Of a stretch of DNA of 46,670 bases, positions 1 through 46,670 are shown piece by piece (the stretch's first letter is position 1; each line of letters begins with the position of its first letter). Under the pieces are notes generated by a model that saw only the letters and a list, made by a program, of their open reading frames with translations, was not told the DNA's origin and did not search any database. Source of the stretch: a virus; IMG/VR virus record IMGVR_UViG_3300025508_000032, positions 1 to 46,670 of that record. One strand, given 5' to 3'. Position numbers and translations under genes: made by a program.

Positions 1-125
1 TCACGAGAGTTAGCCCGCGATTTTACATTGTTTGGTCGCGTTATCTGTACTTCAAATAACGACCCGCGTGATGGACCACCGAACCAGTCCATTTGCGTTT
101 TAAATTCGTTTATTCTAAATGCCAT
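1..125 (-). CDS. Tail tube or tube-initiator-like protein (gp19/gp54-like), N-terminus only
   Basis: This is the 5' end of a minus-strand gene that runs off the left edge of the window; about 41 codons are visible. The start ATG at 125-123 overlaps the stop of the upstream 207-aa gene by one base (TAATG), so the two are probably translationally coupled. The visible protein begins MAFRINEFKTQM, followed by a GGPSRGSLFEVQI segment. That pattern (short basic helix, then a Gly-Gly-x-x-Arg turn and an LFEV strand) resembles the N-termini of tail tube proteins and of gp54-type tube initiators in T4-like phages. This is a recollection of family style, not an alignment, and the fragment is too short to separate gp19 from gp54. 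Its place beside head- and baseplate-assembly genes fits either. Confidence 0.45.
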   Translation of the reverse strand, partial: MAFRINEFKTQMDWFGGPSRGSLFEVQITRPNNVKSRANSR

Positions 126-748
126 TATTTGCCTCTTGCGATTTTTCTAGAATCCGCATATACTTTCGTTGCTGTAGCTCCAACAAACTTCTGTACTGGT
201 AAGAACAATGCGATATCCCATTCAGCAGGATTTACATACGCAGGCTTTGATCTTATATGTGCACTCAGATAATGTTTAATACAAGGCTGAAATTCTTTGA
301 ATTTGGTAGCGCTGTTTAAAATACTATATGAAGCAGTTAGCTTAGTTGTTTCGTCAAAGTTCTTGTTATTTAGCACTGTGTATAATTGATCCATTAATTT
401 TGCTCGTAAAATCGGTGGTAAATAATGCATGTTGATACCAAGGAATCCACCTTTAGCCTTATTTATTGGAAATATAAGCGGAAATCTATCGTAATATGGT
501 AAAGTATCTTTATGTTTAGGATCATAAGCAAACAAATACATGTTACCTAACTGGAAACTGCTATCTTGCCGGCGTTCATTGTCGCCTGTTAATTCTTTAA
601 TAAGCTTGTCGCCAGACGACCTATTTCTTTGAGTACGACTAACACCTTTAGCTTGATTACGGTACCATTCTCTAGCCGCTTCACTACGTGCCGGTGCGTT
701 TCCAGATCTAATGCCTCTAAGGAGGATGTCGTCAAATATAGCTGCCAT
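125..748 (-). CDS. Conserved hypothetical protein of T4-like marine phages (207 aa)
   Basis: This complete 207-aa minus-strand gene starts directly after the gp4 stop (TAA then ATG with no gap) and ends one base into the next gene. I recognise the style of the protein from T4-like marine phages, where a homologue is usually left as hypothetical, but I cannot assign a function. Visible marks are a basic, Arg-rich N-terminal third (about residues 15-60), a YLFAYDPKHKDTLPYYDRFP segment near residues 71-90, a GGFLGINMHYLPP segment near residues 100-112, and a WDIALFLP motif near residues 177-184. There is no signal peptide or membrane segment. Its tight coupling to gp4 suggests a late role in virion completion or DNA packaging, which is inference from position only. 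Confidence 0.7.
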   Translation of the reverse strand: MAAIFDDILLRGIRSGNAPARSEAAREWYRNQAKGVSRTQRNRSSGDKLIKELTGDNERRQDSSFQLGNMYLFAYDPKHKDTLPYYDRFPLIFPINKAKGGFLGINMHYLPPILRAKLMDQLYTVLNNKNFDETTKLTASYSILNSATKFKEFQPCIKHYLSAHIRSKPAYVNPAEWDIALFLPVQKFVGATATKVYADSRKIARGK

Positions 749-1213
749 TTACTTTATTCCTAATTGATCTTCGGTGTAAATCTGGAAATCCCAGCCACGC
801 GATTTACAAAAAATTGTAGCTGCTTTCCATTTTGCTTCGTTTATTCCCCAAGTTTTAACTTCATTTATGTAAGTTCTTGAGACGCGCCCTTTTGGTGTTT
901 TACTTTTACTTATGTCAGGCGGCTTAGTTTGGTATTTGGGTTTAATTTCAATCATTAATGTTCTTTCACCGCCACCTTTAGCAATTGGTACTCTACTATG
1001 TACTATAACATCTGGATAATATCTATGCCGCTTCCCATCTATTGGAGAATAATACGGAACAACTACTTCTTCAGATTGCCACCAAATAACATCTGGGTGC
1101 ATATCTACATATCTAAAAAACTTAAACTCCCACATAGAACGATAAATAATCTTAGTAGGATCACCTTTATATTTGCTTGGATTTTTAGGTTTAAACCTAC
1201 CGCTATAAGCCAT
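749..1213 (-). CDS. gp4: Head completion protein gp4 (T4 gene 4/50 family)
   Basis: The 154-aa protein begins MAYSGRFKPKNPSKYKGDPT and continues with IIYRSMWEFKFF, which closely follows the opening of T4 gp4 (also called gp50, about 150 aa). In T4 this protein finishes the DNA-filled head so that a tail can join. The pattern of a Trp/Glu-rich segment (WWQSEEVVVPY), a YYPDVIV strand and an IEIKPK strand looks like a PD-(D/E)xK nuclease core: D near residue 68 and E-x-K near residue 89. That fold has been proposed for the family, so activity here is inference. The start at 1213 is preceded on the minus strand by AAGGTG (1225-1220) and, further up, by a minus-strand late promoter box at 1254-1247. 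It is the first gene of a leftward unit. Confidence 0.93.
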   Translation of the reverse strand: MAYSGRFKPKNPSKYKGDPTKIIYRSMWEFKFFRYVDMHPDVIWWQSEEVVVPYYSPIDGKRHRYYPDVIVHSRVPIAKGGGERTLMIEIKPKYQTKPPDISKSKTPKGRVSRTYINEVKTWGINEAKWKAATIFCKSRGWDFQIYTEDQLGIK

Positions 1214-1226
1214 TCATTCACCTTGT

Positions 1227-1234
1227 TATAAATA
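1227..1234 (+). promoter_or_regulatory. T4-type late promoter for the baseplate block
   Basis: The box is an exact TATAAATA, the consensus -10 element of T4 late promoters, which are read by host RNA polymerase carrying the phage sigma-like gp55 and clamp-loaded by gp45. It lies 42 bases before the gp48 start, so the leader would be about 35 bases. It faces the minus-strand box at 1247-1254. Confidence 0.8.
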
Positions 1235-1246
1235 GAAATAATAGAT

Positions 1247-1254
1247 TATTTATA
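1247..1254 (-). promoter_or_regulatory. T4-type late promoter for gp4 and downstream minus-strand genes
   Basis: The plus strand reads TATTTATA, so the minus strand carries an exact TATAAATA pointing left, 34 bases before the gp4 start. The box faces the plus-strand box at 1227-1234 with only 12 bases between them. Both transcripts would therefore start in the same short spacer. Confidence 0.72.
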
Positions 1255-1275
1255 TTCAAAAGGGTAGTTGCAATT

Positions 1276-2346
1276 ATGTCAGGAAATAGACCAGAAGAAG
1301 CTATAGCGGCCGCCGAATATGCTAGCGCGTCGGACGGGAAAGTAATGAGGTTTCCAGATAAGCCGTTTCCTCATAGTATGCTATTAGTTTTTGAAGCGTA
1401 TGATTACAAGAAATTATCTACGGAATATGCAAAGAACTTGTCTGGCACACAAGGAGATAGTGGATGGGGCCCAACAAATAGGCAATCCGGTATTGAATTA
1501 CGCAGTACACAATCTATAGAATTACCTTTCCCAAAACAACTACAAGATGCAACTGGTTTAATTTATAATAATATGAGTCAAGATCCGTTAATAGAAGCAT
1601 CAGTGCGGAAAATGGCAGATTTTGCCCAAGGCCAAGGTAATGCCGCTATTGGTAATATTTCAGGTATATTGCAAGGAATTGGAGGTAGTGCTGCGGCTAG
1701 TTCTGGAATCGGCGGTGGCTTTAATGCTGCCGGCAAGGCAGTAGCCGAGACTGGCGTAACTGATGCTGCTAATGCTGCAATGTATCTATTAAGAAAAACT
1801 ATTCCGCAGGCTGGTTCAGTAAATCTTGCGCTAGGTCAAACACTTAACCCAAGAGAAACAATAGCATTTGAAGGTGTTCAGCTTAAGTCTCACACATTTA
1901 ACTGGGATTTGTTTCCTAGTAATGCACAAGATTCTGCAAGAATACAAGATATTATTAATCAAATGAAAAGATCTGTTTTACCCGTAACACGAGATCTAGG
2001 CGCTGGTGATTTAGCAATTAAAAAAGCTTTCTTAGAATTTCCAAATATGTGTAAAATATATCTTATAGGTGTAGACGCACAATACTTTATGAAATTTAAA
2101 CCTGCTATGGTTACTAATATGACTGTTGACTATGGCGCAGGTGGTAACTTAGCAATTATGCAAGGCGGTCGACCAGCTGGCGTTAATATTTCAATAACAT
2201 TGCAAGAGTTGCAAATTGAAACAGCTAATGACTTTGGTGCAGTATCACCAACACCAATGGAAGGTAGATCTTTTGAAGAAACAAATGTAGACGCAAGCCT
2301 CAGTGGCGGTGCAAGTCAATTTTCGAATGGAACACAAAACGCATGA
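1276..2346 (+). CDS. gp48: Baseplate tail tube cap, gp48-like
   Basis: The 356-aa length is close to T4 gp48 (364 aa), which sits on the central baseplate and, with gp54, starts tail tube growth. The C-terminal half carries the family's recognisable run: NPRETIAFEGVQLKSHTFNWDLFPSN-type sequence at about residues 192-217, then a helix with IQDIINQMKR, then an FLEFPNMCKIYLIG strand and a SITLQELQIET strand. The middle (about residues 105-165) is rich in Gly and Ala and probably flexible. It is the first gene of the rightward block, downstream of the late promoter at 1227-1234, and its TGA overlaps the ATG of gp53 by four bases. A gp54-like identity cannot be wholly excluded because gp48 and gp54 share a fold. 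Confidence 0.82.
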   Translation: MSGNRPEEAIAAAEYASASDGKVMRFPDKPFPHSMLLVFEAYDYKKLSTEYAKNLSGTQGDSGWGPTNRQSGIELRSTQSIELPFPKQLQDATGLIYNNMSQDPLIEASVRKMADFAQGQGNAAIGNISGILQGIGGSAAASSGIGGGFNAAGKAVAETGVTDAANAAMYLLRKTIPQAGSVNLALGQTLNPRETIAFEGVQLKSHTFNWDLFPSNAQDSARIQDIINQMKRSVLPVTRDLGAGDLAIKKAFLEFPNMCKIYLIGVDAQYFMKFKPAMVTNMTVDYGAGGNLAIMQGGRPAGVNISITLQELQIETANDFGAVSPTPMEGRSFEETNVDASLSGGASQFSNGTQNA

Positions 2347-2714
2347 AGTATTTTGAAAATTTCCCAACAATAGAATATGAAGGCCAACAGGTAAAAGACA
2401 TCACTCGTAGAAATTCTTTTACATCTTTTGTTACTTCTAATCCTATGCTATATTTGCCTTATACGGTAAAAGAAGGTTATAAGCCTGAAGATGTAGCAAA
2501 CGCGTATTATGGATCTACTGATTTTACGTGGCTCGTATGCATGTCAAATAATATCATTGATCCTTATCATCAATGGCCAATGTCTGAATCAATTTTTAAT
2601 GCTTACTTAGTAGAAAAATACGGTGAGGTATCTGGTCGCGTTGGTGACGAAGTTGTCGAATGGACACAAGAAGATAATGGTGACAATATCATCTATTATT
2701 ATAGAGAGGTTTAA
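2343..2714 (+). CDS. gp53: Baseplate wedge subunit gp53
   Basis: The 123-aa protein has the opening typical of gp53 in T4-like phages: MKYFENFPTIEYEG, then DITRR, and a LysM-like core with YTVKEGYKPEDVANAYYGS and WLVCMSNNIIDPYHQWPM (about residues 41-79). In T4, gp53 (196 aa) clamps neighbouring wedges together when the baseplate closes. This copy is shorter and lacks most of the C-terminal part. Its ATG overlaps the gp48 stop (ATGA), so it is probably made by coupled translation, and gp48 and gp53 would be supplied together for baseplate assembly. Confidence 0.9.
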   Translation: MKYFENFPTIEYEGQQVKDITRRNSFTSFVTSNPMLYLPYTVKEGYKPEDVANAYYGSTDFTWLVCMSNNIIDPYHQWPMSESIFNAYLVEKYGEVSGRVGDEVVEWTQEDNGDNIIYYYREV

Positions 2715-2717
2715 TAA

Positions 2718-2972
2718 ATGGCTGTAGATATAATTAAACTAGCGCCAGAATCGTTTCAAACAATTTATCTTCGAAAAGAAGATCGTATTATCTTGCGCAC
2801 AGAACAAGGTCGTAAAATTATTATCAAACGTATTATTCCTTCTGAGTGGAAAGAATGGAAAGTTTATGATCAAGAACTTGCAGAGAATGAAAATAAAAAA
2901 GAAATCTTCTTGGTAGATAGAGGATATTTACCTCTTATCACAAATGAATTCTCTAGAAAAATAAGAACCTAA
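2718..2972 (+). CDS. Small hypothetical protein between gp53 and the hub gene (84 aa)
   Basis: I do not recognise this protein. It is 84 aa, highly charged, with a pattern of short strands (FQTIYLRKEDRIILRTEQ, KIIIKRIIP) ahead of a Trp-containing EWKEWKVYDQEL segment and a final LVDRGYLPLITNEF. It has no signal peptide, no membrane segment and no cysteines. It starts three bases after gp53 and its stop shares a base with the next start (TAATG), so it is firmly part of the baseplate unit and is very likely expressed. A small baseplate or assembly-helper protein is plausible from position alone. Confidence 0.75.
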   Translation: MAVDIIKLAPESFQTIYLRKEDRIILRTEQGRKIIIKRIIPSEWKEWKVYDQELAENENKKEIFLVDRGYLPLITNEFSRKIRT

Positions 2973-4423
2973 TGGCTGATTTTAACCCAACATCCATCGA
3001 AATAATTAAAGCAGAACTTATTTCGTATGACGAGAAAACTAAACGAGATATTTCTTCAAACTATATTTATGGTTTTGAAATTGTTCAGTCTATGGATGCC
3101 GTTGCTTACAGCGGGACGCTTAACGTTCTTGATAGCTCAGGTATACTAGAAGGCATGCCTATACGCGGTGAAGAAACTTTAAACTTCTGGATAGAAGGTA
3201 TGGATTTTAACACAAAGGTTAAAATTTCTGCTATTATCCATAAAGTTACTGATATCACACCGAGTGCAAACTCAAATAGTGTAACTTATACACTGCATTT
3301 TGTTTCTAAGCATTCATTTAAAGCTAGTACTAAAAAGGTTCTTACATCTTTTAATAGTACGCCAAGTGTAATGGCTCGAGATATTTTTAAAGAAAACTTT
3401 GCTAAATTGGGAATTGGTTCTGTTAACGACAAAGATAGTATAAAGGATAAATTAACTCTTCCTTATCTTTCTACTAGTTATCCTCTTATTAAAGAAGGCG
3501 ATACTCGTAATGAGCCGGATAGATTTTTTATTGTTCAGCCAGCTACTAATCAAACGCGTGTTATTATTCCTGACTTAAGTCCTACTGAATCAATGTTTTT
3601 TGTAGCTGCTCGAGCCTTTAATGCTAAAGCACCATCACAAACATTTAGATTCTTTGAAACATTAGAAAACTTTTATTTTTGTACAGATGAGTATTTTATT
3701 AAAAAGGCAAATAATGTTGAAAGCAGAATACTAAACTTATTTTATGCCCCGGCAGTAGATTTAGATGCGAAAAACGTAGCAGCCCAGTTTGATAGAATTG
3801 AAGACTTACATATTCTATCTAAAGGTATCGATACATCTGATGATTTATTTTCGGGTGCGTACACAAATGAAGTTGTTGAAATTGATTTTGTTAGAAGAAG
3901 ATTTGATATTAGTAAGTTCAATTACGATAATGCGGCTTACATCGATATGTCTGGTACGACAAGATCTATAGCTGATAATCCTCATACTGAAAGTTTTAGA
4001 AAAGCAACGTTTACTGATGCTAATGCTAGAAGATTTATGGTGTTTAAAAATTACACAAGTTTAGGTCAAGCAGATTCTGCGCTTTTGCCAAATCAGCATC
4101 TTCCTGAAATTGTTCATAATAGAGTTTCGTATTATCACCACTTAAACAATACTTCTTTAGTGGCAGTTATGAAAGGTAGATTAGATATTAGACCTGGAAT
4201 GCTCGTAAGTTTAGATATTAAAACTCTTGATTTTGTAAACCCCAACATTGTTCAAAATGCTTCACTGGCCGGCCGATATTTAGTGCAGCAAACTGTGCAT
4301 GTTATGGACGACCAAGGTACTTTAAACACAACATTAAAACTCGCCAAATTTGACTGGAGTGGCAGTAAACAGATTGCGTCTATTGAGACTGCAGATATAC
4401 CTAATGGAGACGCGTATGTTTGA
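2972..4423 (+). CDS. Baseplate hub protein, gp27-like (inferred)
   Basis: The 483-aa protein lies immediately before gp5 and overlaps it by eight bases. In T4 the gp5 spike sits in a trimer of gp27 (391 aa), a torus related to the first domain of VgrG. Consistent features are an N-terminal beta-rich half with NYIYGFEIVQSMDAVAYSGT and an ILEGMPIRGEETLNFWIEG segment (about residues 30-75), a middle DRFFIVQP plus LSPTESMFFVAARAFN region (about residues 182-215), and a late RLDIRPGMLVSLDI strand pair with LAGRYLVQQTVHVMDD (about residues 405-448). The last is the usual shape of the closing beta-barrel in gp27/gpD-type hub proteins. I rely on position and on this general pattern, so the name is an inference; a plain tail protein of unknown class is the alternative. 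Confidence 0.62.
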   Translation: MADFNPTSIEIIKAELISYDEKTKRDISSNYIYGFEIVQSMDAVAYSGTLNVLDSSGILEGMPIRGEETLNFWIEGMDFNTKVKISAIIHKVTDITPSANSNSVTYTLHFVSKHSFKASTKKVLTSFNSTPSVMARDIFKENFAKLGIGSVNDKDSIKDKLTLPYLSTSYPLIKEGDTRNEPDRFFIVQPATNQTRVIIPDLSPTESMFFVAARAFNAKAPSQTFRFFETLENFYFCTDEYFIKKANNVESRILNLFYAPAVDLDAKNVAAQFDRIEDLHILSKGIDTSDDLFSGAYTNEVVEIDFVRRRFDISKFNYDNAAYIDMSGTTRSIADNPHTESFRKATFTDANARRFMVFKNYTSLGQADSALLPNQHLPEIVHNRVSYYHHLNNTSLVAVMKGRLDIRPGMLVSLDIKTLDFVNPNIVQNASLAGRYLVQQTVHVMDDQGTLNTTLKLAKFDWSGSKQIASIETADIPNGDAYV

Positions 4424-6356
4424 TCACGGAGTAGGAATTAGAAATCCGTTATTTTTTGTTGGTGTAATAGAAAATAACGTTGACGCAAGATTAGAAGGTC
4501 GTGTGCAAGTACGAGCATTTGGTATTCATGGCACGTTAGACCAGGTTCCTACTGATATGCTTCCTTGGGCTATTGTTGCTCAGGGCGGATACGATCCAAA
4601 TGTAGTACCAAAAGTAAATTCTTGGGTTTATGGAATGTTTCTTGATGGGCGTGATGCTCAACAACCAATGATCCTTGGTCTTATTCCAACACAATTTGTA
4701 GATCCACTTAATCCTACTAAAACTGGGTGGGGTGTTGTGCCTGATAAAGACGGCGATTTGGTAGCCCAAGGTTCAGCACCAAATGATGCAGGTCAACCGC
4801 AGAATTCAAGACTATCGCGCGGCGAATATATCCAAGAAACTCATGTTCTGCAACAAGAAATGGGTCGTGCTGTTGATGTGCCAATTGGTGGAACTGAAGA
4901 ATCTTGGGATGAACCTGCACCAGCTTATCAGGCACAATACCCGCATAATAGAGTTATTGAAACCGCGGCACACAGTATCGAATTAGATGATACTCCTGGC
5001 GCTGAAAGAATTATGATTCATCATAAGTCTGGATCGTTTATTCAAATAGATTCTCGAGGTACCACAACTACGAAATCTGTTTCTGACAAATATGATGTTA
5101 TGGATAGAAAACAACATGTAGTAGTTGGCGGTATGAGTACTGTTACTATTTTAGGTAATAGCTATGTGTATGTTAAAGGTAATAAAGTTGAAGAAATTGA
5201 AGGTGATTTAAAAACATTAGTTCATGGCAACCATATGTTATCTGTTGGCGGCCAATCTACACATATCGCAGGTGAACAAGTTCAAATTCGTGCAGGTGAT
5301 GTTAAAGTTGAAGCTAATGTTGGTACAATGTCTATTAATGCTGCTAAAGAATTACAAGTAGAATCTGGTGATGGCGCTTACTTTAAGTCTGAAAAAGTTT
5401 GGATTCAAGCAACAGATACTTTGAATATTTTTGGTGATAAAATTAATATGCAAGGTACTACTGATTTTAATATTAAAGGCGACACTGTATTAAAAGTAGG
5501 ATCTAATGGATTACTTCACCTTGATGCTGCAACTGTTAATATTGATGATTTTGTAAGTATGGCAAACGGCGGCGCGGTAGCTCCAGGTAATGCTGAAGAG
5601 TCAATAAGTGCAGACAAGGTTGAAGCACCAGAGCCAGTTGCTAAATCAACTTCTATTGTATCGCTATATCAGCCAGGTTCTATCGGTAGTTCGGGTGTTT
5701 CATCTAGAGATCATGGCGGTGATGGTTCAACATCTTCATCAGCAACCATTAGTTCTGTTAGTGCTGCTACACAAACTGCAGCAACACCACTACTTGATTT
5801 TATTGGTAATAAAGAATCTCAAGGATACGATGATATATCTGGCTTAGTTTCGCAATATAGATATCCAGGTAAAAGTCTTACTTCTATGACTATACAAGAA
5901 GTTCTTGATTGGCAAGAAAGTATTGATAGATTCCAGCTTTCAGAAGCTTCTGGCAGATATCAAATTATGGAAGATACACTTCGTGGCTATAATAATGACT
6001 CAGCTACTGGTCCAGGAAATCCTTTATATACAAGGGCTGGCTTAAGTGGTGGTTCAATGTTTAGCCCAGAAAATCAAGATAAACTGGCCATTGTTCTTCT
6101 TGAGCAAAGAGGCCTAAATAGATTCCTAACCGGTGAAATTACAAGAGAAGATTTCGCGAATAATCTCGCCAGTGAATGGGCATCTTTACCATTAGTATCT
6201 GGCCCTAACACTGGTAGGAGCAAATATTCTGGTGATCGAGCTGGCAATGTTGCATTAACCACTGTTCAAGAATTCTTAAATGCTATTGATGCGGTTAAAT
6301 CATCTTACTCTGCTCCTCCGGGCGATCCAACTAATACTACAGAAGGACCACAATAA
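4416..6356 (+). CDS. gp5: Baseplate hub spike gp5 with C-terminal lambda-R-type muralytic domain
   Basis: I place the start at the ATG at 4416, giving 646 aa; GGAG lies seven bases before it, and the family opens with a GIRNPLFFVGVIEN-type strand. An upstream in-frame ATG at 4350 would add 22 atypical residues inside the hub gene. Residues 1-100 form the OB-fold region (RVQVRAFGIHG, ILGLIP). Residues about 185-385 carry short repeated strands (VYVKGNKVEEIEGD, MSINAAKELQVESG) expected of the triple beta-helix needle. A Ser/Ala linker follows (about 410-455). Residues 457-627 match the lambda endolysin R type of lytic transglycosylase: E467 in GNKESQGYD, SGRYQ at 512-516, PENQDKLA, and EWASLP at 587-592. 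In T4 gp5 the lysozyme lies between OB-fold and needle and is a different family. Confidence 0.88.
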   Translation: MFDHGVGIRNPLFFVGVIENNVDARLEGRVQVRAFGIHGTLDQVPTDMLPWAIVAQGGYDPNVVPKVNSWVYGMFLDGRDAQQPMILGLIPTQFVDPLNPTKTGWGVVPDKDGDLVAQGSAPNDAGQPQNSRLSRGEYIQETHVLQQEMGRAVDVPIGGTEESWDEPAPAYQAQYPHNRVIETAAHSIELDDTPGAERIMIHHKSGSFIQIDSRGTTTTKSVSDKYDVMDRKQHVVVGGMSTVTILGNSYVYVKGNKVEEIEGDLKTLVHGNHMLSVGGQSTHIAGEQVQIRAGDVKVEANVGTMSINAAKELQVESGDGAYFKSEKVWIQATDTLNIFGDKINMQGTTDFNIKGDTVLKVGSNGLLHLDAATVNIDDFVSMANGGAVAPGNAEESISADKVEAPEPVAKSTSIVSLYQPGSIGSSGVSSRDHGGDGSTSSSATISSVSAATQTAATPLLDFIGNKESQGYDDISGLVSQYRYPGKSLTSMTIQEVLDWQESIDRFQLSEASGRYQIMEDTLRGYNNDSATGPGNPLYTRAGLSGGSMFSPENQDKLAIVLLEQRGLNRFLTGEITREDFANNLASEWASLPLVSGPNTGRSKYSGDRAGNVALTTVQEFLNAIDAVKSSYSAPPGDPTNTTEGPQ

Positions 6357-7945
6357 TGGCGTGTACATGCAGACCCGGCAAAGAGCTTTGTAGAAGTTGT
6401 TTAAATAAAACAACTACGCCTTATGTTGGTAATACAGTTAATGGTAATGGGGAATATACTACTCACCAGATTAATGTATTCCAAGCCCAATTTGAAAAGA
6501 CTATTGCTGCTGATGTAGAAAAAAATCCATTATCAGCAGCAGTTAATAAACACGGAAGTCAAAGCTTTTATAACGCTGTTGATAAAATCAATACTGATTT
6601 CTTAAAAAGAGATTTCATTGTTGAAAAATTGCCAGACTATACGGTTCTCGCAAAAAGACTAAAATACGGCGATATTACAGCATTAGAATTTGCTTCATTT
6701 ATGAAAGATAGTAATTACACACCTTCTACTGTTCTTGTATCTGCTAATGCAAACGGGCCAAGATTTCTAAATGAGTTAGAAGCTTATTACAATGGGGATT
6801 TTTCAGATAGTGTCTTAGGTGGATTTTGTTCTTTGTTCGAAAATATTTTTGGAGCAATAGACGGATTCTTTGACTTGATTGGTTCTGTTGGAGCTCTTGT
6901 TCAAGACTTCTTTAATTTTCTCAGTAAAATCAGAAATATAAAAGATCCTCTTCAAGCAATATTTGATGCTATTAAAGTAAAAGCTTTACTTGATTCTATC
7001 ATAGATAAGATTACTGAAACAATCAGAAAGACGATTACTGCAGTTTGTATGTCAATTGCAAACTTTAATGTTGAAGCAATTACAGGTCCAGTTACTACTC
7101 CAGTTCAGACAAACATTGTGGGTAAGATGGAAGATAAGAAAACCGCACTTCAATCAATATGCGGACCAGAAAATTCTAAAAAGATTGTAGATAAAATAAA
7201 AGCGCTAATTAGTTATGCCGTAGGATTATTTTCAAATCCCTCTTTAGAAGAAATACAATTCTTAATTGCTCGGTTATGTGCTTTAGCAACTGGCATCGAA
7301 GGGTTAATCAAAGGTTTGAAAAGCCCTCTTGATGATTTTGCTAATAGATATGACGAAGTGTTTAATACAATTTCAAATGCTTCAGCGCGTATAAGTGGTG
7401 AAGCAATTAGAGCTGGCGCAATCAGACCTTCTGAAGAGAACAGACAAGAACAGATAAATAACGCTAAAGTAGTATGGGAAAAAGCTGGAAACATCGCACT
7501 GCCGACGCCAGAAGAATATAAAAATCTTCCTAAGTGGGATGCACTACAAGCTAATACTGATACGAGATTAAAGATTCAAGGTGGATGGGTTACTAAAATG
7601 ACCCCTGCTCGCGAAGGCTGGGAAATGCTCGATAAAGATGTACGAGTTTTAATTATGCGGATTCAAGCTGCAGCTAAAGAAGCTGGTATTACTAGCAGTT
7701 ATCTTTACTTAAATAGTGGTTATAGAAACACAGCTTATAATACAGCTGTTGATGGCGCAAAATCATCTATGCACTTAAGCGGAAAAGCTGCGGATTTGAC
7801 GTGGAACGGGTTTAGAGGAAGAAGTATCGAAGTGGATAGGTTTGTTATTCTTGCCAGAAGTCTCGGCTTCAGAGGGATAGGATTATATGATGGATTTATA
7901 CACTTAGACGTCGGTAGTGAAAGACAATGGGACAAGAGGAGCTAG
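6356..7945 (+). CDS. Baseplate-associated M15-type peptidase protein with N-terminal Cys cluster
   Basis: The 529-aa protein starts on the last base of the gp5 stop codon (TAATG). Residues about 440-525 look like a zinc D-Ala-D-Ala carboxypeptidase-type domain (M15): SGYRN at 454-458, then H473 and D480 in MHLSGKAADL, and H516 in LYDGFIHLDVG, giving the expected His-Asp-His zinc set. The role would be cutting peptide cross-links of peptidoglycan during infection. The N-terminus has four cysteines in the pattern C3-x-C5-x6-C12-xx-C15, a likely metal site. The middle (about residues 150-350) is helical and rich in hydrophobic residues (VLGGFCSLFENIFGAIDGFF), possibly an amphipathic or membrane-interacting stretch. 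Its place between gp5 and gp25 makes it a candidate tip or tape-associated virion protein; an endolysin is less likely here. Confidence 0.78.
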   Translation: MACTCRPGKELCRSCLNKTTTPYVGNTVNGNGEYTTHQINVFQAQFEKTIAADVEKNPLSAAVNKHGSQSFYNAVDKINTDFLKRDFIVEKLPDYTVLAKRLKYGDITALEFASFMKDSNYTPSTVLVSANANGPRFLNELEAYYNGDFSDSVLGGFCSLFENIFGAIDGFFDLIGSVGALVQDFFNFLSKIRNIKDPLQAIFDAIKVKALLDSIIDKITETIRKTITAVCMSIANFNVEAITGPVTTPVQTNIVGKMEDKKTALQSICGPENSKKIVDKIKALISYAVGLFSNPSLEEIQFLIARLCALATGIEGLIKGLKSPLDDFANRYDEVFNTISNASARISGEAIRAGAIRPSEENRQEQINNAKVVWEKAGNIALPTPEEYKNLPKWDALQANTDTRLKIQGGWVTKMTPAREGWEMLDKDVRVLIMRIQAAAKEAGITSSYLYLNSGYRNTAYNTAVDGAKSSMHLSGKAADLTWNGFRGRSIEVDRFVILARSLGFRGIGLYDGFIHLDVGSERQWDKRS

Positions 7946-7948
7946 TAA

Positions 7949-8365
7949 ATGGCCGCCACAATATTCACGGCTAGATCAAAAAAGATTACTCTGTATCAAG
8001 ATTTTAAAAAGAATCTTGAGATAAGCCCAGTGTCGTCCGATTTAACTGTTTGGAAAGACGAAGACGCAGTAAAAGAATCAATTAAAAATCTTGTTCTTAC
8101 AGATCGAGGTGAAAGATTAATGCAACCTAATATGGGTGGCAATATTAATGCTATGTTGTTTGAAAATATTACTCCCGCAGTTCTTATATTGATACAGAAT
8201 CAAGTAAGAAATACAGTAGAATTATACGAACCAAGAGCAGAACTTATTGATGTGATTGCAACATCAAACATAGATGATTATACGGTAAGAGTTAAAATTA
8301 TATTCTATATAACAAACGTACAGCAGCCTATTACGCTAGATGTATTCTTAGAGAGGACACGATAA
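7949..8365 (+). CDS. gp25: Baseplate wedge subunit gp25
   Basis: The 138-aa protein matches the gp25 family (T4 132 aa), which links the baseplate wedge to the first sheath ring and is conserved across contractile injection systems. It carries the family signs: an N-terminal SPVSSDLTVWKDEDAVKESI segment, LTDRGERLMQPNMGGNI, and the EPR motif at residues 94-96 in YEPRAELI, which contacts the gp6 core bundle in known structures. AGGAG lies upstream of the start (TAGTAAATGG context) and the stop is followed directly by the gp6 start. Confidence 0.95.
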   Translation: MAATIFTARSKKITLYQDFKKNLEISPVSSDLTVWKDEDAVKESIKNLVLTDRGERLMQPNMGGNINAMLFENITPAVLILIQNQVRNTVELYEPRAELIDVIATSNIDDYTVRVKIIFYITNVQQPITLDVFLERTR

Positions 8366-10162
8366 ATGGCTAAATTAAACATTTCAGAACTAGACTTTGA
8401 GTCTATCAAGACTCAGTTTAAAACTTATCTGAACAGCCAAACACAATTCAAAGATTATAACTTTGAAGGTTCAAACATGAGCGTGTTCCTAGACGTCTTG
8501 GCTTATAACACATACCAAAACAATTTCTATGCGAATATGGCAGTTAATGAAATGTTCTTAGATTCTGCTGTGTTGAAAAATTCAGTTATGTCTCACGCAA
8601 AAGAACTTAATTATCTTCCACGCTCAAGAAAATCTGCTAGAGCTGCTGTAACTGTAACTATTGTAGATTCAACTATCTTAGGTCAGACTGTTACAATACC
8701 GGCATATTCAGATTTTACAACTACATATCAAGGTGCTTCTTACAACTTCGTAAATTCTAAAACTTATGTTGCTCGCAAGACTGCTCCAGGCGTATTCGTT
8801 GCAGAAAATATAGAAATCTTTGAAGGTCAAATGCTTGCTAGCTTTGAGCGAGAAGGTTATTTCATTGGTGACGACGGTGTTCTAAGAGTTATTCTTACTA
8901 ACGAAAACGCCGATACCGATTCAATCGAAGTATTCATTGATGCTGAAGCAACAGAAGATCAAAACCAATTTATTCGCAAAAATGATATCTTTGGAGTTGC
9001 TGCTGATGATAAAGTATTCTACGTAGAACCATATTATGACGGCCGATATACTGTATACTTTGGCAACAACGTATTTGGATTACAACCATCAGCTTTTGAA
9101 GATATTCGTGTAAGATACAGAATCACGAGTGGTCCTGAATCAAATGGCGCATTCTCATTCGCGTTAGAATCGCAGTTGGCAACTTCAACTGTTTCAGTAG
9201 AAACTATTGGTGCAGCGGCGGGCGGATCAGAAAGAGAGTCACTAGAAAATATCAGATACTTTGCTCCTAAGAGTTTACAGATTCAAGAAAGAGCAATTAC
9301 TTCAAACGATTATGAAATTCTTCTCAAGCAAAACTTTCCAGAAATCGATTCGGTTTCTGCTTATGGTGGCGAAGAATTAGACCCACCACAATATGGTAGA
9401 GTTGCTATTTCTGTTTATCTTGGCGAAGGTCGTGAAGGCTTATCATCCGTTTTATCGGCCGCTTATATCAAATTTTTAAGAGAGAAAAGCCCGCTTGGAA
9501 TTGAGCCAATGTTTATTCCGTCAGAATTTATATATGGCTGTGTAAACTCTAATGTGTATTTTGATCCTAAAGTTACTAAGAAATCATCTGGACAACTTGA
9601 ATCTGAAATACGAACAGTTGTTTCCGGATATAATACAACATACCTAGATGATTTTGATACAACATTAAGATTATCTAAACTATCTGCGTTAATCGATGCT
9701 TCTAGTATTGCTATTATAAGTAATGAAATAACTGTATGTCCATATATTGTATATTCACCGGCACTAAACGTATCTTCGTCGCCATCGTTTAAATTTTACT
9801 CTAAGCTAGTTAAACCGTATCCATTTAAAGATTCTAACGGATTTACAGATTATAAACCAGCAATTGTAAGTGGAGTCTTCGAATATAACAATCTTGATTC
9901 TTATCTTCAAGATGATGGTCTTGGCAATATTCAAATCGTAACTTCAGACCTTGTTAATCCACAGATTGTTAAACCAATTGCTGGTAATGTAAATTATGAA
10001 ACTGGCGAAATTAACCTTATTGATTTTAAGACAGAAGGTTATGCTGGTTCTGGAATCAGAATCATGGTAACAACATCTAATGACGATATAACATCCCCAG
10101 CAGGAAGAATATTCCTTATTCAGGATGACGATGTAACTATTAATATGGTTGAGGTTAAGTAA
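8366..10162 (+). CDS. gp6: Baseplate wedge subunit gp6
   Basis: The 598-aa protein is close in length to T4 gp6 (660 aa), the J-protein-like subunit that forms the iris-shaped ring of the baseplate and passes on the contraction signal. Recognisable parts are the opening MAKLNISELDFESIKTQFK, the GSNMSVFLDVLAYNTYQNNFYANMAVNEMFL region (about residues 34-64) and LKNSVMSHAKELNYLPRS (about residues 70-87), all typical of gp6 in marine T4-like phages. A second conserved block, QERAITSNDYEILLKQNFPEI, lies near residues 308-328 and is typical of the J-family core. The gene abuts both gp25 and the next gene with no spacer, fitting balanced production of gp25, gp6 and the gp7-like partner, which assemble as a heterotrimer in T4. 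Confidence 0.95.
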   Translation: MAKLNISELDFESIKTQFKTYLNSQTQFKDYNFEGSNMSVFLDVLAYNTYQNNFYANMAVNEMFLDSAVLKNSVMSHAKELNYLPRSRKSARAAVTVTIVDSTILGQTVTIPAYSDFTTTYQGASYNFVNSKTYVARKTAPGVFVAENIEIFEGQMLASFEREGYFIGDDGVLRVILTNENADTDSIEVFIDAEATEDQNQFIRKNDIFGVAADDKVFYVEPYYDGRYTVYFGNNVFGLQPSAFEDIRVRYRITSGPESNGAFSFALESQLATSTVSVETIGAAAGGSERESLENIRYFAPKSLQIQERAITSNDYEILLKQNFPEIDSVSAYGGEELDPPQYGRVAISVYLGEGREGLSSVLSAAYIKFLREKSPLGIEPMFIPSEFIYGCVNSNVYFDPKVTKKSSGQLESEIRTVVSGYNTTYLDDFDTTLRLSKLSALIDASSIAIISNEITVCPYIVYSPALNVSSSPSFKFYSKLVKPYPFKDSNGFTDYKPAIVSGVFEYNNLDSYLQDDGLGNIQIVTSDLVNPQIVKPIAGNVNYETGEINLIDFKTEGYAGSGIRIMVTTSNDDITSPAGRIFLIQDDDVTINMVEVK

Positions 10163-12478
10163 ATGGCTGATAACACTGTCAACTTAGTAGAAAAGAATAT
10201 AGCGTTTAATATAGCGCAGCAGTTCCCTGCTTATTATAGAGAGCATGGTGCTGAACTAGTTGATATGGTAGAGCAGTATTACAAATTTGTAGAAACAGAA
10301 CCTAATATGGGTGTTTATAATACTCGTAGAATGTTTGAATATCGTGATATCGGTAGTACTCTTTCTGAAATGATCATTTATTTCAAAAAGACATTTATGG
10401 CAGATTTACCGCACATAGATGACGACGTAACAGTTAAATTTGTTATTCGTAATATTATGGATTTGTATCGGCGTAAAGGTACTGAGGCTGGTCTAGTATT
10501 ATTCTTTAGAATGTTCTATAAGGAAGATATTCAAGTACGATATCCAGCAAAATATATGCTCAAGCCTTCAGATTCAATTTGGAAGACTGGTGTATATTTA
10601 CAAATGTACCCAAACAACGATGAGTTTTATTCAACTAGCGGAGTTGCTTACCAATACAAAGACGTGTTAAGCCGCAACATCTATGGTTCTATTTCTAAAG
10701 CTAAAGCCATTGTAGATAAAATTAACTTCGTTTATTTAAATGGTACATTAACTCCCATCATTTACCTTGCTGATGTGAAAGGTAAATTTCAAAGATACGA
10801 TGATATTGTTTCGCGTATTAATGGTGAGGATATATCTTTTGGCCGGTTGAACGGTTCTGCAGATTCTTTAGAAATTGATTTGAACTGGGGCGGAACTACT
10901 GGCAATAATATTGGTGATATATTTGATATTGAGAGTAGCTATGGCAAAGGTGGTATTGCTATTGTAACTGAACTTCAATCAGAGTTTACCGGAACAATAA
11001 AATACAACATAACAGACGGTGGTTTTGGTTATACTATTCCAGGCACAAAGCTATTAGTTTCAAATCAAGTTATTGTTCTACCCAACGAAGATTTTAAATT
11101 CGTAGAACTAGAAGTTTTACAAGATACTGCCGGAAATCAGGGTAGTGTCATAGGTCAAAACTCTATTGCAGTTGGTATCAAAATGGAGCCAGGTGACTCG
11201 TTTGATATTAGTAGAGATATTTCTACAGTAGATCGCGGGGCAGCAAACTTTACTCTTACTGCATATGACTTGAATTTAGATACTGGTGAAATATTTGCAG
11301 TTTCTACAAAAAATGATTCTTCTCCAGGACCTCTATATGCTAACACTGGAAATATTATAGATGTTAAAGTAGAAGAATTAGAAAACACTGAATCAGTTAC
11401 TCTCATTACTGACATCATTGGAAACTTTTTAAACGTACCACTCAATTCCTCAAACTTCAACACGGTTCCGCCTGCCATAATTCCAATGTCGGGATTGACT
11501 AGTCCTGTTGTTTTAGCAACAGCATTAGAAGATGCGTTTGACTTAACACCATTTGATATTGGTACTATTAAATCTTTTGAAAACATAAACCCAGGCGCCG
11601 ACTATAGCAATGATACATTTAGTCTTGTAGTAGATGAACAAATGGTAGCGTTTGAAAGATTCGATCAAGTTATTTTAGTTGCTGATTATAGTGCTAGTTT
11701 CTCAGTCGGTGATACTATCTACCAAGCATTAACAAATACAACTGGTAAAATTAAAGCAATTGATAATAACTTAGGTGCGTTATACGTAAGTCCTTATAGT
11801 TACTACGGGTTTAAGACTGGCGTAAGTGATAGCTTCACCCATAAAGGCAACTCTTACGATGTTCTTGCTGTAGAAAGAAATTATTCAACAAAAAGATTTG
11901 GTGAAAATGCTGTTGTTACTAATGAGACTTTATTCTCACAAGGAAGAATTTCCGGTGCAATAATCAGTAACTCGGGTTTTGGATATGTTAATGGCGAAAC
12001 CATTACTCTTGTTGGTCTTGACGGAGTACACGCCGCTAGAGCAACAATAGGTGCAAGTTCGCAAGGTATTACTTCTGGATTCTGGGGTAGTCAAAGTTCT
12101 CATATTAATGGCTATTGGACAAACCCAGATAATAATGAGTTTGAATATTATGATGGGCAAATGAAAATTCAAGATAGTGATTACTACCAAGAATATTCTT
12201 ATGAAATTAGATCAACAGTAGATCCAAAAAAATACATCAAAGTTGTAAAAGATACAATGCATCTTGCAGGTTCTAAACTGTTTGGTAATTTTATTTACGA
12301 GCAAAAGACCGGGCCGAAAATTACTTCTCAATTCCAATTAATTAGAAAAGATGATTATGTATTAGGTGGTTCAGATATTGTTGGTCCTAATCAAAGTATT
12401 GGTGATCAAACAGTTAGAGCAGATAATCTTATATTTACAGTAGATGATACAATCACATTCACTGTAGACAACGGCTAA
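10163..12478 (+). CDS. Baseplate wedge protein, gp7-like
   Basis: The 771-aa protein follows gp6 without a gap, the position of gene 7 in T4 (1032 aa). Its N-terminal 150 residues (FPAYYREHGAELVDMVEQYYKF, then MDLYRRKGTEAGLVLFFRMF at about residues 98-117) have the helical pattern with a Lys-Gly-Thr turn found in tail protein I/gp7 type subunits, which pair with the gp6/J subunits in the baseplate core. The rest is beta-rich with GxGY motifs (GGFGYTIPG, SGFGYVNGE), probably the outward-facing part that carries fibres. The C-terminal part includes SYEIRSTVDPKKYIKVVKDTMHLAGSKLFGNF-type sequence that also occurs in large marine phage baseplate proteins. Identity with gp7 rests on position and N-terminal shape. 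Confidence 0.72.
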   Translation: MADNTVNLVEKNIAFNIAQQFPAYYREHGAELVDMVEQYYKFVETEPNMGVYNTRRMFEYRDIGSTLSEMIIYFKKTFMADLPHIDDDVTVKFVIRNIMDLYRRKGTEAGLVLFFRMFYKEDIQVRYPAKYMLKPSDSIWKTGVYLQMYPNNDEFYSTSGVAYQYKDVLSRNIYGSISKAKAIVDKINFVYLNGTLTPIIYLADVKGKFQRYDDIVSRINGEDISFGRLNGSADSLEIDLNWGGTTGNNIGDIFDIESSYGKGGIAIVTELQSEFTGTIKYNITDGGFGYTIPGTKLLVSNQVIVLPNEDFKFVELEVLQDTAGNQGSVIGQNSIAVGIKMEPGDSFDISRDISTVDRGAANFTLTAYDLNLDTGEIFAVSTKNDSSPGPLYANTGNIIDVKVEELENTESVTLITDIIGNFLNVPLNSSNFNTVPPAIIPMSGLTSPVVLATALEDAFDLTPFDIGTIKSFENINPGADYSNDTFSLVVDEQMVAFERFDQVILVADYSASFSVGDTIYQALTNTTGKIKAIDNNLGALYVSPYSYYGFKTGVSDSFTHKGNSYDVLAVERNYSTKRFGENAVVTNETLFSQGRISGAIISNSGFGYVNGETITLVGLDGVHAARATIGASSQGITSGFWGSQSSHINGYWTNPDNNEFEYYDGQMKIQDSDYYQEYSYEIRSTVDPKKYIKVVKDTMHLAGSKLFGNFIYEQKTGPKITSQFQLIRKDDYVLGGSDIVGPNQSIGDQTVRADNLIFTVDDTITFTVDNG

Positions 12479-12483
12479 AGTTA

Positions 12484-12491
12484 AATAAATA
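12484..12491 (+). promoter_or_regulatory. Possible late promoter, one mismatch
   Basis: AATAAATA differs from the late consensus at the first base only. It lies in the 37-base spacer after the gp7-like gene and about 25 bases before the next start, which has an AGGAG ribosome site. It may give extra transcription of the fibre-like gene and protease. Confidence 0.4.
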
Positions 12492-12515
12492 AGCTATAAA
12501 CTAATAGGAGCAAAC

Positions 12516-13349
12516 ATGGCGAAGCAAATCATTAACGTAGGTACGGTAGCTAATGACGGAACTGGCGATCCGATACGTTCTGCCATGACCAAAACAAACG
12601 AAAACTTTACTGAAGTTTATAGTTTAGTAGATAGTATAGTTGTGCCAACTAGCATATATGATCTTGGCATTGCTGCAGGCACAGCCGGGCAAGTGCTTAC
12701 CTCTGATGGAACAGGTGGCACTGCATTTACTACATTTGTTAGCCTGTCGTATGCTAATAATGACGTAGATGCGCACTTAAATACTAGTACTGCTTCAGCC
12801 ACCGAAGTTTTAGGTTGGACTGGTAGCGATTATGACTGGGTAGCCCAGACTGCAGCATATACTGATGCCAGTGTTAACACTCATTTAAATACTGCTACTG
12901 CGTCTGCTAGTCAAGTTTTAAGTTGGACTGGTTCTGATTACGACTGGGTTGCTGCCGGCGGTAGCGGTTTACAATCAAGAACATCACCTTCTGGTTCAAC
13001 TGCTTCTTTAGCGAATGATGCCAGCGGCGATCTTGATCTCACTGGATTTAAATCGTACTCGTTATTTACTATCACAACTGATAAAGCTGCTTGGGTTAGA
13101 ATTTATGTTAACGCTGCCGTACGTACTGCAGATAATGCACGCGGAGAAGGTACTGATCCAACTCCTGACGCTGGTGTTATTGTAGAAGTAATTACTACTG
13201 GCGCTGAAACAGTTATAGTGTCTCCTGGTGTTATTGGATATAATCTCGAATCAACTCCAACAACCTCTATTCCATGTCGAGTTACAAACAAATCTGGAGT
13301 AACAGGTGCGGTAACCGTAACACTTAACCTTCTGCAATTAGAGGCTTAA
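12516..13349 (+). CDS. Fibre-like structural protein with internal 36-aa repeat
   Basis: The 277-aa protein opens with MAKQIINVGTVANDGTGDPI followed by a KTNENFTEVYS helix. This start is shared by many phage fibre and baseplate-attached proteins and probably serves as the attachment or trimerisation end. Residues about 83-150 hold two copies of a 36-aa unit (VDAHLNTSTASATEVLGWTG and VNTHLNTATASASQVLSWTG, each ending GSDYDWVA); the copies begin near 12762 and 12870. The C-terminal 120 residues are beta-rich with no recognisable enzyme motif (FTITTDKAAWVRIYVNAAVRTADNARG). It is preceded by AGGAG and starts a new unit after a 37-base gap. A short tail fibre or a wedge-tip fibre is the likely role. 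Confidence 0.65.
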   Translation: MAKQIINVGTVANDGTGDPIRSAMTKTNENFTEVYSLVDSIVVPTSIYDLGIAAGTAGQVLTSDGTGGTAFTTFVSLSYANNDVDAHLNTSTASATEVLGWTGSDYDWVAQTAAYTDASVNTHLNTATASASQVLSWTGSDYDWVAAGGSGLQSRTSPSGSTASLANDASGDLDLTGFKSYSLFTITTDKAAWVRIYVNAAVRTADNARGEGTDPTPDAGVIVEVITTGAETVIVSPGVIGYNLESTPTTSIPCRVTNKSGVTGAVTVTLNLLQLEA

Positions 13350-13352
13350 TGA

Positions 13353-15002
13353 ATGCTTAAAGAATGGATTGTTACTCTTCACAGGAAAGAAGACCTCGAA
13401 GACTTTTACGCAGATATGGAATCGCCTCGTGGTAACCTATTCATTCCAAATAGAGCTGTTGATGTAGCGCATAGAAGACCGATTAGTCGTAATACTCATT
13501 ACATGTTACAGCCTTCAGAAGTTGAACTTATTAAAGCTGATGATCGTGTTTGGGATGTTGAATTGGCAGAGCTTATTGATATTACAACTAGACCCGCTGG
13601 TTACACAATTTCAAACGGTGAGTTTGACAAAAGTTGGGCAAGCGATGCCTCAGATATCAATTGGGGTTTGTTAAGAAATAGTGAAGAAGTTAACAGAAAC
13701 AATTGGGGTGCTAATGGAACATCTCTTGTAACAACTGACTTGACTATTACGGCTAGCGGAAAAAACATAGATGTGGTAATTGTCGATGGTCATATGGATC
13801 CAGCACACCCTGAGTTTGCCGTTAATCAAAACGGATCTGGTGGTTCAAGAGTACAGCAGTTTAATTGGTTTTCTTTAACTAACGCTGTAAGCGGTGGTTC
13901 AAACGGAACTTATACGTATCCACCATATATTGATGGCACTAACGCCGATCGAACTGCTGATAACAATCATGGCGCACATTGTTGTGGCACCGTCGCTGGT
14001 AACACTCAGGGGTGGGCTAGAGACGCCAATATTTACAATATTAGTCCATATGGCACTAACCCCAATGCCCTCTCCAGCAGCCTCATGTGGGACTACATAC
14101 GACAGTGGCACAACACGAAGGCAATTAATCCTGAGACTGGTAGACGCAATCCGACTATCACAAACAATAGTTACGGCTCTTCAATTACTACAGGCCAAAA
14201 CAGCTTTGGGTATCCAACAAAAGTAGTTTATCGTGGAGTAACATTTGATCCTGGAAGAGAATTAACTGCCGGTGAAATGCAGGTCAGGGGATTTTATGCG
14301 CCAACAAAAGATATGTCAATTCCGTATTTCTTTACATCTCGTAATGCTGATATGCAAGATGCTATTAATGATGGTATTCTTATTGTTGCTTCGGCGGGTA
14401 ATGACTATTGGAAAACAGTAAATAGTTCAGATCAAGATTATGCTAATACATTCGACACAACTTACGGTGGAACTAATTATACTTGGTATTTGCATAGAGG
14501 TACCGGATCTGGTGCTGGTTATGCACCTATCATTAATGTAGGTGCTACATCAAACGACACCCAAGAAGATAAAGCTCCTTTCTCAAACGTTGGATCACAA
14601 GTAGATATTTTTGCTGCGGGTGAAGCAATACAAAGTAGCTTACAATCTGGTGGTATTAATGATCCAAGAAACAGCTCTTATCAGTTTGGCAAGTATCAAG
14701 GAACAAGCATGTCAGGACCACAGGTTGCCGGTGTTCTTGCTTTGTTAGCAGAATCATGGCCCAATATTACTCAAGCAGAGGCACAGGCTTGGTTGATAAA
14801 TAAGGCATCAGTAGATCAAATGCAAGATACTGCAACAGATGATCCTATGGATACAAACAGTTTACAGGGTGCGCCAAACCTTTATTTGAGATGGATCAAT
14901 CAGCGAGTAGAAACTGGCGTCACGTTTCCGCAAAAGAATTTTAAACCACGACCAGCCTCGGGTATTACTTATCCTCGCGCTAGAATTCGTAGAAGAGGCT
15001 AA
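13353..15002 (+). CDS. Subtilisin-like serine protease (peptidase S8) inside the baseplate block
   Basis: The 549-aa protein has a complete subtilase active site: D145 in VVIVDGHMDPAHPEF, H206 in NNHGAHCCG, the oxyanion asparagine N350 in ASAGND, and S452 in QGTSMSGPQVAG. Residues 1-80 (EWIVTLHRKEDLEDFY, then LQPSEVELIKADDRVWDVEL) look like an inhibitor-I9 type propeptide, so it may be made as a zymogen. There is no signal peptide, which fits delivery in the virion or action inside the infected cell. The short basic tail (ARIRRRG) is unusual. It starts four bases after the fibre-like gene and ends just before the gp8 promoter. Possible roles are processing of fibre proteins, or cutting host surface layers during entry; which one is not shown by sequence. 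Confidence 0.92.
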   Translation: MLKEWIVTLHRKEDLEDFYADMESPRGNLFIPNRAVDVAHRRPISRNTHYMLQPSEVELIKADDRVWDVELAELIDITTRPAGYTISNGEFDKSWASDASDINWGLLRNSEEVNRNNWGANGTSLVTTDLTITASGKNIDVVIVDGHMDPAHPEFAVNQNGSGGSRVQQFNWFSLTNAVSGGSNGTYTYPPYIDGTNADRTADNNHGAHCCGTVAGNTQGWARDANIYNISPYGTNPNALSSSLMWDYIRQWHNTKAINPETGRRNPTITNNSYGSSITTGQNSFGYPTKVVYRGVTFDPGRELTAGEMQVRGFYAPTKDMSIPYFFTSRNADMQDAINDGILIVASAGNDYWKTVNSSDQDYANTFDTTYGGTNYTWYLHRGTGSGAGYAPIINVGATSNDTQEDKAPFSNVGSQVDIFAAGEAIQSSLQSGGINDPRNSSYQFGKYQGTSMSGPQVAGVLALLAESWPNITQAEAQAWLINKASVDQMQDTATDDPMDTNSLQGAPNLYLRWINQRVETGVTFPQKNFKPRPASGITYPRARIRRRG

Positions 15003-15009
15003 AAGTGTT

Positions 15010-15017
15010 TATAAATA
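15010..15017 (+). promoter_or_regulatory. T4-type late promoter for gp8
   Basis: An exact TATAAATA lies in the 39-base gap between the protease gene and gp8, 25 bases before the gp8 start. It would give a short leader and a new late unit for gp8 and the 1792-aa gene. Confidence 0.75.
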
Positions 15018-15041
15018 TTAAAAAAGCTAAGGTTAAGTGAA

Positions 15042-16691
15042 ATGGCAGAAATACTAACTACAAAATTAAAGAATGATGTAACTAGAATGTTCTATCAAGA
15101 TATTCTAGACAACGAGTTTTACTTTGCAATTTCGTCAATTGCCACGGGCGAGTTGACTCGTATTGATGCCGCAAATTCGTTATATAGTAAAAATGAGTTT
15201 AGAGAAAATATTCTTTTTGGTAAAAGAGTATTTCCAGAAGATGTAAAATTCATGATAAAATATTACCCTTGGCAGAAAGATTCTGTATATGCTCAATACG
15301 ACGACCAGATTGATATAGAATCTTTAAACTTTTATTCCATCGTAGGTCCTACAAATAATGACTCTGGAGATTACAGAGTTTACAAATGTTTATCTAATAA
15401 TAACGGTGCTGAATCTACCGCACCACCAAATTATAATCCAACGACAACTAAACAGGTTTATAGAATGCCTGACGGTTATGTTTGGAAGTTTATGTATTAT
15501 CTAACCGAGCAACAGTTTGAAGCATATAATGCAACTGGTTATGTTCCTCTTGTAGGAACGTTCGAAATTAATCCAGATACTGCTGCTGATGCAAATAATA
15601 TTATTACAGGTTCAGAAGTAAGTGATATTTTTGTAGAGAATTATATCGATAACGCAGGTTATCCTTATTTAGAAAGCGGAATCGTCGCTGGTCCTCCAGG
15701 TAATGATTCTACTATACTTTTAAGATCTAATGATTTAAGCGAGATTCAAAACTACTATTCAGGTATGACTATTGTTTGTAATACACCAACAAACATTGCG
15801 TACGTATATGTAGTTGATACTTATACTTGGGATTCTATTACAGATAGAGGAAAAGTTAAAGTAATCGGCGATCCTAAGGCTGACGGAGTTATTATTAACT
15901 CTACTTTTAAGATTTTACCTACAATTAAAATTGAAGGTGATGGCACAGGTGCTATCGCTATTCCAAGAATAGTAAATGGTTCAATTACAAATATCGAAGT
16001 TTTAGATACAGGTAAAAACTATAATGCTATTACGGCAACAGTAATAGATCCTGGCTTTGATTTTGATCCAGATGATCCTAAATCAATCGACGTAAGAGCA
16101 GTCTTAAGACCTGTTATTTCACCGTTAGGTTATCACAATTTTGATTTAATTGACGAAATGCATTGCCGACATATACTTATGTATTCTTATATTACTGAAA
16201 CAGATAATAACAAAATAGGCAAGAGTAATACTTATTCTGCTATTGGTCTTGTTAAGAATCCAATATTTACTCCAGATCCAGATACAGCTAATACTGCATC
16301 TCCTGAAGTATTTGATAATCGTTTACAAATTATTACAAACGATTACACAAAGTTCGTCGTAAATACTACCGTTACCCAAAAAGATATAAACAACAACATA
16401 ACATTTAGTGCGCGAGTTCATGAAATAGATGATACAGCTAATACTGTTTACTTATCTAATTATATGGGCCCATATGTAAACGCTGCTAATAACGATATAT
16501 CTTTAGATTACACGAAAAATCTTGTTAATTCTACAGGACAAAGAATTCAGATAAATACACCAGTAGCTAATAATGTTATTGAATCACGATATACTCAAAG
16601 ATCTGGTACCGTATACTTTATGGAAGACTTTTTTCCTTTAACTAGAGAAGAAAGTTCAAGAGAAGAATATAAATTGGTCTTGGAATTTTAA
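15042..16691 (+). CDS. gp8: Baseplate wedge subunit gp8-like
   Basis: The 549-aa protein shares the gp8 signature of YRVYKCL (residues 111-117) followed by MPDGYVWKFMY (residues 142-152), equivalent to the VYRCL and GDGYVW motifs of T4 gp8 (334 aa), which bridges gp6, gp7 and gp10 at the wedge. The N-terminal 50 residues (TTKLKNDVTRMFYQDILDNEFYFAI) fit the family's opening dimerisation region. It is about 215 residues longer than T4 gp8; the added middle part (about residues 280-350) contains GDGTGAIAIPRIVNGSITNI and DTGKNYNAITATVIDPG, a repeat type also seen in wedge and fibre proteins of marine phages. The C-terminus ends in SREEYKLVLEF, matching the family's final beta strand. Confidence 0.85.
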   Translation: MAEILTTKLKNDVTRMFYQDILDNEFYFAISSIATGELTRIDAANSLYSKNEFRENILFGKRVFPEDVKFMIKYYPWQKDSVYAQYDDQIDIESLNFYSIVGPTNNDSGDYRVYKCLSNNNGAESTAPPNYNPTTTKQVYRMPDGYVWKFMYYLTEQQFEAYNATGYVPLVGTFEINPDTAADANNIITGSEVSDIFVENYIDNAGYPYLESGIVAGPPGNDSTILLRSNDLSEIQNYYSGMTIVCNTPTNIAYVYVVDTYTWDSITDRGKVKVIGDPKADGVIINSTFKILPTIKIEGDGTGAIAIPRIVNGSITNIEVLDTGKNYNAITATVIDPGFDFDPDDPKSIDVRAVLRPVISPLGYHNFDLIDEMHCRHILMYSYITETDNNKIGKSNTYSAIGLVKNPIFTPDPDTANTASPEVFDNRLQIITNDYTKFVVNTTVTQKDINNNITFSARVHEIDDTANTVYLSNYMGPYVNAANNDISLDYTKNLVNSTGQRIQINTPVANNVIESRYTQRSGTVYFMEDFFPLTREESSREEYKLVLEF

Positions 16692-16704
16692 GGAACTCAA
16701 ATAG

Positions 16705-19700
16705 ATGCCTATTAACACAAATTTAAATATTGCACCATATTTTGATGACTTTGACGTCGAAAAGCAGTTCTACAAGATTCTGTTTAAACCAGCTTATGCA
16801 GTACAAGCACGAGAGCTGACTCAACTTCAAACGATTCTACAAAATCAAGTTGAACAATTCGGAGATAATATCTACCAGGAAGGTACTATTATCAAAGGTT
16901 GCAACTTTACAAACCTCAACGGTTTACAATACGTAAAGCTCGTAGATAAAACTGGCTTTGATGTAGAGCAGTTTGTGTCTAGAGCAAGTACAGCAATTAT
17001 TAGTGGTATCGTGACAGATGTTGATGTCGTATACGAATTAGAAAATGCTGCTGGTCTTAAAGCTAGTATTATTGCTGCTACCCGCGGATTTGAAACTCGC
17101 CCACCAGATCTTAATACATTCTTTATTAACTATCTGAATACAAACGGTGTTGTTCAGCGTTTTATCGCTGGTGAAAACTTAACAATCACTAAGTATGTGT
17201 ATAATGGGTCAGTACTAGTTCCAAGCCTTCAAGAAGGTGGAGATCCTTTAGATCCAGACTGGAACATCAATGTCACCTTACAATCAAATCCCGCTGGAAA
17301 ATCATTCGGTATTAGAGCATCTGCTGGTGTGGTCTTTCAGAAGGGTCATTTTTTATTCACTGAAGATCAAACTTTAGTTGTTTCTAAATATACTGATGTG
17401 CCAGATGATCTTTCTGTTGGTTATGAAGTTACCGAAAGCTTAGTTAGTTCTTTACAAGATAATAGTTTGTATGATAATGCAAACAGTTCATCTAATGCTA
17501 ATGCGCCTGGTGCTGATCGACTTAAAATGGTTCCAGTATTAGTTGTTAAGAGTACAGCAATTGCTGATATCGATGCAGGATTCTTTACTCTTATTCGTTA
17601 TCAAAATGGTTCTGCAGTTACTTTACGTGATGTTTCTCAGTTTAATTCTATTGCTGCTGAGTTGGCAAAAAGAACATACGAAGAATCTGGTAACTACATT
17701 TTAGATAGTTTTAAAATTGATTTAGATCGTAGAGGTGCAGAATTAACTGCTCTTGTTGGTAAAGGTACAGCATACGTTAAAGGTTACCGTGTAGAAAATA
17801 GCGGTAAGCTAGATTTTACCATAGATCCGATTTCAAACACCGCTATACAACAAAACCAAGCAACAAGCACTGATTATGGTTCTTATTTAGATGTTGTAGA
17901 TGTTAGTGGTACAGTAGATATTAATTATGATACTGTAGATTTACAAAACGCTTTAAGTGGCAAAATCGGTGAAGCTTATGTTAGAAATATTACACCAACT
18001 AAAGTTTATCTTGTTGGCGTAAAAATGATTTCACCTAACTCGTTTAGTGAAGTTGTTCGAGTTATAGGTACTTCTGGTGTAATCAACGTAGCGCCAAACG
18101 CAAAAGTTAAGCAAATTGGAAAATCCCCAGTAATCTTTGATACAGGCACTCCTTATATCAAAGAAATTACTGATATGATTATTCCTGTTAGAGCGCAAGC
18201 TAGTGTTAGCATTGTTAATGATGAGATTCAGCTTACAGCGTCTATTAATGAAGATTTTGGTTTAGATCAAAACGACATTGTAGTTGTAGATACCTCAAAT
18301 ACTGTTATTCCAGTTACGTCAGTTACAAAAACGTTAAACAATTCTATACTAACAATCGCGCTTACTCCTGGTGCAACTGGTGGCGGTGACGTTTATTATA
18401 ATAAGCGCCTTACAGCAGCAGAATCACATAACAAGGCTTCTGTAGAACCGTATGTTAAAATAAGCCATTTAACAAATACTGCTAGATATAGCTTAGGTTT
18501 CCCCGATGTTTATAAAATAGTTAGCATTAACACGGGTCCTGGCGGAATAGACTACACCGGCAGCTTTAAACTTCACACAAATCAAACTGACCATTTTTAT
18601 GATATTTCATACATGGAATATATTCCAGGCCGTCCTCGGCCAGCAAATGGTCAACAGCTAGTTATTAAATTAGGTGTATTCCAAGTAAATACTTCTACCG
18701 GCTCGCATTTCTTTACAATTAACAGCTATCCTATTGATGATGAAACCGCTGTATTGCCTGGTGGTTTTATTAGATCTTCTGATCTTGCAACTTATAAAGC
18801 AGCAGATGGACGGCTTTTTAGTTTAAGAAACTGTTTTGACTTTAGACCATACGTTGATAAAGATGCAGCTGTTGATTACACTGATACTACTATTGGCTCA
18901 GCAGGAATAATAACTACCGGTGTTGGTGGGTATAATAAAACATTTAGCGGCACATACTTAGTTCCAGCCTTGCAAGCTACTATTACTTCTGACGTTGAAA
19001 ATTACTTATCACGAGTTGACGTAATTGCTTTTGATTCTTTTGGTAAAGCTCAACTTATCAAAGGCGAAGAAGATCAAAACCCAATTACTCCAAAAGTAAG
19101 TCAAGATCAGCTTGTCGTTACTCAAATCTATATTCCTGGTTATCCCGCGCTATCACAAAAAGAAGCGTCAGAGCAAGGTAAATTCTCTTGTGCAATTCAG
19201 TTTAAATCGAGTGGCACTAAGAACTATACAATGCGCGACATTGAAAAGATCGAAAAAAGAATTGAAGGTCTTGAGTATTACATCAGCTTAAATCAATTAG
19301 AGCAAAGTTCAGAAAACTTGTTAATCTTAGATGAAAACGGATTAACAAGATTTAAAAATGGCTACATTGTAGATCCAATGAATGACGCAAAAATTGCCAA
19401 TACTGATGACCCAAATCACAAAGCTGCTATTCACTTTGATAAGAAAATTCTTACTCCAGCATTGAATACGTTCCCTCTAGATTTGAAATATTCTGGAGCT
19501 TCTGGTGCATCTGTTTTCCCAAGTGTTAACAACGCCGAGATTGCTACGTTAAGCAGAAATGCTAACGTGAAATTGCTTGGGCAACCATATGCTACAAACT
19601 CTAGAAACTGCGTATCTAACTTCTGGAAATATGATGGCCAAGCAACAATCTCGCCAAACCATGATATGGCCCACGATACAATACAAAATCCAGTTCCTTT

Positions 19701-22083
19701 AGTGATTGATGTATCTGCAGCATTCCAAGATATTCAAGAAATATGGCCACTGACCGGAACTAACTGGTCTGGTGATGTGGTAGATGGTGATGCTATATCG
19801 TCACGAGTTGGTAGAACAACTACAACTACAACCCCCAGCACAGAAGCTGGCATTATTTCAAATCTTACAGTAAATGACGGTGATGCAAACGCAGTAGGTG
19901 ATTTTCTCACTGATGTAACTTTCCAGCCTTATATGCGAACGCAAGATATTAAAGTCTTTGTGTCTGGACTACGTCCTAGCACACGACATTATTTCTTCTT
20001 TGATCGTGTTGATGTAAATGCTCACGTTACTCCAGGTACAGTAGTTGCTAATGCACGAGATATCCAGAAATTTGGAATTGCGGCAGACGCAGTTACAACA
20101 GATGCTAATGGAGTTCTACGCGCAGTATTTACTATTCCACAAGGAGTGTTCTTTGTTGGAGATAGAATATTAACAGTAGTTGACGTAGATCAGTATTCAA
20201 GTATTGATTCTGCGTCTACTTCAAAATCAGATATTGCTTATCACGCTTATAATATTACTTCAAGCGCGACAACAATTTCTACGAGAATGCCAGAGTTTGC
20301 AATTGAAGAAACAGCAACATCAAGAAACTTAGCAGACAGGGTAACAACAGTTATTGCACCGGCACCGGCCCGACGAGTAACCAACTCGGGCGATCCATTA
20401 GCTCAAACTTTCTTTATTAAGCAAGGTATGGGTCAAGGATCTAACAGTGCATTTATCTCTAAAGTAGATTTGTACTTCAAGAGAAAAAGTGATATTAATG
20501 GCATAACAGTTACGTTAAGAGAAGTTGTAAATGGTTATCCTTCTTCAATTATTTTGCCATTCTCTAAAATACACTACACATCTACTGATGTAAACGTTTC
20601 GGCGGATGCAACAGCAGTAACTGAAATTAACTTTGAAGCACCTATCAGAGTAGATGTTGAAAAAGAATATGCAATTGTTGTTCAACCAGACGCAAACGAT
20701 CCTAACTACTTAATCTATACTTCTAAAGTTGGTGGAACAGATAAAACTACAGGTCCTACACAAGGTCAATCTGTTGTTATGGATTGGGGCGATGGTGTTT
20801 TATTTACATCTACAAACAACCGAGCATGGCAATCAGTACAAGATGAAGATATTAAATTTACTCTTTATCGTCACAACTTTAATGCCTCGACTGGTACTGT
20901 AAATCTTACAAACGATGATCATGAATTCTTTACTTTGAGTGATTGGGATGGAAGATTTACCGCTGGCGAATATGTTTACAAGCAAATTGATACTGGTTAT
21001 ACTGTAAGTATGGTTCAAGGAACAAATGTTATCACACAGTCAGGCAATGACTTTACTGCAGATTATTCTGCCGGCGATTATATCCTAGTACGTAATAGTG
21101 GTAATACTGCGTCTGATATATTTAGAGTTGCTAGTGTTGATACTTCTGTTCAAATCACAACCGACAAGCCATGTTCATTCAATGGCGCGAACGCTTCAGG
21201 TGTTCCAATTGTCGCGGGTGTAATTTCTCATTATAACAAGTACACTGCTTCAGAACTTCACTTAAAGAAGAGTTCTGCAGTTAACTTGAAAAGATTTGAA
21301 GTTGGTGATGTACTTACTGGATTCACGAGCGGAACTGATGGTACAATTGGAACTATTGATAATATTAATTTAAGTTATATACAACCATTAATTCAAAAAG
21401 CAAATGATTCTGTAACAACAACTTCTATTAATGGCACATTCACAGATCCTGATAACGTTGTTAATACATATAATATGCCATTAAAATTCGGTGATAATAA
21501 TTTCTTCACCAGAAAAGGCGTTGTCATTTACTCTAAATCAAATAACTTTATTAATCCGAAGCCGTTTAATATTAATGTTGAAATGTCTAACTCTGCAAAT
21601 CCTACTTCAACTCCAATTGTTGATCTAGAAATAGCTACTTTGTTAGCTTACCAATTTAAAGTTACTGATGTATCGGCTACTACGTCTAAATATATTTCTA
21701 AGACCATAGAGTTAGCTGAAGACTTAGATGCTGAAGACTTAAACTTGTATCTTACAGGATACAGACCTAATGGCACAGACATTAAAGTTTATATTAGACC
21801 TCAGCACACACAAGATAGCGCAGCATTCGATACAATTGATTGGATTGAACTAGAACTATTCGAAGGTGTTAATACTTATTCTTCATCTTCTAATGTAAAT
21901 GACTATAAAGAATTTAGATATAAAGTTGCAGATGCTAATAAAGATACCGGTACTATCACATATACTAGTACATCTGGCACTTTTATAGGGTATAGAAAAT
22001 TTGCTGTTAAGATTGAATTACTTGCAACTAACATTCACAATGTACCGTTTGTGAAAGATTATAGAGGAATTGCTTTAACATGA
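16705..22083 (+). CDS. Very large baseplate/fibre protein with DUF4815-type N-terminus (1792 aa)
   Basis: The 1792-aa protein opens with NLNIAPYFDDFDVEKQFYKI then FKPAYAVQARELTQLQTILQNQVEQFGDNIY, the conserved start of a protein family (DUF4815 as I recall it) found just after gp8 in marine T4-like phages and thought to stand in for gp9/gp10 at the baseplate rim. A second recognisable stretch is RDIEKIEKRIEGLEYYISLNQLEQ (about residues 842-866), a coiled coil that could trimerise the protein. The C-terminal half is beta-rich with repeated jelly-roll-like strands (DPLAQTFFI at about 1231-1239, ITVTLREVVNGYPSS). There are no enzyme motifs. An AAGGAA ribosome site precedes the start. Its stop overlaps the next start (ATGA). 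T4 has no protein of this size at this place. Confidence 0.8.
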   Translation: MPINTNLNIAPYFDDFDVEKQFYKILFKPAYAVQARELTQLQTILQNQVEQFGDNIYQEGTIIKGCNFTNLNGLQYVKLVDKTGFDVEQFVSRASTAIISGIVTDVDVVYELENAAGLKASIIAATRGFETRPPDLNTFFINYLNTNGVVQRFIAGENLTITKYVYNGSVLVPSLQEGGDPLDPDWNINVTLQSNPAGKSFGIRASAGVVFQKGHFLFTEDQTLVVSKYTDVPDDLSVGYEVTESLVSSLQDNSLYDNANSSSNANAPGADRLKMVPVLVVKSTAIADIDAGFFTLIRYQNGSAVTLRDVSQFNSIAAELAKRTYEESGNYILDSFKIDLDRRGAELTALVGKGTAYVKGYRVENSGKLDFTIDPISNTAIQQNQATSTDYGSYLDVVDVSGTVDINYDTVDLQNALSGKIGEAYVRNITPTKVYLVGVKMISPNSFSEVVRVIGTSGVINVAPNAKVKQIGKSPVIFDTGTPYIKEITDMIIPVRAQASVSIVNDEIQLTASINEDFGLDQNDIVVVDTSNTVIPVTSVTKTLNNSILTIALTPGATGGGDVYYNKRLTAAESHNKASVEPYVKISHLTNTARYSLGFPDVYKIVSINTGPGGIDYTGSFKLHTNQTDHFYDISYMEYIPGRPRPANGQQLVIKLGVFQVNTSTGSHFFTINSYPIDDETAVLPGGFIRSSDLATYKAADGRLFSLRNCFDFRPYVDKDAAVDYTDTTIGSAGIITTGVGGYNKTFSGTYLVPALQATITSDVENYLSRVDVIAFDSFGKAQLIKGEEDQNPITPKVSQDQLVVTQIYIPGYPALSQKEASEQGKFSCAIQFKSSGTKNYTMRDIEKIEKRIEGLEYYISLNQLEQSSENLLILDENGLTRFKNGYIVDPMNDAKIANTDDPNHKAAIHFDKKILTPALNTFPLDLKYSGASGASVFPSVNNAEIATLSRNANVKLLGQPYATNSRNCVSNFWKYDGQATISPNHDMAHDTIQNPVPLVIDVSAAFQDIQEIWPLTGTNWSGDVVDGDAISSRVGRTTTTTTPSTEAGIISNLTVNDGDANAVGDFLTDVTFQPYMRTQDIKVFVSGLRPSTRHYFFFDRVDVNAHVTPGTVVANARDIQKFGIAADAVTTDANGVLRAVFTIPQGVFFVGDRILTVVDVDQYSSIDSASTSKSDIAYHAYNITSSATTISTRMPEFAIEETATSRNLADRVTTVIAPAPARRVTNSGDPLAQTFFIKQGMGQGSNSAFISKVDLYFKRKSDINGITVTLREVVNGYPSSIILPFSKIHYTSTDVNVSADATAVTEINFEAPIRVDVEKEYAIVVQPDANDPNYLIYTSKVGGTDKTTGPTQGQSVVMDWGDGVLFTSTNNRAWQSVQDEDIKFTLYRHNFNASTGTVNLTNDDHEFFTLSDWDGRFTAGEYVYKQIDTGYTVSMVQGTNVITQSGNDFTADYSAGDYILVRNSGNTASDIFRVASVDTSVQITTDKPCSFNGANASGVPIVAGVISHYNKYTASELHLKKSSAVNLKRFEVGDVLTGFTSGTDGTIGTIDNINLSYIQPLIQKANDSVTTTSINGTFTDPDNVVNTYNMPLKFGDNNFFTRKGVVIYSKSNNFINPKPFNINVEMSNSANPTSTPIVDLEIATLLAYQFKVTDVSATTSKYISKTIELAEDLDAEDLNLYLTGYRPNGTDIKVYIRPQHTQDSAAFDTIDWIELELFEGVNTYSSSSNVNDYKEFRYKVADANKDTGTITYTSTSGTFIGYRKFAVKIELLATNIHNVPFVKDYRGIALT

Positions 22084-22274
22084 TACAGGCACACGCTTTA
22101 ATCAGAGACGAGAATACTCGAGCAGTTTTAAATACTGACGTAGCTGCTCTTAATAAATATAAGTCAGAAAGGGCTTTATATCGTAAAGTCGAAAAATTGA
22201 CAAAAGAGCTCGTTGAGGTTAAATTGTGCCTAACGCAAATCAGCGCCCGTTTAGATAAGATAGAGAATAATTAA
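22080..22274 (+). CDS. Small coiled-coil protein (64 aa)
   Basis: This 64-aa protein starts within the stop codon of the 1792-aa gene (ATGA) and ends directly before the next start. Residues about 18-62 show heptad spacing (ALNKYKSERALYRKVEKLTK, then LVEVKLCLTQISARLDKIEN), predicting a continuous coiled coil. It has one cysteine and no membrane segment. A similar small gene follows the large baseplate protein in other marine T4-like phages as I recall, with no known role. Likely uses are a trimerising connector or chaperone for the neighbouring fibre; this is inference. Confidence 0.75.
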   Translation: MIQAHALIRDENTRAVLNTDVAALNKYKSERALYRKVEKLTKELVEVKLCLTQISARLDKIENN

Positions 22275-23432
22275 ATGTCAAAACCTAGCATTCAAAATAT
22301 TACTACGACTCAGACATTTCAAAATTGGTTTGATAAAACTAATGAAATGGTTGATATCATGCGAGACTCTTCGTTAACTGCGTCAGGCACCGGTGATATA
22401 ACGGTTGGCGACGCAGTTCTTCAGGGTGAATTTACTGCAAATACTGTTATAGTATTCAATGATCTGTTAACAGATTTTGTTGAAACTAGAACGCCCGGTG
22501 CGACACTCGACTTTGGTTCTCCAGTTAAAATTACTCCTGCATTATCCCCTATAGCTGCAACGTTCGCATATGGAGTTTCTGGTGCTAAAACAAGATATAC
22601 AGATAATATAACTGCTTGGGATATTGGTTACGACAGTTCTGCGGCTGCTAATTTCCAAATGGTTCAGGGTGGCGTTACTGCGTTTTCATTGTCCCCAGCT
22701 GGCGTGTTAACTGTACCGAGTATTGTAACTTCTACTGATGTAGAGATTGGTACTGACCTGAGAATCGATGGATTACTTACTTCTAATACTGCCACTTTCG
22801 TAGCTGCGTCTGGTAACTTTTCTGGAGATTTCTCTGGAGATTTTGTAGGTGATGTTTACGCTCCAGGTGGAACTGCAAAAGTATTTGAAAATGGCAATGG
22901 CACAACTATTCCTGCTACATTTACTGGTAATGTAAATGGTACTGTTAGTTCATTATCAAATCATAAAACAACAAATCTTGTCGAAGGTACTAAGCTTTAC
23001 TTTACTACTGCTAGAGCAAGAGATTCATTAACAGGAAGTACTGGTGTAACATATAGTAAAACATCTGGTGAGATTGCTATCGGACAATCAGTTGGCACTA
23101 CTGCTGATGTTGTGTTTAATACTGTTACAGCAACCGGAAATATTACCGCGTTTGGCTCTGTCTCAGATAGAACTATGAAAGAAAATATTACTCCAATTGA
23201 GAATGCTTTAGATAAAGTTTCACAACTTGGCGGATATAACTTTAACTATATCGGCGATGATACACCAATGACTGGTGTTATGGCTCAAGAGTTACTAGAA
23301 GTACTTCCTGGCGCAGTATATAAAACGATAGATCCAAAAACCAATAAAGAAGTATTTGCTGTACGACACGGAAATGTCATAGGTCTCTTAATTGAGGCTA
23401 TCAAGGAATTGCAAGAAAAAGTAGGCAAGTAA
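22275..23432 (+). CDS. Tail fibre with C-terminal S74 intramolecular chaperone
   Basis: The 385-aa protein has a helical start (TQTFQNWFDKTNEMVDIMRD), a beta-rich middle with repeated short strands (FTANTVIVFND, GDFSGDFVGDVYAPGG, KVFENGNGTTI), and a C-terminal domain of about 90 residues of the endosialidase-chaperone type (peptidase S74). That domain begins at S297-D298 in SVSDRTMKENI, the conserved self-cleavage point, and includes LDKVSQLGGYNFNYIG, GVMAQELLEVLPGAV and NVIGLLIEAIKELQEKV. In the family the chaperone helps the fibre form a trimer and then cuts itself off before the serine. The mature fibre would thus be about 296 residues. It starts one base after the coiled-coil gene and may be its partner. 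Confidence 0.88.
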   Translation: MSKPSIQNITTTQTFQNWFDKTNEMVDIMRDSSLTASGTGDITVGDAVLQGEFTANTVIVFNDLLTDFVETRTPGATLDFGSPVKITPALSPIAATFAYGVSGAKTRYTDNITAWDIGYDSSAAANFQMVQGGVTAFSLSPAGVLTVPSIVTSTDVEIGTDLRIDGLLTSNTATFVAASGNFSGDFSGDFVGDVYAPGGTAKVFENGNGTTIPATFTGNVNGTVSSLSNHKTTNLVEGTKLYFTTARARDSLTGSTGVTYSKTSGEIAIGQSVGTTADVVFNTVTATGNITAFGSVSDRTMKENITPIENALDKVSQLGGYNFNYIGDDTPMTGVMAQELLEVLPGAVYKTIDPKTNKEVFAVRHGNVIGLLIEAIKELQEKVGK

Positions 23433-23434
23433 AT

Positions 23435-24541
23435 ATGGCTATTAAAGATACTGGATCAATTTCCATAACCGACATTTCAAATGAATTCACTGGATCAGCA
23501 CCGCACGCTCTAAATGAATACTATAGAGGTGGTGCTTATGTCCATGATAATACCGCAATCGTTCCAGACCATAATTCTACTATTCCAACATCAGGTGAAA
23601 TATCCGTAGGGGATTTTTATGGAGCTACAAACTTATTCTATTTGCAGATATCTGAAAATGTAGAAAATTACAACGTGCTAACAGAGGCCGAGGCTAAAGG
23701 TTGGAACGAAATATCTAAGATTGTTCTGCTTATTGATAGCGGCGTATATGTTTGGTCTGATGATACAGCTAAGCCTGCACTTCTTATTCCCAATATAGGC
23801 CAGGCTGTTACTATAGAAAATTCTGGTTACATTATAGGCAAAGGTGGCAAAGGCGGGGTTCATTACGCTGCGATCAACCCCAGCGTATCGATTGGCGGAG
23901 ATGGTGGAGTTGCTATAGCTGTTAAAGATGCTACTGTTATAATCAATAATTCTGGACTTGGTTTTATTGGTGGTGGCGGCGGTGGCGGTGGAGGCGGTGT
24001 ACAAGCCGGCGGTGGCGGTGGAGCTGGCGGTGGTGTCGGTGGAGCTGGTGCTGGTGGTGCGGTTGGTGGCGCAGCTGGCACGATTGGAGAAAAAGGTTCT
24101 AACGCAGCTTTTAATGGTGGCAATACAGGCGGTATCGGTGGCAACGCAGGTGGATCTGGCGGTGGTGTGCAAGAAAATAAAGGCACAGATACTCGAGGCG
24201 CAGGCGGTGGTGGCGGGCGACGTATGGCTAGTACTGCTGGTGCTAGTGCTAGAATACCGTCTGGTGAAGGACAGGATTGGCCAGGTGGTTACGGTGGTGG
24301 TAATAATAGTCCAGGTGGTGCTTATGGTTACTATCTTTGGAAAACCGGCGGTAGCACAACTACGGGTGGTAGTGGTAGGTTTAACCACGCGGGTGGCGGC
24401 GGAGGCGGCTGGGGTGCTCCAGGAGGCGCTGGATATAGTGCTGGCGGTGCAGGAGGACGAGCAGTTTCATTAGTATTTGGATCAAATGTAACAGTTAATA
24501 ATGATCCAAATGGCAGAATATACGGAGCATATCTACGATGA
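23435..24541 (+). CDS. Glycine-rich tip adhesin (gp38-like, inferred)
   Basis: The 368-aa protein has an N-terminal attachment part (residues 1-70) with HALNEYYRGGAYV and IPTSGEISVGDFYGAT, a pattern common in phage tail proteins, then a beta-rich middle, and from about residue 140 a glycine-dominated region. The latter includes a run of ten glycines (about residues 179-188) and repeated GGGGGAGGG, GGNAGGSGGG, GGAGYSAGGAGG stretches separated by variable, non-glycine loops. This resembles the polyglycine sandwich of the S16/T2 gp38 adhesins, where glycine helices hold exposed specificity loops that bind the host receptor. The similarity is in composition, not proven by alignment. It sits between an S74 fibre and a 164-aa gene that overlaps its stop by four bases. 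Confidence 0.72.
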   Translation: MAIKDTGSISITDISNEFTGSAPHALNEYYRGGAYVHDNTAIVPDHNSTIPTSGEISVGDFYGATNLFYLQISENVENYNVLTEAEAKGWNEISKIVLLIDSGVYVWSDDTAKPALLIPNIGQAVTIENSGYIIGKGGKGGVHYAAINPSVSIGGDGGVAIAVKDATVIINNSGLGFIGGGGGGGGGGVQAGGGGGAGGGVGGAGAGGAVGGAAGTIGEKGSNAAFNGGNTGGIGGNAGGSGGGVQENKGTDTRGAGGGGGRRMASTAGASARIPSGEGQDWPGGYGGGNNSPGGAYGYYLWKTGGSTTTGGSGRFNHAGGGGGGWGAPGGAGYSAGGAGGRAVSLVFGSNVTVNNDPNGRIYGAYLR

Positions 24542-25032
24542 ACCCTTATAAAGTAGTAACAAGCGGCCATTCATTTTTCTGCAATTCTTCAGTCCAAGAA
24601 ATGATGGAGAACAAAGTCACAAGACCCGAAACATGGCGCGAAATGATTCATATATTAGAAACAAATGAATACTATCAAAATCTTGAAGATTTCAAAGTCA
24701 GAAGCTGGGTGTATAGAGCAAATAGAGCAATGCAACAATTTGATATTGTATCGCTTGGTGGTGACCTGAAAGAAACTAATAAATACAGAGTAATGAGAGA
24801 GAAAGTTCTAATAGAAGGCTCGTTGCAAGAATGCAGAGACTATATGAACGGTTCTCATCTTCGTTATATTAAAGAAGGCAACAGTTGTGATTGTCACTCA
24901 GAATGGGATCAAGTTGCCGACGCAATAGGCAATGTATCAACAACTGTTAGTGATTTACTCCAAGGTTGTTCTATAGAAAGAAAACACTACGATGCAGTAG
25001 ACGATATAGAACTATGGCAGCTCGTAGAATAG
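24538..25032 (+). CDS. Hypothetical protein coupled to the glycine-rich adhesin (164 aa)
   Basis: I do not recognise this 164-aa protein. It starts inside the adhesin's stop codon (ATGA), so it is probably translated with it. The content is unlike the fibres around it: mainly helical and charged, with four cysteines (C15, then C98, and the CDC pair near residue 119-121, and a later C near 143), an EMIHILETNEYYQNLEDF helix near residues 36-53, and few Gly or Thr. That look suggests a soluble, intracellular protein such as an assembly chaperone for the adhesin or a regulatory factor. No catalytic motif stands out. A late-gene spacer with a promoter follows it. Confidence 0.68.
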   Translation: MNPYKVVTSGHSFFCNSSVQEMMENKVTRPETWREMIHILETNEYYQNLEDFKVRSWVYRANRAMQQFDIVSLGGDLKETNKYRVMREKVLIEGSLQECRDYMNGSHLRYIKEGNSCDCHSEWDQVADAIGNVSTTVSDLLQGCSIERKHYDAVDDIELWQLVE

Positions 25033-25087
25033 TTTTAAATTAATTATTTTTAGTTTATAAGAACAGTCCGAGGTCACAATGCCTTTT

Positions 25088-25095
25088 TATAAATA
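25088..25095 (+). promoter_or_regulatory. T4-type late promoter for the giant repeat protein
   Basis: An exact TATAAATA lies in the 91-base gap 25033-25123, 29 bases before the 25124 start. The leader contains AAGGG as a probable ribosome site (around 25110). Confidence 0.78.
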
Positions 25096-25123
25096 TAAGA
25101 AAAACACATAAGGGTATCATCGA

Positions 25124-28100
25124 ATGTCAAAGATTTCCGAATTAGGTCCAATCAAAGGTGCCAATACTCGCTCTGAAGACCTTTTTGTTATCGTTAACCT
25201 TATCCAAGGTGATGACGGTACTAAAAACATTACTAGAAAAGAACTTGTAGCCGCGCTGCAATACGAAATCTTTGATAGAATAACCATCACAGGCGGCAAC
25301 ATATCTGGCGTTAGAATCTTCAGTTCAACTATTGAAGATAGCACCATGAATCGTAACTTGTTTAATAACGGCACAATTGATCAATCTGATATTACAGATA
25401 CTACAATCACTGATGGCACAATGATTGGCACAGCTGTATCAAACGTTGCTATTACAACTTCAGATTTTTCTAATGGTACTGGTAATAACAACGTATTTAC
25501 AAGTACGATTGTAACCGAGAGTGAGTTAAACAACTCAACCGGTAATAACAATATCTTTACCAATTCTACTATTGATGATTCTCTTTATAACAATGTTACC
25601 ATCGAAGGTGGTACAGCTAATAACTTAATTCTTACAAACATTACAATTGATGAGCTTATTCTCGAAGATGCATTCATCTCGAATAGCCAAATCGATTCAA
25701 CTACGTTTGCTAATGGCAGCATCGCAGATTCTGATGTTTCAAATGTAGTAATCACAGATACAGATATTTCTAATTCTGACATTAGAGATACAGATCTAGA
25801 CAACGTAGATATTACAAATTCAAGATTCTCAAATGGTGAAATTTGGAATACTGTTCTTTCTAATAATACTATCTTAACAACTGATATTGTTGATTCTACA
25901 TTCTCTAATGGTGATATCTTTGATACTACCGCAAATAATATCACTATTACAAACTCTGATTTCTCAGATGGCACTGGTAATAATAACGTGTTTACTAATC
26001 CAAGATTAGAAAACGCAATCTTGACCGGTGAAATGAATAACGTTGTTGCAGAAAATATTACTATTACAAGTTCTTCTTCTGACGGTTTAACTCAACAGAG
26101 ATCATCTATTGAGCAGTCAGATATTACAGAATCAAATATCGCCAATTCAACTATCAATCAGTCAGAGCTTGTTGACTTTGATATGAATCTTACACGAACA
26201 TTCGAGCCAATGCTTGATGAAGATAGTTATTTTGCTCTAAAGAACGTCAAGACTGGCGACACAGAGAAAATGACTTACCGTCAATTATACGATGAGTTCT
26301 CTAAGAAGACAGAAAAATCCCTTAAAGTACACGTTGCATCAGATGGTGATGACAAATATCCAGGCAGTATCTTACAGCCAGTACGTACTCTAAAGCGCGC
26401 TGAAGAACTTGCGCTACAAAAAGCCGGTGGCTCTTACGACCGCAATGATATTAACAATGCAGTACACATCTCGGTAGGTCCCGGTACTTACTACGTTGAT
26501 GAACCAATCATGTTACCCGATGATTGTGCAATAACTTCAACTGCTGGTCAGTATGCTACACTTATTCAGAAGAAAAAAGGTTGGGAAAAGACTAACGGTA
26601 TTCTAGTTGGTTCTGGTAACTACGTCCAAGGTTTTGGTTATATGAACTTTGAGGTTGATAACTTTGACCAACCTGAAGGTGGTTTTGCTATTGCATATCG
26701 TCCAGGCGCTTTGCTAAGACGTTCACCTTATATTCGAGATAGTTCCCAGCTTTCTAACTTCAACCGTTTAGATGTTGAGCCACCTTTGAATCCATTCAAC
26801 TCTAAAGGTACAATCCTTGACTTAGGACAAGAATTCTATCTTGTTGCTGGCCATAGTGCTCAAGCACAATTTGAACTTGATGATGAAGTTACATTCTCAA
26901 GTGGTGCCACGGGTTATGTTTCGTATATTTTAGATATTGATTCAAATCGCCAGATTTATGTACGTAATCTTAAAGGTAACGTAGAAGTTGGAGATATTCT
27001 TTACGCTCAAAGAGGTGGTACTGGTACAATTGAAAGTATTGGTATTGACGACTTCCCAAATAGATTAGTTGGTCGCGGCGGTGGTTGTCTTCTAGCTGAC
27101 AGAGCTGTACTAGATACTGACTCACTATATACATACGTATTGTGTTTTGGTTTCACACCTCGTACTCAAAACGGTACAGGTTATGTTGCTAAGAACGGTG
27201 CTGGTGTTAACGGTATTGGTTCGCTTTCAATCTTTACTCGCCAAGCATTCTTTGCTCTTGACGGTGGTCAAATGACTTTGAACAACTCCGGTTCTCAGTT
27301 TGGTGACATCTCAATGCGAGCACGCGGCAGCACAGTTATTATTAGACCAGCAAATGGTAATCAAGTTGAATTAATTGCTAATACTGACTTTGCAGATTCG
27401 ATTGATACAAACAAAGAAGATATCATTGATGATATGGTTAATTACCTAACATCTAATACTACGAGTGGCGGGTTAGGTTATCAAGGTTACAATGCCGATA
27501 AATGTTTCCGCGATACTGGTATTATTGTTGATAACACTGGATTAGATATTGCAACTAATTCTAACTACTGGGGTCGCTTAAGCGGTATTACTTATCGTAG
27601 CCCAATTTCTTATGTAGTTGTTAATCAGCAGTTAACAGAAACTGTTGGTTCTATTGAGCATCTTAAAGATGATGTTAGTGCAATCTTTGAAAATGCAAAT
27701 ACCGAAGTTACAATTCGTGCAGAACGCTCGCTAGACGAGACGCTAAATGTTCTTCAAAATGGTGAAGAGTTTGCGTCACCGATTATCTTCTCAAATACTG
27801 GTGACGGCTCCGCAGTTGCAGCTCGTGAATTAGTACAAGATAACCGCGAATTCATTATTGAAGAATTCATCAATTGGTTAGATAATAACGAAGACTTCTA
27901 TGCTTATGATTCAGCTAAATGTAAGCGTGATGTAAGCGAATTCATCTTGCCAGCAGTTAAATACGATACATTACTCGATACTAACTACAACTCAGTAACT
28001 TCTGGTTATGCTTATTACTTTAAAGCAGCTAAGAATGTTATAGGTGCACAGCGTGAAGAAACAATTGCTGCATACGAAAGATTACGTAAAACAACAGATG

Positions 28101-31100
28101 ATCTTACTCAAGATACTTCTCCAGTGTTTGCTGCTGAAGCTTATGAGAAGTTCAACGAAATCCTTGATATTCTTAAGAACGACGGGGCTAAATTAACGCC
28201 CACTGCAGTTACTTACAATGCGGCATCTGGCGAATTTGTAATGACAGTTGGTGCTCATACATTAGATGTTGGAAGATATGTTTTGCTAGGCAGCGAAGCA
28301 TTCAAATTCACGTGTAGCACAGACAATAACTTAACAGAAATTGTTCATCCAAGAAAATCAGATCCGGCATTTAAATCAGCTCTGCCAATTACATCTACGA
28401 CGTCAACAACTATTACAGTTAATGTTGGGACAACCGGTTATACAGGAGTTCATACTCTTGTTAGTGTTGCAGATGACGCGGTATCGGTTCTTGGTTCAGC
28501 TATTGAATTTAGTGATGATGCGGCAATTCCTGCAGATAAGAGAAACGCGCGCAAGCAGCTTCAATCTAATCGCGAATTCATTCAAGATTATATGATGAAC
28601 TGGGCAGACGCTGAATGGTTCTTCTATAATAGTGCTAAATGTCAACGTGATATGAAAGATTACATTGTACCTTCTGTGTTGAGAGATACACTAACAGGCA
28701 CAAACTTTAACTCTATCCAATCTGGTATTGCTTATCGTCAAGCTATTGCAAAAGTTGCAGTTGATGATCAGCTCGTAGAAACAGTTGGTGCAGTTGAACA
28801 CCTTAAGCGTGAAACAGTTGATACAGTTTCTGATCCTATTGTGGCAGACAGAATTGCTAAAGGATACGATGAAATTATTAGTATCATGCAAACAAAAGGT
28901 AGACAATATACTCCTACTGATGCTGCTTACAATCCTTCAACCGGTGTTATGACATTAACGCTTAATAACCACTCGTTTGAAACCGGTGATCAACTTGTGT
29001 TTGACGAAAACGCAGTTACTTTCTCTTGTGCAAACACTGCTACAAGCGTAGTTACTGAGATTTCTCACCCACGTTCTACTGATCCATTATTCAGAACTGC
29101 GGTTACAATTACAGGAACAACTGATAGCACTATCACAATGAATGTTGGTAATGCTGGTGGTTATACTGAAACACATACATTTGTAAGAGCTAAGCTAAAC
29201 GGTGTTAAGCAAACTGGTTACACTAACGGCGCGTTTACTCCAACTACCGCAGCTTATGACCCAGTTACTGGCCTTATGTCAGTAACAATTGGCGCGCATG
29301 ATTTCCAACTTGGCGACACAATTAAAATTGCTGAAGAAAGCATTACATTTAGTTGCTTAGACGGTTTATCAAACCCAGTAGAAATCTCTCATCCACGTTC
29401 AACTGATGCTGCGTTTAATACTAGCTTACCAATTATTAGTAAGACAGATACAACCATTACAGTTCAAGTTGGCAATGCTGGTTCCTACACTGCTGCACAT
29501 ACATTTGTATATGCTGCGCCAGATGCGATAAGAAAAGTAGAAATTTACAACGGTAAGTTCACCCCAACCGATGTTGCTTACAACCCAATTAGTGGTGATA
29601 TGACAGCAACAATTGGCCAGCATAATCTTAGTGTTGGAAAATGGATTGAAATCGCAGATGAGTCTATTACACTATCATGTGCTAATACTGCTGCTAACAC
29701 TACGGTTGAAATCTCGCATCCACGTTCTACAGACCCTGCCCATAAAGCACCGGTTAGAATTACAGATGTAACTGGTTCAACTATTACATTCAATGTTGGT
29801 AACGCAAACGGTTATACTGGCGAACATACCTTTGTAAGCGCAACAGTTGATTCTATTGATACTAACGCAATTTACTGGACTGATCCAGCTAAAATCGATT
29901 CATTCCATACGCCATTAAATGTAACATATGACCCCGCAACTGGTACATCAATAATTGAACTTGGTGCAGGACATGGTATTACAGTTGATGATCATATCGA
30001 GTTTAAACCACAAAGTATCGTGTTTAGTTGTGCAAATACCGTAACATTAGCAGTTACTGAAATTTCTCACCCAAGAATTGGTGAGCCTAATTACCAAATG
30101 CCATTAGAAGTTGATAGCGCTAATAATACGCACATTACCGTAACTTCTAGTGCTGCAAACGGTTATACTGGTGTTCATACTTTCGTAAGTGCTGAAGCAG
30201 GTTCTTTAGTTAAGACTCCAGTAAACGTAACACGCCAAGGTAAACTTGCTTCTAAACAGTTACAAGTTAACAAACCATTCTTGCAGGACGAAGTCGATGC
30301 TTGGATTCGAGATAACTACTTTGTGTATAATGATGTATTATGTGCAAGAGATACTGGTCTAATCTTAGACGCAGTACGTAGAGATATTGCTACTGGCTCA
30401 AATGTTAACTCAGTATTTACAGGTCTTGCTTATCGCTCAGGTAATGCATCAACTGAATCAGTCATTGCTAATGAATTAACAGAAACAGTCGGCGCAATTA
30501 CTTGGTTGAAAGGCCAAATTGCTGATAATATTGTTGCTGGTGAAGGCGAAACAAGATCAAATGCCGCTTTCGATGAAATTATCGAAATCATGCAAAATGG
30601 TACTTCAAATGCTGATATCCGTGACACTGGCACAGCCTATGCTACGGAAGAAGGATACGACGCGCAGTTATTGTTACAATCTAACAAAGACTTCTTCATT
30701 GCTGAAACTACTGCATGGATTGCTAACACATACCCAACTGTGACATACGATTCAGCTAAATGTGAAAGAGATGTTAGTTGGTTCATTGATTCAGTATCTT
30801 GGGATGTCCAACACGACTCAAACGCAGCAACAGTTAATAATTCAAGATTGTATTTTGATAAAGCTGTTACTGTTCTTCCTGATAGCCAACGTCCTGCTAC
30901 TGCTGCTTCATTCGAGCATATGGCTGAGATTGCTGGTCAAATAGTAAGAAACGAGTTAGTTGTTAATGTACAGCAAGGTGTTGAAACACAAGTTAGAGCA
31001 GTTGATGCTAATACTTCATTCACACCAACTGATGCATCTTATGACCCAGTAACTGGTCTTATCTCAGTAACGATTGGTGCTCACACACTTGAAAGTGGTG

Positions 31101-34100
31101 ATTATATCATCATGGACGAAAATGCTATTACTTTCTCTTGTGCTAATACAGCAACACAAGTTGTAACTAATATCTCGCATCCAAGAACAACTGATCCATA
31201 CTTTAACCGTCCAGTAGAAATCCTTGAAGTAACAGGAACTACTATTAAAATGCAGGTTGGAGTTGTTCCAAACGGATACGCAGGTGTTCATACTTTTGTA
31301 AGTGCAGTAGCTGATTCCTTTATGAAATCTTCTTCTCCATATGTTGCTACACAAGTAGAAAATCTGTTTAATATCATAACAAATATGGTTCGCGGTAATA
31401 GTTTTGCTGAACTACCTGCGATTAAAGAGCCATCATTAATTGGTGTTGGATACGATTCAACAATCAATGGCTACTTTGAAACAATTAACGGAAATACTGT
31501 TAAGTATCAAACAGAAATCATTGACTTTATTCGTGAAGAATACAATGGCCTTGGTTACAATACTGAACTTTGCTACAGAGACGTAGGTTTGATTGTTGAC
31601 GCTATCAGCGAAGATGTAGAATATGGTGGCGATGGTGCTACAGTAAATGCTGCTACTTACTACTTTAATAACGCAGTAAATATTCTTCCATACGAGCAAA
31701 GAGTACCTACAAGACTAGCTTTCGAGCACCTTGCAGATGTTTCAGAAGACGTTATAACTAATAATATAGTAACACCAACCTCAGGTAATCTAACCTCTCA
31801 GGTCACTACAGGGACTCCAGCCGACGCTGCTACAGCAGAAAACGCTAAGAATCTTATTAACATAATATCAGATGTAGTTGATACTAGATTAGTTATTCCT
31901 GGGCTTGCTGGATCTCTTGATATTAGTGTTGGTCAACAAACTCCGGAATCATTACCGGCAGTTACTGCTGCTACAATACCAGCCATAGAACCAAGCAGAA
32001 CCTTTGCGCGACAATCTTTACAGTTTAACAAAGAGTTTATCCAAGATGAAGTTGTTTCTTACATCAACGATCAATACTTTGTTTATAATGAAGATAAATG
32101 TGCAAGAGATGTTGGTTATATTCTAGACGCAGTTAAACGTGATGTACAAACTGGAAGTGATTACCCAAGCAAATACGCTGGTAGAGCTTATAGATCTGGC
32201 AATGTTGGAACTGAAATTGTAGTTAATGAGCAATTAGCAGAAACAATTGAAGCTATTAAGTATCTTAGAGAAGATATCTTACCAAGACTATCTGGTGTTG
32301 CTTTAACACGAGCTACTGCGTCATTTACAAATGTCATTAATATTATGAAAGACGGAACAGCCGGTCTTACTTACAGCACTTATGGTACTGCTAATATCGG
32401 TTCAAGTTACGGCAGTGCTACTGACGGCCTGCAGCTTAACAAAGCATTCTTAGCGGCTGAAGTAGTTGCATGGATTAATGTTCAAATTGCTGCTAATGTT
32501 CCTGGCTTTGTCGGTCTAACGTATAGTGAAGCTAAATGTGAAAGAGACGTTGGCTACATGGTAGATGCTGCATCTTACGATATTAGACATGGTTCTAATG
32601 TTGCAATGAGAGATGTTGCAAGATTCTACTTTGAAGCTGGCCAATCAATTCTTCCTGCTAATCAAAGAGTAGCAACAGCTGCAGCGTTTACTAGAATCGC
32701 AGCAGTAGCGGAGCAGGTTGTCCTTAAACAGGCAGTAGCGAAATCAGCAGGTAACTTGCTTGATCCAGTAACAACTGGCTTCGGTAACGTTGTTGGAGCA
32801 ACCGGTGTTCAAGTAGAAGTTCTATTCAACATCGTATCAGATCTAATTACTGCTGGCGAAGTTATCGCAATGCCAACGGCAATCGAAACAGATAGCAGTA
32901 ATCCAGCTGCAACTGGTTACGATTATGAAAGCGAAGTTGGAACGATTGAAGATCGTAAATCAACTCTTGCAATCGGTGTTAATAAGTTCTTACAGTCAGA
33001 ATTTGATTATCTTGAGTACAATTCAATTAAATGTAAACGCGATGTTGGTTACATGGTTGATGCGCTATCACATGATATTCAGTATGGCGGTAACTCTGCA
33101 ATGTGGACAGCGGCTCAAATTTACTTCGTTAACGCAGTGAACTTGCTACCAATAGAACAAAGAGAACCTACTAAGCGTGCATTTACACATATGGCTGGAA
33201 TCATGCATAGTGTTATCAGACATGAAACAGTAACTGCAACAGCTGGTAATGTTCAAACTCAGTACATGAAAGGTTTAACCGCAAATAGAGAAATTGCTCA
33301 AGAAGCGAAAGATCTTGCACTTATGGTTGCTAACATTGCTGATGATACTAATCCTACTAACTTGCCAGCACGTATTGAGCCAAATACATCTTGGATCAAC
33401 AATATCCTTATTACAGAGAAAGACAAGGTAGATAATGCGCTAGAAACTCTAGTTACAAGCATGATTAACTTTATCTCATCTGAATACAAAGGTATTAGTT
33501 ATCCTAAAGAGAAATGTCGTAGAGACGTTGGTATCATTGTTGATGCTTTATCACACGATATTCAATATCAGACAAACTATGCTACAAGACTTTGTGCAAA
33601 TATGTACTTTGATAACGCAACAAGTGTTCTACCATTCGATCAAAGAATGCAAACTGCAGACTTTTACGAAGAAATGGGTAATGTACTAAATAGTATTGTA
33701 GTTGAAGGCTTAGTTGGTCAAGACGTAACTGGAACGCCAGCAACACTTGTTGAAGGTAACGCAGTACAAGATCTTGTAAGAATTCTTGAAGAAGCAATTC
33801 GTAGAAACGGTCTAGATGCTGTACCAGAACTTATTGAACCAGATACATCTTGGGTTGTTTCTGAGAAGGTAGCAGCTGGCGAAGTTATCGATTCTAACTT
33901 AGATGAATTGGCGGATGACGTAACTGATTATATTGCTGATAACTTTACAATCATTGATTACAGCAAAGCGAAATGTCGCCGTGATTCAGGCTATATTCTA
34001 GATGCAATGAGCTATGACTTAAATTATGGCGGTAATATTGCTTCTAGATGGAATGCAGACTTCTACTTCTGGAATAACCAATTGCGCATCCCAGAGAATA

Positions 34101-35239
34101 CAAGAGTTGCAACTGCACAATCTTATCGTCAGCTTGGAAGAATAGTTAAAGACGTAGTACTCGGTCAATATCCTGGACAGATTCTTCGCCCTGAAACTGG
34201 TAGTGAAGTTCAATCTGTACAAGCTAACGATCTTGGTATGATCTTCTACAACGCACTGTTCTACAACACTCCTAACAAGCTTGGACCAACTATTAATCCA
34301 GATTTTGCTTGGGAAGATAATAAAGCATTCGGTTTCGCTAAAACGATTCTTGATAACAATAAACGCAGATTACAAAGTGAAGTACAAAGGTTTATTACTT
34401 CTGAATATAAGTTTATTGATCTACCTAAGACTTATCGCGATGCTAATAACTTCCTTAAAGTTATCCAGAATGATTTCAAGTTTGAAGATCCACTCTTGGG
34501 TCCAATTGGTTCAGATAGAGCTTCAAGATCTTTCGTTGGTGCATTATTTAATATCGATGCTAAACATGTATTCCCAGTGTTTAATCCGCCAGCAACATTT
34601 AGCAATTGGCGCAAACTGAGATTCAAAGGTACTGTTGCAAATACTACAGAACGTGATGCATTAACTGGTATGAAACGTTGGGACGCGTATATTATCCCAA
34701 CTGATAATAACACAAATCGTTATGCTGGTGATATCATTCATTGGACAGGAACAACGTGGACTGCTACTGGCGCGGTTGGAGCTAACAATACTGATCTGCT
34801 AGACGCTTTCACAGGTGCTTGGACACAGATGAAAACTTATATAAATAACAATATCGCTACAGATCAACCACAAAGAGATATGGTAACCGAATTGATTGAT
34901 AACGTAATTATAGATAGTGTTCTTAGACCAGACTTCCTAGTCTTCGGTTCACTAGTTGAATCAATTGCTCACCAGTTTAATGGAGCATCGGCAGGTGTTA
35001 ATAGAAACGCTTTGCCACTTAACTTCAGAAACGTTGGTGCTGCTATCGGTGCAAACGCTTCAGTATTGTCAGAAAACGGCGGTCGTATCAGGTGGTCTGG
35101 ATCAGACGAATTAAACAACCAGTACTTTGCGCGAGGTCTAAAAATTAATGGTAGAACAGGTCGTATCGAAGGTCGGCCGTTCACATCATCGGTAAGAAAA
35201 CTTGCAAGAAGAGCATCTAACTCAAGGGCATCTCTATAA
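25124..35239 (+). CDS. Giant repeat-containing virion fibre protein (3371 aa)
   Basis: This 3371-aa protein is one of the longest in the window. Residues about 65-350 are runs of short, repeated strands (ISNSDIRDTDLDNVDITNSRF and similar) expected to wind into a beta-helix. Residues about 400-770 look like a pectin-lyase-type right-handed helix (VHVASDGDDKYPG, PVRTLKRAEELAL, SVGPGTYYVDEPI). From about residue 785 to 3000 there are 11 copies of a KCxRD domain (cysteines at 794, 933, 1173, 1740, 1880, 2150, 2326, 2472, 2637, 2798, 2951), mixed with six copies of a second domain marked SHPRxTDP and HTFV. The C-terminus (about residues 3160-3220) has SNWRKLRFKGTVANTTER. No enzyme motif is evident. 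It is probably a long side fibre or baseplate fibre of a marine T4-like phage; folding and assembly need are unknown. Confidence 0.8.
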   Translation: MSKISELGPIKGANTRSEDLFVIVNLIQGDDGTKNITRKELVAALQYEIFDRITITGGNISGVRIFSSTIEDSTMNRNLFNNGTIDQSDITDTTITDGTMIGTAVSNVAITTSDFSNGTGNNNVFTSTIVTESELNNSTGNNNIFTNSTIDDSLYNNVTIEGGTANNLILTNITIDELILEDAFISNSQIDSTTFANGSIADSDVSNVVITDTDISNSDIRDTDLDNVDITNSRFSNGEIWNTVLSNNTILTTDIVDSTFSNGDIFDTTANNITITNSDFSDGTGNNNVFTNPRLENAILTGEMNNVVAENITITSSSSDGLTQQRSSIEQSDITESNIANSTINQSELVDFDMNLTRTFEPMLDEDSYFALKNVKTGDTEKMTYRQLYDEFSKKTEKSLKVHVASDGDDKYPGSILQPVRTLKRAEELALQKAGGSYDRNDINNAVHISVGPGTYYVDEPIMLPDDCAITSTAGQYATLIQKKKGWEKTNGILVGSGNYVQGFGYMNFEVDNFDQPEGGFAIAYRPGALLRRSPYIRDSSQLSNFNRLDVEPPLNPFNSKGTILDLGQEFYLVAGHSAQAQFELDDEVTFSSGATGYVSYILDIDSNRQIYVRNLKGNVEVGDILYAQRGGTGTIESIGIDDFPNRLVGRGGGCLLADRAVLDTDSLYTYVLCFGFTPRTQNGTGYVAKNGAGVNGIGSLSIFTRQAFFALDGGQMTLNNSGSQFGDISMRARGSTVIIRPANGNQVELIANTDFADSIDTNKEDIIDDMVNYLTSNTTSGGLGYQGYNADKCFRDTGIIVDNTGLDIATNSNYWGRLSGITYRSPISYVVVNQQLTETVGSIEHLKDDVSAIFENANTEVTIRAERSLDETLNVLQNGEEFASPIIFSNTGDGSAVAARELVQDNREFIIEEFINWLDNNEDFYAYDSAKCKRDVSEFILPAVKYDTLLDTNYNSVTSGYAYYFKAAKNVIGAQREETIAAYERLRKTTDDLTQDTSPVFAAEAYEKFNEILDILKNDGAKLTPTAVTYNAASGEFVMTVGAHTLDVGRYVLLGSEAFKFTCSTDNNLTEIVHPRKSDPAFKSALPITSTTSTTITVNVGTTGYTGVHTLVSVADDAVSVLGSAIEFSDDAAIPADKRNARKQLQSNREFIQDYMMNWADAEWFFYNSAKCQRDMKDYIVPSVLRDTLTGTNFNSIQSGIAYRQAIAKVAVDDQLVETVGAVEHLKRETVDTVSDPIVADRIAKGYDEIISIMQTKGRQYTPTDAAYNPSTGVMTLTLNNHSFETGDQLVFDENAVTFSCANTATSVVTEISHPRSTDPLFRTAVTITGTTDSTITMNVGNAGGYTETHTFVRAKLNGVKQTGYTNGAFTPTTAAYDPVTGLMSVTIGAHDFQLGDTIKIAEESITFSCLDGLSNPVEISHPRSTDAAFNTSLPIISKTDTTITVQVGNAGSYTAAHTFVYAAPDAIRKVEIYNGKFTPTDVAYNPISGDMTATIGQHNLSVGKWIEIADESITLSCANTAANTTVEISHPRSTDPAHKAPVRITDVTGSTITFNVGNANGYTGEHTFVSATVDSIDTNAIYWTDPAKIDSFHTPLNVTYDPATGTSIIELGAGHGITVDDHIEFKPQSIVFSCANTVTLAVTEISHPRIGEPNYQMPLEVDSANNTHITVTSSAANGYTGVHTFVSAEAGSLVKTPVNVTRQGKLASKQLQVNKPFLQDEVDAWIRDNYFVYNDVLCARDTGLILDAVRRDIATGSNVNSVFTGLAYRSGNASTESVIANELTETVGAITWLKGQIADNIVAGEGETRSNAAFDEIIEIMQNGTSNADIRDTGTAYATEEGYDAQLLLQSNKDFFIAETTAWIANTYPTVTYDSAKCERDVSWFIDSVSWDVQHDSNAATVNNSRLYFDKAVTVLPDSQRPATAASFEHMAEIAGQIVRNELVVNVQQGVETQVRAVDANTSFTPTDASYDPVTGLISVTIGAHTLESGDYIIMDENAITFSCANTATQVVTNISHPRTTDPYFNRPVEILEVTGTTIKMQVGVVPNGYAGVHTFVSAVADSFMKSSSPYVATQVENLFNIITNMVRGNSFAELPAIKEPSLIGVGYDSTINGYFETINGNTVKYQTEIIDFIREEYNGLGYNTELCYRDVGLIVDAISEDVEYGGDGATVNAATYYFNNAVNILPYEQRVPTRLAFEHLADVSEDVITNNIVTPTSGNLTSQVTTGTPADAATAENAKNLINIISDVVDTRLVIPGLAGSLDISVGQQTPESLPAVTAATIPAIEPSRTFARQSLQFNKEFIQDEVVSYINDQYFVYNEDKCARDVGYILDAVKRDVQTGSDYPSKYAGRAYRSGNVGTEIVVNEQLAETIEAIKYLREDILPRLSGVALTRATASFTNVINIMKDGTAGLTYSTYGTANIGSSYGSATDGLQLNKAFLAAEVVAWINVQIAANVPGFVGLTYSEAKCERDVGYMVDAASYDIRHGSNVAMRDVARFYFEAGQSILPANQRVATAAAFTRIAAVAEQVVLKQAVAKSAGNLLDPVTTGFGNVVGATGVQVEVLFNIVSDLITAGEVIAMPTAIETDSSNPAATGYDYESEVGTIEDRKSTLAIGVNKFLQSEFDYLEYNSIKCKRDVGYMVDALSHDIQYGGNSAMWTAAQIYFVNAVNLLPIEQREPTKRAFTHMAGIMHSVIRHETVTATAGNVQTQYMKGLTANREIAQEAKDLALMVANIADDTNPTNLPARIEPNTSWINNILITEKDKVDNALETLVTSMINFISSEYKGISYPKEKCRRDVGIIVDALSHDIQYQTNYATRLCANMYFDNATSVLPFDQRMQTADFYEEMGNVLNSIVVEGLVGQDVTGTPATLVEGNAVQDLVRILEEAIRRNGLDAVPELIEPDTSWVVSEKVAAGEVIDSNLDELADDVTDYIADNFTIIDYSKAKCRRDSGYILDAMSYDLNYGGNIASRWNADFYFWNNQLRIPENTRVATAQSYRQLGRIVKDVVLGQYPGQILRPETGSEVQSVQANDLGMIFYNALFYNTPNKLGPTINPDFAWEDNKAFGFAKTILDNNKRRLQSEVQRFITSEYKFIDLPKTYRDANNFLKVIQNDFKFEDPLLGPIGSDRASRSFVGALFNIDAKHVFPVFNPPATFSNWRKLRFKGTVANTTERDALTGMKRWDAYIIPTDNNTNRYAGDIIHWTGTTWTATGAVGANNTDLLDAFTGAWTQMKTYINNNIATDQPQRDMVTELIDNVIIDSVLRPDFLVFGSLVESIAHQFNGASAGVNRNALPLNFRNVGAAIGANASVLSENGGRIRWSGSDELNNQYFARGLKINGRTGRIEGRPFTSSVRKLARRASNSRASL
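27488..34240 (+). repeat. KCxRD protein repeat array, 11 copies plus one decayed copy
   Basis: Each copy has an aromatic residue, then KC-x-RD (or LC-x-RD), a helix ending in D (VDALSHDIQY, LDAVRRDIAT), then Asn-rich or SN-containing turns and a second helix. Cysteine codons begin at 27503, 27920, 28640, 30341, 30761, 31571, 32099, 32537, 33032, 33515 and 33974. A final copy near 34423 (KTYRDANNFLKV) has lost the cysteine. The last six are spaced about 146-176 residues apart. Confidence 0.85.
28190..31330 (+). repeat. SHPR/HTFV protein repeat, six copies
   Basis: Copies begin at FTPT-type motifs near 28190, 28906, 29232, 29557, 29900 and 31018. Each has a VAYNP-like turn, a strand, SCANT (or TCSTD/SCLDG), an EISHPRxTDP motif (IVHPRKSDP in the first) and a closing HTFV or HTLV. 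Copies 2-5 are in tandem; copies 1 and 6 are separated by KCxRD domains. Confidence 0.83.
34850..34857 (+). promoter_or_regulatory. Possible internal late promoter within the giant gene
   Basis: An exact TATAAATA lies inside the coding sequence of the giant protein, about 382 bases before the next gene's start at 35239. It could drive extra transcription of the 140-aa and collagen-like genes. It may be only chance in an AT-rich coding stretch. Confidence 0.35.
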
Positions 35240-35661
35240 TGGCTATTACAACAATCGTAACATCTCAGGCGCCAGATGCAAAACCGGTCGCAAAGTCTTT
35301 TACATTGACGACCAACTGGCAAACAATGATCGAGGTACCTAACTATGAGGTACCGGAGCTTGTCTTTGGTGGATCAACAACAGTAGAACCGGGAGTAGGC
35401 GAAGTTATTTCGCCTCTCATTCTGTGTAACTTTACAGCAAACACTGTTGCAATTGATGTAAGAACTCATAGAGAAGATGTTAACGCAGAATTTTGGATTA
35501 TTAGAAATCTTCAACTTCCTGCTTATGACACAATTCCTCTGCCGCTTAATGGTCAGTTCTTTAAATCTGGTGATTTGCTAGAAATTAAATGTGATACAAA
35601 CTTAGCAGTAGATGCTTCACTATCCTTTACGCTGGGTCAATCCGAAGAGGATGATGTATAA
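35239..35661 (+). CDS. Small structural protein (140 aa)
   Basis: The 140-aa protein starts on the last base of the giant gene's stop (TAATG) and ends in the next gene's start the same way, so all three are coupled. It is beta-rich and acidic at the end (GQSEEDDV). Visible strands include SFTLTTNWQTMIEVPNY, ISPLILCNFTANTVAIDV, FWIIRNLQLPAYDTIPLPLN and GDLLEIKCDTNLAVDASLSF. This layout looks like a small beta-sandwich found between large fibre genes of marine T4-like phages, with no assigned role. It may be a connector or capping protein between the giant protein and the collagen-like fibre. No enzyme motif is seen. Confidence 0.72.
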   Translation: MAITTIVTSQAPDAKPVAKSFTLTTNWQTMIEVPNYEVPELVFGGSTTVEPGVGEVISPLILCNFTANTVAIDVRTHREDVNAEFWIIRNLQLPAYDTIPLPLNGQFFKSGDLLEIKCDTNLAVDASLSFTLGQSEEDDV

Positions 35662-38600
35662 TGGCTTTTAAATCTATAAGCGGAAGTAGAATAATTGGAC
35701 AGGGTACACCGCAAGCTGTCCCTATTCAATTAGATCCAGCTCCGTACAAAGGTGCTATTGCGTATGGTACTGACGGTTTAATATACGTATCTACAGGTAT
35801 AGCATGGAATAGTGTTGGAGCTGGCATTCAAGGCACAACTGGTATTCAAGGTGATGATGGTTTACAAGGTACGCAAGGTACTTATGGCCCAGGCTTTGAT
35901 GTTATTGGTTCAGTTCCCGATGTTGATGCGGGTGGTGATCCACAAGCAACTCTTAATACTGCGTTTGGATCGGCAACAACAGGACAAGCAGTAATTGATG
36001 AAGCTGATGATGAACTTTGGGTTTATGACGGTGTAAATTGGATTAACGTTGGCTCATTTCGCGGTGTACAAGGTTTCACTGGCTTCCAAGGTATTCAAGG
36101 CAACCAAGGTACTATCGGTCAAGAAGGTATTCAAGGTTCTCGTGGTTTCCGAGGATTCCAAGGTACACAAGGTGTACAAGGCACAGTAGGTATTCAAGGT
36201 ACACAAGGTATTCAAGGGATCCAAGGAACTCAAGGCGTACAGGGTGTGCAAGGTGATACTGGTATCCAAGGTGATACTGGTATCCAAGGTATTCAGGGCA
36301 ACCAAGGCGTACAGGGTAATCAAGGCACAACTGGTATCCAAGGTGATACTGGTATCCAAGGTACTACTGGTTCATACGGTGGAATTTCTTTTGAATTCGC
36401 GTTTGATACTAATAACGCTGCAGCTGATCCTGGCACAAAGACTTTAAGATTCGGCGCGCAGCCGTATCCAAGTACAAATAGAATCTATATAAATGATTTC
36501 GCCGGTCCTGGCACAGTAGACATTTCCAATATTTGGAATACTGTTGATGCATCAACTAATCCCATCAAGTGTAGCTTAAAGTTTACCAAAGTTAGTGACA
36601 TTTCCGTATTCGCAGTATTTCATGTAACTGATATAACAGACAATACTGGATGGTTTACACTTGACGTAGATTATGTCGGTCATAATGGTAGTTTTTCTCT
36701 TAATGATGACATTATAGTATCGATATCAGAATCTGGTGCTCAAGGTGTGCAAGGCCCGCAATCAACACAAGGTACAACCGGTATCCAAGGCGACATTGGT
36801 TTCCAAGGTACACAAGGTGTTCAAGGACATCAGTCTACACAAGGCATCCAAGGTGATACTGGTATACAAGGTATCCAAGGGACGCAGGGCATCCAAGGTA
36901 ATCAGGGTGTTCAAGGTGTGCAAGGAACACAAGGTATCCAAGGTGATGTTGGTTTCCAAGGAACACAAGGTGTTCAAGGCTTCCAAGGTACAATTGGTAT
37001 TCAGGGTTTCCAAGGATTTCAAGGCCTGCAAGGTGGAACTGGTAACCAAGGTACACAAGGTTTCCAAGGCACGCAAGGTTTTGTCGGTGTTCAGGGAGCG
37101 GTTGGTCATTACGGTGGTTTAACTCACGAGTTCAACTTTGTAAGCAATATAACAGCATCTACTGCTCCAGGCACGAGCGGCTGGAAACTTAACACTGACA
37201 ATATTGAAACTGCTACAATCTTAACAATTGATGATGTTCCGTTAGATAATTTTACAAACGATATCGATGAAACGTTTGATTGGTTAGCTGCAATTCCTGG
37301 AGCTAATAAAGGTCTTATCGTAATCGAAAGTTTTGATGATGGTAATGGTCCTGCAGGACACCATCAGGTTGTGTACGAATTCTCAAACTTTACTTGGGAT
37401 GGTGCCGGTAAAACATTCGGTTGGTTTGACATAACTTATGTCGGACAATACGGTGTTATAAGCACAAGTTGGGCTACTGATGTAATTGGTGGCGGCCACG
37501 GTCCTAAGACTCTTATTAACTTTGTTCCACGCGGTGCGGCAGGTATTCAAGGTGATACTGGTATTCAAGGCGATACTGGTATTCAAGGTGATACTGGCAT
37601 TCAAGGTGTTCAAGGTTTCTCTGGTATTCAAGGTGTTCAGGGTTTACAAGGTGCACAAGGTATTGCTGGCGCTTATGGTGGTGCTTCTTTTGAGTATGAC
37701 TTTACTCCGGACACTTCGCCAACAGGTCCTGCTTCAGGCTTAATTAAGTTTAATAACGCTGATTTAACTGCAGCTACAATCTTAAGAATTTCTGATACAG
37801 AAACTAATGGTGCAAACTTAGATCCGTATCTAAGAAGTTTAGATGACGGCGGTAGTGCATTATTAGGCTATATTAAAATTGTTTCGATCGCTGATCCAGC
37901 AGAGTTTATATTATACTCTCTTACTGCGTTAGTAGAGAATGCAGCTTATTATAATTTTAGTGTAACATACTTAACTAAATCAGCCAATGCTGACGCAACT
38001 TACTTTACAAATAATACAGATATCATCTTTACGTTTACTCGCGCTGGTGACATAGGCGTTCAAGGTACTCAAGGTGTACAGTCATTGCAAGGTTTACAAG
38101 GTGACTTTGGTCCACAAGGTACAACTGGAGCGGGTACTCAGGGTGCACAAGGAACGTTTGGTATTCAAGGTGATCTTGGTATTCAAGGTTTCCCAGGACC
38201 AATTGGCCCACAAGGTATTCAAGGGACTGATGGTAACCAAGGTACTGGTGGTCTACAAGGTAATACTGGTGGATTTGGTGGTGTAACATTTGATTACACT
38301 TATAGCACTGACATTGCAGCTACAGATCCGGGTGTTGGTACTCTTAAGTTTAATGCTACTGATTTTGCTTCTGCAACTGCTATGTTCATGGATGATAGAG
38401 ATGACGGCTTTGTTGATATCCAACCATTCCTAAGAACAATTGATGATTCAACTAGCCCGATTAAAGGTCACTTTAAAATATCGGAAAAAGCAGATCCTAG
38501 TAAGTTTACAATATTTACTATTTCTTCATTAACAGAAAATGCTGGTTACTTCACAATTGCATGTGGAGTGGTAAGTGGTTCAGTAAGTGTTTTTGCAGAT

Positions 38601-40376
38601 GCTGAAGATATTATCATTACATTCGCAAGAACTGGTGACATTGGCCCATTAGGTCCGCAAGGTGTTCAGGGCTTTACTGGTATTCAGGGTGATACTGGTA
38701 TACAAGGTGGTGGCGGTGGAATCGGTATCCAAGGTACACAAGGTTTGCAAGGCGAGCTTGGTGCTCAAGGTACGGCAGGTTTTGTCGGTGGAAGCGGTAC
38801 ACAAGGTTCACAAGGAACACAAGGAACACAAAGTGTTCAGGGTATTGCTGGCGCTGATGGCGATGAAGGTTTCCAAGGGTCTCAAGGTATTCAAGGTCTG
38901 CTAGGAACTGGTATACAAGGTATTCAAGGCGAATCCGGTCCTCAAGGTATTGCTGGTCTTGGCGCTACTGGTATTCAGGGTTTCCAAGGCTTGCAAGGTA
39001 TTCAGCAAGCAGGACATCAAGGCGTACAAGGTAATGACGGACCAATTGGTTTTGGTTTGCAAGGTACTCAAGGCGTACAAGGTTCGCAAGGTACCGAAGG
39101 CGACACTGGTTCCCAAGGTGTTCAAGGTGTTGGCGGACAAGGTACTATTGGTTTCCAAGGCGTTCAAGGCCTTGAAGGCGAGTTTGGTACACAGGGCCTT
39201 CAAGGCCAAGATGGCACTGGTAACCAAGGTATTCAAGGTTTCCAAGGTGCTGCAGGTATTGGTGATGAAGGTCTTCAAGGTCTCGGTGGTTTCCAAGGTA
39301 TTCAAGGTAACAATGGTGAACTTGGTGACGAAGGTTTCCAAGGATCTCAAGGTGTTCAAGGCTGGGATGGTTTTCAAGGAATTGACGGCGGCCTAGGTAC
39401 TACTGGTCCTCAAGGTTCTCAAGGCATTCAGGGTGACTTTGGTATTCAGGGTATCCCAGGTTTTGGCGCTCAAGGTACACAGGGTACTCAAGGTGTTCAA
39501 GGTCAACTCGGTATTCAAGGCTTCCCAGGACAAGGCACGCAGGGTATTCAAGGTGTTCAGGCAGCTCAAGGTGTTCAAGGTGAACGTGGCTTCCAAGGTA
39601 CTCAAGGTGTGCAGGGTCCTGGTATTCAAGGTGGTATTGAAAACATCCAGAATATTCATGATCAGTCTACTGTATTGCAAGAATCGCCATTAGCTATTGG
39701 ATTTGTGGAGTTTGGTACTCCTCACAGACCTCTTTTAACTACAGGTGGCCCAAATCCTGGCGGTGAATCTAACTTCTTTTATACTTCAAGTGCAGATGAA
39801 TTAACAGTAGAAAACGCCCAGATTGAAGGCAACATGGTAGTTGTTGGTACACTAACCGCGGGATCAATAACTGGTAACAATGCTGAGTTCCACTTTCCAA
39901 ATGATGTAGTATTGTCATTTGGCGGAGCAGAAGGTAGCGGTAATGTTAAGCAATACTTCGACAGTTCGCTCAATGCATTAGTTATGAGAGCGAATACTAG
40001 TATTGCAACATCGGTTAAATTCAAAAATTCAGCTGCTACAGATATATTTAACTTCGACTTAGCTACCGGCGACCTTACTGCTACTGGCGACCTAAATGCT
40101 AACTCAGACGAAAGATTGAAAGAGAATATCGAAACTATTAACAACGCTCTTGAAAAAGTATCTAATATGAGAGGTGTTTACTTCGATATGAAATCAAGAC
40201 CTGGTGTTAGAAAAGTTGGTTTGATTGCACAAGAAGTAGAAAACGTACTCCCAGAAGTTGTTTCTACTGATCCAAACGGTGAAAACATCAAGAGTGTTGC
40301 TTATGCAAACATTGTTGGACTTTTGATTGAAGCGATTAAAGAACTTAAGAGTGACGTTGACCAGCTCAAAGGTTAA
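35661..40376 (+). CDS. Collagen-like tail fibre with four globular inserts and S74 chaperone (1571 aa)
   Basis: The 1571-aa protein alternates Gly-X-Y triplet segments with four related globular domains. Triplets are dominated by Gln in the third place (GIQ, GTQ, GVQ, GNQ), for example 36061-36370, 36736-37105, 37540-37665, 38055-38265 and 38640-39640. The four globular domains begin with a shared YGG(x)xFE motif near 36376, 37111, 37675 and 38275 and contain strands such as KFTKVSD, FTLDVDYVG and DIIVSI. The C-terminal domain is an S74 chaperone starting at S1482-D1483 in NANSDERLKENI, followed by ALEKVSNMRGVYFDM, GLIAQEVENVLPEVV and IVGLLIEAIKELK. It is likely a trimeric, rod-like fibre, made stable without prolyl hydroxylation. 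The unit ends at the terminator 40405-40428. Confidence 0.88.
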   Translation: MAFKSISGSRIIGQGTPQAVPIQLDPAPYKGAIAYGTDGLIYVSTGIAWNSVGAGIQGTTGIQGDDGLQGTQGTYGPGFDVIGSVPDVDAGGDPQATLNTAFGSATTGQAVIDEADDELWVYDGVNWINVGSFRGVQGFTGFQGIQGNQGTIGQEGIQGSRGFRGFQGTQGVQGTVGIQGTQGIQGIQGTQGVQGVQGDTGIQGDTGIQGIQGNQGVQGNQGTTGIQGDTGIQGTTGSYGGISFEFAFDTNNAAADPGTKTLRFGAQPYPSTNRIYINDFAGPGTVDISNIWNTVDASTNPIKCSLKFTKVSDISVFAVFHVTDITDNTGWFTLDVDYVGHNGSFSLNDDIIVSISESGAQGVQGPQSTQGTTGIQGDIGFQGTQGVQGHQSTQGIQGDTGIQGIQGTQGIQGNQGVQGVQGTQGIQGDVGFQGTQGVQGFQGTIGIQGFQGFQGLQGGTGNQGTQGFQGTQGFVGVQGAVGHYGGLTHEFNFVSNITASTAPGTSGWKLNTDNIETATILTIDDVPLDNFTNDIDETFDWLAAIPGANKGLIVIESFDDGNGPAGHHQVVYEFSNFTWDGAGKTFGWFDITYVGQYGVISTSWATDVIGGGHGPKTLINFVPRGAAGIQGDTGIQGDTGIQGDTGIQGVQGFSGIQGVQGLQGAQGIAGAYGGASFEYDFTPDTSPTGPASGLIKFNNADLTAATILRISDTETNGANLDPYLRSLDDGGSALLGYIKIVSIADPAEFILYSLTALVENAAYYNFSVTYLTKSANADATYFTNNTDIIFTFTRAGDIGVQGTQGVQSLQGLQGDFGPQGTTGAGTQGAQGTFGIQGDLGIQGFPGPIGPQGIQGTDGNQGTGGLQGNTGGFGGVTFDYTYSTDIAATDPGVGTLKFNATDFASATAMFMDDRDDGFVDIQPFLRTIDDSTSPIKGHFKISEKADPSKFTIFTISSLTENAGYFTIACGVVSGSVSVFADAEDIIITFARTGDIGPLGPQGVQGFTGIQGDTGIQGGGGGIGIQGTQGLQGELGAQGTAGFVGGSGTQGSQGTQGTQSVQGIAGADGDEGFQGSQGIQGLLGTGIQGIQGESGPQGIAGLGATGIQGFQGLQGIQQAGHQGVQGNDGPIGFGLQGTQGVQGSQGTEGDTGSQGVQGVGGQGTIGFQGVQGLEGEFGTQGLQGQDGTGNQGIQGFQGAAGIGDEGLQGLGGFQGIQGNNGELGDEGFQGSQGVQGWDGFQGIDGGLGTTGPQGSQGIQGDFGIQGIPGFGAQGTQGTQGVQGQLGIQGFPGQGTQGIQGVQAAQGVQGERGFQGTQGVQGPGIQGGIENIQNIHDQSTVLQESPLAIGFVEFGTPHRPLLTTGGPNPGGESNFFYTSSADELTVENAQIEGNMVVVGTLTAGSITGNNAEFHFPNDVVLSFGGAEGSGNVKQYFDSSLNALVMRANTSIATSVKFKNSAATDIFNFDLATGDLTATGDLNANSDERLKENIETINNALEKVSNMRGVYFDMKSRPGVRKVGLIAQEVENVLPEVVSTDPNGENIKSVAYANIVGLLIEAIKELKSDVDQLKG
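35821..39645 (+). repeat. Collagen-like Gly-X-Gln triplet segments
   Basis: At the DNA level the segments are near-repeats of 9-18-base units such as GGTATTCAAGGT and GGTACACAAGGT. Six blocks are separated by the globular inserts; the longest continuous block is 38640-39640. Similar codons recur, so recombination between blocks is likely. Confidence 0.88.
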
Positions 40377-40404
40377 TAACAGTTCTCGGTTTATTTAAAA
40401 TTAT

Positions 40405-40428
40405 GAGGGGGCGCTTAGCCCCCTTTTT
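40405..40428 (+). terminator. Rho-independent terminator
   Basis: A six-base-pair stem GGGGGC/GCCCCC (40407-40412 with 40418-40423), a five-base loop GCTTA and a T5 run (40424-40428) follow the collagen-like gene's stop by about 30 bases. It is the clearest terminator in the window and closes the unit starting at 25088. Confidence 0.92.
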
Positions 40429-40445
40429 AAATAATCTCCTTCTAT

Positions 40446-40453
40446 TATAAATA
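40446..40453 (+). promoter_or_regulatory. T4-type late promoter for the 108-aa/1320-aa unit
   Basis: An exact TATAAATA lies 18 bases after the terminator's T run and 27 bases before the 40480 start. The pairing of terminator and promoter marks a clean unit boundary. Confidence 0.8.
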
Positions 40454-40479
40454 AAGAAAATAGGATAAAGAGATATAAC

Positions 40480-40806
40480 ATGAGTTCTCAATTAAACATT
40501 TACATAGATCAAGGTACCGATTTCAGACTTACAGTCGAGTTATTTGACGACGATGACTTAGATCTACCTATTGCAGCTTACACTTTCTTCGGAGATCTGA
40601 AAAAGATATACTCCGCAAAAAGATCTGCAGAGTTTGAATTCGAAAAAACCGATAATGATATTACATTAATATTATCTGCTGATGTAACTAGTCAGCTAAC
40701 GCCCGGAAAATACCAATATGATGTTATGATGAGAAAGCAAACCGGAGAATTGTCAAAAATCGTTGATGGACTTGCGTTTGTTATATCAACCATCACGGAG
40801 GTTTAA
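40480..40806 (+). CDS. Small beta-sandwich structural protein (108 aa), fibre-associated
   Basis: The 108-aa protein has the style of the small phage beta-sandwich found at fibre or upper-baseplate attachment sites: NIYIDQGTDFRLTVELFDDD, a YTFFGDLKKIY strand, a DITLILSADVTSQLTPGKYQYDVMM run and a final LAFVISTITEV strand. In other phages a domain of this type, such as the N-terminal domain of BppU-like proteins, binds to a fibre. It is first in its unit and is followed by a GTG-started fibre gene with GGAGG in between. A role as adaptor for the 1320-aa fibre is inference. Confidence 0.68.
   Translation: MSSQLNIYIDQGTDFRLTVELFDDDDLDLPIAAYTFFGDLKKIYSAKRSAEFEFEKTDNDITLILSADVTSQLTPGKYQYDVMMRKQTGELSKIVDGLAFVISTITEV
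40797..40801 (+). promoter_or_regulatory. Ribosome binding site supporting a GTG start
   Basis: GGAGG sits eight bases before the GTG at 40810. The next ATG codons in this frame would remove conserved-looking N-terminal residues, so the GTG start is the better choice. Confidence 0.75.
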
Positions 40807-40809
40807 GTC

Positions 40810-43800
40810 GTGACTGTTAAAGTTAAAGTTGGCTCAACCAAGAATATTCGCCTTGTTGCTACTGGCGAAAAAAGACCGGTAATAGTTCCAGATTCAATTA
40901 CCTTAGGTATTGATACCGTAGGGCCATACGTTAGCGAGATTTTGTCTGGCGACGGAATAGCCATTACAACATTAGATATTGGCGCTGGTGGTGAATCAGC
41001 AAACCTCGTTATATCTCATTCAGTTACATCTACCGAAGCAAATACAACTAATAGTACACTCGAATTTGTTCAAAATGCTACTATTGACCAATTTGGTCAT
41101 ATTACTGGTTTCTCTAATGCAGGATTAGACGCTAATAACTTTATTGTCTCAGATAGTGTAATTGGTTCTAAAGACATTACACTTGGTAGTACTGCAATCA
41201 CACTTGGTGAAACAACAAACGAACTTAGAGAATTAAGTCTTGCAGAAATTGGTGAATTCACAATCACCGGTAATACTATTTCCGCGCCTAGCGATATTAA
41301 CTTTAGTTTAGCTACAGCTGATGCAGTTATTAATGCTGGTATTCATCGAATTGTTAACGTAGAAGATCCTGTTAATTCTCAAGACGTAGTTAACAGAAGA
41401 TATTTAGAAGCTGAAATTCAAAGTATTGAAGAAACTGTTAAAGTTATCAGCGATCCTATTTTACCAACAGATGCTACTAATAAAAGATATGTTGATGGAT
41501 TAGTACAAGGACTTTTAGTTCGCCCATCGGCACTTGGCGCGACTACGGCTGATCTTGGCGGTATTTTCGAAAGCGGCAATACTATTGTTTCATCTACTAT
41601 TACACTTGACCCAGTTTCAGTTCTTTATATCGACGACATTACATCTTGGGACATCGGAGATAATCTAGTTGTTAAAGACCAGGTTAATTCTACAGAAAAT
41701 GGTTCTTATGATCTTATCCAAAAAGGTAACGCGAATACCTCATGGATTTTCGCAAGAACAGAATGGTCAAATGAAAGTACAGAACTACCTGGCTCATATG
41801 AATTTGTAACAGACGGTACAGAAAACGGTGGAACAGGCTGGGTTGTAACAGTAAGTGATGCGTCGACATTCGAAATTAACCAAGATGATATAAATTGGAC
41901 ACAATTTTCTGGTGAAGGTACTTATGTTGCTGGACAAGGTTTAACACTTGCTGGCAGTTCCTTTGTCGTTAATGAAACACAGATTCTTTCTCAAATTACG
42001 CCAGTCGATGATACAGTAACAATTAGCGGTACTGGTTCTTTAAGATTACCAGTCGGGACAACTGCTCTTCGACCTACTGCTGTTCAAGGTATGGTCCGAT
42101 TCAATGCTGAAGATGGTCAATTCGAAGGATACGATGGTATTGCTTGGGCTGGTCTCGGTGGCGTTATTGATGTCGACCAAGATACGAAAATTGTTGCAGA
42201 AAGTAGTCCCGGTGCTGATAACGACGAATTAAAATTTTACGCCGGTGGTACTTTAGCTGCTACTATTAGTGCTAATACCGCTGCGTTTACCGGTGATGTG
42301 TCAATTGCAGGTAACCTTACTATCGGTGATCAAGATACTGATACAGTTAGCTTTACTGCTGACGTTACATCTCATATAGTTCCAGATGCGGATAGAACAT
42401 ATTCTCTTGGCTCTGACTTAAAGAACTGGTACAAGTTAAACGTAGATACTATTACAAGTTCTGATGGGATTGTAAAGTTCAGCGATACTGGTGCAATAAA
42501 AATACCTACCGCAAATACAGCTTTAAGACCAATTGGTCAAGCTGGTATGCTTCGCTTTAATAGTGATGAAGGAAGATTTGAAGGCTACGACGGTACAATA
42601 TGGTCAGGTCTTGCTGGATCAGTTATTGATTTAGATAAAAATACTTATATCATTGCAGAAACATCTGCTGGTTCTAATAATAATGAGCTTGACTTTGTAA
42701 CGGATAATGTTCAAAGAATGCAGATTGGCTCAACTGGTGATTTGTTATTTGGCTCTAATCTTGATAAACTAATAATTAATTATACCACAGGCGATATGTA
42801 TGTCAACGGTAAATTAACAGCAACCAACAATTTAATTATTGATCCTGTTGGTTATATCAGTGTTGCAAATAATACAATTACCGATGTCGCGACTCCCGTT
42901 AATCCGGGTGATGCGGTTAACCTTCAATATCTAAATGATGAGTTTGCTTCTGGATTAACAATTGTAGATAATGCTAATACTTACACAGATGGTATTAATC
43001 TTCTTGCGAGTCCAACTCTAAGTCTTGGTCGCGGTCTTGAATTAATAGATCTTGATACTGCAAATAACACATTAGAATTCGGTCTTGATGTTACTGGTGT
43101 TCAACCAGCGATGTATGGTACTGATGGATTTACTCCTCGTATTCGTATTACTGAAGACGGTCGTATTGACTTTGCTACAGATATTCCACTAGAGCTTCAA
43201 GCAAACGCGATTCCTAACTTTACAGAAACATCTCGTGATATTATCGCGCTTATGTTTACCGATGGTAATGCGAATAACGAAGGTATCATCGCAGTAAATG
43301 ATGATGCTGGCGACGTTATGAATTTACTTGCTAAGAACTTTACCGTTACATTAGACGGTGATGTTTCTGGTTCAGCCCAAGTAACTCGTTTATCAGATAC
43401 AACTATTACTACAGCTTTGACCGCTGACTTCATATCTAACCTGATTCCAACAGATGCAAACTCTGGTATCACAGTTACACATACTGCTGGTCCAAACTCT
43501 AATGCAACAATTGAATTAGATTTTGATTATTTAGATACTCAATATATTACAACTGCTGGCGGAACTTCCACTGGCGATATTATTGCTCCAAGATTTGTCG
43601 ATTCTGATAATACTAGTTATTATATAGATTCAGCCGGAACTTCTCGTATTAATACGATGGAGGTTGGTTTTGGTGCAACTAATTCGCAAATTAAGATGCG
43701 CGATGGTCCAGGATCATTCTCTTATCTTTACAGTACTGCTGGTAAAATTGGTTTTCTTAATAATACGTTTAACTTTGCGGCATATTCCGAAAGATCTACT

Positions 43801-44772
43801 GGTAACTGGGTCGTTGATAATGGTGACGTAAGAGCAGAGAGATTTGTTGATACAGACGCAACAACTTACTTTTTACATCCAGGTGGCACTGATTCTAATC
43901 TAAAACAGATTACAATAGAAGATAAACTTGTCGTAAGCGATATTTCCATTGGCGGTGATATTGGTGTAAGAACTATTGCAACATCTACTGGTATTCTAAA
44001 TATAAATTCAGATAACGGTATTAGTTTAGATGGATCTGGTAATGATTTAGATGTTAATAGCTCTAAGATTACTAATCTTTTAAATCCAACCACTGGTCAA
44101 GATGCTGCAACTAAATCATATGTTGATGCGGTTGCTCAAGGTTTAAGAGTTATTCCTGCTGCGCTTGCTGCTACTACAGAAAATCTAAATGCGTCTTTTG
44201 CTGGTGGTGTTATAACATCTACAGTTGCCGAAGCGTTTAGTGTTGATGGTGTTACTGCATGGTCAATTGGTGATATAGTACTTGTTAAAGATCAGACAAC
44301 TACATTAGAAAACGGTTCATATACAGTAACAATAGTTGGTGATGGATCAACACAATGGGAACTTACACGCGGCGAATACTTTAATGAATCATCTGAAATT
44401 CCAGGTGCATTCCAATTCGTAACAGATGGTACACTAAATAGTGGTACTGGTTGGGTTGCGACAGTTGACGACGCTGAAACATTCACGGTAGGTACTAACG
44501 ACGTTATTTGGTATCAGTTCTCTGGTGCTGGAACATATACAGCTGGCGAAGCATTAACATTAACCGGAACTGAATTCTCTATCACAGATGGAGATATTGC
44601 TAACAATAAACTTGCTAATCCTCAGTTCACCATAAATGGTGAAGCTGGTGCAAACACAGTTATTGCTCTTGGTGAGACTCTTACTATTGAAGGAACGGAT
44701 GGCGTAGATACGACTATCTCTTCTGGTAAGGTATCAATTGCAGTAACTACACTAGATGGTGGAACGTTTTAA
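40810..44772 (+). CDS. Large tail fibre protein with duplicated domain (1320 aa, GTG start)
   Basis: The 1320-aa protein starts at GTG (GGAGG eight bases upstream). An N-terminal beta-rich part (KVGSTKNIRLVATGEKRP) is followed by fibre-type segments with DPINATDAxKRYVD-like motifs: NSQDVVNRRYLEAEI, TDATNKRYVDGLVQGL, and near residue 1100 TGQDAATKSYVDAVAQG. A globular domain occurs twice, near residues 238-380 and 1115-1260, each with VRPSALGATT or VIPAALAATT at the start, ITSWDIGDNLVVKDQ or VTAWSIGDIVLVKDQ, ENGSYDL or ENGSYTV, and GTGWVVTV or GTGWVATV. Between them are repeats with FNAEDGQFEGYDG, FNSDEGRFEGYDG (about residues 430-600). No S74 chaperone is present. It is likely a side fibre of the same style as its neighbours. 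Confidence 0.82.
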   Translation: MTVKVKVGSTKNIRLVATGEKRPVIVPDSITLGIDTVGPYVSEILSGDGIAITTLDIGAGGESANLVISHSVTSTEANTTNSTLEFVQNATIDQFGHITGFSNAGLDANNFIVSDSVIGSKDITLGSTAITLGETTNELRELSLAEIGEFTITGNTISAPSDINFSLATADAVINAGIHRIVNVEDPVNSQDVVNRRYLEAEIQSIEETVKVISDPILPTDATNKRYVDGLVQGLLVRPSALGATTADLGGIFESGNTIVSSTITLDPVSVLYIDDITSWDIGDNLVVKDQVNSTENGSYDLIQKGNANTSWIFARTEWSNESTELPGSYEFVTDGTENGGTGWVVTVSDASTFEINQDDINWTQFSGEGTYVAGQGLTLAGSSFVVNETQILSQITPVDDTVTISGTGSLRLPVGTTALRPTAVQGMVRFNAEDGQFEGYDGIAWAGLGGVIDVDQDTKIVAESSPGADNDELKFYAGGTLAATISANTAAFTGDVSIAGNLTIGDQDTDTVSFTADVTSHIVPDADRTYSLGSDLKNWYKLNVDTITSSDGIVKFSDTGAIKIPTANTALRPIGQAGMLRFNSDEGRFEGYDGTIWSGLAGSVIDLDKNTYIIAETSAGSNNNELDFVTDNVQRMQIGSTGDLLFGSNLDKLIINYTTGDMYVNGKLTATNNLIIDPVGYISVANNTITDVATPVNPGDAVNLQYLNDEFASGLTIVDNANTYTDGINLLASPTLSLGRGLELIDLDTANNTLEFGLDVTGVQPAMYGTDGFTPRIRITEDGRIDFATDIPLELQANAIPNFTETSRDIIALMFTDGNANNEGIIAVNDDAGDVMNLLAKNFTVTLDGDVSGSAQVTRLSDTTITTALTADFISNLIPTDANSGITVTHTAGPNSNATIELDFDYLDTQYITTAGGTSTGDIIAPRFVDSDNTSYYIDSAGTSRINTMEVGFGATNSQIKMRDGPGSFSYLYSTAGKIGFLNNTFNFAAYSERSTGNWVVDNGDVRAERFVDTDATTYFLHPGGTDSNLKQITIEDKLVVSDISIGGDIGVRTIATSTGILNINSDNGISLDGSGNDLDVNSSKITNLLNPTTGQDAATKSYVDAVAQGLRVIPAALAATTENLNASFAGGVITSTVAEAFSVDGVTAWSIGDIVLVKDQTTTLENGSYTVTIVGDGSTQWELTRGEYFNESSEIPGAFQFVTDGTLNSGTGWVATVDDAETFTVGTNDVIWYQFSGAGTYTAGEALTLTGTEFSITDGDIANNKLANPQFTINGEAGANTVIALGETLTIEGTDGVDTTISSGKVSIAVTTLDGGTF

Positions 44773-44783
44773 TTTATTAAAAC
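44766..44783 (+). repeat. AT-rich inverted repeat overlapping the fibre gene's stop
   Basis: GTTTTAAT and ATTAAAAC form eight perfect pairs around two bases, and the stop codon (44770-44772) lies inside the first arm. It lacks GC pairs and a following T run, so it is at best a weak terminator or an mRNA 3' end signal. Confidence 0.4.
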
Positions 44784-44803
44784 TAATTTAGTTATACCTT
44801 AAA

Positions 44804-44815
44804 AGCTATATAGCT
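44804..44815. other. Twelve-base palindrome AGCTATATAGCT before the last fibre gene
   Basis: A perfect palindrome in the 65-base gap between two fibre genes, immediately before a weak promoter-like TATAACAA (44818-44825, two mismatches to the late box). It could be a protein site or chance. Confidence 0.3.
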
Positions 44816-44837
44816 ATTATAACAAAGGGACATAGAT

Positions 44838-46670
44838 ATGTCAACCAATATTTTACTTCGTAGGAGTGCTGTTCCTGGACGCATACCTACTACCGAACAG
44901 TTAAACCTAGGTGAGTTAGCTATTAACACAGCTGACGGTAAGATCTATTTTAAGAAGTATGACGAGACGGCAAATACCGAAACGATCATTGATATATCTT
45001 CTAACTTAGATGCTGCAGCTATTCTCGCAGAATTGATAACGGTTGATGGTGCTGGTTCAGATTTAGATGCTGATTTTTTAGATGGTGAGCATGGTGCTTA
45101 TTATTTAGATTGGGCAAACTTTACAAATACTGCTACTACAGTTACGGCAGGAACATACGGTTCCGCATCAGAAGTTCCAGTATTTACTGTTGATGCTGAT
45201 GGTCGTTTAACTGCTGCAAATACAGTTTCAGTCGCAGGTGTGTCTAATACCACTTGGACTGCAGCTAATACAACATTTACTATTGACACAGCTGACGGAA
45301 ATAGTTATAATACTATTATAGATACGTTTAATGTGTTAGACGTAACAACAAACATTACTGTTGGCGGAACTGTTGACGGTCGTGATGTTGCTGCTGATGG
45401 TGCAAAACTCGATTTACTAGAAGATGGCTTAGATCTTACCCTATCCGGTAAAGTGACTGGCTTTGCTTCTTCAAACACCGGTGTAATGACTCTTACTACT
45501 GAGTTAGCAAATACTGGTGTGACTCCCGGAACTTACGGTTCCGCAACAGCTGTACCCGTTATAACCATTGATGAAGATGGTCGTATTACTGTAGCAAATA
45601 CTTCTGCAGTTTCGGGTGTTGAAGATTTCTTCTTTCAAGATGCTAATAATACTATCACATTGGAAACTGGTGATGGCACAACTTATTACGCGAAGATTGA
45701 TAAACTTGATCGTATTGAAGAAGATTTAACTGTTACTTTAGAAGGTAAGGTAACTGGTACTGTAACATCAAACAACGGTATTATGACGGTTCAGACTGAA
45801 CTAGCAAATACAACAGTTACAGCAGGTTCATATGGTTCGTCTACCTCTATTCCAGTTATAACAGTAGATGAAGATGGTCGTATTACTCTTGCGAATACTG
45901 CTTCTGTTGCCGGTGTTGACGACTTCTTTTGGACTACAGCAAATAATACATTAATTCTTCAAACAGGTGATGGCACAGAATATCTAGTTCCAATTGAAGA
46001 TTTTAATGACATTAGTGCAAACAATGTTACAGTTTCAGGAACGGTCGACGGACGCGACATTGCCACGGATGGCGCCAAATTAGATCTTATTGAAGATGGG
46101 GCAACAGCAGATCAAACCGCTGCAGATATTCGTGGCCTTGGTTTCTTTGATGTTACAAATGATGGCAATGGCTCATTACTTGATGCCGACTTGCTGGATG
46201 GTTATCACGCCAGTGAGTTACTTTCTGAAGCTGCTGATAATGCTAGTGCATCTATTGGTAATGGCCGAGTAGAAATTTCCGGTTCAAACGGATTAACTGG
46301 AACTGGCGGATTCAATCTTAATGATTTTGCTAATACCACGATTACTATTGAGCATGCAAACACGTCGTCAATTGTAGATTTTGCCCTTACAGATGGTAAC
46401 GTTGTAACCGGCATTACGTTTGATACTTATGGCCATACTCAAACAACTACTTCTACAGATTTAGATGGACGTTATTACACTGAAACAGAATTAGATGGTG
46501 GCCAACTAGATAATCGATATTACACTGAAACAGAATTAAACGCCGGCCAACTAGATAATCAATACTATACTGAAACAGAGTTAGATGCTGGTCAATTAGA
46601 TAACAGATATTATACCGAAACAGAATTAGATGCTGGTCAATTAGATAACAGATATTATACCGAAACAGAA
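44838..46670 (+). CDS. Tail fibre protein, N-terminal 611 codons, runs off the window
   Basis: The frame from the ATG at 44838 is open to the right edge (611 codons) with no stop seen. AAGGGA lies upstream of the start. The protein begins MSTNILLRRSAVPGRIPTTE followed by LNLGELAINTADGKIYFK, the usual start of fibre proteins in marine phages, with an ELAINTADGK turn. Three copies of a repeat of about 30 residues follow (AGTYGSASEVPVFTVDADGR near 45150, PGTYGSATAVPVITIDEDGR near 45528, AGSYGSSTSIPVITVDEDGR near 45822), each ending in ANT and SVAG or AVSG. LDADFLDGEHGAYYLDW and LLDADLLDGYHASELL mark two short pivot motifs. The visible part ends in a tandem YYTETELDAGQLDNR repeat. It is the last gene of the visible late block. 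Confidence 0.85.
   Translation, partial: MSTNILLRRSAVPGRIPTTEQLNLGELAINTADGKIYFKKYDETANTETIIDISSNLDAAAILAELITVDGAGSDLDADFLDGEHGAYYLDWANFTNTATTVTAGTYGSASEVPVFTVDADGRLTAANTVSVAGVSNTTWTAANTTFTIDTADGNSYNTIIDTFNVLDVTTNITVGGTVDGRDVAADGAKLDLLEDGLDLTLSGKVTGFASSNTGVMTLTTELANTGVTPGTYGSATAVPVITIDEDGRITVANTSAVSGVEDFFFQDANNTITLETGDGTTYYAKIDKLDRIEEDLTVTLEGKVTGTVTSNNGIMTVQTELANTTVTAGSYGSSTSIPVITVDEDGRITLANTASVAGVDDFFWTTANNTLILQTGDGTEYLVPIEDFNDISANNVTVSGTVDGRDIATDGAKLDLIEDGATADQTAADIRGLGFFDVTNDGNGSLLDADLLDGYHASELLSEAADNASASIGNGRVEISGSNGLTGTGGFNLNDFANTTITIEHANTSSIVDFALTDGNVVTGITFDTYGHTQTTTSTDLDGRYYTETELDGGQLDNRYYTETELNAGQLDNQYYTETELDAGQLDNRYYTETELDAGQLDNRYYTETE
46473..46670 (+). repeat. Tandem 45-base (15-aa) repeat, four units plus a part, cut by the window edge
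   Basis: The unit codes for YYTETELDAGQLDNR with small changes. Units three and four are nearly identical in DNA and the partial fifth matches unit four over its 18 visible bases. This is a sign of slippage or recent copying. The array may continue beyond the edge. Confidence 0.92.

Follow-up and report, generated by a model that had tools for sequence, protein, structure and literature searches.

The window analysed here, a 46,670-base IMG/VR fragment, comes from a T4-like myovirus of marine type and covers its baseplate and fibre region, in which a tube cap, a baseplate hub lysozyme and wedge proteins are followed by long fibre genes. One of the latter, a giant gene (Table 1), encodes a 3371-aa protein matching PHROG 701, 5342 and 4527, all of them anonymous families of virion structural or tail fibre proteins. 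Judged from its sequence, this protein likely is a T4-like tail fibre: it matches annotated fibres and its gene sits in the baseplate-fibre cluster. It is collinear with the fibre of a 221-kb relative, with 49-56% identity across most of its length. A Pfam search of the whole protein found nothing over its helical domains. The next fibre gene (35661-40376) matches collagen-like minor tail proteins; after it comes a small gene of the L-shaped tail fibre assembly chaperone type (40480-40806).

A KCxRD domain array in the giant fibre

The first-pass annotation had reported, at 27488-34240, eleven copies of a KCxRD motif with a conserved Cys and a twelfth copy without it. These counts were confirmed: the protein contains 11 C-x-R-D motifs, against a mean of 0.07 and a maximum of 2 in 2000 shuffles of the same protein, and in the twelfth copy (LPKTYRD, aa 3103) a Thr replaces the Cys. 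The array does lie there, but profile matches give it a slightly wider extent, from ~27392 to 34555. The full domain, with its five to six helices, takes up ~115-135 aa. Its description as a modular helical domain of a tail fibre with one fixed Cys per copy was borne out by the copies, the profile and the structural model. The copies are unevenly spaced (139-567 aa), since some of them are separated by beta-type inserts that carry a second Cys motif. This second module, [IVF]xFSCANTA..V.EISHPR, is ~108 aa long and occurs six times with a fixed Cys of its own, between helical domains 2-3, 3-4 and 5-6 (28211-31303); we know of no family name for it.

Table 1. Features of the giant fibre gene, in window coordinates.
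Feature	Position	Strand	Basis
Giant tail fibre gene, 3371 aa	25124..35239	+	ORF
N-terminal pentapeptide-type beta repeat, aa ~54-365	25283..26218	+	PF13599 Pentapeptide_4, four stretches, under curated cut-off; limits approximate
Phycobiliprotein-like domain 1, Cys794 (DKCFRD)	27392..27754	+	Profile 94 bits
Domain 2, Cys933 (AKCKRD)	27821..28174	+	Profile 109 bits
Beta-type insert, FTCS...IVHPR, Cys1064	28211..28453	+	Sequence; limits approximate
Domain 3, Cys1173 (AKCQRD)	28547..28951	+	Profile 106 bits
Four tandem beta-type inserts, FSC...ISHPR, Cys1302, 1411, 1519, 1636	28901..30193	+	Sequence; limits approximate
Domain 4, Cys1740 (VLCARD)	30248..30592	+	Profile 116 bits; AlphaFold model; allophycocyanin Z 15.1
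Domain 5, Cys1880 (AKCERD)	30662..31063	+	Profile 122 bits; same model as domain 4; in-register alignment with phycocyanin alpha
Beta-type insert, Cys2006	31031..31303	+	Sequence; limits approximate
Domain 6, Cys2150 (ELCYRD)	31475..31879	+	Profile 118 bits
Domain 7, Cys2326 (DKCARD)	32006..32347	+	Profile 121 bits
Domain 8, Cys2472 (AKCERD)	32417..32803	+	Profile 115 bits
Domain 9, Cys2637 (IKCKRD)	32939..33280	+	Profile 114 bits
Domain 10, Cys2798 (EKCRRD)	33419..33787	+	Profile 113 bits; part of second model
Domain 11, Cys2951 (AKCRRD)	33875..34243	+	Profile 110 bits; second model: phycoerythrin beta, Z 15.7, 137 residues aligned
Cys-less terminal copy 12 (KTYRD)	34337..34555	+	Profile 34 bits

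A profile built from the KCxRD copies retrieved 78 viral contigs with hundreds of copies. The Cys, whose conservation outside this phage the first-pass annotation had made a test of its reading, is present in 98% of 248 non-redundant copies, together with the Arg (97%), the Asp (99%), a later Asp (99%) and a Tyr (98%), while mean column identity in the 105-member copy set is 21%. The Cys occurs in 757 of the 763 non-terminal copies, and 750 of these 763 show the complete Cys-x-Arg-Asp. Each of the 57 Thr-bearing copies found in relatives is the last copy of its own protein, and consequently the Cys-less twelfth copy does not represent a random loss; this terminal copy retains the Arg-Asp pair. 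The 11+1 arrangement was found again in many relatives and the array is therefore old rather than a recent expansion. Two relatives have 17 copies rather than 12. The domain was seen in viral sequences only, the lone match in a prokaryote genome being a metagenome-assembled genome (MAG) that contains T4-like phage contigs. Apart from the motif Cys, the domain showed no conserved Cys, nor any conserved His (206 / 248 non-redundant copies), and a heme-binding globin was rejected for want of a conserved proximal His in these copies.

Relatedness to phycobiliproteins

A search of the PDB with the 11-copy core profile gave nothing significant and a wider profile was required. With the 105-copy profile, 29 PDB sequences were obtained at E < 10, 27 of which are phycocyanin alpha chains. 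In these alignments the phage KCxRD falls on the K-C-x-R-D of phycocyanin, the Cys on Cys84, the Arg on Arg86 and the Asp on Asp87; the Lys that usually precedes the phage Cys corresponds to Lys83 of phycocyanin alpha, which we count with the bilin site. The loop preceding the Cys is ~9-11 residues shorter in the phage copies than in phycobiliproteins, where it helps cover the bilin as a lid. In phycobiliproteins and in some BBAGs (bilin biosynthesis-associated globins), the bilin is attached at CXRD: the Cys bonds it covalently, and the Arg and Asp keep it in place (PMC10151467). BBAGs are phycobiliprotein paralogues of non-photosynthetic bacteria, encoded close to heme oxygenase and bilin reductase genes (PMC10151467). 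Since the phage Cys, Arg and Asp are in register with this site, the motif of the first-pass annotation is the bilin-site motif.

Family libraries gave concordant results. PF00502 was the sole recurrent Pfam family (19 of 105 copies, best E 1.7e-5) and TIGR01338 (C-phycocyanin alpha) the top NCBIfam family. The PF00502 cut-off of 22.2 bits was exceeded by the fibres of S-PM2 (30-31), Sf-FP1 (24.5) and two MAG phages (24.5 and 22.5), and the window's own 3371-aa protein scored below it. Within complete phage genomes PF00502 matches were confined to giant fibre genes, and T4, KVP40, HTVC008M and P-SSP7 gave no match to this family. When a 63-residue phycocyanin fragment was searched in reverse against 50,697 phage genomes, the fibres of S-CAM1, S-PM2 and relatives ranked first, the best match covering all 63 residues at 36.5% identity (E 0.02). 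Using hhalign, the whole domain aligned with nine phycobiliproteins at a score of 38.7 and a probability of 82%, against scores of at most 17 for 60 column-shuffled controls. Once the five motif columns were masked the hhalign score was 18.5 against a control maximum of 18.3, with the full-length register unchanged. Under the same masking HMMER no longer set phycobiliproteins apart from shuffled ones, and its sequence case consequently rests largely on the motif.

Structure predictions point to the same family. An AlphaFold model of copies 4-5, built with 61 relatives (pLDDT 88, pTM 0.86), is all-helical and its top PDB matches are nearly all phycobiliproteins (Foldseek probability 1.00; TM-score by target 0.5-0.75), with weak Foldseek E-values (0.1), as is usual for remote helical matches. 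Against allophycocyanin it gave Z 15.1 and an rmsd of 2.1 angstrom over 119 aligned residues. A second model, of four copies including 10 and 11, gave Z 15.7 against phycoerythrin beta with 137 residues aligned (rmsd 3.4); its confidence is low (pLDDT 63), and it serves as a second witness. Helical models can reach Z ~13-14 by chance, hence the fold alone is not decisive; yet the match list is that of one family. Both predicted structures assign to the KCxRD domain the phycobiliprotein globin-type helical fold. Matching in predicted fold as well as in site, the domain appears to be a divergent phycobiliprotein and to define a new branch of the superfamily.

This outcome alters the first-pass view of an undescribed repeat. 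Two of the checks it had proposed, a profile and a one-chain structure, were run and both gave a match to a well-described family, the phycobiliproteins. Its statement that no named family was known holds for the window protein, in which domain databases name nothing, but not at the superfamily level, where PF00502 and TIGR01338 match.

Bilin genes in phages with KCxRD fibres

No bilin gene occurs within the window, which is a 46-kb fragment only; bilin genes were looked for in its relatives. In all 23 cyanophage records compared, the bilin lyase gene cpeT precedes a same-strand KCxRD copy by 3.6-7.7 kb; because these records share ancestry, the arrangement counts as conserved synteny rather than as 23 independent events. 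In S-PM2, Syn1, S-H9-1 and Sf-FP1, cpeT is found 0.7-1.8 kb before the start of the KCxRD fibre gene. Sf-FP1 carries both cpeT and pcyA immediately before its giant fibre gene, the pcyA-type gene ending 37 bp ahead. CpeT-type lyases have been assigned to a different site, Cys-153, in host proteins (PMC10452541). Among 14 complete phages, eight have KCxRD domains, each with cpeT or a bilin reductase, and four have neither; P-SSM2 and Mosig possess a bilin reductase and no detectable KCxRD domain. RefSeq places 16 tRNAs inside the KCxRD fibre gene of S-PM2 (NC_006820, 165928-177267). ARAGORN found no tRNA within this gene and nine just upstream, so the RefSeq placement seems wrong.

The 221-kb relative was picked from viral contigs by its bilin reductase alone and is the one near-complete genome so found. 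It is collinear with the window genes (33-68% identity), carries the orthologous 11+1 fibre array, and has hemO adjoining its bilin reductase. A 77-kb contig likewise brings hemO, a reductase and a KCxRD fibre together. No KCxRD domain was found on 19 bilin-reductase contigs of at most 78 kb, which as fragments are uninformative either way. At least six contigs of the MAG Rhodobacteraceae bacterium Water_Bin34 come from T4-like phages: three bear KCxRD fibres, and three bear hemO and a bilin reductase beside gp59, gp32 and uvsX-like genes.

No psbA was found in the 221-kb relative, which leaves a cyanobacterial host without support in the window's subgroup, and the host of this relative may well not be a cyanobacterium. 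In that case phage-made bilin would have no host phycobilisome as a target. Between positions 136001 and 156000 of this genome, the hemO-reductase pair lies amid phage-borne genes for a PstS-like binding protein (PF12849). Other ORFs there have no Pfam match but look by eye like an alphaproteobacterial porin and a transporter of phosphate; together these neighbours hint at a non-cyanobacterial host.

Proposed function and comparison with known systems

We consider it probable that the KCxRD domain is a bilin-binding globin domain, eleven of which stand in a row in a tail fibre or baseplate-attached adhesin, and that phage-made bilins are attached to it, giving a pigmented virion. That the KCxRD copies bind bilin we infer from their sequences, models and gene neighbourhood: each of the eleven keeps the bilin-attachment Cys, the bilin-holding Arg and Asp and, usually, the counterpart of Lys83. 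Points against it are a sequence signal that leans on the motif, the shortened lid loop, the lack of a bilin gene in the window, the bilin genes of P-SSM2 and Mosig, and the different site assigned to CpeT-type lyases. In the infected cell the phage would use its own heme oxygenase and bilin reductase to produce an open-chain tetrapyrrole, which would be attached to the fibre by the CpeT lyase in cyanophages or by self-assembly as in BBAGs. Up to 11 bilins per fibre chain may thus be carried and the virion be pigmented, the twelfth copy serving as a conserved pigment-free end piece. Candidate roles for the bilin are rigidifying or stabilising a very long chain, a light-dependent fibre state, and sunscreen or photoprotection. 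Light harvesting is unlikely, as the domains belong to a virion protein. A bolder version, to which we give little credence, is that bilin arrays made by the phage's own enzymes act in pigmented virions as a light sensor gating fibre extension or adsorption. Light-dependent adsorption has been reported for several marine cyanomyoviruses (PMC2984593); such a sensor would account for it and, if real, would offer a candidate basis for light effects on cyanophage adsorption.

The most serious competitor, less probable in our judgement though still a reasonable contender, is that the domain descends from bilin-binding globins, has lost bilin binding, and uses its Cys, Arg and Asp for folding or packing. 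The shortened lid loop, the bilin genes of P-SSM2 and Mosig, and the Arg-Asp kept by the terminal Thr-bearing copy all agree with such a loss. It sits poorly, however, with three ligand residues conserved at near 100% against a mean column identity of 21%, and with bilin enzymes that accompany the gene in two separate groups, as cpeT/pcyA in cyanophages and as hemO-FDBR in the window's relatives.

That a helical fibre domain merely came to resemble the globin fold, with CxRD common by chance, seems very improbable. The concentration of the sequence signal in the motif would suit such convergence; yet two models, three sequence libraries and the reverse search are at one on the fold, the place of the motif and the full-length register. 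We give the least credence to the roles suggested in the first-pass annotation, namely Cys disulphides between strands after release, or a metal held between three chains. Either would be in keeping with a fibre that is probably trimeric and has a single fixed Cys in each copy, but the domain offers no other conserved Cys or His as a partner, and the Cys occupies the bilin-attachment position on helix E, beside the bilin-holding Arg and Asp. For a single reactive Cys in a protein made in a reducing cell, this position is a better explanation than a disulphide or a metal.

Among known systems, light-harvesting phycobiliproteins such as phycocyanin alpha share with the phage domain the globin-type helical fold (Z 14-16), the K-C-x-R-D in register and an aligned upstream conserved Asn. 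They differ in that the phage copies are tandem repeats within a 3371-aa fibre, show 10-20% identity and have a shorter loop before the Cys. Light-harvesting phycobiliproteins also form alpha/beta heterodimers that assemble in phycobilisomes and transfer energy, whereas no pairing partner is known for the phage copies. BBAGs, some of which have CXRD, bind bilin without a lyase (PMC10151467) but are stand-alone cellular proteins and not virion parts. The giant fibres of T4-like cyanophages (T4-GC 734 and 830; PHROG 701, 5342 and 4527) contain the same KCxRD domain, although with 2-9 copies found per genome and a cpeT neighbour rather than an 11+1 array, and are annotated just as tail fibre or structural proteins. 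A literature search, outside subscription papers and preprints, returned no report of a phycobiliprotein-like domain in phage particles. To our knowledge, the fibre would be the first virion-borne bilin protein.

The hemO-pcyX/pcyA cassettes of phages, together with cyanophage cpeT and pebS, occur in the same phages and would supply the ligand that such a domain needs. Published roles for phage bilin genes concern host phycobilisomes or iron supply, or none is assigned, and the purpose of the phage genes for heme oxygenase, bilin reductases and CpeT, which are classic auxiliary metabolic genes, has been called a mystery, unresolved or enigmatic; no virion target was proposed in these reports (PMC11480375, PMC3037559). 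This puzzle is sharpest for phages whose presumed hosts lack phycobilisomes. If the KCxRD domains do bind bilin, phage bilin genes would gain a direct target, their role would shift from host metabolism to virion maturation, and the presence of pigment-making genes in many such phages would be explained.
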